A stretch of DNA of 64,000 nt from Cytophagales bacterium Alg240-R148 (GTDB lineage: Bacteria; Bacteroidota; Bacteroidia; Cytophagales; Cyclobacteriaceae), in assembly GCA_900537185.1 (NCBI GenBank), contig LS999827.1, positions 129,001 through 193,000 of the forward strand, written 5' to 3'. Positions 1-64,000 of the stretch are shown here, piece by piece. Position 1 is the stretch's first letter. Each line of letters begins with the position of its first letter. The notes under the pieces were generated by a model that made no database searches, was not told the DNA's origin, and was given only the letters and a program-made list of their open reading frames with translations. The position numbers and the translations under genes were made by a program.

Positions 1-1185
1 ATCCAATACTTCCGATGCCCATTTTAAATTTGCAATAGACATGGAGGCAGTCCAAGTTAATTTTGATTTATTTCCCACATGGGTTACATAGTTGAGCCCA
101 AATGCACCCGACTGCTGTTGGTTTGAAGCTCCTTCCCTATCGTCTTCATACACCCAATTGGCAGAATCCAAAACGGCTTGCTGACTGGATTTGTCTGCAC
201 CAGCAAATCCCCAAATAGAAAATGTTCTATTTTTGCTCCACGGAAAATTCAACTTAAAAGACAAATCTTGGTAAGCAGTTCCTTCTGCATCTTCCGGTAA
301 AACAGGTTGCAACAGTCCCAATGTTGAATACCGATAATTGAATAAATAAGAACTTTTTTTGTTAGAAGACAAGGGGCCTTCCGAAGCCAAATCCAAACCT
401 ATTAACCCCATTTGCACGGCATGTTCGTGTTTTTGGTTGTTGCCTTCCCTTAATTTCATATCAAATACACCGGAAAGTGCATTTCCATAGTTAGCTGGAA
501 ATGCGGCCGTGTAAAAATCAGAATTATCCAATGCAAAACTACTCAAAGCGGTTATTCCGCCAGCCCCAAAGGCTATTATATCTGAAAAATGACTTGGGTT
601 GGGTATGTCCACGCCTTCCAATCTCCACAACACTCCTTTGGGCGCATTTCCTCGGATAACAATCCCGTTGTTGGCAGTATTTCCTGCAACACCAGCAAAA
701 GAAGTGACCAAACGCGCTGGATCATCTAATCCGCCAGCATACCTTCTGGCTTCCTCAATGGAAAACTGCACCGCACTTACTCCTGCAAGTGGGTTGAGGG
801 CTTCGTTTTTAACAGTGTTTGCAGTCACCTCCAAGCCATCTAGCAGCGTAGCTGTTTCCATTAGCGCTGCCTGGACAACCACTTCCTTTCCGGCTCCGAC
901 CACAATAGCTCTTTTAACAAAAGTCTGGTACCCTATGAAATGGACTTCAAGCACATACCTACCATAGGGCACTTCTGAAAATTCAAACGCCCCATTTACA
1001 TCCGTATTAGTTCCTGTACCTTCCATAGCCCCATTTTTTTTGAGCAGAACGGTGGCAGCCGGTAGTCGAACACCATCTAATTGGTCTATTACAACCCCCC
1101 TAACTACCTGATTTTGAGCCCAAGCAAGGTTGTTATAAAACAAAAAACAAAGAAGAATAAAAAAATATTTAATTAGTTTTGACAT
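1..1185 (-). CDS. TonB-dependent receptor, 5' part (runs off the window)
   Basis: The first 395 codons are visible; the C-terminal barrel lies beyond the left edge. Residues 1-23 are a signal peptide ending AWA-Q. Residues about 25-108 form a carboxypeptidase-D-regulatory-like beta-sandwich (VVRGVVIDQLDG...GRYVLEVHFIGYQ), typical of Bacteroidota outer membrane receptors. Residues about 112-225 are the plug domain, with NNGIVIRGNAPKGVLWRLEG and the following NP and FGAGG stretches. Beta-barrel strands follow. Such proteins import ligands across the outer membrane with TonB-ExbBD energy; the ligand cannot be told from the sequence. No SusD partner is visible on this side. It is divergent from a PAS-LuxR regulator, with a palindrome in the shared intergenic region, so local regulation is plausible. 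Confidence 0.9.
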   Translation of the reverse strand, partial: MSKLIKYFFILLCFLFYNNLAWAQNQVVRGVVIDQLDGVRLPAATVLLKKNGAMEGTGTNTDVNGAFEFSEVPYGRYVLEVHFIGYQTFVKRAIVVGAGKEVVVQAALMETATLLDGLEVTANTVKNEALNPLAGVSAVQFSIEEARRYAGGLDDPARLVTSFAGVAGNTANNGIVIRGNAPKGVLWRLEGVDIPNPSHFSDIIAFGAGGITALSSFALDNSDFYTAAFPANYGNALSGVFDMKLREGNNQKHEHAVQMGLIGLDLASEGPLSSNKKSSYLFNYRYSTLGLLQPVLPEDAEGTAYQDLSFKLNFPWSKNRTFSIWGFAGADKSSQQAVLDSANWVYEDDREGASNQQQSGAFGLNYVTHVGNKSKLTWTASMSIANLKWASEVLD

Positions 1186-1212
1186 AGCACAACCCAGTTG
1201 ATTATTGTGCTT

Positions 1213-1243
1213 CAAAGTTCCACTAAAGAATAACGGCAACCAA
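1213..1243 (-). promoter_or_regulatory. candidate promoter of the TonB receptor gene
   Basis: On the minus strand a TTG (1243-1241) is followed after 20 nt by GAACTTTG (1220-1213). This matches the Bacteroidota -33/-7 pattern (TTG, then TAnnTTTG) with one mismatch in the -7 box. It lies 28 nt before the ATG at 1185. The -33 box directly abuts the palindrome at 1244-1259. Confidence 0.4.
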
Positions 1244-1259
1244 TACTGATTTATCAGTA
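1244..1259. promoter_or_regulatory. 16-bp palindrome, candidate operator
   Basis: TACTGAT-TT-ATCAGTA has perfect 7-bp arms around a 2-bp centre. It lies 5 bp before the ATG of the PAS-LuxR gene and directly upstream of the candidate -33 box of the divergent TonB receptor gene. That position suits a site that controls both genes, possibly bound by the LuxR protein itself (inference). Confidence 0.45.
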
Positions 1260-1264
1260 ATATT

Positions 1265-2047
1265 ATGAAAAACGACTTGCAAACCTTAATGCAGCGGTAC
1301 CACCAACTTCTTGAAAGTCAAAATTTTGATGTACAGCAACTAGATTACAGCATTATAGAAAAACACAAATCCATGTTGTCCGTTCTAGGCCAGGTCAACA
1401 AAAGTTCTGTATCGATTTTTGATTTACACCAACGCGAACACATCTACCTTTCTCCAATGTTTGCCCAAACACTCCACTACGACCTAGAAGAAGCAGAAAA
1501 AATTGGGAATGACTTTTTTGACTCCAAAGTTCATCCAGAAGATTTATTAAAACTAATTGGAGAAGGTATCGTCTTACTGGAGTTATGTTTGGCACTCCCC
1601 CCTCAAAAACAAAAGGAATACAAGCTTGTCAACGAATACCGAATAAAGAATGGCAAAAATGAATTTGTACGGGTCATTGAACAACACCAAATATTGGAAC
1701 ACGACCCAAACAACAATATCTGGTTGGTACTGTCCATAATGGATATTGCGCCAGACCAAGGGTTAGACCAATTAGCAAAAAGTAGATTGATCAACTTCAA
1801 GCTTGGTGAACTCTACGACTTTCCTCCATTTGGCTTTGAAGAAAACCCAAGTCCTACTTTATCCTCAAGAGAAAAAGAAGTCCTCGCTCTTATTTCCAAA
1901 GGCCTAATAAGCAAACAAATTGCAGATAAACTCTATATAAGCGTACATACTGTGAACACGCACAGGCAGCGCATATTAAAAAAACTAAAGGTTAGCAATA
2001 CCTTCGAAGCTATTAAATACGCAGCTGAATTAGGGGTTATCCATTAA
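1265..2047 (+). CDS. PAS-domain LuxR-family transcriptional regulator
   Basis: A 260-residue protein. Residues about 40-150 resemble a PAS fold (SIFDLHQREHIYLSPMF...VHPEDLL). Residues about 195-258 are a clear LuxR/GerE helix-turn-helix: LSSREKEVLALISKGLISKQ, then IADKLYISVHTVNTHRQRIL and KKLKVSN. There is no phosphorylatable receiver domain, so it probably responds to a ligand or protein contact through the PAS domain rather than to a kinase (inference). It is divergent from the TonB receptor, which may be its target. The ATG start follows a palindrome by only 5 bp. It ends 9 bp before the convergent M48 protease gene. Confidence 0.85.
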   Translation: MKNDLQTLMQRYHQLLESQNFDVQQLDYSIIEKHKSMLSVLGQVNKSSVSIFDLHQREHIYLSPMFAQTLHYDLEEAEKIGNDFFDSKVHPEDLLKLIGEGIVLLELCLALPPQKQKEYKLVNEYRIKNGKNEFVRVIEQHQILEHDPNNNIWLVLSIMDIAPDQGLDQLAKSRLINFKLGELYDFPPFGFEENPSPTLSSREKEVLALISKGLISKQIADKLYISVHTVNTHRQRILKKLKVSNTFEAIKYAAELGVIH

Positions 2048-2056
2048 AGTATTGAT

Positions 2057-3292
2057 TTATTGCTCCAAATTGTGCAACCGCTTCAGCAAGGGCGGGTGCG
2101 AATAATGCATGTACACATAAAATGGATGTGGGTATAAATTGCTGAGGTTGTCAACCGACAACTTTTTCAAAGCTTCTGACAATGGGGCCCCTCCATAAGT
2201 TTTTTTAGCGTAGTTATCTGCTTCATACTCATTTTTTCTACTTAATATATTCATCAGCGTGCCGATGGCATGAGAAATTGGGGTGAACAACATGCCATAT
2301 GCCAAAAGATTCAAGTGGACTTTGGACCCTGTACCTCCCAAAGCCATGGATAGATTTTCATTGAACAACAGCAAAGATGCTAGGTACAACATTCCTCCAA
2401 TTTGCAAAGCAGACAAAACCAAAGATTTAATAATGTGCTTCTCTTTATAATGCCCAACTTCATGCGCCAAAACAGCAACCAGTTCTTCTGTACTGTGGTT
2501 TGCAATAAGTGTATCGTACAAAACAATTTTTTTCTTTTTCCCCAACCCTGAAAAAAATGCATTGGCCTTGTTCGACCTTTTGGACCCATCCATTACAAAA
2601 ATATTGGTGATTGGAAAATCAATCTTTTTACTATACGCCGTAATTTTATCCTTTAATTCACCATCTTCCAATGGAACAAGCCGATTGAACAAAGGAAGGA
2701 TAAGGGCAGTATAAAACAAATTAAAAAACAATATAAAGCCTACTGCTACTCCCCAAAAATAAATCCAAAAATTTGTGCCAAGTTCGTTTATTAAAACCAT
2801 TAACGTCCCTAGCAACAGACCACCTAACACAAAAGCGACACCATAGCCTTTAATTTTATCCATCCAAAATGTCTTAATGTTAGTTTTGTTGAAACCATAT
2901 TGTTCTTCCAAAACGAAAGTGGAATACCATTGGAAAGGTATTCCTAGAATATCTGACACAACATAAAGACAGCCAAAAAACAACATCGATTGAATTATTG
3001 GGTCTTGGCTGTACAAGCCAACTTGTTTGTCCAAAAACCCAAAACCACCAAAACCAAGCACCAACAACAATATTATAAAGCTACTGCCTTGCGACAAAAA
3101 CCCAAACTTTATCTGGCTTCGTTTGTAGCGCAAGGATTTTTCATACTGCTCCGAATTGTAATGTGCCTTTAATGCTAAAGGCACAGGCGCATTGGTTTTA
3201 TAATTTAAATTTAGAATGTCCAAAAACATCCCAAACAGAAAATCAATTGAAACAATGACTAAAATAAGAATTAAAAAAGTGTCCATAAGCAA
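2057..3292 (-). CDS. M48 family metallopeptidase, STE24/CAAX-protease-like
   Basis: A 411-residue integral membrane zinc protease. The zinc motif HEVGH starts at His277 (His277, Glu278, His281), and the distal Glu ligand is probably Glu357 in NEYEADNYA. Several hydrophobic segments in the first 240 residues, plus the N-domain pattern PFQWYSTFVLEEQYGFNKT, match the STE24/CAAX prenyl protease 1 branch rather than the short HtpX branch. Bacteria lack prenylated CAAX substrates, so a role in membrane protein quality control is more likely (inference). The start may be the second Met (MDTFLI), two codons in. The gene is monocistronic and convergent with the LuxR regulator. Confidence 0.88.
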   Translation of the reverse strand: MLMDTFLILILVIVSIDFLFGMFLDILNLNYKTNAPVPLALKAHYNSEQYEKSLRYKRSQIKFGFLSQGSSFIILLLVLGFGGFGFLDKQVGLYSQDPIIQSMLFFGCLYVVSDILGIPFQWYSTFVLEEQYGFNKTNIKTFWMDKIKGYGVAFVLGGLLLGTLMVLINELGTNFWIYFWGVAVGFILFFNLFYTALILPLFNRLVPLEDGELKDKITAYSKKIDFPITNIFVMDGSKRSNKANAFFSGLGKKKKIVLYDTLIANHSTEELVAVLAHEVGHYKEKHIIKSLVLSALQIGGMLYLASLLLFNENLSMALGGTGSKVHLNLLAYGMLFTPISHAIGTLMNILSRKNEYEADNYAKKTYGGAPLSEALKKLSVDNLSNLYPHPFYVYMHYSHPPLLKRLHNLEQ

Positions 3293-3948
3293 ATGTATAA
3301 CTTTAGAGCAGCCAACAATTGTACTAATCTCAGAATTGGCTTCTCGTTTTATTCAATTTACAACTATGCAAGTTCCGAATTTTATAGATTTAATTACATC
3401 TTTAAACTCAGTTATATTACATAATTTCAAATTAAAAATTAATGGACTTTTTATGCATGTTTATAAATACAGTGAATTTCTGCAATTATTAGTGAAATGC
3501 GGCGAAATAAGTAAAAACAGAAGACCTATCAGTTTTTTCAATAGACACCAGCACTTCCCAAAACAACCCAACTATCTGATTTTCTATGTTTTGCAAATAA
3601 ACCCAACACTTCAGTAAAATAATAAAAAGCCAATCTTGCAGTATTGACACAGCAGTGATTTTATTTTTTACCAGCATAAAAAACGGCTATATTTTCATTT
3701 TTTACACAAAACTGACATTCAATTTAATGCATAGATATAGCAATAAAGCAAGATCAAACCAACATCTTACTCCCCTTCATTCATCTTTAATAAATACAAT
3801 AGATTCTTTGAGGTTACTTGTCTGTACTTAAAAGGAATCACTACATACCAACGCGCAGAATACCGCCAATGTTGAACTAATGACATAGCATTCAATCATA
3901 ATTGAAGGATATCTATAATAGGGCAGTAAATTAGATAAAGAAGGGACG
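3293..3948. other. gene-free stretch between M48 protease and histidine kinase
   Basis: About 650 bp of AT-rich sequence with no convincing gene on either strand. The open frames here (133 codons on plus, 62 on minus) lack recognisable domains and have unusual composition. It must hold the divergent promoters of the protease and the kinase. I saw no tRNA, strong hairpin with a T-run, or repeat array in it. Confidence 0.5.
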
Positions 3949-5133
3949 ATGACAATTGACGAGCTTAAACACAAATCCGTACTTACGGATAATTTTGATT
4001 CAATAATTACCTACCAAAGTATTTTTCCTAATAAAGGTAAAAAACCGTATTTCTCTTATATAAGTGAAAATGCACATGCGCGGTATCAAACTGCCTTCGA
4101 AAATAATTCATTAGAATATGATAAAATTCTAACCCACTTAAACAAAAGTGATTTAAAAAAACTAAAAAAATTAGAAAGGGTTGCGCTCCGCGACATGTCA
4201 AGAATTGAAGGAGAGTTCAGGTTCCACTTGGAAGGAGACCAATACAGGTGGTACTTCGTCCAATCCACTCCTTCAAAAGAACTAGATGGCTCCATAGTTT
4301 TTAACGGTCTTCTTTTAGACATAACAGAACAAAAGAAGGCATTTTGTTCTACCAAAAAATCTTTAAGCGAAGAGCTTAAATTAAAAAATGAATTGCTTTC
4401 AAAACAAACAGAGCTGAACCGTGCCAATCAAAAGCTTGTTGAAAGCAACAAGGCACTTCACAAAGCCAAAGAAGACCTTGATTCATTCCTCCACAGTCTA
4501 TCGCACGACCTTAAAGCACCCATTGCTTCCCTTTTAGGTTTAATTAACGTTTCAAAAATTGCTGGCAGCAAGGAAGAGATGAAGCTTTTGTTAGATAAAA
4601 AAGAACAAAGCATCATGAAAATGGATGGGTTTATTAATGACATTTTGGACTACACAAGAAACAACCAAAATGGGATCAAAAAAGACTCAATTGATTTAGA
4701 AAGTTTGATCGAAGGAATATTCGAACAATACAGCCACCTCAACGAAGCAGGAAGTATATTAAAAACAACCAGCATCAATGGAGGCGCCTTCGTTAATGAC
4801 AAATTGCGCATTTCCATAATATTGAATAATATTATTTCCAATGCTATAAAATACCGCTCCTTCCACACGCCTTCTTATATAAAAATCCACGCGCACATTG
4901 CTCCAGAAGAAGTTTCTATTAAAATTTCAGATAATGGTATTGGGATACACCCCAGGCATATGGATAAAATTTTCAATAAATTTTACAAAGCATCAGAGTC
5001 TGCTAAAGGCTCTGGTCTTGGGTTATATATAGTAAAAGAAAGTTTAAGTAAGATTGGTGGTACAATTGAAATTCAGTCCGTACCAAATGAAGGTACGGAA
5101 ATACTTTTGGTTGTTCCAAACCAACCCCTTTAA
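3949..5133 (+). CDS. PAS sensor histidine kinase (soluble)
   Basis: A 394-residue protein with no membrane segment. Residues about 20-125 are a PAS-like sensor. Residues about 125-180 form a Lys/Glu/Leu-rich coiled coil. The HisKA H-box is SLSHDLKAPI, with His186 as the predicted phosphorylation site. The HATPase_c domain shows the N-box NNIISNAIKYRS, G1 DNGIGI and G2 GSGLGLYIVKE. All catalytic motifs are intact. No response regulator gene is adjacent, so it is an orphan kinase. It converges with the TerB-like gene with a 4-bp overlap of the stop codons. Confidence 0.9.
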   Translation: MTIDELKHKSVLTDNFDSIITYQSIFPNKGKKPYFSYISENAHARYQTAFENNSLEYDKILTHLNKSDLKKLKKLERVALRDMSRIEGEFRFHLEGDQYRWYFVQSTPSKELDGSIVFNGLLLDITEQKKAFCSTKKSLSEELKLKNELLSKQTELNRANQKLVESNKALHKAKEDLDSFLHSLSHDLKAPIASLLGLINVSKIAGSKEEMKLLLDKKEQSIMKMDGFINDILDYTRNNQNGIKKDSIDLESLIEGIFEQYSHLNEAGSILKTTSINGGAFVNDKLRISIILNNIISNAIKYRSFHTPSYIKIHAHIAPEEVSIKISDNGIGIHPRHMDKIFNKFYKASESAKGSGLGLYIVKESLSKIGGTIEIQSVPNEGTEILLVVPNQPL

Positions 5134-5495
5134 AGACTGAATATTTGTTTTTCAAACTTTTCAATAAGTGCCTCTTGGGTATGGCTAACCCCTCGATAAG
5201 ATTCCGCTACTTTTCTTAGCACCTTTACTGCCTTGTGCTTGTCTTCTTCGTTGAAGTAATCTTTGTATTTTTTTAATTCAAAAATGGCAGCATTGTACGC
5301 TTCATCTATAGTCGGAGCAATTTTGGAATCCAAAATATCAAACCTACTCTTGGCTACCCACGCATCAAAATTTAATTCTTTTTCAATTATTTTTATAAAA
5401 GCATCGCGTTCAGTAGTTTGTAATCCGTTTTGTGATTTTGCTACTGCATAAGCTAATTCGGCTATGGATCTGTATATTTCTCTTTTCTGGTACAT
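5130..5495 (-). CDS. TerB-like small soluble protein
   Basis: A 121-residue, all-helical, charged protein. The segment AELAYAVAKSQNGLQTTERD followed by AFIKIIEKEL resembles the repeated acidic helix pattern of the TerB-like (tellurite-resistance TerB / DjlA N-terminal) fold, though the acidic metal-binding residues are only partly kept. Function unknown. There is no ter cluster nearby, so a tellurite role should not be assumed. It lies downstream of proS on the same strand but beyond a terminator. Its end overlaps the end of the histidine kinase gene. Confidence 0.65.
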   Translation of the reverse strand: MYQKREIYRSIAELAYAVAKSQNGLQTTERDAFIKIIEKELNFDAWVAKSRFDILDSKIAPTIDEAYNAAIFELKKYKDYFNEEDKHKAVKVLRKVAESYRGVSHTQEALIEKFEKQIFSL

Positions 5496-5577
5496 CTACA
5501 TTTTATTATCCCTGTCCAAATATAGTTTTTTTAACTACTTACCGCAATATTAAAAAAAATTAAACTACAATAAACAT

Positions 5578-5610
5578 AAAAAAGGCCTTCTTCGGAAGGC
5601 CTTTTTTTTT
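5578..5610 (-). terminator. rho-independent terminator of proS
   Basis: A perfect 7-bp stem GGCCTTC/GAAGGCC (5584-5590 with 5595-5601) and 4-nt loop, flanked by A-runs and T-runs on both sides so it could work in either direction. It lies 18 bp beyond the proS stop codon. Confidence 0.85.
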
Positions 5611-5628
5611 ATATCCTTTTAGATTTTA

Positions 5629-7104
5629 TTAATACGCTCTGGCAAACAATACCCTTTGGGTAGAAGGCTGTCCAGAATAAACGCATTTTCCTTCTTCCAA
5701 TTCATTATTAAATGGAATACAGCGGATAGTAGCTTTGGTTTCTTCCTTTATTTTCTCTTCCGATTCAGCCGTCCCATCCCAATGTGCCAAAACAAAACCT
5801 CCTTGCGCATCCAACACCTGCTTGAACTCTTCGAAAGAATCAACTTTTGTTGTTTTTTCACTTCTAAAATCATTGGCTTTCTTATAAATATTTTGCTGAA
5901 TATCTTCCAACAAGTCCAAAATTTGGTCCTCAATACCAGCCAAATCGTAGGTATTTTTCTCTTTGGTATCCCGTCTTGCCAATTCCACCGTATTGTTTTC
6001 CAAATCTCTTGGCCCAACAGCCATTCTCAACGGAACTCCCTTTAATTCATACTCCGCAAACTTCCAACCCGGCTTGTGGGTATCGCGGTTATCAAATTTA
6101 ACCGACACACCTTTAGATCGTAGGTTTTTGATGGTTGGTGCCAGTTTATCTTCTATGGCTACGAGTTGTTCATTCCCTTTAAAAATGGGAACAATCACTA
6201 CCTGTATTGGTGCCAATTTAGGAGGCAATACCAGTCCTTCGTCATCGCTATGGGCCATAATCAAAGCACCCATCAAGCGGGTACTTACGCCCCAAGAAGT
6301 CCCCCAAACCAAATCCTGCTTTCCTTCTTTATTGGTAAATTTCACGTCAAATGCCTTAGCAAAATTTTGACCAAGAAAGTGGGATGTCCCGGCTTGTAGC
6401 GCTTTGCCATCTTGCATCAAAGCCTCAATGCAAAAAGTATCCAATGCACCAGGAAACCTTTCAGATTCTGTTTTCACTCCTTGGTACACAGGCATGGCCA
6501 TGAAATCTTCGGCAAAGTTCGCATAAACTTCCACCATTTGTTTGGTTTCAAATTCTGCTTCTTTTTTGGTAGCATGTGCTGTATGCCCTTCTTGCCATAA
6601 AAACTCTGCGGTTCTTAGAAACAAGCGCGTTCTCATTTCCCATCGAACTACATTGGCCCATTGGTTGATCAATAAAGGCAAATCTCTATACGATTGAATC
6701 CATCCTTTATAAGTACTCCATATTACAGTTTCAGAAGTTGGCCTTACAATAAGCTCTTCTTCCAATTTTGCTTCTGGGTCAACCACTACTCCGCTTCCGT
6801 CCTCAGCATTTTTAAGTCTATAATGGGTAACTACCGCACATTCTTTTGCAAAACCCTCCACATGATCGGCTTCCTTGCTCAAATAACTTTTAGGAACAAA
6901 CAAGGGAAAATAAGCATTGGTATGCCCTGTTTCCTTGAACTTTTTGTCCAGCTCTGCCTGCATTTTTTCCCAAATGGAATACCCATAAGGTTTGATCACC
7001 ATACATCCTCTTACCGCCGAATGTTCAGCAAGGTCAGCCTTTTTTACCAACTCGTTGTACCACTCAGAATAATCTTCTGCTCTAGAAGGAATTGCTTTTG
7101 CCAT
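5629..7104 (-). CDS. proS: proline--tRNA ligase (ProRS, type 3)
   Basis: A 491-residue class II aminoacyl-tRNA synthetase that charges tRNA-Pro in the cytoplasm. Motif 2 is in [20 protein letters not shown] and motif 3 in [20 protein letters not shown]. The anticodon-binding domain follows ([12 protein letters not shown]), then the archaeal/eukaryotic-type C-terminal domain ending in a Tyr (LFARAY). The bacterial editing insertion (INS) is absent, which makes this the short type-3 form commonly found in Bacteroidota. A TATATTTG -7 candidate lies 36 bp upstream, and a strong terminator follows. Confidence 0.97.
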
Positions 7105-7139
7105 TTTTTGGAATAGTTTTTGTTACAATATTTAATATG

Positions 7140-7147
7140 CAAATATA
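7140..7147 (-). promoter_or_regulatory. candidate -7 box of proS
   Basis: TATATTTG on the minus strand fits the Bacteroidota -7 consensus TAnnTTTG and would leave a leader of about 30 nt before the proS ATG. No good -33 TTG is visible at the expected distance. Confidence 0.3.
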
Positions 7148-7204
7148 AATTATTTAAAGATTTATTGCGTTATAATATTTAAATTGTATCAAAATGAAAA
7201 AGTT

Positions 7205-8236
7205 ATGAAAAGGAAATCACATATAACTGCTGCAATTGGGGTAATTTTATTGTTTTCAAGCACATTTTTTGCACAAGCCCAAGAAAGTGACGACATGTAC
7301 TTTAGAAAGTCTGATCGTAAAAAAAATAATCCTTCTAAAATAGAATCAAAGGAAGTAACTGCTGTCAATTCCTTTTCAGAAAATGAAGATGCAGCCAAGT
7401 CAATTGTTGTTTACGAGACAGTATCTGCTAAAAACATCAACCCAGAATATATAGCAAATGGGGTTGCCGAAGCGGTAGGGACAACTGAGACTTCTTCCAA
7501 CACCTACTTTGAAGAGACTTTCGACAACAATGGGTTGGACAAAATTAATGACTCTACCATAATAGTCGACGCCAATAGATATTATTCCGGAGGCAATGCT
7601 TACAACCAAAATTCTATGTGGCCTTCCACAAGACCCTATACCGTAATGGGATATAGCAGGCATTCTTTCAACAATCCTTATAGCCCATATTACAATAATT
7701 TTTGGGACCCCTACCACGATAGAATTAACAATGATTACAACTACTGTCGTTCTACTTCCGGTAGCATATACACTTATAGAATCCCCAACAATTCTAGTGC
7801 CAACAACACGGTTGAAAACCACAATGGAAGAACGGTGCGTACTAGCAGCAGAACTTCTAGGAGCTCTGTTGTATCCAGCAATGGCATTTCAGACAGGTCA
7901 CTGATAACCAACAACAGCACTACTACTTCTAGAACCAACGCGACCGCTATCAGGAGTAGTCGGACAACGGTAAAAGGAGGCGGGATCAAACAACCGAATA
8001 GTTCTGGTATTAGCTCTTCTAGAAGTTCTACTAATAAAATGTCTCGAAACAACATGAATAGGTCCCGTTCATTTTCTAGAAACTCTAGATCCGGTGGCTC
8101 CTCTAATTCATCTAGCAGAAGTTATTCTAGAACCAATTCATCCAGCAGAAGTTTTAGCGCCCCTTCAAGGAGTTCAGGAAACAGAAGCAGTAGCAGTAGA
8201 TCGAGTAGTAGATCAGGAAGATCTAAAAAAGACTAA
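7205..8236 (+). CDS. secreted Ser/Arg/Asn-rich low-complexity protein
   Basis: A 343-residue protein beginning MKRKSHITAAIGVILLFSS with a signal peptide ending about residue 26 (FAQAQ). A TTG seven codons upstream is in frame, but the ATG gives the better signal peptide. The middle (about 130-200) is rich in Asn, Tyr and Pro (SPYYNNFWDPYHDRINNDYN). The last 140 residues are almost only Ser, Arg, Asn and Thr, with repeated RSS/SRSS/SRTS units and a very basic tail. No enzyme domain is recognised. The tail could be disordered and bind polyanions such as LPS or nucleic acid (inference). It is 12 bp upstream of the FadL-like barrel gene, so they are probably co-transcribed. Confidence 0.75.
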   Translation: MKRKSHITAAIGVILLFSSTFFAQAQESDDMYFRKSDRKKNNPSKIESKEVTAVNSFSENEDAAKSIVVYETVSAKNINPEYIANGVAEAVGTTETSSNTYFEETFDNNGLDKINDSTIIVDANRYYSGGNAYNQNSMWPSTRPYTVMGYSRHSFNNPYSPYYNNFWDPYHDRINNDYNYCRSTSGSIYTYRIPNNSSANNTVENHNGRTVRTSSRTSRSSVVSSNGISDRSLITNNSTTTSRTNATAIRSSRTTVKGGGIKQPNSSGISSSRSSTNKMSRNNMNRSRSFSRNSRSGGSSNSSSRSYSRTNSSSRSFSAPSRSSGNRSSSSRSSSRSGRSKKD

Positions 8237-8248
8237 ACCAACACCTAT

Positions 8249-9769
8249 ATGGAACTTTTTATTAAGCCACTATTTTTAGTGGGGTGTCTTTGTATTGCCC
8301 CATTTTGTACAAAAGCTCAGAGTTATGCTGATGTTGCCGGGCTTTTCAGCGAACACCAACGCGTAGGTACCGCTCGCATGCAAGGCACTGGTTATGGTAT
8401 GACTGGGCTAGGTGGCGAGTTAAGCATTGGTTATACCAACCCTGCCGCGAATGGCATGTTCAACAAAAACCAAATTGCCTTAACGGCTGGAGTTAATACC
8501 ATTTCGGACCAATCTACCTTTTTAGGCACCGCCAACACAGAAAAAGCAAGCGTCTTTAATGTTCCTTATTTTGGAGTGAATTTTTATCTAGCCCCTCCAA
8601 ACGAAGAATCCATTTACAAAGGAGGTAGTTTTAACATATCGTTTTCAAGAATTTCTGATTTTAATAGGCAACAAAAATACAGCCAACGGCATGGCGGCGG
8701 TTCTATTGTTGAATTTTTCGAAGATGGTGCCTTTGGGTATACACCGGATGAGTTACCGTTGGACGGTTATTCTCAACTGGCATACGACACTTACATTATA
8801 GACGATTCCTCTGTTCTGGATCCAGGATTTCCCAACGACCGTTATTGGTCTCCAGTAGATAAAGATTATACCAACCCAAATGATATTCGAAATTTAGACC
8901 AAGAAGAAAGCATCCGCATAGAAGGCAAACAATATGCATGGAGCATCGGATATGGGGCAAATTTAAATGATATGTTCTTTGTTGGGGCCAATATTGGGAT
9001 TACCAGTGGCAAATACCGATCGGTAAAAACCTATTCAGAATCCAATTTCAGCTTTGATCTGGATCCCGAATACGAGCCACTCCGAGCATTTACCCTAGAA
9101 GAGATACTCACCATCAGGGCAAAAGGAATTAATTTTTCTGGAGGAGTAATCGTAAGGCCATTGGATGTTTTACAGCTGGGTTTTTCGATACAAAGCCCTA
9201 CCTACTATACCATGAACGATGAATACGATGGTTCTATTGAGTCCAAGTGGAACGACTCCCCAGATGGGGCTAGCAAAGAGTTCAAACAATACACTTCCAT
9301 TATTATTTCGGAATACAAATTAAATACGCCATTGCGGATGAATGCTGGAGCTGCTTTTTTTATTGGTAAAAGAGGGTTTATTTCTGCAGATGCAGAATTT
9401 GTTGATTATTCTTCCAATGTTTTAAAAACCTCTGATTTTGACCCTTCCGAAGAAAACAATGCCATCCAAAGCACTTACAACAAAGTGGTTAATATTAGGG
9501 CAGGTGTAGAGATAAGGCTTAAACAATGGAAATTTAGAGGGGGTGTACAACACTTGCCTTCCATTTCAAAAGATTTGGATGACCAAAATGGCAAAGACCA
9601 ACAGTTATTTTCTTTAGGCCTTGGATATTCAATGAAGAAGTTTTTTATGGATCTAGCAGGCACATTTGGAAAAACAGAAGCAAGTTACTCGCCACACCCA
9701 TATTCAGAACAGGTATTGTCCGACTTATCTTATACCAACATAACCGGAACAATTGGACTAAGCTTTTAA
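8249..9769 (+). CDS. outer membrane protein, FadL/OmpP1-like
   Basis: A 506-residue protein with a signal peptide (about residues 1-23, cleavage before QSYADVA). The mature N-terminus shows the FadL/OmpP1-type opening: RVGTARMQGTGYGMTGLGGE followed by IGYTNPAANGM, where NPA is the characteristic motif. About 14 amphipathic strands follow, ending in an aromatic residue (ITGTIGLSF). FadL relatives take up hydrophobic compounds across the outer membrane; the substrate here is unknown. It is the second gene of a likely operon with the Ser/Arg-rich secreted protein. The stop codon region overlaps the end of aroK by 12 bp, tail to tail. Confidence 0.8.
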   Translation: MELFIKPLFLVGCLCIAPFCTKAQSYADVAGLFSEHQRVGTARMQGTGYGMTGLGGELSIGYTNPAANGMFNKNQIALTAGVNTISDQSTFLGTANTEKASVFNVPYFGVNFYLAPPNEESIYKGGSFNISFSRISDFNRQQKYSQRHGGGSIVEFFEDGAFGYTPDELPLDGYSQLAYDTYIIDDSSVLDPGFPNDRYWSPVDKDYTNPNDIRNLDQEESIRIEGKQYAWSIGYGANLNDMFFVGANIGITSGKYRSVKTYSESNFSFDLDPEYEPLRAFTLEEILTIRAKGINFSGGVIVRPLDVLQLGFSIQSPTYYTMNDEYDGSIESKWNDSPDGASKEFKQYTSIIISEYKLNTPLRMNAGAAFFIGKRGFISADAEFVDYSSNVLKTSDFDPSEENNAIQSTYNKVVNIRAGVEIRLKQWKFRGGVQHLPSISKDLDDQNGKDQQLFSLGLGYSMKKFFMDLAGTFGKTEASYSPHPYSEQVLSDLSYTNITGTIGLSF

Positions 9770-10273
9770 TATGCCCGCAATATCCAATGGGTCTTTAGCT
9801 CCTCCTTCAAGGGTGAAGTGCGCTTTTTCGTAAAACTGCTTCCTAAACTGCCATTGCTTTTGAAGCTGTATAAAAAAGTCGGAAAAGGGCATTTGGCTGA
9901 AAAGTGGCCTTTTTTCTCGGCCTTCTGCTTCTATTCGCTTGGCCAGTTCGTCGAGGGGGACATTTAAATAAATACTGGTTCCACTCTTATTAATGAGCCC
10001 CATATTGTTGTTAAAACATGGGGCTCCACCGCCAGTAGCTACGATAGAAGGCGCCTCGAAGTTTAACATATCCTTCAGAACAGCAGTTTCTTCTGCCCTG
10101 AAAAAGGTTTCTCCATGCTGTTGAAAAATTTCAGGAATCGAAAGACCATTTTTTTCAACAATCACCGCATCCAGGTCATAGAAGTCCCATTGGAATTGTT
10201 CAGAAAACTTTTTACCCAATGTAGATTTTCCACTTCCAGGCATCCCGATTAAAAAAACAGTTTTATTGGGCAT
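9758..10273 (-). CDS. aroK: shikimate kinase
   Basis: A 171-residue P-loop kinase that phosphorylates shikimate to shikimate-3-phosphate in aromatic amino acid synthesis. Walker A GMPGSGKST is at residues 8-16. The substrate-binding Asp is in FYDLDAV, the GGG motif is in ATGGGAPC, and the lid Arg is in KRPLF. It has normal family length. The start overlaps the end of the DoxX/BT_3928-type gene by 11 bp, so the DUF1599-DoxX-aroK unit is tightly coupled. Confidence 0.95.
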   Translation of the reverse strand: MPNKTVFLIGMPGSGKSTLGKKFSEQFQWDFYDLDAVIVEKNGLSIPEIFQQHGETFFRAEETAVLKDMLNFEAPSIVATGGGAPCFNNNMGLINKSGTSIYLNVPLDELAKRIEAEGREKRPLFSQMPFSDFFIQLQKQWQFRKQFYEKAHFTLEGGAKDPLDIAGILKA

Positions 10274-11375
10274 CTAGTATCAATTTTAAAACATCTGCTT
10301 TAGATGGAACATCGTTATAATGCCATTTGCCAAGAACAGTTCCATTTTTCAAAAGAAGCAATCCAGGCGAGGATCTTATCATAGCTTTTAAAACAGTAGC
10401 GTCTGCAAAAAAATAAGGCATTGCCAATTGGTATTCATGGCGAAGCGCATCTATTTGTTGCTCTGATACAGAAGTTAGAATTATCGGTTCTACTTGGTTG
10501 CCAAGAGACTCTATCAACCCATTGATGGCGGTTATTTCTTCTGAAGTATCCGACTCTGTATTTTGAAAAACCAACACCATTTTGGTGCCTTTAAATGTAA
10601 AGGTGGTCGAATCATTGCCTTGGCTGTCCATTACAAAGTAATCCACTAATAATGGCTGTATTTTATCTTCGTTAACAATTCTGGAAGCAACGTAGGTATA
10701 CCCATCTTTTTCACTTAAGTATTTTTCAGAAACCACAGTTGCACCATCCTTTTCAAATGTATATTCCGTAATGGGTTCTTCTTCGGGCATGGTAAGGTCT
10801 GGTAAAATATTGCCAACCTTATAGGCTCTAAAATCCTTAAAAGGCAAGTGGTTGATGGCGTGAATTCCCAAATAAGTAGACAACAATGTGCTGCCAAGAA
10901 TTAGGAGGGCCGAAGGTCTTTTCAAAAAAACAGCCTCATAAGAATGTCGGTACCAAAACAAATGTAAAATCAGTACAAAAAGGATGACATCTTTAATAAA
11001 AGATTCCCAAGGGGTTAATTTAATGGCATCACCAAAACACCCACAATCGGTAACTTTATTAAAGTAGGCAGAATAAAATGTCAAAAAGGAAAAGAACACT
11101 ATCAGTACCATAAGGAACCACGTAGTTTTTTCCATTTTAAAGTTGATCAAAACGGCTATCCCGAGTACCACTTCCAACACTATTAATACCATACCAATGA
11201 GGAGCGCATAGGGAATAAAATACTGAAAGAACGTTCCGAAATCTGTTGAAAAAACTTCAAAATACTCTTGTAACTTTATTTTAGTCCCAATCGGATCGTT
11301 GAGTTTAATTAAGCCCGAGAATATAAACAAACCTCCTACGGCCAATCTGATAACTAAGTCAAGTAATTTTCTCAT
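10263..11375 (-). CDS. BT_3928-type DoxX/MauE-like membrane protein with thioredoxin-like C-domain
   Basis: A 370-residue protein. Residues 1-150 hold four hydrophobic segments of the DoxX/MauE type, including the Cys pair TDCGCFGDAIKLTPWESF seen in vitamin-K-reductase-like redox membrane proteins. After a further membrane segment (about 155-175), residues about 190-370 form a soluble domain that looks like a degenerate thioredoxin fold (MVLVFQNTES, then SSPGLLLLKNGTVLGKWHY) without a CxxC. A role in membrane thiol redox is an inference. The architecture and its position between DUF1599 and aroK match a set repeated in Bacteroidota genomes (family knowledge). It overlaps DUF1599 by 4 bp (ATGA) and aroK by 11 bp. 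Confidence 0.82.
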   Translation of the reverse strand: MRKLLDLVIRLAVGGLFIFSGLIKLNDPIGTKIKLQEYFEVFSTDFGTFFQYFIPYALLIGMVLIVLEVVLGIAVLINFKMEKTTWFLMVLIVFFSFLTFYSAYFNKVTDCGCFGDAIKLTPWESFIKDVILFVLILHLFWYRHSYEAVFLKRPSALLILGSTLLSTYLGIHAINHLPFKDFRAYKVGNILPDLTMPEEEPITEYTFEKDGATVVSEKYLSEKDGYTYVASRIVNEDKIQPLLVDYFVMDSQGNDSTTFTFKGTKMVLVFQNTESDTSEEITAINGLIESLGNQVEPIILTSVSEQQIDALRHEYQLAMPYFFADATVLKAMIRSSPGLLLLKNGTVLGKWHYNDVPSKADVLKLILDAQ

Positions 11376-11914
11376 GATTTTACCCCTAATTTGATTAAAG
11401 AAAACACAGCATAGTTGAGCATATCTTGGTAATTGGCTTTGACACCTTCACTCACTTCGGTTTTACCCTGATTGTCTTCAATTTGCTTTACTCTAAATAT
11501 TTTCATTAAGATTATATCGGTTATGGAGCTGACCCGCATGCTGCGCCATGCTTCGCCGTAATCGTGGTTTTTATTTTTTAGTAATTCTAATGTCTCTTGG
11601 GCATATTGATCGTACAATGGTACTACCTCATCATATGCCAACTCCACCTTATCCGATTTGTATTCCAATTGTATCATGGCCATGATACAGTAGTTGATAA
11701 TGGCTACAAATTCGCCATTGATGTCTTCATTTATTTTTTGAACGCCTTTGTCTTGAATGGATCGAATTCTTTGAGCTTTGATGTAAATTTGGTCTGTGAT
11801 GGATGGCAACCGCATGATGCGCCAGGCCGTACCATAATCTTTGGCTTTTTTTGTAAATAAATTCTTACAAAAAGCAATTACTGAATTATATTCTTCAATG
11901 GTATTTTCTTCCAA
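11372..11914 (-). CDS. DUF1599 protein with internal duplication
   Basis: A 180-residue soluble protein built from two repeats. KAKDYGTAWRIMRLPSITDQ (about 20-50) is mirrored by KNHDYGEAWRSMRVSSITDI (about 112-145), each followed by a helix with a Lys/Arg-rich face and a C-terminal helix (NYCIMAMIQL, NYAVFSLIKL). This is the DUF1599 family, found mainly in Bacteroidota, of unknown function. The conserved DYG-AW-MR-SITD core suggests a small-molecule or nucleotide pocket (inference). It is the first gene of the DUF1599-DoxX-aroK unit and is divergent from folP, with only 37 bp between the starts. Confidence 0.88.
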   Translation of the reverse strand: MEENTIEEYNSVIAFCKNLFTKKAKDYGTAWRIMRLPSITDQIYIKAQRIRSIQDKGVQKINEDINGEFVAIINYCIMAMIQLEYKSDKVELAYDEVVPLYDQYAQETLELLKNKNHDYGEAWRSMRVSSITDIILMKIFRVKQIEDNQGKTEVSEGVKANYQDMLNYAVFSLIKLGVKS

Positions 11915-11951
11915 AACTAAATCCTTTAAATTTGTCCAAACCTTATAAAAA

Positions 11952-12806
11952 GTGGCGAAAGATACATTATTTTCTTATAAAAAAACACTTAATATCGAAG
12001 GAAGGGTATTGAGCTTAGAGCAACCCATGGTGATGGGCATATTAAATGCTACTCCAGATTCATTTTTCGAAGGCAGTCGGTTTTCAGAAGAAAACGCTGT
12101 CCTTAAACAAGTGGAAAAAATGTTGGAAGAAGGGGCGCACTTTATAGATGTAGGAGGTTATTCGACACGGCCAGGAGCCGAACATATCCCACTGGAAGAG
12201 GAAATAAAGAGAACTGCTAAAAAAATTAAAAAAATAAAAACAACTTTTCCGGAAGCTATTATATCCGCAGACACGTTCAGATCTAAGGTGGCTCTTTCGG
12301 CCATTGAAAATGGGGCATCTATTATCAACGATGTTTCGGGAGGCATGCTGGATAAAGATATGATGCCGACCGTTGCTAGAGCCAAGGTACCCTATATTTT
12401 AATGCACATGCGAGGCACGCCTCAAACTATGAACCAATTGACCCAATATAACAATTTAGTTACGGAGGTGGTAAAAGAGCTAGCTATAAATGTGAAAAAA
12501 GCCATTTCACATGGTATTAATGATATAATTATAGACCCTGGCTTTGGGTTTTCAAAAACAGCCGATCAAAATTATGAATTACTTAAAAATTTAGATTATT
12601 TTAAAGTATTAAAACTTCCTCTGTTAATAGGGTTGTCGAGAAAATCGATGATTTGGAGAAAATTGGATTGCTTACCAGAAGAAGCCCTTAATGGAACTAC
12701 CGTTCTGAACACCGTGGCCCTTTTAAATGGGGCTAATATATTAAGGGTACACGACGTAAAGCAAGCAATAGAGGCGATACAACTTGTAAACTATTTAAAA
12801 GATTGA
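11952..12806 (+). CDS. folP: dihydropteroate synthase
   Basis: A 284-residue TIM-barrel enzyme that joins p-aminobenzoate to hydroxymethyl-dihydropterin diphosphate in folate synthesis. Signature motifs are GILNATPDSFF (about 28-38), DVGGYSTRPGAE, the internal NDVSGG, DPGFGFSKT and GLSRKSM. Length is normal. The start is GTG at 11952, since the next in-frame Met (MVMGIL) lies inside the first barrel strand. The stop overlaps the TTG start of cdaA (TTGA), so the two are translationally coupled. Confidence 0.96.
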   Translation: MAKDTLFSYKKTLNIEGRVLSLEQPMVMGILNATPDSFFEGSRFSEENAVLKQVEKMLEEGAHFIDVGGYSTRPGAEHIPLEEEIKRTAKKIKKIKTTFPEAIISADTFRSKVALSAIENGASIINDVSGGMLDKDMMPTVARAKVPYILMHMRGTPQTMNQLTQYNNLVTEVVKELAINVKKAISHGINDIIIDPGFGFSKTADQNYELLKNLDYFKVLKLPLLIGLSRKSMIWRKLDCLPEEALNGTTVLNTVALLNGANILRVHDVKQAIEAIQLVNYLKD

Positions 12807-13684
12807 TTTTAGCATTTAACATAGGGTTTCTAAATTTTGGCTGGGTAGATTTTATCGACATTGCATTTGTTACTATTTTATTGTATCAACTGTATAAGTT
12901 GATGAAAGGCAGTGTGGCAGTTAAAATATTTTTAGGTGTCTTGTCGCTCTACCTAATTTATTTAATTGTAAAAGCTTTGCAAATGGAATTGCTAAGTGAA
13001 ATACTTGGCCAATTTATGGGTGTTGGAGTTATTGCCGCTATTATTCTTTTCCAGCCAGAAATAAGGAAATTTTTGTTAATCATAGGGAAATCAACTGTTT
13101 TCGATAGAGAGAACCTCCTTCGAAATTTTAAAGTTTGGAAAAGTAGGGAACAGAAAAAAACTTTCAACCTGACACCAATTATTGAAGCAGTTAAAACGTT
13201 GAGCAGCACCCAAACTGGTGCTTTGGTGGTGTTTTCAAAGGAAAGCCCACTTCGTTTTTATGCGGAATCAGGAGATTATATTGATGGTGAAATCTCCAAA
13301 CGCTTGTTAATGGCAATTTTTAATAAATATAGCCCTATGCACGATGGAGCTGTTATCATTCATAGAGGTAGGATTAAAGCCGCGCGATGCATTTTACCTG
13401 TATCTGAACAAGAAAACTTACCTGCACAATTTGGCCTTAGACACCGTGCAGCTGTTGGCATGTCCGAAGCTACTGATACTTTAACTTTAATAGTTTCGGA
13501 AGAAACTGGCGAAATATCCACAGCAAGAAATGGCGTTATTGCACACAATTTATCTCCAATGAAAGTGCGCAAAAAACTAAATAAGTATTTATTTGAAGAG
13601 ATAAACGAGGCTCCTCCAGAGGAAGAAACAGCCTCCAACAAAGAGGTTTCCAAGGATTTAACCGAAGCCCAGTCAGGTGTTTAA
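12803..13684 (+). CDS. cdaA: diadenylate cyclase CdaA (c-di-AMP synthase)
   Basis: A 293-residue protein that makes cyclic di-AMP from two ATP. The N-terminus has three hydrophobic helices (about 15-85, ending GVGVIAAIILFQPEIRKFLL). The DAC domain spans about 110-265 with the catalytic DGA (SPMHDGAVIIH) and RHR (GLRHRAAVGMSE) motifs intact. The C-terminus is a short acidic tail. The TTG start at 12803 overlaps the folP stop by 4 bp. The folP-cdaA pairing is common in Bacteroidota, whereas Firmicutes pair cdaA with cdaR; no cdaR is present here. A strong terminator follows. Confidence 0.95.
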   Translation: MILAFNIGFLNFGWVDFIDIAFVTILLYQLYKLMKGSVAVKIFLGVLSLYLIYLIVKALQMELLSEILGQFMGVGVIAAIILFQPEIRKFLLIIGKSTVFDRENLLRNFKVWKSREQKKTFNLTPIIEAVKTLSSTQTGALVVFSKESPLRFYAESGDYIDGEISKRLLMAIFNKYSPMHDGAVIIHRGRIKAARCILPVSEQENLPAQFGLRHRAAVGMSEATDTLTLIVSEETGEISTARNGVIAHNLSPMKVRKKLNKYLFEEINEAPPEEETASNKEVSKDLTEAQSGV

Positions 13685-13778
13685 AAAAAAACAAAAAAAA
13701 AGAGTTACTTTTTAGACACTTCTAGTATTAAAAGGTACATAGCACTTTTACACACCTGATTTAGCATGGTAAAGCCCA

Positions 13779-13807
13779 GCCGCCTTTGAATTAAGGCGGC
13801 TTTTTTA
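13779..13807 (+). terminator. rho-independent terminator after folP-cdaA
   Basis: Perfect 8-bp stem GCCGCCTT/AAGGCGGC (13779-13786 with 13793-13800), 6-nt loop, then a run of six T. It lies about 95 bp past the cdaA stop. Confidence 0.85.
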
Positions 13808-13842
13808 TTACTTAGTTTTTTTAAAACCCAATTACTAACCAC

Positions 13843-14616
13843 ATGCAATACATAAAAGTGACCCCAGATTATGCCCAACACGTGGCATTAATTGAATTGA
13901 ACAGACCCAAAGCTTTGAACGCACTCAACTTAGAACTCATGGGAGAAGTTCGAGATGCCTTAAAAGCACTGGATGAGGAGGAAGCTGTCCGGGTTATTAT
14001 ATTGACAGGAAATGCAAAAGCATTTGCTGCAGGAGCCGACATCAAACAAATGGCAGATAAAACCCCTATTGATATGCTGAAGATAGATCAATTCAGCACT
14101 TGGGACCAAATAAAAAAAACAAAAAAACCTCTTATAGCAGCGGTATCAGGGTTTGCTCTAGGCGGCGGTTGTGAATTAGCAATGACCTGCGATATGATAG
14201 TGGCAAGCGAAACTGCTAAATTCGGACAACCAGAAATTAAAATTGGCGTGATGCCAGGTGCTGGTGGGACACAAAGACTCACTAAGGCTGTTGGCAAAGC
14301 GAAAGCAATGGAAATGGTATTAACAGGAAGTTTTATATCAGCAGATGAAGCCAAACACTATGGTTTGGTTAATAAAGTGGTACCCGTTGAAATGTTTATG
14401 CACGAAGCCTTGGTGTTAGCTAAGTCCATAGCTTCCATGTCTCCAATTGCAGCGCAATTAGCAAAAGAAGCAGTGAACCGATCTTTTGAAACCCATTTGG
14501 AAGAAGGTTTGTTTTTTGAGAGAAAAAACTTCTATATGGCTTTTGCAAGTGAAGACCAAAAAGAAGGTATGCATGCGTTTATAGAAAAAAGAGCACCAGA
14601 TTACAAAGGGAAATAG
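13843..14616 (+). CDS. enoyl-CoA hydratase/isomerase family protein (crotonase)
   Basis: A 257-residue protein of standard crotonase length. The oxyanion-hole segments are KAFAAGADIKQM and GFALGGGCELAM. Both catalytic acids of the hydratase type are present: the Glu in GGGCELA and the Glu in FGQPEIKIG, followed by GVMPGAGGTQRLTKAVGKAK. It is therefore likely a true 2-enoyl-CoA hydratase of fatty acid or amino acid breakdown, not just an isomerase. It stands alone between two terminators; no other beta-oxidation gene is in the window. Confidence 0.93.
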   Translation: MQYIKVTPDYAQHVALIELNRPKALNALNLELMGEVRDALKALDEEEAVRVIILTGNAKAFAAGADIKQMADKTPIDMLKIDQFSTWDQIKKTKKPLIAAVSGFALGGGCELAMTCDMIVASETAKFGQPEIKIGVMPGAGGTQRLTKAVGKAKAMEMVLTGSFISADEAKHYGLVNKVVPVEMFMHEALVLAKSIASMSPIAAQLAKEAVNRSFETHLEEGLFFERKNFYMAFASEDQKEGMHAFIEKRAPDYKGK

Positions 14617-14621
14617 TCTTT

Positions 14622-14667
14622 AAATGGCCCCAGCATTTTAGAGAATGCTGGGGCCATTTTTTTATTA
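14622..14667. terminator. bidirectional terminator between crotonase and DUF6588 genes
   Basis: Perfect 16-bp stem (14622-14637 with 14644-14659) with GGCCCCAGCATT core and 6-nt loop; A-rich and T-rich ends allow termination of both convergent genes. The last bases touch the stop codon of the minus-strand gene. Confidence 0.9.
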
Positions 14668-15660
14668 TTTGTTATCTTCTCTAAAGGCAAAGCCCAACCC
14701 TACAGTCAGCACATTTTGGTCCTTAAGCGTATAATCTGCCCATAACTTGAAAAAGGCAATGTTCAAACGAACTCCAGCCGTTCCCCTCATTCCGGAAACA
14801 TCAAAATTCATATCAACAGGATTGGTAAAGACTATCGAATTACCGAAATCGTAGGTACCTTCCATCTTATAATTGATGTCTGTTTTATCGTAGCCCAGCC
14901 CACCATAAAGCGTAATTATAGAAAGTTTTTTACTCACCAAGGCTTGGAATGTCCAGGAATTCCCATTGTAAACACCTTGCTGGTCGTTGCTAGTTCCTAT
15001 TCCACTATTATTGGAGTAATCCACTGTAGATTTCAAACTAGTATACCCGGCGAAGAGTGATATATCCAGTGGCAATTCTTTTACTCCTTTAAAATGTTGT
15101 CCAATATCATGGAGTAACCCAAAACCAATCATACTGATTTTACCATCATCTCCTATCTTTTGTTCTGGTAAAAACCTGAATTTTATGTCCGTTTTTTTGT
15201 ACACACCCAATCCAATTTGAACCATGGGTGTCGGTACAAAGCCACCTACATCCGATTTCACATCCGCTCCCTCTGGCCCATCAAAAACAACACCGTTGTT
15301 TTCAAAAACAGGAGTTATTGCGGGTCCTATTACAGTAGGAGCATTGCCATCGGTTGGAGACAACAAGGTAGTTCCTCCAGGAAGACCACTGGCCGGTACC
15401 GAGTAAAATTGCTCGCCATCGTTAAAATATGCCAAATTAGCGGTAAATAAAATCTCCCCTCCTAACGTTTTATGTGCTTTCGCTGTGTTGTACCACCCAT
15501 TGTTCACTCCATTTCCGATCCCTCTAATAATAGGCGAAGTATATTGCTCCAGTAAAAAATTAGTATCTTCTCCAGCCAATAGGAAATTATAAATATTTGA
15601 TTGCCCCTGGGAAACACTATAAATTAAACAAAAGATAATACTTAGATAAATGTTTTTCAT
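14665..15660 (-). CDS. DUF6588-type outer membrane barrel protein
   Basis: A 331-residue protein starting MKNIYLSIIFCLIYSVSQGQ with a signal peptide (about 1-20). An in-frame start 12 codons earlier is unlikely, as it would precede the signal sequence. The mature part opens with LLAGEDTNFLLEQYTSPIIR and then GIGNGVNNGWYNTAKAHKTL, the characteristic beginning of DUF6588 proteins. Alternating beta strands follow and the end is VGLGFAF. These are predicted outer membrane barrels of unknown function. The gene is monocistronic. Confidence 0.8.
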   Translation of the reverse strand: MKNIYLSIIFCLIYSVSQGQSNIYNFLLAGEDTNFLLEQYTSPIIRGIGNGVNNGWYNTAKAHKTLGGEILFTANLAYFNDGEQFYSVPASGLPGGTTLLSPTDGNAPTVIGPAITPVFENNGVVFDGPEGADVKSDVGGFVPTPMVQIGLGVYKKTDIKFRFLPEQKIGDDGKISMIGFGLLHDIGQHFKGVKELPLDISLFAGYTSLKSTVDYSNNSGIGTSNDQQGVYNGNSWTFQALVSKKLSIITLYGGLGYDKTDINYKMEGTYDFGNSIVFTNPVDMNFDVSGMRGTAGVRLNIAFFKLWADYTLKDQNVLTVGLGFAFREDNK

Positions 15661-15759
15661 ATACTTTTTTTTCAAAGTTAACACATTCATTGTCAAGGTT
15701 AAAACCCCATCAAAAAAGATTTTACTTATAAGATAATAAAAAAAATCAATTGTCCTGTA

Positions 15760-15790
15760 TTGAAGTAATCAAAGAACTTAAATAGCTTTG
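15760..15790 (+). promoter_or_regulatory. promoter of the peroxiredoxin gene
   Basis: TTG (15760-15762), a 20-nt spacer, then TAGCTTTG (15783-15790) match the Bacteroidota -33/-7 consensus. The ATG follows 32 nt later. This is the best promoter match I found in the window. Confidence 0.6.
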
Positions 15791-15821
15791 TCTAAGATTA
15801 TAATTTCAAAACACAAAAAAT

Positions 15822-16454
15822 ATGTCATTAGTAGGAAAAAAAGCACCATTATTTACTGCAGACGCGGTATTGAATGGAGAAGAAATTGTAGACAACTTTT
15901 CATTGTCTGATTTTATTGGTAAGCAAGAAGTAGTGTTATTTTTCTACCCGAAAGATTTCACTTTTGTATGCCCTACTGAAATATTAGCATTTCAGGAAAG
16001 ATTGGCTGCTTTTGAAAGCAAAGGCGTTAAAGTAATAGGGGTATCCACTGACACGGCTGAAACTCATTTCGCCTGGTTGTCTACACCAAAAGACAAAGGC
16101 GGTATCGAAGGTGTTACCTACCCATTGGTAGCGGATGTTGCCAAAACTATTGCCATGAACTACGGTGTATTGGCTGGAGATTACAACTACAATGAAGATG
16201 GCGAGTTGATTTTTGAAGGTGTTGCACCAATTGCCTACAGAGGGACTTTCTTTATAGACAAAGAAGGTATTGTACGCCATGAAGTAGTTAACTTTTTCCC
16301 AATTGGAAGAAACATTGACGACACATTGAGAGTAGTGGATGCATGGCACCACAACCAAGAACATGGTGAAGTTTGCCCAGCCAACTGGAGCGAAGGAGAG
16401 GATGCCATGACTGCAACTCCAAGTGGAGTAGCCGATTACTTGGCCAAGCACTAG
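15822..16454 (+). CDS. typical 2-Cys peroxiredoxin (AhpC/TSA, Prx1 type)
   Basis: A 210-residue thiol peroxidase that reduces H2O2 and alkyl hydroperoxides in the cytoplasm. The peroxidatic Cys lies in KDFTFVCPTEI (about residue 50), and the resolving Cys in HGEVCPANW (about 170). The active-site Arg is in GTFFIDKEGIVRHEVVNFF. The C-terminal tail is long enough to give the overoxidation-sensitive form. No ahpF follows, so reduction is probably by thioredoxin (inference). It has its own promoter and terminator. Confidence 0.95.
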   Translation: MSLVGKKAPLFTADAVLNGEEIVDNFSLSDFIGKQEVVLFFYPKDFTFVCPTEILAFQERLAAFESKGVKVIGVSTDTAETHFAWLSTPKDKGGIEGVTYPLVADVAKTIAMNYGVLAGDYNYNEDGELIFEGVAPIAYRGTFFIDKEGIVRHEVVNFFPIGRNIDDTLRVVDAWHHNQEHGEVCPANWSEGEDAMTATPSGVADYLAKH

Positions 16455-16483
16455 GAAATTTTCTCAGTAACATTGATAAATCA

Positions 16484-16522
16484 AAGAAACCCACTTTTTT
16501 TAAGGTGGGTTTCTTATTTTTG
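16484..16522 (+). terminator. rho-independent terminator of the peroxiredoxin gene
   Basis: Perfect 11-bp stem AAGAAACCCAC/GTGGGTTTCTT (16484-16494 with 16505-16515), T-rich 10-nt loop, and following T-run. It lies 29 bp after the stop and just before the start of the Kdo transferase gene. Confidence 0.85.
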
Positions 16523-16540
16523 TCCAAATTATTTTACACG

Positions 16541-17788
16541 ATGCGTTTTTTATACCAATTTGGAATTTCTCTTTATGCCCTTCTCCTTTCCTTTGCAAGC
16601 GTTTTTAATGCAAAAGCAAAGTCGATGCTTCAAGGCCAAAAACGCAGTCTGCTTCAACTGAAGAAAAACCAAAAGCTTTTTTCGAAAAGGCCAATTTGGA
16701 TTCATTGCGCATCGCTAGGTGAATTCGAAATGTCCAGGCCAATTCTGGAGCATCTAAAATCCAACCACCCGGAACACCCAATACTGCTTTCTTTTTTTTC
16801 ACCTTCAGGTTATGAAATTAGAAAAGACTACGAACTGGCAGATGCAATAGTTTATTTGCCCTTAGACAAAAAACAAAATGCTCAAAAATGGGTGCAATAT
16901 TACAATCCACTTTTGGCCATTTTTGCTAAGTATGAGTTTTGGCTCAACTATACAGAAGCATTGGCGCAAAAAGACATTCCAATACTATCTATATCTTCAA
17001 TTTTCAGACCGGAGCAAATATTTTTTAAACCACACGGAGGATTATTCAGATCCATTTTAAAAAGCTTCACCCATCATTTTGTACAAAATCAAACTTCAAT
17101 GGACTTGCTCCGTTCCATTCAGATCAACAACGCATCACTAACGGGTGACACCAGGTTTGATCAAGTCAAAAAAAATGTATCTGGATCTAAAAAAATACAG
17201 CTCGCGGAACAGTTTAGTAATGGCAAAACCATGGTAGTGGGTAGTGCGTGGCCAAAAGACATAGAGGTACTCGCCCCTTTCGTTCAAAAAGGGACACCTC
17301 CTATGAAGTTTATTGTAGCACCCCATGACATTACAATGTCCAATATTAAAAAGATGGAAGCGATTTTAGGTGTGCCCTGTTTAAAATATTCTGAAGCCAA
17401 TGATAAAAACATTCATGACTTCCAGGTTTTAATCATTGATAATATTGGGCTTTTATCTTCATTGTACCAATACGGGCACTATGCTTTTATTGGCGGCGGG
17501 TACAAAGAAGGCCTACACAACACCCTCGAGGCCATTACATTTGGGCTTCCAGTTTTTTTTGGAGATAAAAAATTTCAAAATTTTCAGGAAGCACATGATA
17601 TGCTTCACTTGAAAATCGGGTTTAAAATTGCCACAACTACCGACCTGATCTCTACCATAAAATGGCTCCAAACTTCAGAAAATTATGCGCTAACAAAATC
17701 GGCGGCATTGCGTTACGTGGACGGAAACATTGGCGCTACAGATAAAATCATGAAATTTATTTTACCTTTGATTCAAAATCAAGAATGA
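16541..17788 (+). CDS. waaA: 3-deoxy-D-manno-octulosonic acid (Kdo) transferase
   Basis: A 415-residue GT30 glycosyltransferase that adds Kdo from CMP-Kdo to the lipid A precursor at the inner face of the cytoplasmic membrane. The N-terminal hydrophobic anchor is MRFLYQFGISLYALLLSFAS. The base Glu lies in HCASLGEFEMSRPI. The C-domain has VGSAWPKD, FIVAPHDI and GYKEGLHNTLEAITFGLPVF for CMP binding. The ATG at 16541 gives the usual N-terminus; the frame is open further upstream but would run through the peroxiredoxin terminator. The stop overlaps rsgA (ATGA). Confidence 0.94.
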   Translation: MRFLYQFGISLYALLLSFASVFNAKAKSMLQGQKRSLLQLKKNQKLFSKRPIWIHCASLGEFEMSRPILEHLKSNHPEHPILLSFFSPSGYEIRKDYELADAIVYLPLDKKQNAQKWVQYYNPLLAIFAKYEFWLNYTEALAQKDIPILSISSIFRPEQIFFKPHGGLFRSILKSFTHHFVQNQTSMDLLRSIQINNASLTGDTRFDQVKKNVSGSKKIQLAEQFSNGKTMVVGSAWPKDIEVLAPFVQKGTPPMKFIVAPHDITMSNIKKMEAILGVPCLKYSEANDKNIHDFQVLIIDNIGLLSSLYQYGHYAFIGGGYKEGLHNTLEAITFGLPVFFGDKKFQNFQEAHDMLHLKIGFKIATTTDLISTIKWLQTSENYALTKSAALRYVDGNIGATDKIMKFILPLIQNQE

Positions 17789-18708
17789 AAGGATTAGTAA
17801 CCAAATCAACCGGCTCCTGGTACACCATTTCCACAGAAGGCGAGCAAACAATAAATGCTCGGGTCAGAGGAAAACTTAAATTAAAAGGTTTCAAAACCAC
17901 CAATCCGATAGCTGTAGGGGATTTTGTAGAGTACATTATTGAAAATGAATCAGAGAACACTGGTTTAATTACCAAAATATATGCTCGCAACAACTACATT
18001 ATCAGAAAATCAACCCAACTGAAACACCAAGAACACATATTGGCTTCTAACATTGACCAATTAATGATCGTGGTTGCATTGGTTTTCCCTAGAACCTCAT
18101 TAGGGTTTATAGATCGATTGTCGGTTGGAGCAGAAAGTTTTAGGATACCGATTACCATCGTTTTTAATAAATGTGATTTACTGGACGAAGAAGGGTTGGA
18201 ATACCAAGATTCCTTGGTTCAGCTCTATACTGGATTAGGCATGCGCTGTTTGGTTGGCTCTGCAACAGAAAAAATAGGATTGGATGCCATACAGGAAGTT
18301 CTTAAAAATAAAACAACTCTAATAGCAGGCCATTCGGGGGTGGGCAAGTCGACCTTGTTAAATGTATTGCATCCTGAGATTGAACAAAAGACAGGGCGCG
18401 TGTCTGATTATGCACAAAAAGGGACACACACCACTACATTTGCCCAAATGTTTGAAATTGAAAAAGACTGCAAAATTATCGACACACCCGGTATCAAAGA
18501 ATACGGTATGATCGATATTGATGAAAATGAGTTAAGCGACTTTTTCCCAGAAATGCGCGCGCTGCTTGGCGCTTGTAAATTCAACAATTGTACCCATACG
18601 CACGAACCAGGTTGCGCCATAGTGGACGCCGTGCAGCAAGGTTCGATTGCAGAATCTAGGTATTTATCCTACCTCTCTATCCTAGAAGGAGACGACAACC
18701 GCAGGTAA
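17785..18708 (+). CDS. rsgA: ribosome small subunit-dependent GTPase A
   Basis: A 307-residue circularly permuted GTPase that helps 30S maturation. The N-terminal OB fold (about 1-70) is followed by G4 FNKCD, then G1 GHSGVGKST, a G2 Thr-rich loop GTHTTT and G3 DTPG, which is the permuted order. The C-terminal zinc knuckle is CKFNNCTHTHEPGC. All parts are intact. It is coupled to waaA by a 4-bp overlap and converges with the flippase gene, with only 2 bp between the stops. Confidence 0.96.
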   Translation: MKGLVTKSTGSWYTISTEGEQTINARVRGKLKLKGFKTTNPIAVGDFVEYIIENESENTGLITKIYARNNYIIRKSTQLKHQEHILASNIDQLMIVVALVFPRTSLGFIDRLSVGAESFRIPITIVFNKCDLLDEEGLEYQDSLVQLYTGLGMRCLVGSATEKIGLDAIQEVLKNKTTLIAGHSGVGKSTLLNVLHPEIEQKTGRVSDYAQKGTHTTTFAQMFEIEKDCKIIDTPGIKEYGMIDIDENELSDFFPEMRALLGACKFNNCTHTHEPGCAIVDAVQQGSIAESRYLSYLSILEGDDNRR

Positions 18709-18710
18709 AT

Positions 18711-19925
18711 TCAATCTTTTTTAAATATTTTGGACTGCAAAAAGAACACCGCAAGGAATACCAAAATAGCTTTCACCATATTGGCCAAAATCAGCCCTTT
18801 CATTTGAAAAATAGGTACCAAAACAAAAATAAAGAGCATGTACACCAGCAAGCCTGCCACTTCAATTAACACAAAGGCTTTTACCCTCTTTTGAGAATAA
18901 AATAAATACATTAGAGGTATGCTTAACATACTGAAAAAATCTCCTGGCAGCTGCCAAACCATGTATTCGGTAGCAGGTACAAAAGAGTCGCTAAATAGCA
19001 ATGTAATAATGAAAGATTTGAACAAATAAATTACTACAAACAGAACAATTAGCCCCAAAGTATTCAGTTGGTAAAACTTCCATATAAATTTTTTAAGTTC
19101 AGATTTCTGGTTGTTGGCAATGTATGCCGATACTGTTGGGTAAAAAACAACACCAATGGTACTTACAAATACCATCTTTAAATTATCTGAAAGCTTGACC
19201 AATGCTTGCCAATACCCAGTTTCTAAAGCCCCAAAAAGGTCAATTGCATACAACCGAACTACAAAATCCGCCAACGCACCACATAGGAACGTAGAAAGTG
19301 CCATAATAACAAAACCATACAGTTCTTTGAACGGGAGAGACTTATTAACTATTAAGTATATGTGTTGAAAAGTTTGCCTTTTGACAATAATAATCGTTAC
19401 GATCAGCACAAATACATGTCCAATTCCTACCGCCCAAAGTGCTTCATACAAAATACCAGATTGTATCCCAATGACTACTGAAATAGTAATAATAACGACA
19501 TTGGCTATTCCTACTTTTGCAAATACATTGAACCGCCTATACGATTGGATAATGGCCAAAAAAAACTGATTAGTATTGATTACCAAAACACTAATTAAAA
19601 CTATAATTAAAAAGTAAATTCGTTTCCCTTCGGGATAAAACTCCTTAAAATACGTGGAAGGAGAAAGAATCAAAGCTATAAACAAAACACCAACCACCAG
19701 CATGCTCATTAAGTATCCTGCAGAAGTATATTTTCTTCTTTCTACATCACTGATGTTATCTCCAGAAATAAAACGAATGACCCCTTTGAAAATTCCATCT
19801 GTTTGAAGAAGGGTCATAATTCTCAGCACATTCTGAAAATGCGATAAAAAAGTAATGCCCACTGGCCCGAAAAATAAGGCGAACAATTTATTTACTGTAA
19901 GAACGCCCAATGTTCTTACCACCAT
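18711..19925 (-). CDS. O-antigen/polysaccharide flippase (Wzx/MATE-like)
   Basis: At least 404 residues with about 12 hydrophobic helices and the family opening VNKLFALFFGPVGITFLSHF, as in O-antigen translocases that flip undecaprenyl-linked glycans across the inner membrane. No glycosyltransferase cluster is adjacent. The ATG at 19925 cuts into the first helix compared with the usual family N-terminus. The frame stays open upstream and encodes a plausible amphipathic lead (LKDFYRNIKYSTLS) back to a CTG at 19967, with no ATG, GTG or TTG before the stop codon. The start is therefore uncertain and may be non-canonical. Confidence 0.82.
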   Translation of the reverse strand: MVVRTLGVLTVNKLFALFFGPVGITFLSHFQNVLRIMTLLQTDGIFKGVIRFISGDNISDVERRKYTSAGYLMSMLVVGVLFIALILSPSTYFKEFYPEGKRIYFLIIVLISVLVINTNQFFLAIIQSYRRFNVFAKVGIANVVIITISVVIGIQSGILYEALWAVGIGHVFVLIVTIIIVKRQTFQHIYLIVNKSLPFKELYGFVIMALSTFLCGALADFVVRLYAIDLFGALETGYWQALVKLSDNLKMVFVSTIGVVFYPTVSAYIANNQKSELKKFIWKFYQLNTLGLIVLFVVIYLFKSFIITLLFSDSFVPATEYMVWQLPGDFFSMLSIPLMYLFYSQKRVKAFVLIEVAGLLVYMLFIFVLVPIFQMKGLILANMVKAILVFLAVFFLQSKIFKKD

Positions 19926-20040
19926 GGAAAGTGTAGAGTATTTAATATTTCGGTAAAAGTCTTTCAGGGCTTCAAATTTTGAGCATAAATATACCCGAAT
20001 TTTATAGAACTTTTACGTATAAAAAACAAAAAGTGAAGGC

Positions 20041-20520
20041 TTAAAATGGTATGTTTAATTTTTTATACACAAAGTGCATCAGCCATGCTGGCCCTATTAA
20101 CAAAAACTGAACATCTTTTAAAAAACTAGGCTTTTTACCTTCTACGTTGTGCCCATAAAATTGGAATATCCAGGCCACAACAAAGATTATTATGCTCAAC
20201 ATCCAAAGAGACATGGAGAAAGTATTGCTAATCCAATTGGCCGCCACCATACACAACCATGAAAAAACTACCATGCCAATCCACAGTGACTTGGACAAAG
20301 AAACATAATAAAGCACGACAATAATTAATAAAATTGTTGCCCAATTCATGTAGCTGCTTTGAATTCCAGTAACATCGCGCAGCATCACACTCGGAATGCT
20401 CCAGATTAACCCTACGATTGAAAAAAATATCAATGGAACGCATATCCAATGAATTGCTTTGTTCAATTTGTTTTGGTGGGATGCCCCGTACTCAGAAAGT
20501 AATTGATCAATTTTTCTCAT
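20041..20520 (-). CDS. Mpo1-like (DUF962) membrane protein
   Basis: A 159-residue protein with four hydrophobic helices. It matches the DUF962/YGL010w-Mpo1 family, whose yeast member is an iron-dependent dioxygenase in alpha-oxidation of 2-hydroxy fatty acids. Conserved His positions are present: His15 and His24 near the N-terminus (SHQNKLNKAIHWICVP), His124 in FYGHNVEGKKPS and His149 in WLMHF. A role in sphingolipid or hydroxy-lipid breakdown is inferred from the yeast enzyme. It lies 24 bp downstream of the DUF4442 gene on the same strand, so the two may be an operon of lipid-related genes. Confidence 0.85.
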   Translation of the reverse strand: MRKIDQLLSEYGASHQNKLNKAIHWICVPLIFFSIVGLIWSIPSVMLRDVTGIQSSYMNWATILLIIVVLYYVSLSKSLWIGMVVFSWLCMVAANWISNTFSMSLWMLSIIIFVVAWIFQFYGHNVEGKKPSFLKDVQFLLIGPAWLMHFVYKKLNIPF

Positions 20521-20544
20521 ACTGAATCAGTGTTTACTATTAAT

Positions 20545-21054
20545 TTACACTTTTGTTTTCACTTTTTCCCATGATTTTACCTGCCAATTTACTTTTCCGG
20601 TAGAAATATGGTTGTTGTGGATGTCATATGTTTTTACCTCACACAATAAGTCAATAGATTCTTGATTTTCTAAGGGTTTATAAACCTTTTCTTCTAACCA
20701 GTCTTGTGTTAATGTAAATCCAGCAGTCACCTCTGTTTTCCCTTGGTAGTGGTATGCCATAGAAAGGTCTTTCAAAATCAAACGGTATTTGGAAGGATCA
20801 ATGTTTGAAATCAATAAAAATCCAGTGGAGTATTCAGAAACAGTAGCCAAAGCACAGGCATGGATGCCTTTGATATGGTTTAGGTTTTTTCTTTTGTAGG
20901 GCAATTTTATTGTTATAGCATCTTTTTGCAAAGCCACAATTTCAAATCGGTGTGGTTTGTTAAATGGAATGGCCTTGTATAGGATGTTATTAAGAACCCA
21001 TAGATAAAACTTTGAATCATAGGCTTTGTTTACAATCTTATAAATACTCTTCAT
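20545..21054 (-). CDS. DUF4442 hot-dog-fold protein
   Basis: A 169-residue protein starting MKSIYKIVNKAYDSKF; an ATG six codons earlier is possible. The pattern PFNKPHRFEIVALQKDAITI followed by HIKGIHACALATVSEYSTGF is that of the DUF4442/YiiD-C hot-dog proteins, related to acyl-CoA thioesterases. The His-Gly-Ile-His segment before the long central helix occupies the active-site region of such folds. The substrate is unknown. Probably co-transcribed with the downstream Mpo1-like gene. Confidence 0.82.
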   Translation of the reverse strand: MKSIYKIVNKAYDSKFYLWVLNNILYKAIPFNKPHRFEIVALQKDAITIKLPYKRKNLNHIKGIHACALATVSEYSTGFLLISNIDPSKYRLILKDLSMAYHYQGKTEVTAGFTLTQDWLEEKVYKPLENQESIDLLCEVKTYDIHNNHISTGKVNWQVKSWEKVKTKV

Positions 21055-21208
21055 GCATAACAATTTATGCAAAAAAATTGATTTAGTAAAAAAAAGATTG
21101 GGCTATTGCAAATTACCCCTGCTGAACAAGGCTTTTATTCTTTGAATTAATGCATCTATAACAAAATCTTTATTATCTTGGAGACTCTTTTTTACAAATG
21201 AAAATTGC

Positions 21209-22723
21209 ATGAACGTCTCGCACAAAAAACCAAGTCTGATTCAGGCTTTATTACCTATTTTTTTTCTTGTCCTATTATTATTTATAAATGTAAAAGTATT
21301 TGGAGACGGCGCTTCCTATGGACCCAATCAAGTCGCTTTGTTGTTGGCAGCCTGTGTGGCCACCCTTATTGGTTTGAGTCTGAAATACAAATGGCGCGAA
21401 ATACAAGATGGTATTGTTAGCAGCATTGGGTCGGCCATGTCGGCGATTCTAATTTTACTCTTAATAGGGGCATTAACGGGGAGTTGGCTGATCAGTGGTA
21501 TTGTGCCGGCTATGATCTATTATGGTTTGGAAATTTTAAGTCCTACTTATTTTTTGGTTGCAGCTTGTATTGTTAGTTCTGTTGTGTCGATCGCAACAGG
21601 AAGCTCTTGGACTACCTCAGCCACCATAGGTATTGCACTTATCGGAATTGGGCAAACACTGGGTATCAACCAAGCGGTGATCGCAGGGGCGGTAATTTCG
21701 GGAGCCTATTTTGGTGACAAGATGTCTCCAATGTCAGACACAACCAATTTGGCACCAGCCATGGCGGGAACCGATTTGTTTACCCACATTCGGTACATGG
21801 CACTTACCACCATTCCTTCCATCAGTATTACGTTAATCATATTTTTAATTTGGGGATTCTTTCTAGACACCACTGCTGCACCAGACAACATCGCTCAGGT
21901 ACAGTCAGCAATAGCAGATAAATTTTTTATCTCTCCAGTTTTGTTCTTAGTACCTGTTGCCGTTGTATTTTTAATAGTTAAAAAAATGCCTGCTCTTCCG
22001 GCCATTTTCATTGGAACTTTATTGGGAGGGTTGTTTGCAGTTATTTTTCAACCAGAAGTAACCGCCAACATTGCGGAGTCGGAGATGGTTGGGATGATGA
22101 CAAAAATCGAAAAAGAATCCCACGTTGCTGGTAAAACGGAAGTAAGTGCATTGTCTTTATTTGCAGGGGTCACGAAGAGCATGTTCCAAGAAACAAAAAT
22201 CCCTACAGGCCTTAAACTGGTGGATAGCCTGTTAAAAGGAAAAGGAATGCAAGGTATGTTGGATACCATCTGGCTCATCATTTGTGCTATGATATATGGA
22301 GGTGTATTAGAAACTTGTGGGATTTTAAAACGCTTAGCAGATTCCATTATAAAACTTGCCCATTCCACTGGTTCTTTAGTGGCTTCCACTGCTGCCATTT
22401 GTTTTGGGTTCAATTTAACGGCCTCTGATCAATACATCGCGATTGTTGTTCCAGGGCGAATGTTCAAAGGAATATACAAAGAACGCGGATTGGCGCCTGA
22501 AAACTTAAGTAGAACACTAGAAGATACTGGCACGGTGACCTCGGTTTTAATCCCTTGGAATACCTGCGGAGCCTACCAGAGCAGTGTACTCAACGTTGGA
22601 GTAATTGAATTTTTACCCTATTGTTTCTTCAATATAATTAGTCCATTTATGACCATAGTGTTCGCCTATCTAGGTATAAAAATAAAACGGACAGAAGAAG
22701 CTACTGAAAACAAATCAATTTGA
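21209..22723 (+). CDS. nhaC: Na+/H+ antiporter, NhaC family
   Basis: A 504-residue inner membrane protein with about 11-13 hydrophobic helices. NhaC-type motifs are GSSWTTSATIGIALIGIG, GAYFGDKMSPMSDTTNLAPA (charged, with the ion-binding Asp and Ser/Thr cluster) and later TGTVTSVLIPWNTCGAYQSS. It exchanges external protons for internal sodium. A soluble loop about residues 285-340 is longer than the N-terminal loops. The stop overlaps the TTG start of the exonuclease gene. Confidence 0.92.
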   Translation: MNVSHKKPSLIQALLPIFFLVLLLFINVKVFGDGASYGPNQVALLLAACVATLIGLSLKYKWREIQDGIVSSIGSAMSAILILLLIGALTGSWLISGIVPAMIYYGLEILSPTYFLVAACIVSSVVSIATGSSWTTSATIGIALIGIGQTLGINQAVIAGAVISGAYFGDKMSPMSDTTNLAPAMAGTDLFTHIRYMALTTIPSISITLIIFLIWGFFLDTTAAPDNIAQVQSAIADKFFISPVLFLVPVAVVFLIVKKMPALPAIFIGTLLGGLFAVIFQPEVTANIAESEMVGMMTKIEKESHVAGKTEVSALSLFAGVTKSMFQETKIPTGLKLVDSLLKGKGMQGMLDTIWLIICAMIYGGVLETCGILKRLADSIIKLAHSTGSLVASTAAICFGFNLTASDQYIAIVVPGRMFKGIYKERGLAPENLSRTLEDTGTVTSVLIPWNTCGAYQSSVLNVGVIEFLPYCFFNIISPFMTIVFAYLGIKIKRTEEATENKSI

Positions 22724-23301
22724 TAAAAACAACCATAACCAAAGAAGAAATCAACACCCTCGAACTGAGCCAGTACGAAGGTAAAGTAGTTGTGATAGAT
22801 AGAAAAGAGTCTGTCCCATCTGCTATTCAAGAAATTAGACAACACAAAATAGTGGGTTTTGACTCTGAGTCGAAACCCGTTTTTGTTAAAGGTGGGTACA
22901 ACCCGACCGCCCTAGTTCAAATAGCAATTCCCAACAAGGTATTTCTTTTTAGAGTCAACAAAATAGGTTTTGTCGACGGCATTAAAGAACTTATGGAATC
23001 TAAGACCATCACCAAACTCGGCATTGGCCTACACGATGATTTGGTGGATTTGCGCAAAAGTTTTCAACTCAACCCCAATGGGTTTGCAGACCTCAACGAA
23101 ATGGTGGGCAAGACAGAAATACAAGTAAAAGGGGTTAGAAAATTGGCTGGACTGTTGTTAAATATTAGAATCTCCAAGGGTGCTCAAACTTCCGATTGGG
23201 CCGCCAAAGTACTCACAAGCAAACAAATCCGGTATGCCGCAACAGACGCCTGGGTTTGTACGGCCATCTATGCTGCACTCCAACAAAAAGGGTATGTATA
23301 A
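22720..23301 (+). CDS. 3'-5' exonuclease, DEDDy type (RNase D/WRN-like)
   Basis: A 193-residue single-domain nuclease. Exo I is VGFDSESKP (Asp48 and Glu50), Exo II is in GIGLHDDLVDLRK, and Exo III is YAATDAW with the Tyr and Asp of the DEDDy class. No HRDC domain follows, so it is a stand-alone proofreading-type domain as often found in Bacteroidota. It starts with TTG in a TTGA overlap with the nhaC stop. The substrate (DNA or RNA) cannot be decided from the sequence. Confidence 0.9.
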   Translation: MIKTTITKEEINTLELSQYEGKVVVIDRKESVPSAIQEIRQHKIVGFDSESKPVFVKGGYNPTALVQIAIPNKVFLFRVNKIGFVDGIKELMESKTITKLGIGLHDDLVDLRKSFQLNPNGFADLNEMVGKTEIQVKGVRKLAGLLLNIRISKGAQTSDWAAKVLTSKQIRYAATDAWVCTAIYAALQQKGYV

Positions 23302-23322
23302 AAAAAGGAGCCGAAGCTCCTT
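23299..23322 (-). terminator. rho-independent terminator of prfB
   Basis: On the minus strand AAGGAGC-TTCG-GCTCCTT (23322-23305) followed by a T-run. It has a UUCG tetraloop and starts directly after the prfB stop codon. Confidence 0.85.
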
Positions 23323-23323
23323 G

Positions 23324-24422
23324 TTACTGATTTCCTTTACTTCCTTGGTATCCGAGTAAAAATGCTTTTATATAATCGTTGATGTCGCCATCCAATACAT
23401 TTTGTACGTCGGTCCGTTCTACACTGGTTCGAGCATCCTTGATTAACTTATAAGGATGCAAAACATAATTCCTTATTTGAGAACCAAAATCTATGTTCAT
23501 CTTTCCTGCTTCTACTTTATCCCGTTCCGAATTGCGCTTATCCACTTCAATTTGATACAACCTTGATTTTAACATTTTCATGGCCTTTTCTTTGTTTTGA
23601 AGTTGCGATCGTTCTTGTTGGCACTCCACCACTACACCAGAGGGAGCGTGGTGCAAGCGCACAGCGGTTTCAACCTTATTCACATTTTGCCCACCTTTGC
23701 CACCTGCTCTGAAGGTGTCCCACTTGATATCAGCAGGGTTCACTGCAATTTCAATAGAATCATCAACAATTGGATATACATAAACAGAGGCAAAAGAAGT
23801 GTGGCGCCTGCCCCCAGAATCAAAAGGACTAATTCGCACCAACCGATGCACGCCTATTTCGGATTTCAGGTTGCCATAGGCAAAATCACCTTCAAATTCC
23901 AACGTAGCCGACTTTACACCGGCAACATCCCCTGCTTGGTAACTTACCTGTTTGACTTTAAACTTGTTTTTCTCTCCCCACATTATATACATACGGTTGA
24001 GCATATCGGCCCAGTCCTGGCTTTCAGTACCTCCAGCACCTGGGTTGATCTCCAGCATAGCATTTAATTGGTCTTCTGGCCCAGACAGCATTTTTTTGAA
24101 CTCAAGTTCTTCAATAATAAATTCTGCCTTTTTGTATTCTTCTTCTACCTCCTCTTCTTCTACCTCACCCATTTCATGGAATTCATACAATGTTTCCAAG
24201 TCTTCGAATTGGGCATTCACTTTTTCAAAACTATCGGTCCATACTTTTTTCGCCCGAATGCTCTGAAGTATTTTTTCCGCTTCTTTTGGTTCGTTCCAAA
24301 ACTCGGACTGGGCAGTGATTAATTCTTCGTCCTGTAATTCTTCCTTTTTCTTATCGTAGTCAAAGGTACCTCCCCAAAGCCGCTACCCTGGCCTTCAAGT
24401 CTTTCAACTGATCTGTTGTCAT
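23324..24422 (-). CDS. prfB: peptide chain release factor 2, with programmed +1 frameshift
   Basis: RF2 recognises UAA and UGA stops. The 365-residue product is encoded in two frames. The first runs from ATG 24422 through 20 codons to CTT (24365-24363), followed by an in-frame TGA (24362-24360). The second resumes at GAC (24361-24359) after skipping one T. The slip site TAC-CTT-TGA-C is preceded by the internal Shine-Dalgarno-like GGGGAGG, as in the classic autoregulatory RF2 frameshift. The second part has the stop-codon-reading SPF motif (ISPFDSGG) and the peptidyl hydrolase GGQ motif ([14 protein letters not shown]). Not a pseudogene. Confidence 0.97.
24359..24376 (-). promoter_or_regulatory. 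prfB recoding site (+1 programmed frameshift)
   Basis: On the minus strand GGGGAGG, a short spacer, then TAC CTT TGA C. Ribosomes that pause at TGA when RF2 is scarce slip from CTT to TTT and continue in the +1 frame. The elements match those known from E. coli prfB. Positions of the stop: 24362-24360. Confidence 0.93.
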
Positions 24423-24470
24423 ATTTTTTTATTTTGTGTAAAGGTATAAAACCAATAAAGTTAAAAATGC

Positions 24471-25580
24471 TTATTTCTTAATATTTTTAAAATGCGCTTC
24501 AGAAAAACTCTGGAAGTCAAAATAGGACACCCCACTGGCTTCACTTTTCAAACAACTCTTTCGCACCATATTGAGGTCTTCGGCTGGTATTTTTGGTACA
24601 AACAAACCAGAATATATTTTCCTCCCATATTTTTGTTGGTTTTTCATATGTTTGGTTTGTTCGAAAATCCAATCATAACTTTTGTTGTAAAAATTGTGGT
24701 ACAACATCGGGAAAAAGGCATCCAAATTCCAATTGAACCACTCTTGCCTTACACTTTCCCAATTGGGAAAAACAGCCGCTGAAATAAATTTCTTTTGTTT
24801 TCTAGCTTCTGGAACCAACCAGCCATTAACCAATTCGCTTACGCCATCGTACCTGAATTGTCTCCATTCTTGGTGGGCAGCAGGGTCCTCTAAATCTTTC
24901 AATGGATCTATACCACTTTTGGCTTTGAATTCTTCTCGACAAATATCGGAATAGCAGTAGTCGTATTCTGGGTACTCCTTATCTTGTACTATGTTGTACT
25001 TGGGCTGCAGGGCTTCTGCCAAAATCACGTCCGGCTGGCGCACATAATCTAGATGAACACCGTCCAATCCTTTAACATTGGCCAAGTTTTTCACATTGTT
25101 TTGTACAAACCTTTTAACTTCCGGATGTCTGGGGCATAAAAACTTGTAATAATCCACATATGCTGGTTTTTTAACCGCAGATTGCCCTTTCCGATTTACA
25201 GCATACCAATCTTTGTGTTCTTTTAAGATTGTTTTGTTGTTACAGATCATTGTCCACATCCAGCCATGTAGCTCCAATTGGTGCTCGTGGGCAATAGGAA
25301 TTATTTTTTCCAACAACAAAGCCTTGGATTCTAGAGCGTCGTGTTCAAACAAAGGGTTGGCTCCATCGTATACTTGAGCAAACACGGCATCTATACCAGC
25401 AGACTTAATAGTTGAAAAGATACCATGCCATTCATCGGTGGTGGTTTCTGGTTGCGGACGCAACCAAATCCAATCTTTGCTTTTGTCGTGGCCTCCTAAC
25501 AAAGGAAGCGGGATCGACCCTGCAACAGACAAGCCTAACATGGCGGCTGTTGTGCGTTTAATAAATTGACGTTTATTCAT
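24471..25580 (-). CDS. GHL10-type (family 10-like) putative glycoside hydrolase, exported
   Basis: A 369-residue protein starting MNKRQFIKRTTAAMLGLSVA, with a Tat-like signal (basic N-region, hydrophobic core); upstream in-frame codons are less likely. The body is a TIM-barrel of the GHL10/DUF187 type: WLRPQPETTTDEWHGIFSTI, GIDAVFAQVYDGANPLF, the strand end DGVHLDYVRQPDV and the late Asp in LDAFFPMLYH. Such enzymes are predicted to cleave glycans, but few have been tested. It overlaps the end of the CBM9-like gene by 8 bp, so the two form an operon and may act on the same polysaccharide outside the cytoplasm. Confidence 0.78.
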   Translation of the reverse strand: MNKRQFIKRTTAAMLGLSVAGSIPLPLLGGHDKSKDWIWLRPQPETTTDEWHGIFSTIKSAGIDAVFAQVYDGANPLFEHDALESKALLLEKIIPIAHEHQLELHGWMWTMICNNKTILKEHKDWYAVNRKGQSAVKKPAYVDYYKFLCPRHPEVKRFVQNNVKNLANVKGLDGVHLDYVRQPDVILAEALQPKYNIVQDKEYPEYDYCYSDICREEFKAKSGIDPLKDLEDPAAHQEWRQFRYDGVSELVNGWLVPEARKQKKFISAAVFPNWESVRQEWFNWNLDAFFPMLYHNFYNKSYDWIFEQTKHMKNQQKYGRKIYSGLFVPKIPAEDLNMVRKSCLKSEASGVSYFDFQSFSEAHFKNIKK

Positions 25581-26616
25581 AAGGGGTATATAGTTTTCGA
25601 TTTTGGTTGATGGCCCAGGAAGATTTTTCAGTTGATACAGTAAGAACAAAACTCGTTTTGGTTTTTTCAAATTCATAAACGTACAATTTGTTTCTGCTTT
25701 CGGAATATCCTTCCATTTGTTCCAATTGGTTGGGCCAGTGTCCCACAGTATTTTTATAACCTATTAAAAGCCTATAACAGCGCATCAGTTCTTTCTTGAT
25801 TTGCTCAGGTGTTCCAATCTTAAAATCGATCGGATTTTTGTCTTCAAAAACTGCATATCCCCAACGGTCGGGTTGGTGCATATCTACTTGCCCAATAGCC
25901 GACCAGACCCAATTGTATTCTGGCAATAGGCGGCCGTTTTTATCCTTTTTGCGTTCATAACCTGTGCCTTTTATTTGATGTTCCCATTGCACTCTTGAAA
26001 AATTAACCCTCCAAAAATCTCCAGGTTTTGGTTTTGGCAACCTAGTATAGGTTGCCATTATACTGGAAAAAGGCATAAACACTTCGGCATACCAACCCGT
26101 ATCCAAATCAGAGTTGTCATTAAGGCTTCCTTTTATGTATACTGCTTTTTTAGTTCCCGCAAAATCCCAAGAAGTGAGTGCTGGCCCTCCATTTTGATAG
26201 GGTTTAACCAAAAGGAGGTCCCAATGCGACTCCAGCGCATTCAATTCGTATTCCATATACAAATGATTGTCTCCATTGGGATCTACAAAAAACTCGATGT
26301 CGTTGTCGTGAAAAATAACTTTTTCATTTTCTTCAATAGTGGCCCACACATGTGGTTCTTCCATCCAAACCAACCAATATATTCCTTGGTCATTCCAACA
26401 CATTTTGTACTTGGTTACCAACTCTAACTCTCCCTTTCTAACCCCCTCAATATCTACAAAATTATCAGACCACGCTATGTCCATCCAGCCCGGATCTTCG
26501 GGCTTTCCATCTACCTTTATTTGCGTTGTTATTTTTTTTACATGGTAGATTTTGTTGCGTTCCTGAGCTGTTGATTTAAAAATAGCAAAGGATAGTAATA
26601 AAAATAATATTCTCAT
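25573..26616 (-). CDS. secreted CBM9-like carbohydrate-binding protein
   Basis: A 347-residue protein with a short signal peptide (MRILFLLLSFAIFKSTAQ). Residues about 25-240 are a carbohydrate-binding-module-family-9-like beta sandwich: ITTQIKVDGKPEDPGWMDIA, MCWNDQGIYWLVWMEEPHVW, DNDIEFFVDPNGDNHLYMEY and GWYAEVFMPFSSI. Aromatic and acidic residues of the sugar platform are frequent. The C-terminal 90 residues are helical and unassigned. It is coupled to the GHL10 hydrolase downstream. No sugar transporter or SusCD pair is nearby. Confidence 0.82.
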   Translation of the reverse strand: MRILFLLLSFAIFKSTAQERNKIYHVKKITTQIKVDGKPEDPGWMDIAWSDNFVDIEGVRKGELELVTKYKMCWNDQGIYWLVWMEEPHVWATIEENEKVIFHDNDIEFFVDPNGDNHLYMEYELNALESHWDLLLVKPYQNGGPALTSWDFAGTKKAVYIKGSLNDNSDLDTGWYAEVFMPFSSIMATYTRLPKPKPGDFWRVNFSRVQWEHQIKGTGYERKKDKNGRLLPEYNWVWSAIGQVDMHQPDRWGYAVFEDKNPIDFKIGTPEQIKKELMRCYRLLIGYKNTVGHWPNQLEQMEGYSESRNKLYVYEFEKTKTSFVLTVSTEKSSWAINQNRKLYTPYE

Positions 26617-26687
26617 AACCAGGGTATTGTTCGTCTAACTTACAAAGAAAAATAAACTCCAGAAACTGCTTAGCCAGTAAAATGCAT

Positions 26688-26720
26688 AAAAAAAGAGAAA
26701 GCTTTTGGCCTTCTCTTTTT
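26688..26720 (-). terminator. rho-independent terminator of ilvE
   Basis: A 10-bp stem of AAAAAGAGAA with TTCTCTTTTT (26690-26699 with 26711-26720), 11-nt loop, followed on the minus strand by a T-run. It lies 20 bp beyond the ilvE stop. Confidence 0.75.
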
Positions 26721-26740
26721 ACTTTATTTTTATTTGTTGG

Positions 26741-27805
26741 TTACACTTTGTAAATCCAACCGTGTTTGTCTTCAATTTTTCCAAGTTTCAAATCATCCAA
26801 ATATTGCAATGTCTTATTTGAAAACTCTCTAGATGGAACATCTGGCAACTCATAGAGGTCGCCATTGTGCCCAATAGATTTTATTTGAGCAATTGTAGCA
26901 GCTGTTCCTGTTCCAAAAGCCTCTGTTAGACGACCCGTTTTGATGGCATCAATTAGCTCCGTTACACTTACCGCTTTTTCTTCTACTTCCATCCCAAAAT
27001 CTTGGGCCAAGGTAAGTACACTGTCTCTTGTAATACCATGCAAAATAGTATCACTTGCAGGAGCTGTTCTTAGTACCCCGTCAATTACAAACATGACGTT
27101 CATGGTACCAGATTCCTCAATGTATTCGTGGTGCACGCCATCTGTCCACAACAATTGATCGAAGCCTTGCTTTTGAGCCAGTAACGCAGGATACAAAGAG
27201 GCTGCATAGTTACCAGCTGTTTTTGCTGATCCTGTTCCTCCGGCCGCTGCCCTAGTATATTCTGTTTCAACTTTAACACTTACCGGTTCTGAATAGTAGG
27301 CTCCAACTGGGCAAGTAATGATCATTAAATCAAATTTATCCGATGGTTTAATCCCAATGTAATCGTCCTTCGAAAACAAAATTGGCCTGATGTACAAGGA
27401 GGTACCAGGTTCGTCTGGGAACCAATCTTTATCCAGTTTCAACAAGGCATCCAGCCCTTCCATAAATACTTCTTCTGGAATTTGAGGCATACACATGCGC
27501 TCTGCTGAGACATTTAACCTTTTGAAGTTATCTATTGGCCGGAACAACAGAAGCTCGTTATTGACCGATCTATAGCCTTTCATGCCTTCAAAAATGGAGT
27601 GGGCATAATTAATAGTTGGTGAGGCCGGGCTCATCAATATTTCACCATAAGGTAAAATTCTGCTGTTTCCCCAAGCACCATCTCTAAAGTCTGCAATGTA
27701 CATATGATCGCTATAAAGCTTTCCGAAAGGAATGTTTTTAGCATCAAGTGTCTCAATTCTAGAATTTTGAGTCTTTTGTATATCAATGTTGATAACTTCT
27801 GCCAT
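26741..27805 (-). CDS. ilvE: branched-chain amino acid aminotransferase
   Basis: A 354-residue fold-type IV PLP enzyme that interconverts Leu, Ile and Val with their 2-oxo acids. The PLP Lys lies in GTGSAKTAGNYAASLYPALL. Other family motifs are SHMYIADFRDGAW-like YSDHMYIADFRDG, FEGMKGYR, EESGTMNVMFV and EAFGTGTAA. The preferred start MAEVINID is three codons after another in-frame ATG. It lies 58 bp downstream of the cobalamin adenosyltransferase on the same strand. Confidence 0.95.
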   Translation of the reverse strand: MAEVINIDIQKTQNSRIETLDAKNIPFGKLYSDHMYIADFRDGAWGNSRILPYGEILMSPASPTINYAHSIFEGMKGYRSVNNELLLFRPIDNFKRLNVSAERMCMPQIPEEVFMEGLDALLKLDKDWFPDEPGTSLYIRPILFSKDDYIGIKPSDKFDLMIITCPVGAYYSEPVSVKVETEYTRAAAGGTGSAKTAGNYAASLYPALLAQKQGFDQLLWTDGVHHEYIEESGTMNVMFVIDGVLRTAPASDTILHGITRDSVLTLAQDFGMEVEEKAVSVTELIDAIKTGRLTEAFGTGTAATIAQIKSIGHNGDLYELPDVPSREFSNKTLQYLDDLKLGKIEDKHGWIYKV

Positions 27806-27863
27806 ATCTAACAAGTGTTTGGTAAAAATTTTGCGCTAATTTATAAAAAGGGAAATTAATAAC

Positions 27864-28415
27864 CTACTTTACAGAAGGTTTCCAAGGTATTTCTTCAACA
27901 TTTAATTGAACCGTAATGTACCGGGATAAGACAAAAAGGTAATCAGACAGCCTGTTGAGGTATTTTGCAGGTAAATCGGATATCGCATCCAATTGCCCTA
28001 ATCGGATCACCCCTCTTTCAGATCTTCTGCATACAGTTCTGGCAACGTGGCAAAATGACACTGCTTGGTGCCCTCCAGGCAAGACAAAAAACCGCATTGG
28101 AGGAAGCGCGGCATCCATAACATCCATCCATTGTTCAAGCGATTCAATGTGGTTTTCGTCCAATTCTGGCACCTTTACCTTGGTGTTGCCAGGCTCTGTA
28201 GCCAAAATAGAACCAACTACAAACAATGTGTTTTGTATTTCAATAATTTGATTGGTTACTTTTTCATCTGCATAAGTGTCTCTAATCAAACCTAAAAAAG
28301 AATTGAGTTCATCTACATTACCATATGCTTCAATTCTAGCATCAGATTTCAAAACTCTTTTGCCACCGAAGAGGGCGGTAGTTCCTTTATCTCCAGTTTT
28401 CGTATATACCTTCAT
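27864..28415 (-). CDS. cob(I)alamin adenosyltransferase, PduO type
   Basis: A 183-residue trimeric helical enzyme that makes adenosylcobalamin from cob(I)alamin and ATP. The ATP motif TKTGDKGTTALFGGKRV is at the N-terminus (residues 5-21). The C-terminal half has ARTVCRRSERGVIRL and NRLSDYLFVLSRY, both diagnostic of PduO. The start MKVYTK was chosen because the ATP motif normally begins at residue 4-6. It shows that the organism uses adenosylcobalamin, consistent with the cobalamin riboswitch on metE elsewhere in the window. Confidence 0.95.
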   Translation of the reverse strand: MKVYTKTGDKGTTALFGGKRVLKSDARIEAYGNVDELNSFLGLIRDTYADEKVTNQIIEIQNTLFVVGSILATEPGNTKVKVPELDENHIESLEQWMDVMDAALPPMRFFVLPGGHQAVSFCHVARTVCRRSERGVIRLGQLDAISDLPAKYLNRLSDYLFVLSRYITVQLNVEEIPWKPSVK

Positions 28416-28473
28416 TTCAAATTTTTGTTTGTCTGTGCTGCGCAATTAAAGAACGAAGATGGTTTTTTTTTAA

Positions 28474-28506
28474 CAATAAAAAAAGGGCAAATAATGCCCA
28501 ATTTTT
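28474..28506 (-). terminator. terminator after the ABC ATPase gene
   Basis: Short stem GGGCA/TGCCC (28485-28489 with 28495-28499) extended by flanking A/T pairing, with a minus-strand T-run. The stem is weaker than others in the window. Confidence 0.6.
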
Positions 28507-28539
28507 CATTCTCCAATAAACCTTAACTTTATTATTATC

Positions 28540-29259
28540 TTATACTTCTTCTCTAACGGAAGTTCTAGTTATTTCATTGTTTATTTTATCTGTTTCAACC
28601 AACCCATCTCTCAACCGTATGATGCGGTGGGCATAATGGGCAATATCGTCTTCGTGTGTTACCATTATTATTGTATTGCCTTTGTCATGCAATTCTTGGA
28701 ACAAATCCATGATATCGTACGAAGTTTTGGTATCCAAATTACCAGTTGGTTCATCCGCCAAAATTATACTTGGGTTGTTGACCAACGCTCTTGCAATGGC
28801 CACCCTTTGTCTTTGACCACCAGAAAGCTCATTGGGGCGGTGTCCTGCTCTATCTCCCAAACCAACGTTGTCTAAGGCTGCAAATGCCATTTCTTCTCGG
28901 TCGTATTTTCCGTACCCAGCATAAATCAATGGGAGTGCCACATTCTCTAGGGCCGATGCCCGAGGAAGTAAATTAAAAGTCTGGAATACAAACCCAATTT
29001 CCTTATTCCTAATTTCGGCCAACTCATTTTCAGTTAGATGGCTTACATCGTGGTTATTCAAAACATATTGACCCGCTGTTGGCGTATCCAAACAACCAAT
29101 TATATTCATCAACGTTGACTTCCCAGAACCTGAAGGCCCCATAAAAGCTACGTATTCTCCCCTATCAATTGTAATAGAAATTGTCTTCAAAGCCTCAACC
29201 ACTTCGGTTCCCATTCTATAGGTCTTTGAAATTTCCGTTGTCTGAATAATTGTACTCAT
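28540..29259 (-). CDS. ABC transporter ATP-binding protein, MacB/LolD type
   Basis: A 239-residue ATPase with Walker [10 protein letters not shown] (about 39-47), Q-loop [10 protein letters not shown], signature [15 protein letters not shown], Walker [13 protein letters not shown] and the switch His in VTHEDD. The family pairs with FtsX/MacB-type permeases in lipoprotein release, macrolide/peptide export or cell division. No permease is adjacent; an FtsX-type permease without its own ATPase lies about 15.5 kb away at 44760-47168 and could be a partner (speculative). It follows a 154-bp gap after the membrane-TPR gene. Confidence 0.92.
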
Positions 29260-29354
29260 AAATTCAATTTTTACAGCGATGCAATAAGGCCAACAATTAG
29301 TTTGATGCCATGCTAACTACTAACGAATATGGTGAAAAAAGGATGTTATTATCT

Positions 29355-29366
29355 ACATAATTATGT
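29355..29366. promoter_or_regulatory. 12-bp AT-rich palindrome upstream of the ABC ATPase gene
   Basis: ACATAATTATGT is a perfect palindrome in the 154-bp gap between the membrane-TPR gene and the ABC ATPase gene, about 95 bp before the ATPase start. It may be an operator, but AT-rich palindromes of this length can arise by chance. Confidence 0.25.
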
Positions 29367-29413
29367 GAGCGGAGGAATATCCATTTTAATGTGAAAAATA
29401 GCAATTGAACTAC

Positions 29414-32392
29414 TTACTCAAAAAACTCCACTTTTTGTAATGATTCCAATTCTTGTTCAAATTCCATGTATTCTTGAGGCTCTACTTCCCTTCTAAACCT
29501 TTCCAGTGGATTTTCCAAATAGTCAAAAAACTCCAACTCCACACATACCTTCATATAAGCTTTGAGCAATTCAGGTGAAAATTTATTCACCTCTAAAGCT
29601 TCTTGCAACATAGAATACGCTTCAATCGGGCTGTCTTTTCTCCAATAATTGGCAAGTGCTAGTATGTATTCCTCCTTGAAGGGGTTGTCTCTAACAATGG
29701 ATTGTATCGAATCAAAACGAATGGTATCCCCAACATAACCGGAGCCTAATGTTTTGATAACTGTTGCAAAGTCCGAAGGCGTCGCTCCATTCTTTTCACT
29801 GGCCATGGCAACTGTTTGTGCAGAATCCATTTCTAACAAACTGTAATCTTGCAGGAGCAGATCCAACTCCGACATTAAGGTTGGATTTAACTCAGGCCAA
29901 GTTGCAATGACTTTTACATCTTTAGCTATGGTTCCTTTGGCCCAAGAACGTTTCCAAAAATTGACCAACAACAACTGCAAATAACTATCATTTTCGAAAG
30001 TCGCCTCCACAACACTTGGGAAATTGGCAAGACCAAAAGCTGCATTGTAATTGTAAAAAGTAAATTTTTCGAAATCAGTTTTTAAGTCTTTTGCAGTCAT
30101 TATTTTTCTGGCGGCAAGTAGGTCAGAAGCTATTTTCTTTTCATCCAATTTGCCAATTTGCATTAAAACAGCCAAAACAGAATCTCCCTTTTGCGGTTCT
30201 AATTCTAGTTGTGCCATGGCCAAAGGAAGCAAGGAATGTCCTGGGCTTTGGTAATTTGCCATTTGAAAAAAATGAAGAGCAGTCTTATAGTTTTTGAATT
30301 TCAATGCCATCATGCCTGCCATAGAATGGTATTCAGGACCATTTACATAGTCCAATTGAGCCAATAATTCTAGCCCATGGATCGCTCGACCAATATGTCC
30401 ATTACAATAGTCCAACCAAACTTCTGCCAACATTAACTCGCCCTTAAAAACTGCATTGGACGGATGTTTCAAATAACTGCCCAATTGATTTGTTTCAAAA
30501 TCACCCTCAAACACTTGGTTCAAGGATTGCTCATATAGCAACGTACTGGTTAACAAATTAAGAACAGAATCCTGCGGCTTTTTAGAACCTTGTAATGCCT
30601 TGCCCATTTTAGAGTACAAGGCATAGGCATTGGATTGATTGGAGGTATACCCAGGCACGTGGTAAGCTTCAAAAATTGAATCTGCCGAGACATACTCCAT
30701 ATACCGAGCGTTTAAGCCTATTATGTTGGTGAAAAGTGGTGACTTTTGCGTTTGTCCTTTAGCAAAATAAGTATAGATTAAAGCGGAGTCCAACGCCCCT
30801 TCTTTGGCCATTAAAACACTTAGATTATTTTTAAGAGCTCCAACTTTTGGGAAAACTTTAATTCCTTCTTCCAAGGTAAATATAGCCTCATACACTTGTC
30901 CATTTTCGACATAAAGCCCTGCCAAATTACTAAAAGCATATGGCGATGGCCTGTTTAAATTCGCTTCATAATAATATTGTGCTTCTGTTTTTTCATCTCC
31001 ATAAGCCCTAGCCAACGAAGCCAACGAATAGTTGGAACGGTGGTTAAAATGACTGTAAACTGCACTTTCTTTGTAGTACTCTTGGGAAAGCAATAAATTG
31101 TTATTGTGTTTATAAAGATCCCCCAAACCAATGTTGTAGCCAGAAATAATTTCGTAAAAAGGTGTTTGCCAATTGGTGGACGCGAATGCTGCAAAACAAG
31201 CTATGGCCCCCATAAACTGATAGGTAAAGTAAGGCATGTACTTGGGCTGATAAAGTATCTTTGCAATAGACATTCCTTGCCCTAGAGGTCCAAAAAAATT
31301 GGCTATTACATAGGCAAAAAAGATGACCCCATACCCCAAATGAAAATACCAAATGGTTCTTTCAAAGCTTTTAATTACAGGGTCGTTTGCCGTTGCCGCG
31401 AAACAAGCCAAAGTAACAAACGTGACCACCGCCAAACCGGTATACAGCCAAAACCCTAGAGTTTTGAACTCAAAAATAGACTCGTATTGCGTGGATCTAT
31501 TTTTAAAGCCCCAAATTCCTACCACAGAAGACAACACCAATAACACCATTGAATTGTACCCCACACCTTGCCAGTTAAGGGTGCCCAATTGGTGCATAAA
31601 AACTAGTATTAAATTGACGATGTAGATCAAACTTATAAACACATAATGTTTGATGGAATTGATCCCCTTGAAGGTACTTGTAGAAGAAATAACTGAAATA
31701 AAAAAAGCAGGTATTTCATGTGCCACCAATACTATAAATAACAAACTGATTACTACTGGAGCCCACATACCATAGGCAGCCAAATATAAAAATGGTGTTT
31801 CGATAGTTGCAAAACTATTGATAGCCAACCCAGCAATACCGGTAATTATTAAAAAGGTTAAAAATCGAATATAAAAAGCAACGTGGCTCCAAAAAGCATT
31901 GAATAGAAAAGCAGCAATAAAATAAGCTACCAGTACGCCAATTGTAAAAACTTTGTCATATCGACCAAACACCATCAGCAATTCCATTTGGTAGCCAATA
32001 ACAAACAGAGCTGCTAATGCCATTCCAAAAATAAACCAAAATCGCTTTAAGGTAGTAACAAATGATAATCCAAAGCAGAAAAACAAGTAAGAAGTAGCAA
32101 GCAACAAATAGGATATCCATGGCAAAATCACCACCTCTGATCCGTTAAATTGTTCGTACAACACAAAATGTTTTAAATTAATGGGGATTTGAAAGGGCCC
32201 GGCATTTATATAGTCAGCAGGATACCTAAAAGTCTCTCTTTGCGCAATTACTTCCCAGTCAATTACAAAACCAGCGTCTTGCCCATATGCAAATAAAAAA
32301 AACACAATGCTAGCCACAAAAAGTAGCAAGGCGAACCTACTCAGCCAACGGTCTTTAGTAGACCATTTATTCCAAAATGCAAAATCTCCCAT
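29414..32392 (-). CDS. large polytopic membrane protein with C-terminal TPR repeats
   Basis: A 992-residue protein of no recognised family. The first 420 residues hold about 11-12 hydrophobic helices. The region from about 430 to the end is soluble and repetitive, with TPR-like helix pairs such as AQYYYEANLNRPSPYAFSNL, KTALHFFQMANYQSPGHSLL and AYSMLQEALEVNKFSPELL. There is no signal peptide, catalytic motif or transporter signature. The layout recalls membrane-anchored TPR scaffolds (O-antigen ligase-like or YfhO-like proteins have other motifs that are absent). It starts 3 bp after gatC and appears to be the last gene of a five-gene run. Confidence 0.7.
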   Translation of the reverse strand: MGDFAFWNKWSTKDRWLSRFALLLFVASIVFFLFAYGQDAGFVIDWEVIAQRETFRYPADYINAGPFQIPINLKHFVLYEQFNGSEVVILPWISYLLLATSYLFFCFGLSFVTTLKRFWFIFGMALAALFVIGYQMELLMVFGRYDKVFTIGVLVAYFIAAFLFNAFWSHVAFYIRFLTFLIITGIAGLAINSFATIETPFLYLAAYGMWAPVVISLLFIVLVAHEIPAFFISVISSTSTFKGINSIKHYVFISLIYIVNLILVFMHQLGTLNWQGVGYNSMVLLVLSSVVGIWGFKNRSTQYESIFEFKTLGFWLYTGLAVVTFVTLACFAATANDPVIKSFERTIWYFHLGYGVIFFAYVIANFFGPLGQGMSIAKILYQPKYMPYFTYQFMGAIACFAAFASTNWQTPFYEIISGYNIGLGDLYKHNNNLLLSQEYYKESAVYSHFNHRSNYSLASLARAYGDEKTEAQYYYEANLNRPSPYAFSNLAGLYVENGQVYEAIFTLEEGIKVFPKVGALKNNLSVLMAKEGALDSALIYTYFAKGQTQKSPLFTNIIGLNARYMEYVSADSIFEAYHVPGYTSNQSNAYALYSKMGKALQGSKKPQDSVLNLLTSTLLYEQSLNQVFEGDFETNQLGSYLKHPSNAVFKGELMLAEVWLDYCNGHIGRAIHGLELLAQLDYVNGPEYHSMAGMMALKFKNYKTALHFFQMANYQSPGHSLLPLAMAQLELEPQKGDSVLAVLMQIGKLDEKKIASDLLAARKIMTAKDLKTDFEKFTFYNYNAAFGLANFPSVVEATFENDSYLQLLLVNFWKRSWAKGTIAKDVKVIATWPELNPTLMSELDLLLQDYSLLEMDSAQTVAMASEKNGATPSDFATVIKTLGSGYVGDTIRFDSIQSIVRDNPFKEEYILALANYWRKDSPIEAYSMLQEALEVNKFSPELLKAYMKVCVELEFFDYLENPLERFRREVEPQEYMEFEQELESLQKVEFFE

Positions 32393-32395
32393 CTA

Positions 32396-32683
32396 TTAAT
32401 CCAATACTTTTGGCACCCTGAAATAATCTGAATCTTTTTTTGGCGCATTTTTTAAGGCCTTTTCATGGCTCAAATGGGGTTTCGTTTTGTCTTCTCTTAC
32501 CGCATTTATTTCATGTGACATTGTGGTCAGTGGTGCAACGCCTTCTGTATCCACCTCATCCAATTTCTCTACCCAATCCAGAATCTCTGACATGTCCTTT
32601 TTCAATTCCTCCACATCCTTTTGATCCAAATTCAATCGAGAAAGATGGGCCATTCCTTCTAAGGTCTTGTTGTCTATTTTCAT
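32396..32683 (-). CDS. gatC: aspartyl/glutamyl-tRNA amidotransferase subunit C
   Basis: A 95-residue GatC: LEGMAHLSRLNLDQKDVEEL at the N-terminus, then ILDWVEKLDEVDTEGVAPL, and the C-terminal FRVPKVLD. It stabilises the GatAB amidase that makes Gln-tRNA(Gln) or Asn-tRNA(Asn) from mischarged tRNA. gatA and gatB are not in the window. It is packed between plsC-type and membrane-TPR genes with gaps of 6 and 3 bp. Confidence 0.95.
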   Translation of the reverse strand: MKIDNKTLEGMAHLSRLNLDQKDVEELKKDMSEILDWVEKLDEVDTEGVAPLTTMSHEINAVREDKTKPHLSHEKALKNAPKKDSDYFRVPKVLD

Positions 32684-32689
32684 GGTGTT

Positions 32690-33418
32690 TTATTTTGTAC
32701 TATTTAACTCTTTTTTCAATTCGTTTGTTATGACTTGCACCCATTTATTTTTCAATTCCTCCATGTTAACCGACTCCTTTGGGTCGATTTCTATGGGTTT
32801 ATGGAAAATCACCTTCAAACTTCTACGGGTAGCCTTGGTTGATCCATCTGGTAAAAATATCCAATTGAACGGAATTGTGACAGGAACAATGGAAATTTGT
32901 TTTTCAAGTGCCAGCTTAAACGCTCCATTTTTTGGTGCAGACAATTGAGGTGGGTGCTTGGAAAGTATCCCTCCTTCTGGAAATATTATTAGGCTCTGCC
33001 CTTTGTCTAAGGCATGCCTTGCCCTTTCCATGGTTCTTTTTTTACTTGCCAAACTCGCCCGGTCTACTGTAATGTGGAGTTTTTTGTACATGTATCCAAA
33101 CAACGGAATGCTTTCCATTGAATTCTTGCCAACAAACTTATAATGGGTTGGTGCAACGCCCATTATTGGGATGTCCAAATATGAAAAGTGATTGGGGGCA
33201 AAAATGTAATTCTTGGAAGGATCTAACTTAGCTTCGTATCGGATGTACAGGGGCACAAAAATTAATGGAAAATATATTTTCACCCAGATCCTATTGAGGG
33301 ACGCATGGTATTTTTCCCACTTTGGTACCAGAATTACCAGTAAAAAAAAAGGAAATAAAATAAAAAAGCTGGCCATAAAGACCAGCGATAAATAAACGAA
33401 ATATATTTTCTTTGCCAT
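32690..33418 (-). CDS. plsC: 1-acyl-sn-glycerol-3-phosphate acyltransferase family protein
   Basis: A 242-residue membrane-bound acyltransferase that makes phosphatidate from lysophosphatidate, or a related lysophospholipid acylation. Two N-terminal hydrophobic helices precede the catalytic NHFSYLD (the NHX4D form of the HX4D motif), VGKNSMESIPLFGYM, the substrate motif FPEGGIL and VPVTIPFN. The exact acceptor cannot be told. The start ATG lies 8 bp after the PaaE-like gene. Confidence 0.9.
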   Translation of the reverse strand: MAKKIYFVYLSLVFMASFFILFPFFLLVILVPKWEKYHASLNRIWVKIYFPLIFVPLYIRYEAKLDPSKNYIFAPNHFSYLDIPIMGVAPTHYKFVGKNSMESIPLFGYMYKKLHITVDRASLASKKRTMERARHALDKGQSLIIFPEGGILSKHPPQLSAPKNGAFKLALEKQISIVPVTIPFNWIFLPDGSTKATRRSLKVIFHKPIEIDPKESVNMEELKNKWVQVITNELKKELNSTK

Positions 33419-33426
33419 TACAGCGT

Positions 33427-34527
33427 CTACCCTATTTCAATGGTCACATCGTCGGTCAGTGGATGCCCTACACAAGTAAGAACGTACCCCTCTTCTATCT
33501 CGGCTTCAGAAAGCCCTTCTTCTTCATCCATTTTCACTTTCCCAGAAGAACATTTACCCCTACAAGCAGTACACAGACCACTTTGGCAAGAATATGGTAA
33601 ATCAATCCCTTGGTCCAATGCCGCTTCTAAAATCGACGTATCCGGTGCAACTTCTACCGCATGGGTTTCGCCATCGTAAACAATATTAACCGAACGTGCA
33701 TCCAGTGGAGCACTGTCTTTTTTATCCTCTTTGTTTAAGATACCTGCCACAAAACTTTCTTTGAAAATTCTGTCTTTAGGTATGTGCCTTTCTTCTAATA
33801 AATTTTGAGCATTGTTCATCATCCCTTCAGGACCACACATCAAATAAGTTGAATTGTCGTGTCCCCACTCTGGAATGCGCTCAAATATTTTCTCCAACAT
33901 ATCATGGTTCAACAGCCCTGAATGCCCTTGCCAGTTCATTGGTGCATCATCCAAAACATGGATCACATGTACCCGGCCTTCGAATTTCAATTCCAATTCT
34001 GAGAGTTGCTCTTTGAATATAATTGAATCGATGTTTCGGTTGCAGTATATTAAAGAAACAATGCTGTCTGGTTCTTGGTTTAAGGTTGACTTTATTATGG
34101 ACATAATGGGTGTTATACCACTTCCACCACCAAACATGATGATGTGTCGTTTGTTATTGGAGTCAAAATCGGTTGTGAAGGTCCCCATGGGCTCCATAAC
34201 CTTCATGGTATCGCCTACCTTAAGTGTATCTGGAAGGTAGTTGGACATCAAGCCGCCTTCTACTCTTTTGATAGAAACAGCCAATACATCATCCACGTAG
34301 GGAGAAGAAGAAAGCGAATACGCTCTTCTCACCTCTTTGCCTTCAATATCTGCAATCAAGGTTAAGAACTGACCTGAAGTATAGTGTATCTTTTCCTCAG
34401 GTTGCTCAAATACTATGGTAATTGCATCGGCAGTCTCTTGAATAATTTCCTTTACAGGTAAATTATAATAGTGAGGCCCAGATGGTGAATCTTCTTTTTT
34501 CTTTTTCTTAAAAAAACTAAATGCCAT
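33427..34527 (-). CDS. PaaE-like flavin/2Fe-2S oxidoreductase (ferredoxin--NADP reductase type)
   Basis: A 366-residue protein with an FAD-binding FNR domain (about 20-120, RAYSLSSSPY), an NAD(P)-binding domain (MFGGGSGITPIMSI, YLMCGPEGMM) and a C-terminal plant-type ferredoxin domain. Its cluster ligands are CQSGLCTAC plus the distal Cys in YVLTCVGHP. This order matches PaaE, HmpX and related electron-transfer reductases. An N-terminal KKKKK-rich stretch is a lead only. No oxygenase partner is adjacent, so the acceptor is unknown; a lipid hydroxylase or desaturase partner would fit its neighbour plsC (inference). Confidence 0.9.
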   Translation of the reverse strand: MAFSFFKKKKKEDSPSGPHYYNLPVKEIIQETADAITIVFEQPEEKIHYTSGQFLTLIADIEGKEVRRAYSLSSSPYVDDVLAVSIKRVEGGLMSNYLPDTLKVGDTMKVMEPMGTFTTDFDSNNKRHIIMFGGGSGITPIMSIIKSTLNQEPDSIVSLIYCNRNIDSIIFKEQLSELELKFEGRVHVIHVLDDAPMNWQGHSGLLNHDMLEKIFERIPEWGHDNSTYLMCGPEGMMNNAQNLLEERHIPKDRIFKESFVAGILNKEDKKDSAPLDARSVNIVYDGETHAVEVAPDTSILEAALDQGIDLPYSCQSGLCTACRGKCSSGKVKMDEEEGLSEAEIEEGYVLTCVGHPLTDDVTIEIG

Positions 34528-34530
34528 AAT

Positions 34531-36798
34531 TTAAAGATTTAGCCAGTAGGACAACTTGATAACCAACGCCCTATTCTTAATTTTTAAGTTATTAGGGAAA
34601 TAATTGTCGGTATAAACAATGAACAAATCCGATGCAGGTTTGAACCTGTATTGGAAACGAGCATTGACATTTAAGTTGTCACCCTGTTCGTTATATTGCA
34701 CAAAGGTAGTAAGGAAAAGTTTATCAGTAAAGGTTAAATCCAATCTTGGTCCAATTAACCATATTTCTTCATCGGAAAATGGCTCCGGAAATTCAAGTTT
34801 GTTGTAGTCAGCAGCAACTGTAATGCTTCCAAAAGGTCGGAATCTAAACTGCAATCCGCCAGATACATTTACTCTGGTTCCATTGTAAAAACCACCAGCT
34901 GTCACATCCATTTCAGCTGTTGCCCGGGCCCTTCTATCTGTATTTATACTTAAACTATAGGTATCCCACTCATAATCCGACCCTTCCGGTAGTGGGTTGT
35001 CATCGTCAATGTAGAAATCATTCCTCAACAACTCATAGCGGTGTTCGGTACCAATTTCAATTTCCATTGTATTTAAAAACTGGACTTGATAACCCAGTTG
35101 ATAATTCATATCGGTTTTTTCTCCTTTTAAATTAGTGGTGTAGAAAAAATTGGCATTAGGACCATGGTTGTTCACTGTTTTACTTTCTTTGGGGTACATG
35201 TAATAATCTGTAAAAATCCCATTGCTTATCACATCCTTTCTTCTAACAAAACCAACTTCGGCATTGTAATTTTCTCCAATTGCGTTGCCAAAATAACCAA
35301 TATTAAATTTTCTAACCCGGTACCTCAAAAACAGGCCAGATGCAAAGGCATTGTCGTTGTTAGCAGGGGAGTTCGATTGGTGGTAAAAAACATTGCCTTC
35401 CCACTTCCCATCTGCTCCTAATAGGTTATAATCCACACCAAAAACACGGTTATAACTTTTAAAATATTCTACGGTGTCGCCTCCAACTACTTTTTCTCCT
35501 ATCAAATTGTCGTTTAAATCAAAAGAAACCGTATCGGACAAATCCATTCCTAGTGACTGTTTGTTGACTACTAAAAATGAAACATTGGACCTAGAAAAAA
35601 CTTTTTTCTGAATAACTCCCATAGAAAAATTTTGTGCAGGTAATCCAAATTCTTCTGTTTTTAAAGTATGCATATTTAAAACGCCCAAACGCCAGTCATC
35701 TCCAATTTTACCACTTAATCGACCACCGGCAATGATAGGAACAGTGCCCACTTTAGTTTCGTCCGATTCTTCGTCGTATTTACTGGCAATTCCAATCCTT
35801 CTGGAAAAGAAAGGCCGAGCACTTCCAAACCCATTTTGAGCAAATAAATCGTTGTTCTCTAGAAAAAACTGCCTTCTTTCTGGAAAAAATATTTCAAACC
35901 GGCTCAAATTTACCACCTGTCTGTCTACCTCCACTTGTGAAAAATCTGGATTAAAGGTAAGGTCCAGGTTGAGAGCGGAGTTCAATGCAATTTTGGCATC
36001 AAAGCCCACACTTCCATCGTTGTTCACCTTGCTACCTTCTTCATGGTCTTTGTCCAAACTACCAGCTGCAAATGGGATCAAGGAAATATTGGTTCCAGCA
36101 GCGGGTAATGGGTCAACAAAATTTAGTTTACCTGAAAACGCCAGCGACGATGGCCGGTACCCCTGAGGAACAGGAGCCCACGAAGATCGTTCGTTGTTTT
36201 TAAGATCATTCCTCAATATTATCAAGTTCCATTCGGCGTTCGACTCATTGTAACGAATGGTCTTTAAGGGTATTTTCATTTCGAACTCCCATCGGTCATC
36301 AAAATTCTGCACCGCAGAAAACCATTTATTGTCCCAATCGGTTGAAACATCTTGCCCGTTGGTCAACAAACCTTCTCTTTGTACGCCCATTGGGGTCAGT
36401 CCAAAAGTAAAACCATTAGTTAAATCGTTGAAGGTATCAATGTACAGGTGGATGCCTTCGTTGTTGCGAAAACCAAAATCTCTTTTTAAGGATTCTACAA
36501 TATGTTTCTTCTTATTGGAATTTTCATAACAAATACCACCAACATAGAGGAAGTCGTCGTCAAACCCAATCATAAACTTGGTTTGAGAAGTGGCCTTTTT
36601 ATTGTCGACTGGGAAATTCTGCATGAACTCCCCTCCTTGTTCCAACTGGCTCCAAATCTCATCGTCTACCTGTCCATCTAAAACTATTCCTTTGCTAACC
36701 CGCTTAATATTGAGTTGGTGCGATTTAGAATTCACTTGGGAGAACCCTTTAAATTGCATAAAAACCAATACCAAAAACCATATTCCTTTCTTCGCCAT
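34531..36798 (-). CDS. DUF5916 outer membrane protein with CBM9-like N-domain
   Basis: A 755-residue protein with a signal peptide (about 1-20, ending GFSQ). Residues about 30-220 resemble a CBM9-like sandwich: GIVLDGQVDDEIWSQLEQGG, FMIGFDDDFLYVGGICYEN and RWEFEMKIPLKTIRYN. From about 230 onward comes the DUF5916 barrel: LDLTFNPDFSQVEVDRQVVN, FFPERRQFFLENNDLFAQNG and FFSRRIG are typical. The protein is predicted to be a glycan-binding outer membrane barrel of unknown function. It is the first gene of a tight five-gene run and is divergent from purB. Confidence 0.88.
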   Translation of the reverse strand: MAKKGIWFLVLVFMQFKGFSQVNSKSHQLNIKRVSKGIVLDGQVDDEIWSQLEQGGEFMQNFPVDNKKATSQTKFMIGFDDDFLYVGGICYENSNKKKHIVESLKRDFGFRNNEGIHLYIDTFNDLTNGFTFGLTPMGVQREGLLTNGQDVSTDWDNKWFSAVQNFDDRWEFEMKIPLKTIRYNESNAEWNLIILRNDLKNNERSSWAPVPQGYRPSSLAFSGKLNFVDPLPAAGTNISLIPFAAGSLDKDHEEGSKVNNDGSVGFDAKIALNSALNLDLTFNPDFSQVEVDRQVVNLSRFEIFFPERRQFFLENNDLFAQNGFGSARPFFSRRIGIASKYDEESDETKVGTVPIIAGGRLSGKIGDDWRLGVLNMHTLKTEEFGLPAQNFSMGVIQKKVFSRSNVSFLVVNKQSLGMDLSDTVSFDLNDNLIGEKVVGGDTVEYFKSYNRVFGVDYNLLGADGKWEGNVFYHQSNSPANNDNAFASGLFLRYRVRKFNIGYFGNAIGENYNAEVGFVRRKDVISNGIFTDYYMYPKESKTVNNHGPNANFFYTTNLKGEKTDMNYQLGYQVQFLNTMEIEIGTEHRYELLRNDFYIDDDNPLPEGSDYEWDTYSLSINTDRRARATAEMDVTAGGFYNGTRVNVSGGLQFRFRPFGSITVAADYNKLEFPEPFSDEEIWLIGPRLDLTFTDKLFLTTFVQYNEQGDNLNVNARFQYRFKPASDLFIVYTDNYFPNNLKIKNRALVIKLSYWLNL

Positions 36799-36865
36799 AA
36801 CAATAACTACAAATTATTTTTATTGAAAGTGCATCTAACGCACAGATTATATAATCTTATTTCAC

Positions 36866-36873
36866 TAATTTTG
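36866..36873 (+). promoter_or_regulatory. candidate -7 box of purB
   Basis: TAATTTTG matches the TAnnTTTG consensus and lies 31 bp before the purB ATG. No -33 TTG is found at the usual spacing. Confidence 0.35.
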
Positions 36874-36904
36874 CGGCCGATTAAACAGAAACTAAAGTTC
36901 GATC

Positions 36905-38251
36905 ATGTCAAATTTAACCGCTTTAACAGCAATATCTCCGGTAGACGGTCGCTATAGAAGAGCAACCAACACCATTGCACCGTACTTTTCAGAACTAGGC
37001 CTGATTCGGTATAGAGTACAAGTAGAAGTAGAATACTTTATTGCACTTTACGAATCAAACATTGAACAATTAGCTGATTTTCCAGCAGAATCCTCCTCCA
37101 AATTGCGGGACATCTACCACAATTTTAATGAAGACGATGCTAAGGAAATAAAAGAAATTGAAAAAACTACCAACCATGATGTAAAAGCGGTAGAATACTT
37201 CCTTAAAAGGAAATTCGATGATTTGAATTTATCCGAATTTAAAGAATTCATCCATTTCGGCCTTACTTCTCAAGACATCAACAATACTTCCATTCCGTTG
37301 TCCCTAAAATTGGCGATGAACGATATAGTTGTTCCCAAATTAAATACGGTTATTGATCTCATCAATGAAATGGCGCACCAATGGGAAACAATCCCGATGT
37401 TGGCAAAGACACATGGACAACCTGCTTCCCCAACCAGGTTAGGGAAGGAAATGAAAGTGTTTGAAGAGCGTTTGTGCAAGCAGATGGCCTTGTTACAGCA
37501 AGTTCCATATTCTGCAAAATTTGGTGGAGCAACTGGTAATTTCAATGCCCACCACATCGCCTATCCAGAAGTGGATTGGAAGTCTTTTGGAGATCGTTTT
37601 GTATCGGACTACTTGGGTTTAGAAAGAAGCCATCCAACAACACAAATTGAACATTACGACAACATGGCTGCTTTGTTTGATGGTTTAAAAAGAATCAATA
37701 CAATTTTGATTGATTTTAGCAGAGATGTATGGCAGTATGTTTCCATGAATTATTTCAAACAAAAAATAAAAGAAGGGGAGGTTGGTTCTTCTGCTATGCC
37801 GCACAAAGTCAACCCAATCGACTTTGAAAATGCAGAAGGCAATCTAGGAATGGCCAATGCTATTTTTGAACACCTTTCGGCCAAACTTCCTATTTCAAGA
37901 CTTCAAAGAGACCTAACAGATTCAACTGTATTAAGGAACATTGGAGTGCCATTAGGCCATTTGTTGATTGCACTGGCCAGTCTCGAAAAAGGAATAAACA
38001 AACTCGAGTTAAACGAAAAAGCCATCCACCAAGACTTAGAAGACAACTGGGCCGTTGTCGCGGAAGCCATTCAAACAGTTTTAAGAAAAGAAGGATATCC
38101 CAATCCTTATGAGGCTTTGAAAGCATTAACTAGGGTCAACAGCAAAATTACTGCTGCAACCATAAGCGAATTTGTAAACACTTTGGACGTGAGCGAAAGC
38201 ACCAAAGAAAAATTAAAGTCGATCACCCCTTTTAACTATACAGGAATTTAA
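36905..38251 (+). CDS. purB: adenylosuccinate lyase
   Basis: A 448-residue fumarase-superfamily enzyme acting twice in purine synthesis (SAICAR to AICAR, adenylosuccinate to AMP). The signature loop is SSAMPHKVNPIDFENAEGN, with the catalytic Ser in GSSAMP. Other motifs are TSQDINNTS, KTHGQPASPTRLGKE and GGATGNFNAHH. Length and start are normal. It is divergent from DUF5916 and followed by a terminator. Confidence 0.96.
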   Translation: MSNLTALTAISPVDGRYRRATNTIAPYFSELGLIRYRVQVEVEYFIALYESNIEQLADFPAESSSKLRDIYHNFNEDDAKEIKEIEKTTNHDVKAVEYFLKRKFDDLNLSEFKEFIHFGLTSQDINNTSIPLSLKLAMNDIVVPKLNTVIDLINEMAHQWETIPMLAKTHGQPASPTRLGKEMKVFEERLCKQMALLQQVPYSAKFGGATGNFNAHHIAYPEVDWKSFGDRFVSDYLGLERSHPTTQIEHYDNMAALFDGLKRINTILIDFSRDVWQYVSMNYFKQKIKEGEVGSSAMPHKVNPIDFENAEGNLGMANAIFEHLSAKLPISRLQRDLTDSTVLRNIGVPLGHLLIALASLEKGINKLELNEKAIHQDLEDNWAVVAEAIQTVLRKEGYPNPYEALKALTRVNSKITAATISEFVNTLDVSESTKEKLKSITPFNYTGI

Positions 38252-38273
38252 AAGGGTGGATTCCAAAACATAG

Positions 38274-38302
38274 AAGAGTTGCCATTGGCAACTCTTTTTT
38301 TT
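38274..38302 (+). terminator. rho-independent terminator of purB
   Basis: Stem AAGAGTTGCC/GGCAACTCTT (38274-38283 with 38287-38296) with a 3-nt loop and a run of eight T. It ends 17 bp before the start of the Crp/Fnr gene. Confidence 0.85.
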
Positions 38303-38318
38303 GTTGTATTTTTCAAAC

Positions 38319-38900
38319 ATGAAAGACCTCCTCTTCCAGGTACTCAACCGCATTTCCGAAATTCCGGCAAGTGAGGCAGACAAGCTTTACCAGGCATGCT
38401 CCTCAATATCATTAGAAAAAGGGAGCCATTACATTACCCATCAAAGCATTCCAAAAAAATTTGCCTTGGTCCAAAAAGGATTGTTTCGATATTATTATTT
38501 GCACCCATCCGGTAGTGAGTATACCAAAGGTTTTTTCGCTGAAAGCACTTTCATTAGTTCGTATACAGCCATGATCAAGAAACAACCTTCTCACCTAGCC
38601 ATTCAAGCCTTAGAACCCTGTGAAATATTGTCTATTGATTACACCCATTGGCAATCCATACTACAAGCACACCCATGCTGGACCAAGTTTCTGTATAAAA
38701 TAATGGCGCAGGCCTTTGAAGCAAAAGAAACCAGAGAAAGGGAGTTGTTGCTTTGTGACGCGACTGAAAGGTACCTTATTTTTAAAGATCGATTCCCAGG
38801 TCTGGAGTCCAGAATTAGTCAAAATCTAGTTGCTTCTTATCTGGGGATTACCAATGTGGCATTGAGTCGGATACGAAAAAAAATATCCCTTTTAACCTAG
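38319..38900 (+). CDS. Crp/Fnr-family transcriptional regulator
   Basis: A 193-residue protein starting MKDLLFQVLNRISEIP; an in-frame start six codons earlier lies in the terminator tail. Residues about 10-120 are a cyclic-nucleotide-binding-type jelly roll (KKFALVQKGLFRYYYLHPSG, then EYTKGFFAESTFISS). The C-terminus has a compact helix-turn-helix NLVASYLGITNVALSRIRKK. There are no FNR-type Cys ligands. It belongs to the short Bacteroidota Crp-like group with unknown effector. It is followed 48 bp later by an SDR gene on the same strand, a likely partner or target. Confidence 0.88.
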   Translation: MKDLLFQVLNRISEIPASEADKLYQACSSISLEKGSHYITHQSIPKKFALVQKGLFRYYYLHPSGSEYTKGFFAESTFISSYTAMIKKQPSHLAIQALEPCEILSIDYTHWQSILQAHPCWTKFLYKIMAQAFEAKETRERELLLCDATERYLIFKDRFPGLESRISQNLVASYLGITNVALSRIRKKISLLT

Positions 38901-38948
38901 GTTAATGTTTGGCGCGTTGCTTCCATGTTGTTTTGTATTAAAAAGAAA

Positions 38949-39689
38949 ATGAAACTGAGCAACAACACAATTGTCATTACAGGTGGGGCAACCGGAATAG
39001 GGTTAGAACTTGCAAGAAGGTTATTGGAGCTGAACAATGTCGTTATTATTTGTAGCAGAAGTGAAAAAAAACTGTACCAAGCCAAGTCCATGTACCCAAA
39101 ACTGGATTTTCACTGCTGTGACGTATCCGACCCCGCTTCAATAAAAACTTTTATGGTTTGGCTAGAAAAATCCCATCCGGCTTCTAATGTTTTAATAAAC
39201 AATGCTGCAATGGTACACAAAACTCAATTTTTTGAAGATCGAGAGATGGAATCCAAAGCCGAAATAGAAATAAAAACCAATCTATTGGGACCCATTGTAA
39301 TGAGCAAACAATTCCACAACAGGTTTGGCCATAACCCAGATTGCAATCTCATCAATATTACCACAGGCCTGGTGTATGCACCTAAAAAAACATACCCCAT
39401 TTACAACGCGTGCAAATCAGCCTTGCATTCTTTTACCCAAACTTTGCGTTTACAAGAAGCACACCACGATATTAAAATAAAGGAAATACTATTGCCAGTG
39501 GTGGACACACCATGGCACCAAGGTACGGTACCCAAAATGGCGATTTCAGCTTATACAGCAGTTCAAGAAATAATAAAGGAACTTAAAACTGGAAAAGAAG
39601 AAATAAAAATAGGCAAGGTGAAACTGTTGTATTGGCTTCATAGAATTGCACCCTTTTTGGCAATTAAACGCATCAACAAAACTGCATAA
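38949..39689 (+). CDS. short-chain dehydrogenase/reductase (DltE-like)
   Basis: A 246-residue classical SDR. The NAD(P) motif is TGGATGIG (about 11-18), then CCDVSDP, the NNA motif in LINNAAM, the active-site Ser in INITTG (Ser replaced by Thr, as sequence shows TT) and YNACKSAL containing the YxxxK pair. The missing catalytic Ser is worth noting, since Thr can partly substitute in some SDRs. The start MKLSNN was chosen because it gives the normal distance to the nucleotide motif. Substrate unknown. Probably co-expressed with the Crp/Fnr regulator. Confidence 0.85.
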   Translation: MKLSNNTIVITGGATGIGLELARRLLELNNVVIICSRSEKKLYQAKSMYPKLDFHCCDVSDPASIKTFMVWLEKSHPASNVLINNAAMVHKTQFFEDREMESKAEIEIKTNLLGPIVMSKQFHNRFGHNPDCNLINITTGLVYAPKKTYPIYNACKSALHSFTQTLRLQEAHHDIKIKEILLPVVDTPWHQGTVPKMAISAYTAVQEIIKELKTGKEEIKIGKVKLLYWLHRIAPFLAIKRINKTA

Positions 39690-39713
39690 AAAAAGGGGCA
39701 AAAGCCCCTTTTT
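39690..39713. terminator. bidirectional terminator between SDR and DUF4136 genes
   Basis: GGGGC-AAAA-GCCCC (39695-39708) flanked by A-run and T-run on both sides, between two convergent genes. Confidence 0.85.
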
Positions 39714-39731
39714 CATATTTCATTCTATTTT

Positions 39732-40310
39732 CTATTCCACTATTTTTATTGGAAAGTCCTTCAAAATAGCTGCTGCTAATTTCTCCACATTTTTCTCTCT
39801 CTTGTCTGGGTTTTCATTGACTGTTTTTTGGCCAACTCCTTGCCAAACAAGTCCTTTCGTTTTTTTATCAAAAACATCCAACACCAAAGTACCTACTAGG
39901 TAATCATGATCAGAATAGGTAGTGGTAGAACTTCCACCTCCCCAGCCCCATCCGGCGCCGTATCCGTATCCATATCCTCCGTAGGGTCCCATGCCATAGT
40001 GGTTGGTATAGGCAGTAGTACTTGTTTTTTGGTCTACCACGATGTACAAAGAAACAACCAATTGGCCATCTTCCTTCACATATTTTAAATTTCTCTTTTT
40101 AAGCTCTTCTCCAAATGCCGATTCAATTCTTTCTTTATCAAATCGATTCAATATTTTGTCACTTTCATCTGTCCACCCGTAATATTCAAAAGTTTTGTAC
40201 TTTGAAAAATCTACTGTCTTGTCATAGTCTGTGGTGACCGTAATGCTCGAACAAGCTGCCAAAGAAAATAGAGCCATTATAAAAGCCCCAGCAATCATTT
40301 TATTTTTCAT
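39732..40310 (-). CDS. DUF4136 lipoprotein
   Basis: A 192-residue protein starting MKNKMIAGAFIMALFSLAAC; the lipobox SLAAC puts the lipidated Cys at about residue 20. The mature part begins SSITVTTDYDKTVDFSKYKT, typical of DUF4136, continues with ERIESAFGEELKKRNLKYV and ends GLVWQGVGQKTVNENPDKRE. It contains a Gly/Tyr/Trp-rich loop (GGYGYGYGAGWGWGGG). These are envelope lipoproteins of unknown role. It lies downstream of the ECF sigma factor and its partner, with a 111-bp gap, and could belong to that regulon. Confidence 0.88.
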   Translation of the reverse strand: MKNKMIAGAFIMALFSLAACSSITVTTDYDKTVDFSKYKTFEYYGWTDESDKILNRFDKERIESAFGEELKKRNLKYVKEDGQLVVSLYIVVDQKTSTTAYTNHYGMGPYGGYGYGYGAGWGWGGGSSTTTYSDHDYLVGTLVLDVFDKKTKGLVWQGVGQKTVNENPDKREKNVEKLAAAILKDFPIKIVE

Positions 40311-40421
40311 AATTGTCATTTTTAATAAACTATATTTTGAATATATCACTTATAACGTTTATACCCAAGAACTTGTTTAATCAAATGCCCAATATTAACC
40401 GTACCAATTCAAATCGGTTGT

Positions 40422-40835
40422 TTAAAGGTTGTCCAATCTTCTTTTCCAGATTTTATAATCCAAATATTGGAATATGGCAATCAATCCAATGCCCATTAGA
40501 AAATACTTTAAAAATGGTTTCACCACAGCAAAACCTTCTATGTTTAAGGAAACTCCAGCCCATACAACCCCTCCTATAGCAAAAAACAGTATCATGGCCA
40601 CCCCAATAGCGAAGAACCAATAATCCTTTTTTGTGGCGCCTTTAACTTTTCTGTCCAAAGCGAGTTGGGCCACTCTCAGTGCAAATCCATCGGGTATGTT
40701 CAATTTGGGTTCCGATTCTAAAACTTCATACAACTGTTTGTATTCGTGAAACTCAGATTCATATTCCTTTGTATTTGCAGATCGGTTGGCATCCAACGAC
40801 TGCTGAATGTCCTTGTCTTTTTCTGTCAATCCCAT
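40422..40835 (-). CDS. small membrane protein coupled to the ECF sigma factor (anti-sigma-like)
   Basis: A 137-residue protein. Residues 1-75 are soluble and charged (DIQQSLDANRSANTKEYESE). Residues about 80-130 hold two hydrophobic helices, and the C-terminus is KIWKRRLDNL. Its start overlaps the sigma gene by 10 bp. Context and topology suggest an anti-sigma factor or sensor that holds the sigma factor at the membrane (inference), but there is no zinc anti-sigma motif (HxxxCxxC). Confidence 0.75.
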   Translation of the reverse strand: MGLTEKDKDIQQSLDANRSANTKEYESEFHEYKQLYEVLESEPKLNIPDGFALRVAQLALDRKVKGATKKDYWFFAIGVAMILFFAIGGVVWAGVSLNIEGFAVVKPFLKYFLMGIGLIAIFQYLDYKIWKRRLDNL

Positions 40836-41386
40836 ATCGTTTCTTTTAACAATTCCCCAAATCCATCTTTTAAAAGCTTTCTTGCTCTAAATAAATAATT
40901 CTTAACCGTACCAATTGGCATTCCTGTAATTTCTGCTATTTCCGGATAACTCATTTCTTGCAAATGGAACAAAGATAACACCAATTGGTATTGTTGTGGT
41001 AGTTGTTCCACCATTTCCAAAACCAACGCCTTAATTTCTGCCTTTTCCGTAAGCTTATCCGGGCTTTTATAGTCTACAATATAATTATTCAACCGATCAA
41101 TATCAAAACCTTCGTCAATAGGTATTTTTTTCTTTTGGGCAAAATTCATAGCCGTTCGGTAGGCTATTGTAGCAATCCAAGTAGACAATTTTGATTCAAA
41201 TTTGAATGCTTCTATTTTATCAAATATCTTCAAAAACACATCTTGGGCTAGCTCTTCTACGTCAGATTTGTCGTGGATAAGTTTGCTAATCATATACCAC
41301 ACCAGCCTTTGATGTCTTTCCACCAAGTGCACATATGCCATCCGATCACCAGATTGAACTAAGTTTACAATTTCCTTATCCGTCAT
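40826..41386 (-). CDS. RNA polymerase ECF-type sigma factor
   Basis: A 186-residue sigma-70 family protein; start MTDKEIVNLVQSGDRMAYVH chosen over an in-frame TTG five codons upstream. Region 2 is DVEELAQDVFLKIFDKIEAF and STWIATIAYRTAMNF; region 4 is LPQQYQLVLSLFHLQEMSYP followed by EIAEITGMPIGTVKNYLFRA. It is of the RpoE-like group. It is cotranscribed with a small membrane protein (10-bp overlap), probably its regulator. A palindrome TTTCC-ATA-GGAAA (41447-41459) lies about 60 bp upstream. Confidence 0.93.
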   Translation of the reverse strand: MTDKEIVNLVQSGDRMAYVHLVERHQRLVWYMISKLIHDKSDVEELAQDVFLKIFDKIEAFKFESKLSTWIATIAYRTAMNFAQKKKIPIDEGFDIDRLNNYIVDYKSPDKLTEKAEIKALVLEMVEQLPQQYQLVLSLFHLQEMSYPEIAEITGMPIGTVKNYLFRARKLLKDGFGELLKETIWD

Positions 41387-41547
41387 TTTCCTATATGACA
41401 AGTGTTATAAAATAAAGGTTGCAGAAATTAAATTATTAATTCCTTATTTCCATAGGAAACCGTTTTATCTGCAGCTCATTGCTAGGAATATTATGGATTA
41501 TTCAATGAAAGGACCTTTTTCATTTTTATTTTTGAAATAGTTTCACT

Positions 41548-41555
41548 TACATTTG
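41548..41555 (+). promoter_or_regulatory. candidate -7 box of the metE leader
   Basis: TACATTTG matches TAnnTTTG and lies about 35 bp before the riboswitch core. A TTTG at 41531-41534 is only 13 nt away, shorter than the usual spacing. Confidence 0.3.
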
Positions 41556-41589
41556 CTCTAAGTTCTTTGCATAAATTTCTTTATCAACA

Positions 41590-41750
41590 AGATAGGGTTT
41601 TGCTTAATTGCGAATTAATAGGGAATCGTGTGAAAATCACGAGCTGTCGCGCAACTGTAAGTAACTTAAGTTTTTATCCAAGTGTTCCACTGCTCATCGC
41701 GGGAAGGACGATAAAAATGTTACCAGCCAGGAGACCTGCCTTTTCTTAAA
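41590..41750 (+). ncRNA. cobalamin (B12) riboswitch upstream of metE
   Basis: The conserved core elements are in order: AATAGGGAA (41617-41625), then GAGCTGTCGCGCAACTGTAA (41641-41660), the CCACTGCTCATCGCGGGAAG block (41687-41706) and the B12-box AGCCAGGAGACCTGCC (41725-41740). This is the adenosyl/methylcobalamin aptamer. It precedes metE by about 185 nt, so B12 should switch off the B12-independent methionine synthase. Its presence implies a B12-dependent alternative (MetH) elsewhere (inference). Confidence 0.95.
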
Positions 41751-41925
41751 TGACGATGCTTTCGCGGTATGAGGCAGTGGTCTGGTTGTCCTTCCTTTTC
41801 TTTGGCTCCCTTTGTTCGCAATTGGGTAAGCCGTTCAGTTGGGTTCCTTCCTTTTATTGCGTTTCGGCATCTTGAAATTAGGTAAACACTTTTTTATTAA
41901 ATGTTTTATTTAAAATTTTTAAAAA
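41751..41925 (+). promoter_or_regulatory. metE leader, putative riboswitch expression platform
   Basis: No gene. GCAGTGG (41774-41780) is exactly complementary to CCACTGC (41687-41693) inside the aptamer, so a switch pairing is possible. An 11-nt direct repeat TCCTTCCTTTT occurs at 41789-41799 and 41845-41855. No strong T-run hairpin is seen, so control may act on translation. Confidence 0.4.
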
Positions 41926-44208
41926 ATGCAAACGCACAATTTAGGGTATCCGCGGATTGGTACCCATCGAGATTTAAAAAAAGCTTCTGAAAAATTTTGG
42001 AAAGGCAGCATTGGTACAAATGCGCTATTGGAAACTGGACGCCTCATCAGAGCCAGCAACTGGAAAATTCAAAATGAGGCCGGCCTAGACCTTATCCCTA
42101 GCAACGACTTTTCATTTTACGACCAAGTTCTGGACAACACCATGATGGTAGGAGCCATTCCAGAAGCATTCCATGATATCGCTGTGCAAAAAAACAACGA
42201 AATGGAGTTGTATTTTGCCATGGCAAGAGGATACCAAGACGATACAATTGACATCAAAGCTTGTGAAATGACCAAGTGGTTTGACACCAATTACCATTAC
42301 ATTGTACCGGAATTCACAAAAGACCAACCATTTGAATTACTTTCTAGAGACGCCATCAATCAGTTTTGTGAAGCCAAAAAACTGGGGATAACTACCAAAC
42401 CAGTTTTACTGGGACCGGTCACTTATTTGCTCTTGGGCAAAGCCAGTTCTGCCGATTTTGATCCACTTGATTTGTTAAACAATCTACTACCGGTATACTT
42501 GGAGGTCTTGGAAGCCCTCGAACAACACGGGGCCCAATGGGTGCAGTTCGACGAACCGATGCTTGCAACGGACCTACCAGAGAAAGCAAAAGAAGCCCTT
42601 CTATTGACATATAAAACAATTGCACGCCGCTTTCCCTATTTAAAAATAATGGTCAGCAGTTATTTCGGAGCATTAGAAGATAATTTTAATACAGCCATTG
42701 CCTTGCCAATTGAAGCTTTGCACTTGGATTTGTGCAAAGGGCAAGAGGACTTGGATCGGCTAATAGAAAATAAGCCCTTTCTTAAGTGCAAGAAAATTTC
42801 TTTAGGTATTGTTAATGGCAGAAACGTCTGGATCAATAATTTCAGACAATCTATTGAATTACTAACAAAAGCACGAGCCAATTTTTCATTGGAACAATTA
42901 ATGCTGGCTCCATCTTGTTCTTTGTTGCATGTGCCTTGCGATTTAGAAGAAGAAACGGAGCTGGAGAAAGCAGTGTTAGAAAAGCTGGCTTTTGCCAAAC
43001 AAAAACTACAAGAGGTTAAATTTTTGAGCAAGGCCTTGAGTGGTAAACACGACCAACAATGGTTGCAAACACTTGAAAGTAATGTAGGGCACTTTAATGC
43101 TTCAGAAAACACAACAAGGGATAAAAATGAAGAAGGTGCCTTTGAAAGTGACAAGAAAACCGGGCGTATTTCAGCTTTTCCAATCCGGCGAATGGCTCAA
43201 AAAGAATCTTTGAAACTTCCTCCATTTCCTACTACTACCATTGGTTCTTTTCCTCAAACTTCTAAAATTCGAAAATGGCGAAAAGATTTTAAATCCAGAA
43301 AGATCGACCAAACGCTTTATGACTCCTTGCTCAAAAAAGAATTGGAGGAGGTCATTCAGACCCAAGAGGTTTTGGGCCTTGATGTTTTGGTGCACGGTGA
43401 ATACGAGAGAAACGACATGGTAGAATACTTCGGAGAATTATTGGACGGGGTTGCTTTTACTAAAAATGGTTGGGTGCAAAGTTATGGTAGTCGTTGTGTC
43501 AAACCTCCAATTATCCATTCTGATGTAAAGAGAAGCAAGGCCATGACAGTCCAATGGGCCAAACTCGCTCAGTCCTTAACTAAAAAGCCTGTAAAAGGTA
43601 TGTTAACAGGACCAAACACCATTTTATTATGGTCTTTTGTTAGAGAGGACCAAGCCCGCAGCATCACCAAAGAGCAAATTGCATGCGCCATCCAGGAAGA
43701 AGTATTGGATTTAGAATTGGCTGGGATAAAAATCATTCAAATTGACGAACCGGCCTTGCGAGAAGGGCTTCCATTGAAAAAAAGACAACATGCGGCTTAT
43801 TTAAAAGAAGCAATTGAGGCATTTAAAAGAAGTTATACCGGGGTAGAAGACAAAACCCAAATACACACGCATATGTGTTATTCGTCATTCAACCAAATCA
43901 TGGAAGCCATTCGGGCTTTGGATGTAGATGTTATTACCATAGAATGTTCTAGATCTGGAAATGAATTGATGGACGCTTTTGTGGATTTTAATTACCCGAA
44001 TGAAATTGGGCCTGGTGTATACGACATTCACTCTCCAAGGGTACCAAGTGTAAGTGAAATGAAGGCTCTTTTAAAAAAAGCCAGCCAAGTTATTCCTCCA
44101 GAATTATTATGGGTGAACCCAGATTGTGGTTTGAAAACAAGAGGCTGGGAAGAAACCAAACGCTCTTTGGCCAATATGGTAGAAGCAGCTGCTCAAATGC
44201 GTGCATAA
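41926..44208 (+). CDS. metE: cobalamin-independent methionine synthase
   Basis: A 760-residue two-domain enzyme that transfers a methyl group from methyl-tetrahydropteroyl-triglutamate to homocysteine. The N-domain opens with HNLGYPRIGTHRDLKKASEK. The C-domain starts near residue 430 (FPTTTIGSFPQTSKIR). Zinc ligands are in HTHMCYSSF, the Glu following the HGEYERNDMVEYF region, and VNPDCGLKTR. Length is normal and all motifs are intact. It is controlled by the upstream cobalamin riboswitch and followed by a terminator. Confidence 0.97.
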   Translation: MQTHNLGYPRIGTHRDLKKASEKFWKGSIGTNALLETGRLIRASNWKIQNEAGLDLIPSNDFSFYDQVLDNTMMVGAIPEAFHDIAVQKNNEMELYFAMARGYQDDTIDIKACEMTKWFDTNYHYIVPEFTKDQPFELLSRDAINQFCEAKKLGITTKPVLLGPVTYLLLGKASSADFDPLDLLNNLLPVYLEVLEALEQHGAQWVQFDEPMLATDLPEKAKEALLLTYKTIARRFPYLKIMVSSYFGALEDNFNTAIALPIEALHLDLCKGQEDLDRLIENKPFLKCKKISLGIVNGRNVWINNFRQSIELLTKARANFSLEQLMLAPSCSLLHVPCDLEEETELEKAVLEKLAFAKQKLQEVKFLSKALSGKHDQQWLQTLESNVGHFNASENTTRDKNEEGAFESDKKTGRISAFPIRRMAQKESLKLPPFPTTTIGSFPQTSKIRKWRKDFKSRKIDQTLYDSLLKKELEEVIQTQEVLGLDVLVHGEYERNDMVEYFGELLDGVAFTKNGWVQSYGSRCVKPPIIHSDVKRSKAMTVQWAKLAQSLTKKPVKGMLTGPNTILLWSFVREDQARSITKEQIACAIQEEVLDLELAGIKIIQIDEPALREGLPLKKRQHAAYLKEAIEAFKRSYTGVEDKTQIHTHMCYSSFNQIMEAIRALDVDVITIECSRSGNELMDAFVDFNYPNEIGPGVYDIHSPRVPSVSEMKALLKKASQVIPPELLWVNPDCGLKTRGWEETKRSLANMVEAAAQMRA

Positions 44209-44245
44209 GAACACTTATTGCTTTTTAAGCAGTTGGTATGAAAAG

Positions 44246-44274
44246 AAAAAAAGGCCTTATTTGGCCTTTTTTTG
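44246..44274 (+). terminator. rho-independent terminator of metE
   Basis: Stem AAAAAGGCC/GGCCTTTTT (44248-44256 with 44263-44271), 6-nt loop, and T-run, 38 bp after the metE stop. Confidence 0.85.
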
Positions 44275-44370
44275 CGCTTTTTTAAAAAAAGATCGAATAA
44301 CTGCAACCTTCAACATTGTGTTGCCTGTCTTACATTGTGAATCCAATATTTCACTTTAAACAACAACACA

Positions 44371-44724
44371 ATGACTGAAATGAACGATGTTTTAATGCCT
44401 GTAGCCATTCTAGGAACTTTTAGTGCTGGCTTAATACTATTTACAAAAGCTATTACGAGTTATGTTCTTCGTAAAAAAATGATTGAGAAAGGATATGTAA
44501 ATGAAGAAAGCCAATCCATTTTCAAAAAAGAAGGCGCCCATAACAACAAATACAATTCATTAAAATGGGGATTAATTGTTTTCTTTACAGGAATGGCCTT
44601 GGTTTGTCTAGAATTTATCCCCTATAGTTCCAATTCTCCCTTCCCGTTTGGTTTTGTTGCAATTTTCGCCTCTATGGGGTTTTTGGTATACTACTTCTTA
44701 GTGAAAGACAAAATAAAAGAGTAG
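44371..44724 (+). CDS. small membrane protein, DUF6249-like
   Basis: A 117-residue protein with three hydrophobic helices: about residues 8-30, 66-84 and 90-110, with a charged loop between the first two (RKKMIEKGYVNEESQSIFKK). This pattern resembles DUF6249 proteins, often found beside ECF sigma factors in Bacteroidota. Function unknown. It lies 35 bp before the FtsX-type permease gene on the same strand. Confidence 0.65.
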   Translation: MTEMNDVLMPVAILGTFSAGLILFTKAITSYVLRKKMIEKGYVNEESQSIFKKEGAHNNKYNSLKWGLIVFFTGMALVCLEFIPYSSNSPFPFGFVAIFASMGFLVYYFLVKDKIKE

Positions 44725-44759
44725 CTCCCCACCAATCAAAAACTTAAAACAACAACGCC

Positions 44760-47168
44760 ATGCTTAAAAATTATTTTAAAGTTGCCATGCGCAACATAGT
44801 CAAACATAAGTTTTTTTCTGCCATCAACATCTTTGGGCTTTCACTGAGTATGTCCATTTGTATTATCCTTATTATGTTGATTGCCGATCAAAAAAACCAA
44901 GACCAATACAACAGCCAAAAAGAGCAAATCTATAGAATCAATGTGACCCGCCTTCATTCCGATAGTTTTGTCAATGAGTATGTCACTACTCCTTTGCCTT
45001 TAAAAGAAAAACTAATGACCGAATACGAAGGCATCGAAAGTGGGGTGAGAATCAGAAGGGGCTTTGGAAATGGATGGATTAAATTCGATTCGGATGTAAA
45101 CATACCGGTCGCTGGTTTTTTTACCGATCCAGAATTTTTAAGCATGTTTGAATACGAATTGGCATCAGGAGATGCGGCAACAGCCCTCTCCAAACCAAAT
45201 TCAGTAGTATTAAAAAAAGAGACCGCCGAAAAAATATTTGGTGATGTTGACCCTGTAGGAGAGTCCATTAAAGTGGGTGAAATGGGAGAATTTATGGTTA
45301 CTGGAGTATTAAAAGAATACAAAAACAGAAACACCCACATCAAATTTGAGGCTTTGGCCTCGATAAGTTCCTTGCAACAAATTGAAGCGCAAGACAGTCT
45401 ATTAAGTGCTTCCATAAACAATTGGAAAAACACCACAGCTGGCTGGGTATATATCCAACTCAAAGAAAATACTACCCCAAAAACTATTGAATCCTACCTA
45501 TCTCAAATTGATGAGGAGGTGTACAAAGATATGGACAAAATAGACTACAAGTTCACTTTGCAACAACTAAACACGGTATCTCCGGGCCCATTAAAGGGGA
45601 ATGAAATAGGCCCAGTTTTGCCTATGATGTTCGTGTATTTTTTATCTGGACTTGCCATAGTAATCATGATGTCGGCTTCCTTTAATTATATGAATTTATC
45701 TATTGCAAGGGCACTTACTAGGGCCAAAGAAGTTGGAATCAGAAAAGTTTCGGGGGCAATGAAACACCAAATTATTTTTCAGTTTCTAATGGAAGCTATT
45801 CTCATTTCTGTTTTTTCATTGTTGTTAAGCCAGGTATTGTTGATTTTTCTTAAAGCCGGGTTCAAACAACTTAATTTTGCTCAATTGTTGCAGTGGGATT
45901 TGAGCACCGATTGGGATGTGCAAATTTATAGCATGTTACTTTGTTTGGGAATAGGGTTATTATCGGGGCTAACGCCAGCCTTATTGTTGTCTTCATTCCA
46001 ACCGATTCAAGTATTAAAAGATCTAAGCAGTACCCGTTTGTTTTCAAAAATTGGTCTCAGAAAAGCACTAATTGTTACCCAGTTTACATTTTCACTGGTG
46101 TTCATTATCAGTACAGTTCTTATCTACAACCAACTAAAGTTAATGATCAGTGCAGACTTTGGTTTCAATTACAATGAAGTGGTCAATGTAAAAATAGGGG
46201 ACACTTCGTATGAGCAGCTCTCCAACGAATATAAAAAAGATGCTGCCATCGAGATAGTCGCTGCCTCATCGCATGTTCCCGCTGCCGGGAACACCTATAG
46301 CAATGATATGAAGCGCAATGTTTCAGATGAGGGAGATGGCATAGAAACTGCCTACTACCATGTTGACGAAGGATACATCCCACTATTGGACATACAACTT
46401 GTAGCAGGCGCCAATTTTGAGGATACCAAACCAAAACCTAATGAAATAATTGTAAATGAAAAAACAGTGGAAACCTTTGGCTTTGGAAAACCCAGCACAG
46501 CCATAGGACAATTTATATTTAGTAGTGATTCTACTGCTTATAAAATCATTGGGGTAGTAGCCGATTACAACCACCAGGCATTGATGCAAGAAATCATCCC
46601 TATGTATTTAGTTAATGACCCTGCTGGTTTCAATATAATACATGTTAAATTGAATGCCAATAACAAAGATTCTGGTATTTCCGCCATTGAGGCAGGATGG
46701 GCAGCAATCAATCCCAATTTACAAGTGAACCATGTTTATTTTGAATCTGAATTAAAAGAATTCTACCAGTTTATGTTTGGAGATTTGATAAAAATTGTCA
46801 GCCTCATTTCTGTACTGGCCCTAATAATTTCTTCTCTAGGTTTATTGGGAATGGCCACCTACACTACTGAAACCAGAATAAAAGAAGTTAGTGTTCGAAA
46901 AGTTCTGGGTGCTTCCAACTGGCAACTTATTTTCAATCTATCCAAAGGTTTTATAGTACTCATGTTGGTAGCCATAATTTTAGCAGTTCCAATGGCTTGG
47001 TTTCTTAACAACCTATGGTTGGAAATGATAGCCTACAGAGTATCCATCAATGCTGGTGTTCTTCTATTAGGAATCACTGTTTTGCTGCTCATAGGCGGTC
47101 TGGCCATTGGCTCTCAAACCTACCGAGCTACTTCTGTAAATCCTGCAGATAATTTAAGAAATGAATAA
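44760..47168 (+). CDS. ABC transporter permease, MacB/FtsX type (double PCD)
   Basis: An 802-residue permease with two MacB-type periplasmic core domains and two FtsX blocks. The N-terminus MLKNYFKVAMRNIVKHKFFS and first helix (AINIFGLSLSMSICIILIML) are typical of the large Bacteroidota permeases. FtsX block 1 has IARALTRAKEVGIRKVSGAM; block 2 has TRIKEVSVRKVLGASNWQLI. Eight membrane helices are expected. These act with a MacB/LolD-type ATPase, but none is adjacent. The role (antimicrobial peptide or lipid export) is not known. Confidence 0.9.
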   Translation: MLKNYFKVAMRNIVKHKFFSAINIFGLSLSMSICIILIMLIADQKNQDQYNSQKEQIYRINVTRLHSDSFVNEYVTTPLPLKEKLMTEYEGIESGVRIRRGFGNGWIKFDSDVNIPVAGFFTDPEFLSMFEYELASGDAATALSKPNSVVLKKETAEKIFGDVDPVGESIKVGEMGEFMVTGVLKEYKNRNTHIKFEALASISSLQQIEAQDSLLSASINNWKNTTAGWVYIQLKENTTPKTIESYLSQIDEEVYKDMDKIDYKFTLQQLNTVSPGPLKGNEIGPVLPMMFVYFLSGLAIVIMMSASFNYMNLSIARALTRAKEVGIRKVSGAMKHQIIFQFLMEAILISVFSLLLSQVLLIFLKAGFKQLNFAQLLQWDLSTDWDVQIYSMLLCLGIGLLSGLTPALLLSSFQPIQVLKDLSSTRLFSKIGLRKALIVTQFTFSLVFIISTVLIYNQLKLMISADFGFNYNEVVNVKIGDTSYEQLSNEYKKDAAIEIVAASSHVPAAGNTYSNDMKRNVSDEGDGIETAYYHVDEGYIPLLDIQLVAGANFEDTKPKPNEIIVNEKTVETFGFGKPSTAIGQFIFSSDSTAYKIIGVVADYNHQALMQEIIPMYLVNDPAGFNIIHVKLNANNKDSGISAIEAGWAAINPNLQVNHVYFESELKEFYQFMFGDLIKIVSLISVLALIISSLGLLGMATYTTETRIKEVSVRKVLGASNWQLIFNLSKGFIVLMLVAIILAVPMAWFLNNLWLEMIAYRVSINAGVLLLGITVLLLIGGLAIGSQTYRATSVNPADNLRNE

Positions 47169-47183
47169 CAATTTGAAACCAGT

Positions 47184-47222
47184 AAAAAGCCATGGACCAG
47201 CTGTTGGTGCCATGGCTTTTTA
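47184..47222. terminator. bidirectional terminator between permease and lipoprotein genes
   Basis: Stem AAAAGCCATGG/CCATGGCTTTT with additional inner ACCA/TGGT pairing and flanking A- and T-runs, between convergent genes. Confidence 0.85.
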
Positions 47223-47232
47223 TATTATTAAT

Positions 47233-48330
47233 TTACCAAGACAATGATTTTGTCCGAGCAGGTATTGGATAAGATGACGTGACAGAAAAATTAGAACTTA
47301 TGGTTCCATGGCCATGGCCATTGCCCAAATCCTTGAACCAACTTTTATAAGACCCATGTCCCGTTAATGTTGTTAATCTGATTCCGTTGTGATAAAAAGA
47401 CACATTGTAGGTTACATCATACGATTTCCAATTGCAATAAGATGGCGCACATCTTTTTTTCCTACCATTGATGCTTGTTTCAATTCTTGTGTTATTTCTA
47501 ACCCAATAATCAACCACACTGTTCCAATGACCAGGAAGACATTTTTCTTGCCCACCAGGCTTTGGTATACACTCTCCTGGCACCCACACTCTTTTGTATA
47601 CTGGTGCGTAAGAGTGGGTTGTTTTTAATCTTCCTTCGTACCCCCAAATTGTAAACTCCCATGGCCACGCTGTGCAATTACAGCTGTATGTTCCATCGCA
47701 TACCGCTTGAAATACATCATCGGCTTTGGCATTGTTGTTTTCATTGGCAATTGAAAAACCACGGGTATTGTCGTTCAATTCTGGTTGGGGTTTTGATAAA
47801 TTTTCAACAGAAGAAGCACTTGTGTACATTGCCGTATAAATTTGGTCGTTTGTGAACTTCATCACTTCTTCTCCAACAATCACAATTTGGTCCTCATTCA
47901 AAAAAGAAGCCATTAATTGGTTGTTGTATTTTAAATTTGACTCGCCTAAGGCATCTTGCTCTAAAATGGAAGAAAAACGTTCATTTAGATTCACTAAAGC
48001 AGTATTGTAAGCTTCAAAATCAGCTCCTTCCCCTTCGTATTGAGGATCTGCAATAAGTGCCCGCAAAGCATTATTATAACTGTTTTGAAGGTCCAATAAC
48101 GAAGTAAATCCCAAATTCCTTGTGCGCTCAGTAAGTACGGTTAAGTCCGTATTTAAGGAGTTGTCAAAATATTTTTGATAAGTGGTACCATCTTTAAATT
48201 TCAAAACAGTTGCACCATTTACAGCTACAACTTCAATTTCAGGAATACCAGTTTCCATTTCAATTTCCTTATTACAACCATAAAAAAGGACACAAGAAAG
48301 GAGTGTAATTAAAGTAATTTTAATTTTCAT
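47233..48330 (-). CDS. Cys-rich putative lipoprotein, unknown
   Basis: A 365-residue protein starting MKIKITLITLLSCVLFYGCN, with a lipobox (LFYGC). The N-terminal 150 residues are helical (VLTERTRNLGFTSLLDLQNS). The C-terminal half (about 215-365) has paired cysteines: CDGTYSCNCTAWPWEFTIWG, GECIPKPGGQEKCLPGHWNS and CAPSYCNWKSYDV, followed by beta-rich HGNGHGHGTISSNF-like sequence. Such Cys and Trp/Tyr composition suggests a disulphide-stabilised exported beta domain. No family is recognised. It is monocistronic and ends at a bidirectional terminator. Confidence 0.7.
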   Translation of the reverse strand: MKIKITLITLLSCVLFYGCNKEIEMETGIPEIEVVAVNGATVLKFKDGTTYQKYFDNSLNTDLTVLTERTRNLGFTSLLDLQNSYNNALRALIADPQYEGEGADFEAYNTALVNLNERFSSILEQDALGESNLKYNNQLMASFLNEDQIVIVGEEVMKFTNDQIYTAMYTSASSVENLSKPQPELNDNTRGFSIANENNNAKADDVFQAVCDGTYSCNCTAWPWEFTIWGYEGRLKTTHSYAPVYKRVWVPGECIPKPGGQEKCLPGHWNSVVDYWVRNNTRIETSINGRKKRCAPSYCNWKSYDVTYNVSFYHNGIRLTTLTGHGSYKSWFKDLGNGHGHGTISSNFSVTSSYPIPARTKSLSW

Positions 48331-48488
48331 TGTTAAATTGGTTTGGTTAAAAAAATAATAATAAACCATCCCGATCAACTTCGCACACCCTACTTCATAA
48401 AAATCAAAATTTACACCCTATAATACAACTGATATCGCTTAATACCTTAATAAGGTCAAAATTAAGGTGTAAAATAAAAATTAAACAA

Positions 48489-49823
48489 TTAAGCTATTTT
48501 CATCCATTGCGCATTTTCTGGAGTGGTAACAATGTTCGCTTTTATTTCGTGCAACATGTTGTACAACCCAAAGAAGGTTCTATTAAAATATATAAAATGT
48601 CTTGACCCTCTTGCCTGCAATTGTTTTAGCTCAGGATCTTTCGATAACCGTTCGCCCATTTCAAAAATTTCTTCGAAAAAAGCTGGCGCCGCAAAATCAA
48701 ATGTTGGGGCACTAATTGGTCTTGTAAGCAATCGGATAAGCTCTACAAAAACTTTCATTACCAGTTTTTTTTCCTTTTTACCATCCTTGGCTTTGATCAT
48801 TTCTAATTCACTAAACAATTCTGCCGTTCTAACCGAATCCTCTAATGTATGCACATCGGTCAGTTCAAAATAGCTGTTGTAAAATGATTTTGGTATCTTT
48901 TTGATACATCCAAAATCGATAATACCCAACTCTGCTTTGTCATTAACCAAAAAATTACCGGGATGCGGGTCGGCATGGAACATCCGAATGGAATGCATTT
49001 GATGGTGGTAGAAGTTCCACAAAGTCTGCCCTACTTTATTCCTATCTTCTTGAGAAGGGTTGCCCTCCACCCACTCTTTTAACGGAGCACCTTCTATCCA
49101 ATCCATGGTCAAAACTTTTTTACTGGAATATTCAGGATAGTATTTTGGAAAATATACGTCGGGTAAATTGGCACAGTGGTTGGTAAGTTGAACCGATTGT
49201 TTTAATTCTAACTCGTAGTCTGTCTCTTCTAACAACTTTTCTTCCACTTCTTTCATATAATGGTCGATGTCCCTAGATTTTACATTCATAAGCTTAAGGG
49301 CAAAAGGTTTTGCCAGCTTCAAATCACTCTGAATGCTGTCCGCAACCCCTGGGTATTGCACTTTTACAGCCAGCGATTTCCCTTCTTTTGTTGCTTTGTG
49401 CACTTGGCCCATGCTAGCCGCATTTATAGCCGATGTTGAAAAGCTTTCAAACATCTTTTCTGGGCTTGTTTTAAATTCTTTCTTGAAGGTGCGCTGTACC
49501 AAGGGATAAGACAAAGGTGGGGCACTGTACTGGGCCTGTGCAAACATATCGGTATAAGCGGCTGGCAACATGTTTTTGTCCATACTCAAAATTTGAGCAA
49601 TTTTCAGGGCACTGCCTTTTAGTGAGCTCAGAGAATTGTATATGTCCGAAGCATTTTCCTTGTCCAAGTCTTCCTTTTTCAAGTTTTTGTTAAAGGGCTT
49701 GGCTACGTAGTGTTTCACATAATTGGAACCCACTTTTACTCCTGTAGAAATAAATTTTCCGGCTCTTTCCACTTTTGTAGTTGGAATATAATCTTGTTCT
49801 TTATTTTTTTTCTTCCCACTCAT
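48489..49823 (-). CDS. ABC1/UbiB-family (AarF) atypical kinase
   Basis: A 444-residue ABC1 kinase, the family of UbiB and mitochondrial COQ8. The N-terminal KxGQ-type segment reads LKGSALKIAQILSMDKN; the usual Gly-Gln is replaced by Ile-Ala-Gln. An Ala-rich loop NAASMGQVHKA replaces the glycine loop, with the nucleotide Lys in AVKVQYPG. The catalytic loop is FHADPHPGNFLV, and the metal motif IIDFGCIK. It probably acts in quinone or isoprenoid lipid metabolism (inference). Its start overlaps the TetR-type gene by 4 bp (ATGA), so the two are translationally coupled. Confidence 0.9.
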   Translation of the reverse strand: MSGKKKNKEQDYIPTTKVERAGKFISTGVKVGSNYVKHYVAKPFNKNLKKEDLDKENASDIYNSLSSLKGSALKIAQILSMDKNMLPAAYTDMFAQAQYSAPPLSYPLVQRTFKKEFKTSPEKMFESFSTSAINAASMGQVHKATKEGKSLAVKVQYPGVADSIQSDLKLAKPFALKLMNVKSRDIDHYMKEVEEKLLEETDYELELKQSVQLTNHCANLPDVYFPKYYPEYSSKKVLTMDWIEGAPLKEWVEGNPSQEDRNKVGQTLWNFYHHQMHSIRMFHADPHPGNFLVNDKAELGIIDFGCIKKIPKSFYNSYFELTDVHTLEDSVRTAELFSELEMIKAKDGKKEKKLVMKVFVELIRLLTRPISAPTFDFAAPAFFEEIFEMGERLSKDPELKQLQARGSRHFIYFNRTFFGLYNMLHEIKANIVTTPENAQWMKIA

Positions 49824-50491
49824 TTCGCTTGCACATTTAATTTTTCAAAAATCGATTTCAACCCCATGTGTTTGCTCATGAACTTTCCAAAATCCACTAC
49901 CGAGTCCAATGCCGAAATATTGAGCACCTGGTAAAAAGTACCGGTGGATTTTTCTATAAAAGCATCCGTTTCACTTTGGTTTTCTGATTTATCCTTGGCC
50001 CAGAATATCAAAACCGACCAAGCATGTTGCCACAATATTTTTTTATGTACCAAAGACACCGGTTTTTCCATCTTCTTTAAAAATTTTAATTCGGTACCGA
50101 GCCATGCGGTTTTATCCTGTGCAAAGTTGGTCCAGAGCTTAATGGCACCAATAAAATCTGGTCGTTTTTTTATTTTAACGAGCCTTTTAATAAATTTTTT
50201 ATCTGCTCCTGCTACTTCTACTAAAGTAAATAAAAACGAGAGGTGTTTTTCATGAAGAGAAAATTGATCGAAACGCTCGTCTTCTTTTAAACCAGCCAAG
50301 GTAGTCTTAAAATATTTTTTAAAAATGGCTGCTTCAATGCTTCGAGGACTGGGGTAGTGTTTTTTGATATCCTGCTTCTGGATATCCGAAAATTCCGCCA
50401 ATTCTTTGATAGAGGAGGGGACGGTTTTTTTTGTCACCACAAACAATTTATAACTTGCTTGGATGGCTTTCTTCTTGATAGTTTTGCCCAT
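49820..50491 (-). CDS. TetR-fold protein coupled to the ABC1 kinase
   Basis: A 223-residue protein starting MGKTIKKKAIQASYKLFVVT; a TTG 17 codons upstream is unlikely. Residues about 1-50 form a TetR-type helix-turn-helix (VPSSIKELAEFSDIQKQDIK, KHYPSPRSIEAAIF), and the rest is all-helical with a TetR-C-like pattern. TetR-fold proteins also include COQ9, a lipid-binding partner in quinone synthesis. Coupling to an ABC1 kinase fits either a repressor of the pair or a COQ9-like partner. A palindrome AGATAGA-A-TCTATCT lies about 95 bp upstream. Confidence 0.78.
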   Translation of the reverse strand: MGKTIKKKAIQASYKLFVVTKKTVPSSIKELAEFSDIQKQDIKKHYPSPRSIEAAIFKKYFKTTLAGLKEDERFDQFSLHEKHLSFLFTLVEVAGADKKFIKRLVKIKKRPDFIGAIKLWTNFAQDKTAWLGTELKFLKKMEKPVSLVHKKILWQHAWSVLIFWAKDKSENQSETDAFIEKSTGTFYQVLNISALDSVVDFGKFMSKHMGLKSIFEKLNVQAK

Positions 50492-50583
50492 TTTGAAAAA
50501 TGATGTTTTATATTTCAACGCAGCAACACAATAATTAGCCAAGAAATTACATTGGTTTATTTGATTAACTGCCGTTTTGCGTT

Positions 50584-50598
50584 AGATAGAATCTATCT
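50584..50598. promoter_or_regulatory. 15-bp palindrome, candidate TetR operator
   Basis: AGATAGA-A-TCTATCT has perfect 7-bp arms around one base. It lies between the last outer membrane paralog gene and the TetR/ABC1 operon, 93 bp before the TetR start. It is a candidate autoregulatory site. Confidence 0.45.
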
Positions 50599-50644
50599 TC
50601 CATTTTAAAACAAAAAAAGGGGCAGAAAGTTTTAACAATTTAAA

Positions 50645-51493
50645 TTAATGGTTGCGTTTTCTGAGGGAAACCCTCCAACTCACACCTGCAGATAAAAACC
50701 ATTGGCTATAAGCCGAATTATAAAAGTCGTACCAACCTGGCCCTGTAAAATTCACTCTGTTGTTATTGTATCCACCGTGTAAATCAATCTGTAAGTCGTG
50801 ATTTATCCTCCACAACACACCAGCATCGAATCGAGGCTGCCAATTGCCAACCATAATTTCGCTGTAGTGTTCTAAAAAAACAGACAGATCGTTGCTGAAA
50901 GCTTTACTCAACTTAATAGAGTAAAGTAAGGTTGTACTACTGCTCAAATTGTCTATTCTTGCGGTTAAATTGGTCGAGAATGCCCAGTTGTCCAAAAACG
51001 TTTGGTTCGTGGCCAATCCAACTGCCACTCCTTTTAACCCACCTAAAAAACTTTCGTTAATAATTCCGTAATGTGATTTAAAAAAAACCGCCAAAGCAGG
51101 TTTTAAACCATTCCCTTTTATTACATTACCTCTAAGGTTATAGGACAACTCGCTTAAACCATTGGCCTCATCTTGTGCTCCCGTTGTTGGTGCAATATTT
51201 TTTAAATATTCTAAGTCCACACCAATTTCCCATCGATCCGAAAAACCCAGTCTAAAATGATGAACATTAACAAAATTATAATCGCTAATTTCAAATTCTT
51301 TACTTGAATTACCAGTGGTATTAAGGCCCATTTGCCATTGAAAAATCCATTTACCTACGGTATTGGCAGATAGTGTTTGACCCGGTCGATCGGATAGGAT
51401 AGACTCGTTGTATTGCGCCTGAACCATATGGACGAACAAAAAACACAACCAAAAGCAACATAATTTGGTCCTCTGACTATTTAAAAAAATCAT
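50645..51493 (-). CDS. outer membrane barrel protein, MetA-type paralog 3
   Basis: A 282-residue protein with a signal peptide ending about VQAQ. The mature protein begins YNESILSDRPGQTLSANTVG and FQWQMGLN, then beta strands of a MetA-pathway-of-phenol-degradation-type outer membrane barrel, and ends WRVSLRKRNH. It is the most diverged of three tandem paralogs. No phenol pathway gene is near, so function is unknown. It is the last gene in the long minus-strand run that begins with the RND efflux genes. Confidence 0.75.
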   Translation of the reverse strand: MIFLNSQRTKLCCFWLCFLFVHMVQAQYNESILSDRPGQTLSANTVGKWIFQWQMGLNTTGNSSKEFEISDYNFVNVHHFRLGFSDRWEIGVDLEYLKNIAPTTGAQDEANGLSELSYNLRGNVIKGNGLKPALAVFFKSHYGIINESFLGGLKGVAVGLATNQTFLDNWAFSTNLTARIDNLSSSTTLLYSIKLSKAFSNDLSVFLEHYSEIMVGNWQPRFDAGVLWRINHDLQIDLHGGYNNNRVNFTGPGWYDFYNSAYSQWFLSAGVSWRVSLRKRNH

Positions 51494-51518
51494 TGCAAAA
51501 AATTTATTAATTCAAATT

Positions 51519-52409
51519 CTATTCCGTACTCCCGTGTTTTCCAATGCGCCAAGTAAAACCTGTAGAAATAAACCAATTAGTCACTTGGATTGGATTGGGC
51601 AATTGGTATAATAAAGGATCGTATGGATCTGGAGATAGGAATGTGTAATCCTTTTTGTACCAGCCTCCATACAAGTCGATTTGAAAATTTGAATTGATCA
51701 TATAAGAAGCGCCACCATCGAACTTATTTTGCCATTCGTTATTTTTTATTTCTGAATAGTGTTCCAGAAAAACTGTAAGCTTCCGCTTAAAAGTTTTGTT
51801 CATATTTATCGCATATATAACGGAGTTATAATCTGAACCATTGTTATTTTTTACACCCAAATTTGTGGCCAACCCCCAAGTATCCCAAAACGTTTGACTC
51901 GTTGCAAGCATCAACTGCGGCTCAAAAACCTCGTCATTTTCACCCAACTTCTGCAAAGCCAACTGTACTCCAATTGTTGGTTTGACACCAGCACCTTTTA
52001 ATACATTAACTCTAGCATTGACTCCGAAACTGGTAGAACTTTTTGGTTCACCTCTATTCGGTAAATAAAACTCCTTATACCATGCCGTTTCTGACACCAC
52101 ATCCAATCCAACTTCAAAGCGCTCAAAAAGACCATATCGAAGGTTGTTTGAGTTGACAAATACTTTGTCATATGCTTCCAAATCTTTAAAACTTGCTCCA
52201 GCGTATTCCAATCCCATTTGCCATTGAAAAATTCCTTTTCCAACTGTATTCGCACTTAGTGCTTGCCCAGGTCTGTCAGAACTTAAAGATTCACTATATT
52301 GAGCACAAGAGGATTGTACAGTTACAAAAAAGATTAAAACGAAAAGTCCTAAAAATTTCAGATAATTTAAAAACACCATGAATACAAAATTATTTCTATT
52401 AATTTTCAC
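51519..52409 (-). CDS. outer membrane barrel protein, MetA-type paralog 2
   Basis: A 296-residue paralog with a signal peptide whose Cys lies in VQSSCAQYSESL, a possible lipobox-like site. It shares the block RPGQALSANTVGKGIFQWQ with paralog 1, encoded by 76 identical bases. The rest of the barrel is only moderately similar. The start overlaps the end of paralog 1 by 11 bp; an in-frame Met ten codons later (MVFLNYL) is an alternative start. Confidence 0.75.
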   Translation of the reverse strand: MKINRNNFVFMVFLNYLKFLGLFVLIFFVTVQSSCAQYSESLSSDRPGQALSANTVGKGIFQWQMGLEYAGASFKDLEAYDKVFVNSNNLRYGLFERFEVGLDVVSETAWYKEFYLPNRGEPKSSTSFGVNARVNVLKGAGVKPTIGVQLALQKLGENDEVFEPQLMLATSQTFWDTWGLATNLGVKNNNGSDYNSVIYAINMNKTFKRKLTVFLEHYSEIKNNEWQNKFDGGASYMINSNFQIDLYGGWYKKDYTFLSPDPYDPLLYQLPNPIQVTNWFISTGFTWRIGKHGSTE

Positions 52410-53232
52410 TGCTATGTTGGCCTATTCTCCAGCTCAGGCCAGTGGAAACAAACCAATTGTTTAGATCCACATCCACGGGGGCTACATCTGGTCCAAACCC
52501 TGGTAATCGCAGCAGGTCTTTGTAATAACCTCCATATAAATCTATTTGGAAATTTTTATTGAGGGCAAAGGCCATCCCTCCATCAAATTTAGGACTGAAT
52601 TCTTTATTGGTCCACTCCCCATAATGCTCAATAAATAACAACAATCCATTGTTAAAAGATTTGTTAAAATTGAGAACATAATTTAGTGTTTCATAATTGG
52701 AATCAACATTGCTTTTAATGCCCAAGTTGATTGAAAGACCCCATGAATCCCAAAAAGTTTGACTTGTTGCAATTACCAATTTGGCATCCCACCCTTTTTG
52801 GTCAATATCGGCTTTTACCATTGATGCATGCATTGCCAAAGCTGGATTGGCATTCTTTCCTTTTAATATATTAGCACGCATGTTTAAACCAAGGTCATAC
52901 ATACCATTAAACACTGTAGTTTCCATGTTACCAGCTTTTTGTTTTCCTTTTTTTAGAGAGAAATCAGCACCTAACTCTACCCTTTCCATTATTCCTATGC
53001 GAAAATTATGCACATTTGAAAACACCCTTTCTTTATAGTCATATTCTTTTACACTATACCCTCCATAATCCAATCCCATTTGCCATTGAAAAATTCCTTT
53101 TCCAACTGTATTCGCACTTAGTGCTTGCCCAGGTCTGTCAGAACCAATGGACTCAGCATATTGAGCCTGAACCAAATAACTCCAAAAAAAGAGCAGAAAG
53201 GACAGAAAAAATTTAATGGTTTCACTTTTCAT
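52399..53232 (-). CDS. outer membrane barrel protein, MetA-type paralog 1
   Basis: A 277-residue paralog with signal peptide (about 1-23, ending VQAQ) and the shared block RPGQALSANTVGKGIFQWQ at about residues 33-52. The barrel ends WFVSTGLSWRIG. First of three tandem copies, 53 bp downstream of the 55-residue small protein gene. The family is annotated as phenol-degradation MetA-type barrels, but the real substrate is unknown. Its place behind Cus-type genes suggests a link to metals or to envelope stress (inference). Confidence 0.75.
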   Translation of the reverse strand: MKSETIKFFLSFLLFFWSYLVQAQYAESIGSDRPGQALSANTVGKGIFQWQMGLDYGGYSVKEYDYKERVFSNVHNFRIGIMERVELGADFSLKKGKQKAGNMETTVFNGMYDLGLNMRANILKGKNANPALAMHASMVKADIDQKGWDAKLVIATSQTFWDSWGLSINLGIKSNVDSNYETLNYVLNFNKSFNNGLLLFIEHYGEWTNKEFSPKFDGGMAFALNKNFQIDLYGGYYKDLLRLPGFGPDVAPVDVDLNNWFVSTGLSWRIGQHSSEN

Positions 53233-53285
53233 AGGGCATGAAGATATCAGAAGCCCTTAAGAAATAAAAATTTTTGGAATGGTTT

Positions 53286-53453
53286 TCAATCGTCCTTCTG
53301 ATCCTCTACCTGCTCTACTTTTACTTCTTGCTCCCAAAATCGATCCTTGCTGCCGTTGTACATCAAACAACCTGAGATGCCTGCTCCAAAAGCAGCTATG
53401 ATTACAAATAAAATAAAGAATACTTTTCTTAGTGTTTTTTTTACGTTTTTCAT
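53286..53453 (-). CDS. small membrane protein (55 residues), unknown
   Basis: Reads MKNVKKTLRKVFFILFVIIA then AFGAGISGCLMYNG and a charged tail ending EQVEDQKDD. One hydrophobic helix (about 11-31) with a basic N-terminus and acidic C-terminus; a Cys at residue 29 sits in a lipobox-like context (GISGC). It lies 33 bp after the 112-residue protein and 53 bp before paralog 1. A longer frame overlaps it on the same strand, but lacks this membrane-protein pattern. No family recognised. Confidence 0.6.
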   Translation of the reverse strand: MKNVKKTLRKVFFILFVIIAAFGAGISGCLMYNGSKDRFWEQEVKVEQVEDQKDD

Positions 53454-53486
53454 GGTACAGTTTTAATAGGATTAAACAATTGTATA

Positions 53487-53825
53487 TCATTTAACCTCTT
53501 GTACCATCGAGCTTGTGTATTGGTGTGTTTTATTAAATGCCGCCATTCTTAAGGTTTGCATAATAGACTCCCACAGAGAGTTGTCTATGGTTTCCGATGT
53601 AGCAGGAAGCTGCCTGGCAATCACAACAACGCGTTTTTGTAGGCCATTTTCAAAGTACAAACGCTGTTTCTTTTGGAAATGGCTGCTCCCTTGAAACACC
53701 CAAGCAACAGAATCTCTATCCCTGGGATAGTAGAAAGAATGGGGGACAGAAAAATTGAGGCACAACAGCGGTATTGCCAGTAATAGGACCTTTAACAAGC
53801 TGCTATGCCTTTGTTTCTTGTACAT
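53487..53825 (-). CDS. exported protein of unknown family (112 residues)
   Basis: A 112-residue protein with a hydrophobic N-terminal segment (about 10-28, LLKVLLLAIPLLCLNFSVPH), then a soluble part of about 80 residues with no motif I recognise (DSVAWVFQGSSHFQKKQRLY). Its ATG shares one base with the stop of the DUF3347 gene (TAATG), so translation is coupled. The context is a metal efflux operon. It could be a periplasmic accessory protein (inference). Confidence 0.6.
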   Translation of the reverse strand: MYKKQRHSSLLKVLLLAIPLLCLNFSVPHSFYYPRDRDSVAWVFQGSSHFQKKQRLYFENGLQKRVVVIARQLPATSETIDNSLWESIMQTLRMAAFNKTHQYTSSMVQEVK

Positions 53826-54313
53826 TATAATGTTTCAATTACTTTACCACAATGCAACATTTTGTCTCCAAAATAAGGATTTAAGACTTCCTTTTGAGCA
53901 CTCAACCAAATGGCACCAGTATTGTCAAAAGCCATTGGGCACTTTTGAACATGAAAGGTCCCTTCTTTTCCATATTTCTTAACCAGTTGTACCACATTGT
54001 TGGACATAGAGTTAAAGTACTCCCGTTGCCTTTCAACAGTGCTCGCTTCGGAAATGTTTTTAGCATCTTTGACCAAATTTTCAACTGCCACTTCTTTCAT
54101 TTGCTTTAAAGCCAACCACATTTCAATGGAGGCCTCAGCCGCTCTTGTTGTATTGCTTTTAACCAAGGCATCTTTCACTTTCAAATAAGCATTAACTACT
54201 TTGGTTGCTTCTTTTTTACTCAATTCCTTTTGAGCATGGGTTTCAAAAGTGGCCATAAAAAGCACCACTAAAAAAACAAATTTAACTGCTTTCATTTTTT
54301 TTAATTTAATCAT
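53825..54313 (-). CDS. stand-alone DUF3347 periplasmic protein
   Basis: A 162-residue protein with a signal peptide (MKAVKFVFLVVLFMATFETH core). ATG 54313 overlaps the stop of cusB (ATGA); a Met six codons later is the alternative. The mature part is a helical DUF3347 domain with a Cys pair: KCPMAFDNTGAIWLSAQKEV then NPYFGDKMLHCGKV. DUF3347 occurs in metal-efflux contexts in Bacteroidota and may bind copper through the Cys and Met residues (inference). A homologous domain is fused to CusB next door. Confidence 0.85.
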   Translation of the reverse strand: MIKLKKMKAVKFVFLVVLFMATFETHAQKELSKKEATKVVNAYLKVKDALVKSNTTRAAEASIEMWLALKQMKEVAVENLVKDAKNISEASTVERQREYFNSMSNNVVQLVKKYGKEGTFHVQKCPMAFDNTGAIWLSAQKEVLNPYFGDKMLHCGKVIETL

Positions 54314-56052
54314 TTAATTACTAAGGTTACTTCTCCACAATTCAACATCATATCGCCAAAATATGGGTTTCTAATATCATCTTGGTCACTAAGCCAGCTG
54401 GCTCCTAGATTGTTATTGGCCATCGGGCAATACTGGATGTATAAGTTGGAGTCAAAAGGGCCTAATACTTGTGCCATTTCAATAATTTCTTTGGACAAAT
54501 CCATAAAGTGGGTTCTTTTTGTTTCTAGATCTTTTGAGGATTTCATCTGTTTCAATGCCGAATAGGTTGTTTTGCTATGTTCTTTCCAAAACGGCTGTAC
54601 AGCCAGCTCAAAATCCGTTTCTTTAATGTTGCCAATGGCCTGTTCCAATGCGTCAACCGCTTGGTTGCTGCGTTCACTATTGCCCTCCACCAACTGTTCT
54701 TTTAAAATTACATAGGCTGCCATTGCCGAAGCCAGCTTTGTTTTGACCGGAGCCGCAACTGGAAGCCGCTTGGGTGTTGCCATCTCCTTTTTGGCCGTAC
54801 CGTGGTCATGGCCAATGGCCACCCCAGTCCCTTCAGGGTTCATCATGCTGGGTTTTCCGGCTAATTGTGCTGCTGCATCAATAGAAAATGTACCTTGAAC
54901 GGCTATTTCTTCTCCTTTTTCTAATCCAGAAACAATGGCATACGCTTCGCCTAAGTCAGCCCCCAAAACTACTTGCCTCATTTGAAAGGCCACCCCAGTT
55001 TGGTGCGTCCTTTTTATATAAACTACGGAACGCTCTCCCGTCCACATTACAGCGGTTTTTGGAACACTCAAAACAGATTCACCAATGGCAGAACTTGTAA
55101 GATTGCCACTAACCAGCATTTCGGGCTTAAATTTTCCGTTTTTATTATCCATCTCTATTCTTGCTCTGGCTACCCTCGTTGCTGGATCTATTACTGGGTC
55201 TATAAAAACTACCGAACCAGAGAATTTTTCACCTGGATATGCTTGCACTTCAAACTCGATGCTCTCCCCTTCTTTCACCCATTGCAAATTGGATTCATAG
55301 ACATCAAAAAGAACCCAAACCGTACTTAGATCTGCTATTTCATACAAAGCGCCTCCTTCCATTATATGGTCTCCCAGGTTTATTTTTTTATCCGTTACCA
55401 CCCCGGTTATGTCCGCCAAAATTGGAAAACTAAGTTGTGGTGCTTGGGACTTTAAAATAGAATTGATTTGTGCATTGGTCAGCTTCCAATTGCGCAATTT
55501 ACTTTTGGTAGCTTCTAATAGTTCTGGATAGGTATCTTTCAGCTTATAAGCTTCGAACAACTCCTCTTGTGCGGTTACTAATTCTGGAGAATAGATTTTC
55601 GCAATTACCTGCCCTTTTGTTACTTTTTCTCCTGTAAAATTGATATTAATTTGTTCAATCCTTCCTTTTATATGGGAGGTTTGAGTAAAGACCTTGCTTT
55701 CGTTGGTATAAATTTTTCCATTCAAATGCACCTGTTTGTTGTTAGAAGCACCTCCTACTTTGGCAGTCCGAACACTAGCCAGTTGCATGGCAGTTGGGGA
55801 CATTTTTACTTCTAAACCGGTACTAGCAGTACTTTCGGTCAAAGGCACCAACTCCATGCCACATATTGGACAATCACCAGGTTCGGGCTGCAGCACATGC
55901 GGGTGCATGGAGCAGGTCCAGGTCTTATTGGTTTCCGTTGCCATTCCTGACACAGGAGCATTTGTTTCTGAAAAAAGTAATTTTCCCAACAACAGCCCTA
56001 AAGCCAATGTCACCACCGCAACCAATAAAGTTTTAACGTTGTTATTTTTCAT
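54310..56052 (-). CDS. cusB: CusB-type RND adaptor with heavy-metal-binding domain and C-terminal DUF3347
   Basis: A 580-residue periplasmic adaptor joining the RND pump to the outer membrane channel. Order: membrane anchor (about 8-27); heavy-metal-binding domain WTCSMHPHVLQPEPGDCPIC with Cys47, Cys61 and Cys64; barrel-sandwich and hairpin domains (about 90-330, QININFTGEKVTKGQVIAKI, FEVQAYPGEKFSGSVVFIDP); and DUF3347 (about 430-575) ending with YCPMANNNLGASWLSDQDD and NPYFGDMMLNCGEV. It starts inside the tolC-type gene end (11-bp overlap) and is coupled to the next gene (ATGA). Confidence 0.93.
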   Translation of the reverse strand: MKNNNVKTLLVAVVTLALGLLLGKLLFSETNAPVSGMATETNKTWTCSMHPHVLQPEPGDCPICGMELVPLTESTASTGLEVKMSPTAMQLASVRTAKVGGASNNKQVHLNGKIYTNESKVFTQTSHIKGRIEQININFTGEKVTKGQVIAKIYSPELVTAQEELFEAYKLKDTYPELLEATKSKLRNWKLTNAQINSILKSQAPQLSFPILADITGVVTDKKINLGDHIMEGGALYEIADLSTVWVLFDVYESNLQWVKEGESIEFEVQAYPGEKFSGSVVFIDPVIDPATRVARARIEMDNKNGKFKPEMLVSGNLTSSAIGESVLSVPKTAVMWTGERSVVYIKRTHQTGVAFQMRQVVLGADLGEAYAIVSGLEKGEEIAVQGTFSIDAAAQLAGKPSMMNPEGTGVAIGHDHGTAKKEMATPKRLPVAAPVKTKLASAMAAYVILKEQLVEGNSERSNQAVDALEQAIGNIKETDFELAVQPFWKEHSKTTYSALKQMKSSKDLETKRTHFMDLSKEIIEMAQVLGPFDSNLYIQYCPMANNNLGASWLSDQDDIRNPYFGDMMLNCGEVTLVIK

Positions 56053-57316
56053 AATCCATAGGGTTAGAAGTAAGGGATTCAATTTCAATTTTTGCCATTT
56101 GTTTGTCTGTTATTGCTTTAATCCTTGCCCTTTTCAGATTCAGCAAACCTTGGTTGGTTCTCAGCACTTCGTCGAATGCAACAGCACCATTGGAATAAGC
56201 ACTTAACAGCAGTTTCATGGTTTGTCTGGTTTTGTCTATCTGCTCCTGATTGGTTTCCAACTCTAACCAGCTCATTTGTTGTTGCACTTGGGCTTTCTGA
56301 AGTTCAAAAAACAAATTATTTCTAGCTTCATTTCTGCTTTTTTCGAAAGATTTTTTCATCTGTTCGTTTTCCTTCATCCGTGTTTTGTACTTTTTCCTAA
56401 ATATTGGGAGGCTCATACTCATCATGGGCATGAAAGCATTTTTTCCATTGTCTGGAACCGAGACATCGTTTCGTTTTCCAATAATCATATAGTCCAAACC
56501 CAAGCCCAGTTGTGGCAAACCTTGTTTTTTAATGAGCACTTTGTTGGCCTCTGATTGGTCCATCTTCAAGGTCCACTTTTTGATACTTGGATGTTCCTTT
56601 AATGTGCTGTCTGTTGCATCAATCGGTGTTCCCTGAATTGGCGGAAGCTCGGCCGAAATATTGAAAGGTATGGTATCCGCCACATTCATGATTTTTTTTA
56701 ATTGTAATACCAATAATTCTATCTGCAAGGCATACTTTTTATGGTCTAAAACACTTTGATCGTACAGGATACCCGTTCTAATAACATCAGACATACTGCC
56801 CTGTGCATTTTTTAATCGGCCAGTAGTTAACTTTTTAAAAGAATTTAGTATGCCCAAATTCTCATATTCCAATGTCTTAAACGCTTCTGTTTGTGCCATC
56901 AAAAAATAGGTCTGCTTTAATTCCAATTCTACTTCCAATTGATTTTCTAAAAACTCTTGGTAAGCCAATTCGGCTTGGGAAGTTTGCACTTTAGATTTTG
57001 CACCTAGGGTGCCAAACCAAGGAAACATTTGCATCAAAGAAATTTTGGCTTGTTGCGGCCCCACCCTTGTTTCTACCGGACTCACAAATACCCCAAAAGA
57101 TACGACCGGGTCTGGTAAGCCACTCACGCGGGTGACTGCTTCCATAGCTGCTTCAAATTTGTAAAAAGAAGCCTGTACTTTTGGATTGTTTTGCACGGCA
57201 TATTTGGTGCATTCTTCTAGCGTTAAGTTGTTCCAATCTTGGGCTTTGGCAGCACCAAAAAGGATTAATACCAGGCATCCAATCCAGCTTATAAATATTT
57301 TTTTTCTACAGTTCAT
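56042..57316 (-). CDS. cusC: TolC-family outer membrane factor (CusC/CzcC type)
   Basis: A 424-residue protein with signal peptide (about 1-25, ending AKAQ). The coiled-coil alpha-barrel repeats show NNPKVQASFYKFEAAMEAVT in the first and LLSAYSNGAVAFDEVLRTNQ in the last repeat. It is the outer membrane channel of the tripartite efflux system. The gene starts inside the stop of the RND gene (ATGA). Confidence 0.9.
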   Translation of the reverse strand: MNCRKKIFISWIGCLVLILFGAAKAQDWNNLTLEECTKYAVQNNPKVQASFYKFEAAMEAVTRVSGLPDPVVSFGVFVSPVETRVGPQQAKISLMQMFPWFGTLGAKSKVQTSQAELAYQEFLENQLEVELELKQTYFLMAQTEAFKTLEYENLGILNSFKKLTTGRLKNAQGSMSDVIRTGILYDQSVLDHKKYALQIELLVLQLKKIMNVADTIPFNISAELPPIQGTPIDATDSTLKEHPSIKKWTLKMDQSEANKVLIKKQGLPQLGLGLDYMIIGKRNDVSVPDNGKNAFMPMMSMSLPIFRKKYKTRMKENEQMKKSFEKSRNEARNNLFFELQKAQVQQQMSWLELETNQEQIDKTRQTMKLLLSAYSNGAVAFDEVLRTNQGLLNLKRARIKAITDKQMAKIEIESLTSNPMDYEK

Positions 57317-60300
57317 GATGCTCCATTAATTGTATTCCTTTTTAATTTAATCTCTTCCCGCCAACAGTAAACTACGGGAAGTAAAAAATAGGTTATTGCT
57401 GCAACCACCATCCCTCCGAAGGCTGGAATGGCCATGGGCACCATAATATCCGCGCCTTTGCCAGTGGAGGTTAACACCGGCATTAGGGCAATTATGGTAG
57501 TAGCGGAGGTCATAATCGCAGGTTTAATTCTTCTCAAGCCTGCCTCAACAACAGATGTTCTTATGCTGGCCAAGGTGTTCGGTTGGTTTTTCTTAAAGCT
57601 CTGGTCCAAATAAGTCCCTATTAATACGCCGTCGTCCGTGGCAATGCCAAACAAAGCTATAAACCCAACCCAAACAGCCACACTTAAATTGATTGATTTG
57701 ATTTGGAACAAAGACCGCAGATCAATGCCCAGGATTTCAAAGTTCATAAACCATGTGGTATTGTACAGCCACAACAAAATAAAGGCTCCACTAAACGCCA
57801 ATAAAATGCCGGAAAAAACCATCAAAGAGGTGCTTATAGATTTAAATTGTAAGTACAAGATCAAAAATATAACAGCCATCACTACTGGTACAATAAGCAA
57901 CAACCGCTTTTCGGCCCGTACTTGATTCTCATAACTTCCTGAAAATTTGTAGCCAATACCGCTTGGGACAATTAATTCACCATTTTTAATTTTTTCATTG
58001 AACAACTTCTGGGCACTTTCTACCACCTCCACTTCAGAAAATCCTTGTTTCTTATCCAATAATACATACCCCACTAAAAAAGTATCTTCACTTTTTATTA
58101 CTTGTGGTCCTCTCACGTATTGGATGTCTATTAAATCTCCTAATAAAACCGGAGCCCCCATTGGAGTTGGAATGTAAATATTCTTTAATTTCTCAGGACT
58201 GTTTCTCAATTCTCTAGGGTAGCGAACCCGAACTGAAAAACGCTCTCTCCCTTCGATGGTAGAAGTAACTGTACTGCCACCAACTGCTGTTTCAATAGTC
58301 TGCTGAACATCTTCAATGTACAAACCATAACGTGCTATGGCGTCTCTTTTAATGTTCAACTGTATGTAGGGTTTCCCTACTATTCGATCTGCAAAAACAG
58401 CCTCCTTCTTTACAGAAGGAAGGGTTTTTAACAGTTTTTCTAATTGTTTTCCAAAGGCTTCAATCGCTTCTAGGTTTGGACCAAATACCTTGATCCCCAT
58501 CGGTGCACGCATTCCTGTTTGCAACATGACAAGCCTGGTTTCAATGGGTTGTAATTTAGGTGCTGAAGTAACACCCGGCAGTTGGGTAACTTTTACAATT
58601 TCGTCCCAAATATCATCAGAAGAACGGATCTCTTTCCTCCAATTCCTAAAATACTTGCCCTTTCTATTGCCTATAAGGTCGCGCTTTGTTATGCCTTGGT
58701 ACAGGGCTTCTTGATTGGATACAGCAGCCCCACCTTTTAACACAAACTTTCCACTGTCATCGACTAAATACCGCTGCCTTCTTCCATTTTGATCCGTGGC
58801 ATATTCCGGTTTATAATTGATTATATTTTCGTACATGGAAATGGGGGCAGGATCCAGAGCAGAATTGACCCGTCCCATCTTACCTACTGCCAATTCAACT
58901 TCAGGAATATTTGCAAGCAACATATCCAATTGTTGTACCACTCTTTTATTTTGTTCCATTCCTGCATGGGGCATGGAAGTCGGCATCAATAAAAAGCTGC
59001 CTTCATCTAATGCTGGCATAAACTCTTCTCCTAAACCAGGAAATATTGCCTCCATGTTGGTATAGAAATTACTTTTCTTTACATCCAACCCTGTATGTTC
59101 CAACTTACCAAAAGCAGAGCCAAATACGCCATCAAAACCCATCCAACACAACATACCCAGAGCAAAAAGCAGCAATGGGACACTTAAAAACAATTGCTTA
59201 TGGGCCAGGCACCATCCCAATATTTGTCTGTAAAATTTCTCTAAACTCAAAAACAATGAAAGCACTAGCCCCATTAACACTACTACAAAAACAAAATTCG
59301 AAAAAACACTGTAAAATGACCCCAAAGGCAGCCAGTGTTTGGACAACAACCATGCAACGGATAGCAACACTACAGCCATAGGTCCGTTTCGCAGCCAATT
59401 TATTTTATCGGCACCCCAATATTGTAACAATACCGAAATAGATAGTGCCAACAGGGTTATTCCGGCCCATATAAACCCCTTAAAAAGCAAAACAACCGAC
59501 ACCATTACGCCCAGCGCAACGAATACCATTTTTGTGATTTTCTTTTTAATTTTCAAATTAAAAACCACCTGAGCTAATGCGGGTAAAATAAAGAGTGCCA
59601 CAATAACTGCAGCTATTAGAGCATACGACTTTGTAAAGGCCAATGGTCTGAAAAGTTTTCCTTCTGCTGCCTGTAAAGTAAAAACCGGCACAAAACTGAC
59701 AATGGTGGTTGCTACAGCAGTGAGTATGGCACCACTTACTTCTGATGCACCTTCATAAATGGCTTTCTTGATATCATTGGGATAATGCTTGATTTTTTGC
59801 ATCATATTTTCCGTTAGTACAATACCCAAATCTACCATGGTACCAATGGCAATAGCGATGCCAGAAAGCGCCACAATATTGGCATCTACCCCGGTGAATT
59901 TCATGGCGATAAAAACCAACAATACCGCCATTGGCAGTAAGCTAGAGATTAACACTGAAGCGCGTAGGTTCAGTACCATGATGATGACAACGAATATAGT
60001 AACGAGCACCTCCAAAGAAAGTGCTGTTTCTAGGGTACCCAGTGTTTCCTGAATTAGTTGGGTTCGATCATAAAAAGGGACAATAGTCAATTTAGAAATC
60101 GTACCATTTTGCAATTGCTTGGAGGGCAAACCTTTTTCTATCTCTTGGATTTTTTCTTTTAAATTTTCAATTACTTCTAAAGGGTTGGACCCATACCGCG
60201 CTACTGCTACTCCACCTACTACTTCTGCACCGTCTTTGTCCAAAACACCCCTTCTGGCAGCGGGTCCTAGCACCACCTTTGCCACATCTTTTATCCGAAT

Positions 60301-61119
60301 GGGAGTGTTGTCTTGAATGTATACTACCGTATTCTCAATATCTTCAATGGACTTAATGTAGCCCAAACCTCTTACCAAATACTCTGCCTGGTTGATTTCA
60401 ATTGTTTTGGCCCCAATGTCTTTGTTTGTTTTTTTAACAGCCACCATCAGCTGGGTTAGGGAAATGCCATACACCCTTAGGGCATCAGGGTCTGCATCGA
60501 TTTGGTACTCCTGAACATACCCTCCAATAGAGGCCACTTCCGAAACGCCATCTACAGCATTCAAGGCATATTTTACATAAAAGTCTTGCACGCTTCTTAT
60601 TTCGTGCAAATCCCAACCTCCCGTTGGCTGACCTAACGAATCCCTTCCTTCAATGGTATACCAAAAAACTTGGCCTAACGCTGTGGCATCTGGCCCCAAT
60701 GAAGGTTGGATGCCCTCTGGCAAGAGCCCCGCCGGCAATGAATTTAATTTTTCAAGGATTCTTGATCGAGACCAATAAAATTCTACCCCTTCTTCAAAAA
60801 TAATGTAGATACTAGAAAACCCAAATATAGAATTACTCCTAATGGTTTTCACTCCAGGTATGCCTAATAAGGAAGTAGTTAAGGGGTAGGTAACTTGGTC
60901 TTCTATATCTTGTGGAGACCTTCCAGCCCATTGCGTAAATACAATTTGCTGATTTTCACCAATATCCGGAATGGCGTCTACTGGAACTGGATATTGCTCC
61001 ATTCCAAAAGAATCCCACTTAAACGGTGCGGTCGATATGCCACCGATAAATAAGAATAAAAATAACAATGCAGCAACCAATTTATGGTCAATAAAATAAC
61101 GTATGAGTTTATTTAACAT
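57313..61119 (-). CDS. cusA: CusA/CzcA-type heavy-metal RND efflux pump
   Basis: A 1268-residue proton-driven pump of the inner membrane. The N-terminus YPVPVDAIPDIGENQQIVFT and SIYIIFEEGVEFYWSRSRI are typical HME-RND. TM4 reads IAIGTMVDLGIVLTENMMQK, close to the CusA-type motif; the TM10 region is LFGIATDDGVLIGTYLDQSF. The EEFMPALDEGSFLLMPTSMP segment is intact. The usual length is about 1050; an extra hydrophobic stretch of about 120-200 residues lies near 535-680, between the two halves. Copper or silver is more likely than zinc, given the HMBD and DUF3347 partners (inference). Confidence 0.93.
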   Translation of the reverse strand: MLNKLIRYFIDHKLVAALLFLFLFIGGISTAPFKWDSFGMEQYPVPVDAIPDIGENQQIVFTQWAGRSPQDIEDQVTYPLTTSLLGIPGVKTIRSNSIFGFSSIYIIFEEGVEFYWSRSRILEKLNSLPAGLLPEGIQPSLGPDATALGQVFWYTIEGRDSLGQPTGGWDLHEIRSVQDFYVKYALNAVDGVSEVASIGGYVQEYQIDADPDALRVYGISLTQLMVAVKKTNKDIGAKTIEINQAEYLVRGLGYIKSIEDIENTVVYIQDNTPIRIKDVAKVVLGPAARRGVLDKDGAEVVGGVAVARYGSNPLEVIENLKEKIQEIEKGLPSKQLQNGTISKLTIVPFYDRTQLIQETLGTLETALSLEVLVTIFVVIIMVLNLRASVLISSLLPMAVLLVFIAMKFTGVDANIVALSGIAIAIGTMVDLGIVLTENMMQKIKHYPNDIKKAIYEGASEVSGAILTAVATTIVSFVPVFTLQAAEGKLFRPLAFTKSYALIAAVIVALFILPALAQVVFNLKIKKKITKMVFVALGVMVSVVLLFKGFIWAGITLLALSISVLLQYWGADKINWLRNGPMAVVLLSVAWLLSKHWLPLGSFYSVFSNFVFVVVLMGLVLSLFLSLEKFYRQILGWCLAHKQLFLSVPLLLFALGMLCWMGFDGVFGSAFGKLEHTGLDVKKSNFYTNMEAIFPGLGEEFMPALDEGSFLLMPTSMPHAGMEQNKRVVQQLDMLLANIPEVELAVGKMGRVNSALDPAPISMYENIINYKPEYATDQNGRRQRYLVDDSGKFVLKGGAAVSNQEALYQGITKRDLIGNRKGKYFRNWRKEIRSSDDIWDEIVKVTQLPGVTSAPKLQPIETRLVMLQTGMRAPMGIKVFGPNLEAIEAFGKQLEKLLKTLPSVKKEAVFADRIVGKPYIQLNIKRDAIARYGLYIEDVQQTIETAVGGSTVTSTIEGRERFSVRVRYPRELRNSPEKLKNIYIPTPMGAPVLLGDLIDIQYVRGPQVIKSEDTFLVGYVLLDKKQGFSEVEVVESAQKLFNEKIKNGELIVPSGIGYKFSGSYENQVRAEKRLLLIVPVVMAVIFLILYLQFKSISTSLMVFSGILLAFSGAFILLWLYNTTWFMNFEILGIDLRSLFQIKSINLSVAVWVGFIALFGIATDDGVLIGTYLDQSFKKNQPNTLASIRTSVVEAGLRRIKPAIMTSATTIIALMPVLTSTGKGADIMVPMAIPAFGGMVVAAITYFLLPVVYCWREEIKLKRNTINGAS

Positions 61120-61191
61120 ATCTTTTAATCTATAGTAAAAACGGGCATAGTGTTTTTCAAAATGCCTTGAACCTATAATTAAAAGAGGGTA

Positions 61192-61599
61192 TTAAATTAA
61201 AAACTGTTGGAAACTGATCTGAAGATTTTTGTTTCTATGCCCATTGAGGATAGGCCTAATTGGATTGAAATACTGGGCTTGTACCAGGTTGGGCTGCCAA
61301 GTTATAAAAGAAGAAATATAAAAATCTAATGAATAATCCAGCGAAAGGTGGTTAAAATCATCTTCAACTGCAATTACTTGGTAAGTGTTCTCACAACAAG
61401 GAACAGGAGAAAATTGAGCTATATCGGTATCCACTGCTGCCAGCTTTTCCGCATCAGCCATCCCACACCCAACACCTCCTTTAACAAGGCTAAGCTCTGT
61501 TTCAACCGCTTTACCAGCACAAAAATGAGTAGCCAAAGTTAAATTGGCACTGCTTACTAGCAGCAACAAAGACAGCGATATGGAAATTATTTTTCTCAC
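61192..61599 (-). CDS. HYC_CC_PP-type small secreted protein
   Basis: A 135-residue protein starting GTG with a signal peptide (MRKIISISLSLLLLVSSANL). The mature part has HFCAGK, VGCGMADAE and PCCENTYQVIAVEDDFNHLS, then FYISSFI. This His-Tyr/Phe-Cys, Cys-Cys and Pro-Pro pattern (with TWQPN and NPIRPIL late in the chain) matches the HYC_CC_PP family seen near copper genes in Cytophagales-type bacteria. Its five cysteines could bind metal. It is 72 bp before cusA and is probably the first gene of the efflux operon. Confidence 0.82.
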   Translation of the reverse strand: MRKIISISLSLLLLVSSANLTLATHFCAGKAVETELSLVKGGVGCGMADAEKLAAVDTDIAQFSPVPCCENTYQVIAVEDDFNHLSLDYSLDFYISSFITWQPNLVQAQYFNPIRPILNGHRNKNLQISFQQFLI

Positions 61600-61609
61600 A
61601 AGATTCTAA

Positions 61610-61634
61610 CAAAGATACGATTTTCTTGTACAAG
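61610..61634 (-). promoter_or_regulatory. candidate control region of the efflux operon
   Basis: A perfect 10-bp palindrome CTTGTACAAG (61625-61634) followed on the minus strand by TATCTTTG (61617-61610), a -7-like box. There is no -33 TTG at normal spacing. The box would leave only a few leader bases before the GTG start at 61599, so the promoter part is doubtful; the palindrome is the more solid observation. Confidence 0.3.
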
Positions 61635-61738
61635 TGGTTTTATAAAATTAAGAAAAGATATTATAAAATTAAAACACCCTTGTTTTTTCACGACTTGTCA
61701 CAAAATCAAATAGATGCTGTCTTATAAATAAAAAGACC

Positions 61739-62146
61739 ATGGATAAACTACTAATTTTCAACGGATTGCTCTTCATTGCTTTGGGGATTCTTAGCGGGAT
61801 ACCTTATTTTAAATCCATCCAATTGGTTCGGAACAACGAGCGGCAGTGGAGAATTGTACACTTAGCAGCCATCCTGGCTGGAACTCTTTTGTTAGCATTT
61901 GTACCTGTTCTAGGATATTTCAAATCCCATATTATGTTGGTGCAACTTACTGTTTGGAGCATGGTTGTAAGCAATTGGCTATTTGTGGTGGGCATGGTTG
62001 TTTCTGGGCTAACTGGAAAACGAGGATTGGACAAACATGCACAAGGGAGCGGTAAAAAAATATATTTAACCTATCAATTGGCCACAGCTGCCTCATTGCT
62101 TAACGTTGTGGGCATCCTTGGGATGGCTTTGTTGTTGGTTCTTTAA
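61739..62146 (+). CDS. four-helix small membrane protein (HabA/styrene-oxide-isomerase-like pattern)
   Basis: A 135-residue protein with four hydrophobic helices and a cytoplasmic-type loop RNNERQWRIVHLAAILAGTL. The length, topology and the conserved His before helix 2 recall the hydroxylaminobenzene mutase/styrene oxide isomerase group, but the similarity is weak by eye. It is divergent from the metal efflux operon and 69 bp upstream of the MarR gene. Treat as unknown membrane protein. Confidence 0.55.
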   Translation: MDKLLIFNGLLFIALGILSGIPYFKSIQLVRNNERQWRIVHLAAILAGTLLLAFVPVLGYFKSHIMLVQLTVWSMVVSNWLFVVGMVVSGLTGKRGLDKHAQGSGKKIYLTYQLATAASLLNVVGILGMALLLVL

Positions 62147-62192
62147 AATAATTAAGGATATTTGAAACTTTATTGGTCGCAATCCAGTTTAC

Positions 62193-62205
62193 ATCAATAA
62201 TTGAT
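62193..62205. promoter_or_regulatory. MarR candidate operator, site 1
   Basis: ATCAAT-A-ATTGAT, a perfect 13-bp palindrome 10 bp before the MarR start codon. The 17-bp sequence ACATCAATAATTGATAC around it (62191-62207) is identical to site 2. Confidence 0.65.
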
Positions 62206-62215
62206 ACAACAATAA

Positions 62216-62647
62216 ATGGAAGAACCAATAGAAAATGTTGTCTTGTTTATAATTGACCAGACATCCAAAAAGGCCAAGCGCTACTCTCAAAAAGAAATGG
62301 ATCAAAAAAAACTGGGGATCAATGTGGACCAATGGGTTTTATTAAAAATAATACAAGAAAAAAATGGTCTATCACAGAGGGAATTGGCAACGTTTTCCAA
62401 TAGAGATGTTGCTTCCATTACACGGAGCCTGGACCTACTTGAAAAAAGGCAATGGATTGAGCGATCTTCCATTCCTGAAAACCGACGGCAGTACCAACTT
62501 AGCCTAACCAACAAGGGACAGCAATTTATACAAGACAATATGGATATGATTTACCAGCACAGGGCCAACTCAATGAAAGGGATCAGTGAAAAAGAAATGC
62601 GAGCGCTAAAAAGAACTCTTTTGAAAATTCAGGAAAACATGGAATAA
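62216..62647 (+). CDS. MarR-family transcriptional regulator
   Basis: A 143-residue winged-helix repressor. Helices QWVLLKIIQEKNGLSQRELA and ATFSNRDVASITRSLDLLEK form the helix-turn-helix, followed by the wing RSSIPENRRQYQLSLTNKG (DxRxxR-like). It lacks obvious redox Cys, so ligand control is more likely (inference). A palindrome lies just before its start and is repeated before the next gene, indicating autoregulation together with the downstream cassette. Confidence 0.92.
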   Translation: MEEPIENVVLFIIDQTSKKAKRYSQKEMDQKKLGINVDQWVLLKIIQEKNGLSQRELATFSNRDVASITRSLDLLEKRQWIERSSIPENRRQYQLSLTNKGQQFIQDNMDMIYQHRANSMKGISEKEMRALKRTLLKIQENME

Positions 62648-62672
62648 AAAAATTTAGACATTTAATTGATAC

Positions 62673-62685
62673 ATCAATAATTGAT
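62673..62685. promoter_or_regulatory. MarR candidate operator, site 2
   Basis: The same 13-bp palindrome ATCAATAATTGAT, 3 bp before the start of the 155-residue gene. A further half site ATTGAT (62664-62669) precedes it, so two overlapping inverted repeats occur: ATTGAT-AC-ATCAAT and ATCAAT-A-ATTGAT. Confidence 0.65.
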
Positions 62686-62688
62686 ACT

Positions 62689-63156
62689 ATGAAAATAATT
62701 ACCTTACTGCTGCAGTACGGACTGGCGGTCACTGTTCCCTACCAACCTATTCTCCCAACTGTTGTTGAAAAAACAGATGCCAGGATTGTTTTGCAACAAA
62801 ACAATACCGCTATCAACGCTACTGTTGAGCTTCCGGTTTCCTATTGGGTTGGACTGGTTTTACTCCACCCCAATATGGCACAACAAGATTCTGTTGCGAT
62901 ATATGGCTGTCTAGATTCTAAAACTACCCAATCCAGCATTCATTTTCCTTCTTGTTCTACCAATTTTACTGACAGCATTAGGCTTCCAAAAATGGTGGTA
63001 GGTTTTTCAAAAGAAAAAACTATCCAATACCGATTCAAGTTACCAACTCCCCGCGCTAATAACCCTAATAAAAAGCAGCTGTGGCTGCATGTTCTGTTGT
63101 TTCAAAACAGCAAGTGTCTACCAAACAATGTACAACGATACACCATCCAACTTTAA
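62689..63156 (+). CDS. exported protein of unknown function (155 residues)
   Basis: A protein with a short hydrophobic N-terminus (MKIITLLLQYGLAVTVPYQP) of signal-peptide type. The rest is beta-rich: RIVLQQNNTAINATVELPVS, CLDSKTTQSSIHFPSC and LWLHVLLFQNSKCLPNNVQR. Three cysteines could form disulphides. No family recognised. Directly under the second MarR-type palindrome; followed 10 bp later by an NTF2-like protein gene, so the two are an operon. Confidence 0.65.
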   Translation: MKIITLLLQYGLAVTVPYQPILPTVVEKTDARIVLQQNNTAINATVELPVSYWVGLVLLHPNMAQQDSVAIYGCLDSKTTQSSIHFPSCSTNFTDSIRLPKMVVGFSKEKTIQYRFKLPTPRANNPNKKQLWLHVLLFQNSKCLPNNVQRYTIQL

Positions 63157-63166
63157 ATATATTATT

Positions 63167-63595
63167 ATGAAAACGTTAATCTTAACAACCGCATTAATTA
63201 TGAGCATTCAAAGCAATGTATTTTCACAAGAAAAAACAGAAAACAAAGCCATTCGGGAAGTGATCCATGAATTTTCAAACGCCAGTGCCCAATACAACTA
63301 CAAAGCACTGGATTTAATTTTGGACAATCAGTTCCGATTGATAATGAACCAACTGTTCGGCAGTGACCAATTGAACGTAATGAATAAAACTGTGTATTTA
63401 GAAAAAATAAAAAACAAAGAATTTGGTGGGGAAGAAAGAAAAGTTGAAATACTTACGGTGCAAATCAATAACAACAATGCCACGGCCCACGTTAAGTTTG
63501 TTGGGGCCACCATTCGATTCAGTAGTTATTTGCAATTGGTTAAAAATAAAAACAAGGAATGGAGAATAATTAATGACCTTCCTACTTTGTATTAA
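63167..63595 (+). CDS. secreted NTF2-like (DUF4440/SnoaL-type) protein
   Basis: A 142-residue protein: signal peptide (about 1-20, ending NVFSQ) and an NTF2-like cone fold, with AIREVIHEFSNASAQYNYKA at the first helix and ATAHVKFVGATIRFSSYLQL and EWRIINDLPTLY as the closing strands. Such domains bind small hydrophobic ligands or catalyse isomerisations. The start MKTLILTT was preferred over a longer in-frame Met inside the previous gene. Third gene of the MarR-linked cassette. Confidence 0.78.
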   Translation: MKTLILTTALIMSIQSNVFSQEKTENKAIREVIHEFSNASAQYNYKALDLILDNQFRLIMNQLFGSDQLNVMNKTVYLEKIKNKEFGGEERKVEILTVQINNNNATAHVKFVGATIRFSSYLQLVKNKNKEWRIINDLPTLY

Positions 63596-63650
63596 AGCTA
63601 CTGACATAGGGTTGACAAAGTACCGTTTTACCTTGCATAAAAAAAACACT

Positions 63651-64000
63651 ATGCAAAACAAACAACACTTTATCGGTCTAAAAATCAGAACAAGCAACCA
63701 AGGCAAGCAGGCAGCAAAAGACATTCCTGCGTTGTGGGATCAGTTTTTATCCAAGAATCTAATTGAAAAAATACCCAACCGTGTGGATCCAAATATCACT
63801 TGTGTTTATGCCGAATATGATGGCGACCACAACCTCCCATATTCCGTCCTTTTGGGATGCAAGGTCAGCGATCTTTATGAAATACCGGCTGGAATGGAAG
63901 GAATGAGTTTTGAATCTGGTAAGTACGAAACTTTCTGGGCCAAGGGCGACCTCAACAAAGGAATTGTATACGATGCTTGGTTGAAAATATGGGACCAAGA
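63651..64000 (+). CDS. GyrI-like effector-binding domain protein, 5' part
   Basis: ATG at 63651 opens a frame to the window's right edge (116 codons). The sequence reads IGLKIRTSNQGKQAAKDIPA, ALWDQFLSKNLIEKIPN, VYAEYDGDHNLPYSVLLGC and the typical PAGMEGMSFESGKYETFWAK. This is the GyrI-like/AraC effector-binding fold as a stand-alone protein, a small-molecule binder. It follows the NTF2-like gene by 55 bp and probably belongs to the same MarR-linked group. The C-terminal end is outside the window. Confidence 0.82.
   Translation, partial: MQNKQHFIGLKIRTSNQGKQAAKDIPALWDQFLSKNLIEKIPNRVDPNITCVYAEYDGDHNLPYSVLLGCKVSDLYEIPAGMEGMSFESGKYETFWAKGDLNKGIVYDAWLKIWDQ

Follow-up and report, generated by a model that had tools for sequence, protein, structure and literature searches.

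A COQ8-type kinase and its obligate TetR-fold companion in Bacteroidota look like a bacterial counterpart of the COQ8/COQ9 pair

The window analysed here is a stretch of 64,000 nucleotides from Cytophagales bacterium Alg240-R148, whose genome is available as seven contigs totalling 5.3 Mb. It holds two overlapping genes on the minus strand, encoding an atypical kinase of the ABC1 family and a TetR-fold protein, hereafter the partner. The features considered are the following.

48489..49823, minus strand: COQ8-type ABC1 atypical kinase, 444 aa (PF03109, E 2.9e-58)
49820..50491, minus strand: TetR-fold partner, 223 aa from its ATG, TetR_C_23 family (PF17931, E 1.1e-17)
49820..49823, minus strand: ATGA overlap formed by the partner stop and the kinase start (sequence, ORF ends)
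49943..50005, minus strand: D-x-S-x5-T-x-x-F loop segment FWAKDKSENQSETDAFIEKST, partner residues about 163-183 (motif count, hhalign)
49859..49912, minus strand: putative C-terminal helix of the partner ALDSVVDFGKFMSKHMGL, residues 194-211, moderately amphipathic, at the position of COQ9 alpha-10 (model, hydrophobic moment)
50584..50598, no strand assigned: 15-bp palindrome AGATAGAATCTATCT, judged non-functional (shuffles, upstream regions of relatives)

The partner frame runs from an ATG at 50491 to its end at 49820; a TTG at 50542 could serve as its start instead. The 4-bp overlap reported by the initial annotation is exact, and on sequence grounds translational coupling of the two genes is likely. 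Beyond the kinase gene, 47233-48330 (minus strand) encodes a protein of 365 aa, putatively secreted or a lipoprotein, which has no Pfam or NCBIfam match. On the other side, positions 50645-53232 (minus strand) carry three tandem paralogous genes of 282, 296 and 277 aa that share the N-terminal signature ES..SDRPGQ.LSANTVGK.IFQWQMGL; they probably encode outer-membrane barrel proteins, and the one tested gave no significant match in Pfam or NCBIfam.

The window kinase does carry atypical kinase motifs, as the initial annotation had pointed out: NAASMGQVH, AVKVQYPGV, ETDY (the ExD motif), HADPHPGNF and DFG. Against the UbiB equivalog model the protein reaches 167 bits, far under the cut-off of 488, and its closest solved structures in the PDB are mycobacterial MABP-1 and mitochondrial COQ8B and COQ8A. 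A tree of 38 rows, comprising near and distant paired kinases, COQ8B, MABP-1 and UbiB-type kinases including that of E. coli, places all paired kinases in one clade (100/99) and groups them with COQ8B (90/73) and MABP-1, an exact placement that is soft because both are long, partial rows; the split from the UbiB-type kinases, E. coli UbiB included, is supported at 100/99. As judged from its sequence, the window kinase is thus of the COQ8 type and not of the UbiB type. It shares with COQ8A/COQ8B (ADCK3/ADCK4) and MABP-1 the ABC1 domain, the Ala-rich loop, ExD, the catalytic loop with its Asp and DFG, as well as membership of the same clade. The exception among the COQ8/ADCK3-type hallmarks is KxGQ, which is known to matter for COQ8 function (PMC7877690). 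COQ8, MABP-1 and E. coli UbiB carry the glycine; the window kinase (at about residues 74-77) and every distant paired kinase aligned read KxAQ, and one near relative reads KxTQ. For this reason we speak of a COQ8-type kinase rather than of COQ8. In the sequences at hand KxAQ appears as a distinctive change of the paired kinases, which further differ from COQ8A/COQ8B and MABP-1 by a NAAS or AAAS loop and by being bacterial and nearly always accompanied by a TetR-fold partner.

That association extends far beyond the window. Among 59 related genomes, one of which is the window's own, the partner gene is present in 44, and all 44 encode the kinase; a COQ8-type kinase is found in none of the 15 genomes that lack the partner, one of which (G038) has only a distant ABC1 match. 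Searching these 15 pairless genomes again with a larger profile recovered no partner, bar two weak matches of the ordinary TetR type. The kinase adjoins the partner in 39 of the 44 genomes, and the two are separated by about 2 kb in G007 and by 10 kb in G044; in three others (G037, G054 and G056) the kinase is on another contig or far from the partner, yet it is kept. The pair is missing in several genera of one family, and therefore it has probably been lost more than once. When one genome per species was scanned, 485 relatives were confirmed (a genome-wide scan that used only the divergent window protein returned nothing, and a family alignment was needed to find them). In the best 80 of these 485, at named Cytophagales loci, the kinase invariably lies downstream on the same strand (80/80), with a gap within 200 bp in 79 and within 20 bp in 54. 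Across a phylum-wide sample, the best 30 matches all have the kinase beside the partner, 25 of them within 100 bp and five within 0.8 kb. Farther out in the phylum, in families whose kinases are only 33-41% identical, the partner is upstream at all examined loci with a COQ8-type kinase; the three loci that have no partner (L175, L235 and L236) carry ABC1 genes only 24-28% identical. Outside the phylum, no TetR-like gene directly precedes any of seven annotated ABC1 loci on plasmids of Proteobacteria and Actinobacteria, and the partner profile, run against these seven and four unannotated ABC1 loci, found nothing but a match confined to the helix-turn-helix, on the other strand, in Nonomuraea. 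No pair was found in viral contigs.

The pair is therefore real and not a local oddity. In the window's genome, simple adjacency and nothing more would fit chance operon neighbours with unrelated roles; the co-occurrence in 44 of 44 genomes versus 0 of 15, the unlinked cases and the lack of the pair in several genera of a single family make this explanation highly improbable. The pairing is obligate, and the two genes make up a single functional unit. Around the pair no further conserved neighbours were found and no lipid-biosynthesis gene is consistently adjacent; genes for a lipoyl-domain acetyltransferase (PDH E2)-like and an HslV-like protein were considered as pathway hints and set aside as only lineage-specific.

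The partner belongs to the Pfam family TetR_C_23 (64.8 bits, cut-off 29.1), as do all 80 aligned relatives; the Pfam entry names the domain only and gives no function. AlphaFold (AF2) models of the window partner (pLDDT 78.5) and of a Marivirga relative taken as family model (91.2) both adopt the TetR fold. Of the TetR-type N-domain claimed by the initial annotation, the topology is seen in the predicted model; a Pfam match is not. Indeed, TetR_N (PF00440) does not match the window partner, while it matches nine other TetRs of the same genome, a true TetR of which scores 2e-14.

The fold, together with a regulator-then-target gene order, invites the view that the partner is a ligand-responsive repressor of its own operon, and hence of the kinase. 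The palindrome, which is exact and lies 92 bp upstream of the partner gene, had been proposed as its operator. Nevertheless, the palindrome is no more than chance would give: 12% of shuffled versions of the 153-bp intergenic region contain one with 7-bp arms. A coding frame contains the only other exact copy in the genome, and upstream of 108 homologous genes no conserved one was seen; the operator idea fails because the palindrome is not conserved upstream of relatives. Loss of DNA-binding residues, which the initial annotation had suggested looking for, is evident at the family level: the lysine kept in 28 of 28 ordinary TetRs (six of them missed by the pattern and scored by eye) is replaced by phenylalanine in 78 of 80 family members, and the DNA-contacting (recognition) helix is acidic. 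A repressor would accord better with the window partner itself, which is divergent there, with a proline at the lysine site and basic surroundings, and with distant members, which keep the lysine in FPNK and score weakly on TetR_N (1e-4). Against this, the window partner has no recognisable TetR_N domain, and in one distant family the helix-turn-helix domain is gone in six of eight partners (profile match 58-218 of 220), which keep the C-domain and still adjoin the kinase. The retention of both genes even where they are unlinked also argues against a regulator acting on its own operon. All in all, a repressor seems unlikely, and the partner appears, from its sequence features, to have given up DNA binding. 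In one of the six partners without a helix-turn-helix (L169, 4831-5892, minus strand), a CYTH domain (PF01928, E 7.5e-20) precedes the COQ9-like C-domain in a single fused frame, and the kinase gene follows directly.

A TetR fold combined with a COQ8-type kinase brings COQ9 to mind, since COQ9 has this fold with no DNA binding predicted, binds or co-purifies with isoprenoid lipids, menaquinone-8 included, and attaches to membranes through an extra amphipathic C-terminal helix (PMC9774615). One point of resemblance is a D-x-S-x(4,5)-T loop, present in 95 of 110 partner family members and in human and Sphingomonas COQ9, and in 0 of 28 ordinary TetRs. An hhalign comparison of the C-domain with COQ9 gives E 4.7e-4, where five control TetR groups give 0.13-0.59; the result is suggestive and not proof because it covers 21 aligned columns and the COQ9 profile comes from four sequences. 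Full-length hhalign was discarded as a COQ9 test: it is dominated by the helix-turn-helix, is uninformative and does not favour COQ9 over other TetRs. The C-terminal helix, at 195-209 in the predicted model, has a moderate hydrophobic moment (0.38) and a conserved D..DFaKF. The partner thus resembles COQ9 (PF08511; human 6AWL and 6DEW) and the bacterial COQ9 family in its TetR fold, in a helix-turn-helix probably not used for DNA binding, in the D-x-S-x5-T loop between alpha-8 and alpha-9, in a predicted extra C-terminal helix and, as we propose, in sharing a pathway with a COQ8-type kinase.

There are differences too. The window partner scores E 0.018 and 15.1 bits on PF08511 (cut-off 20.5) and 15.4 bits on TIGR02396 (cut-off 74.55), a model that is among the weak matches of 16 family members; since both curated models leave it under their cut-offs, we claim no COQ9 membership. 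Identity to COQ9 is about 10-15%, the partner gene is coupled directly to the kinase, and the hosts are expected to use menaquinone, not ubiquinone. The structural comparison with COQ9 proposed at the outset bore out the shared TetR fold without singling out COQ9. Human COQ9 6AWL matches with Z 11.7 for the window model and 13.1 for the family model, compared with 17.4 for 3c07; the top matches are TetR-family structures. The fold was accordingly dropped as proof of COQ9 kinship, 3c07 and FadR-type chains matching equally or better; with COQ9 tied with many TetR chains, structure supports the TetR fold and not COQ9 specifically. The third match, 3NI7 of Nitrosomonas europaea (Z 15.1), resembles the partner both in fold and in its loop, FWMRDESENSRHTRQFL being closely like FWAKDKSENQSETDAFI of the partner; it differs in that its sequence is itself related to COQ9 (E 1.3e-7 with Sphingomonas COQ9).

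In TetR proteins the C-domain generally surrounds a hydrophobic pocket. In the partner this domain is invariably retained, and it is here that the likeness to COQ9 lies, which speaks against a mere adaptor, activator or substrate of the kinase that carries no lipid itself. Such a role would suit the strict co-occurrence with the kinase and the strongly conserved residues of the C-domain and of the helix-turn-helix, which, though degenerate, is conserved in its own way. It would also recall COQ8: this ATPase/atypical kinase is stimulated by cardiolipin and by CoQ intermediates, and partner COQ proteins likewise stimulate it and raise its ATPase activity (PMC7615680). We nonetheless hold an adaptor without lipid to be rather improbable.

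The reading that we favour, with moderate confidence, is that a TetR-fold lipid-binding partner and a COQ8-type membrane-associated ATPase/kinase act jointly on an isoprenoid lipid. The two proteins look like a bacterial counterpart to human COQ8 and COQ9, a pair concerned with membrane lipids. The suggestion of a COQ8/COQ9-like pair in the initial annotation hence finds strong support in the sense of working alike, given the COQ8-type kinase, the obligate pairing, the degenerate or absent helix-turn-helix and the COQ9 loop motif; neither the curated models nor the structures establish direct common descent with COQ9. In this model, the TetR-fold protein, no longer a DNA-binding regulator, would have become a lipid binder, probably for an isoprenoid, peripherally attached to the membrane, and the ABC1 protein would be a COQ8-type membrane-associated ATPase/atypical kinase acting with it. 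We infer lipid binding and membrane binding by the partner and its direct contact with the kinase. Together, they would probably make a hydrophobic quinone or another isoprenoid accessible to an enzyme, or move the lipid within the membrane. Most economically, labour would be divided as in COQ8/COQ9, between a partner that holds the isoprenoid and an ATPase that assists in its extraction, presentation or distribution.

Menaquinone had been named as a possible pathway. The window's host encodes menA, and so do 14 of the 15 relatives without the pair; a need for the pair in core menaquinone synthesis is therefore unlikely, and the assignment is not upheld. The pair more likely serves an accessory step in lipid metabolism or the distribution of quinone. 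A bolder scenario, in which the COQ8-COQ9 partnership predates ubiquinone synthesis as a two-gene bacterial module of a COQ8-type ATPase and a COQ9-like TetR-fold lipid binder, with the Bacteroidota pair as its minimal survivor serving menaquinone or another isoprenoid, strikes us as quite improbable.

Both protein families are already catalogued; the pair itself is apparently undescribed, as we found no published description of it in the open-access literature. How COQ8 uses ATP and how COQ9 and COQ8 cooperate are open questions in coenzyme Q biology, for which a two-gene bacterial module with both protein types, dispensable in some relatives, would offer a minimal and genetically tractable system. 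Besides, under the proposed function the TetR_C_23 proteins that automatic annotation labels transcriptional regulators in many Bacteroidota genomes would need a new label. Finally, 3NI7, labelled a TetR regulator in the PDB, may on its sequence be a COQ9-like lipid binder.
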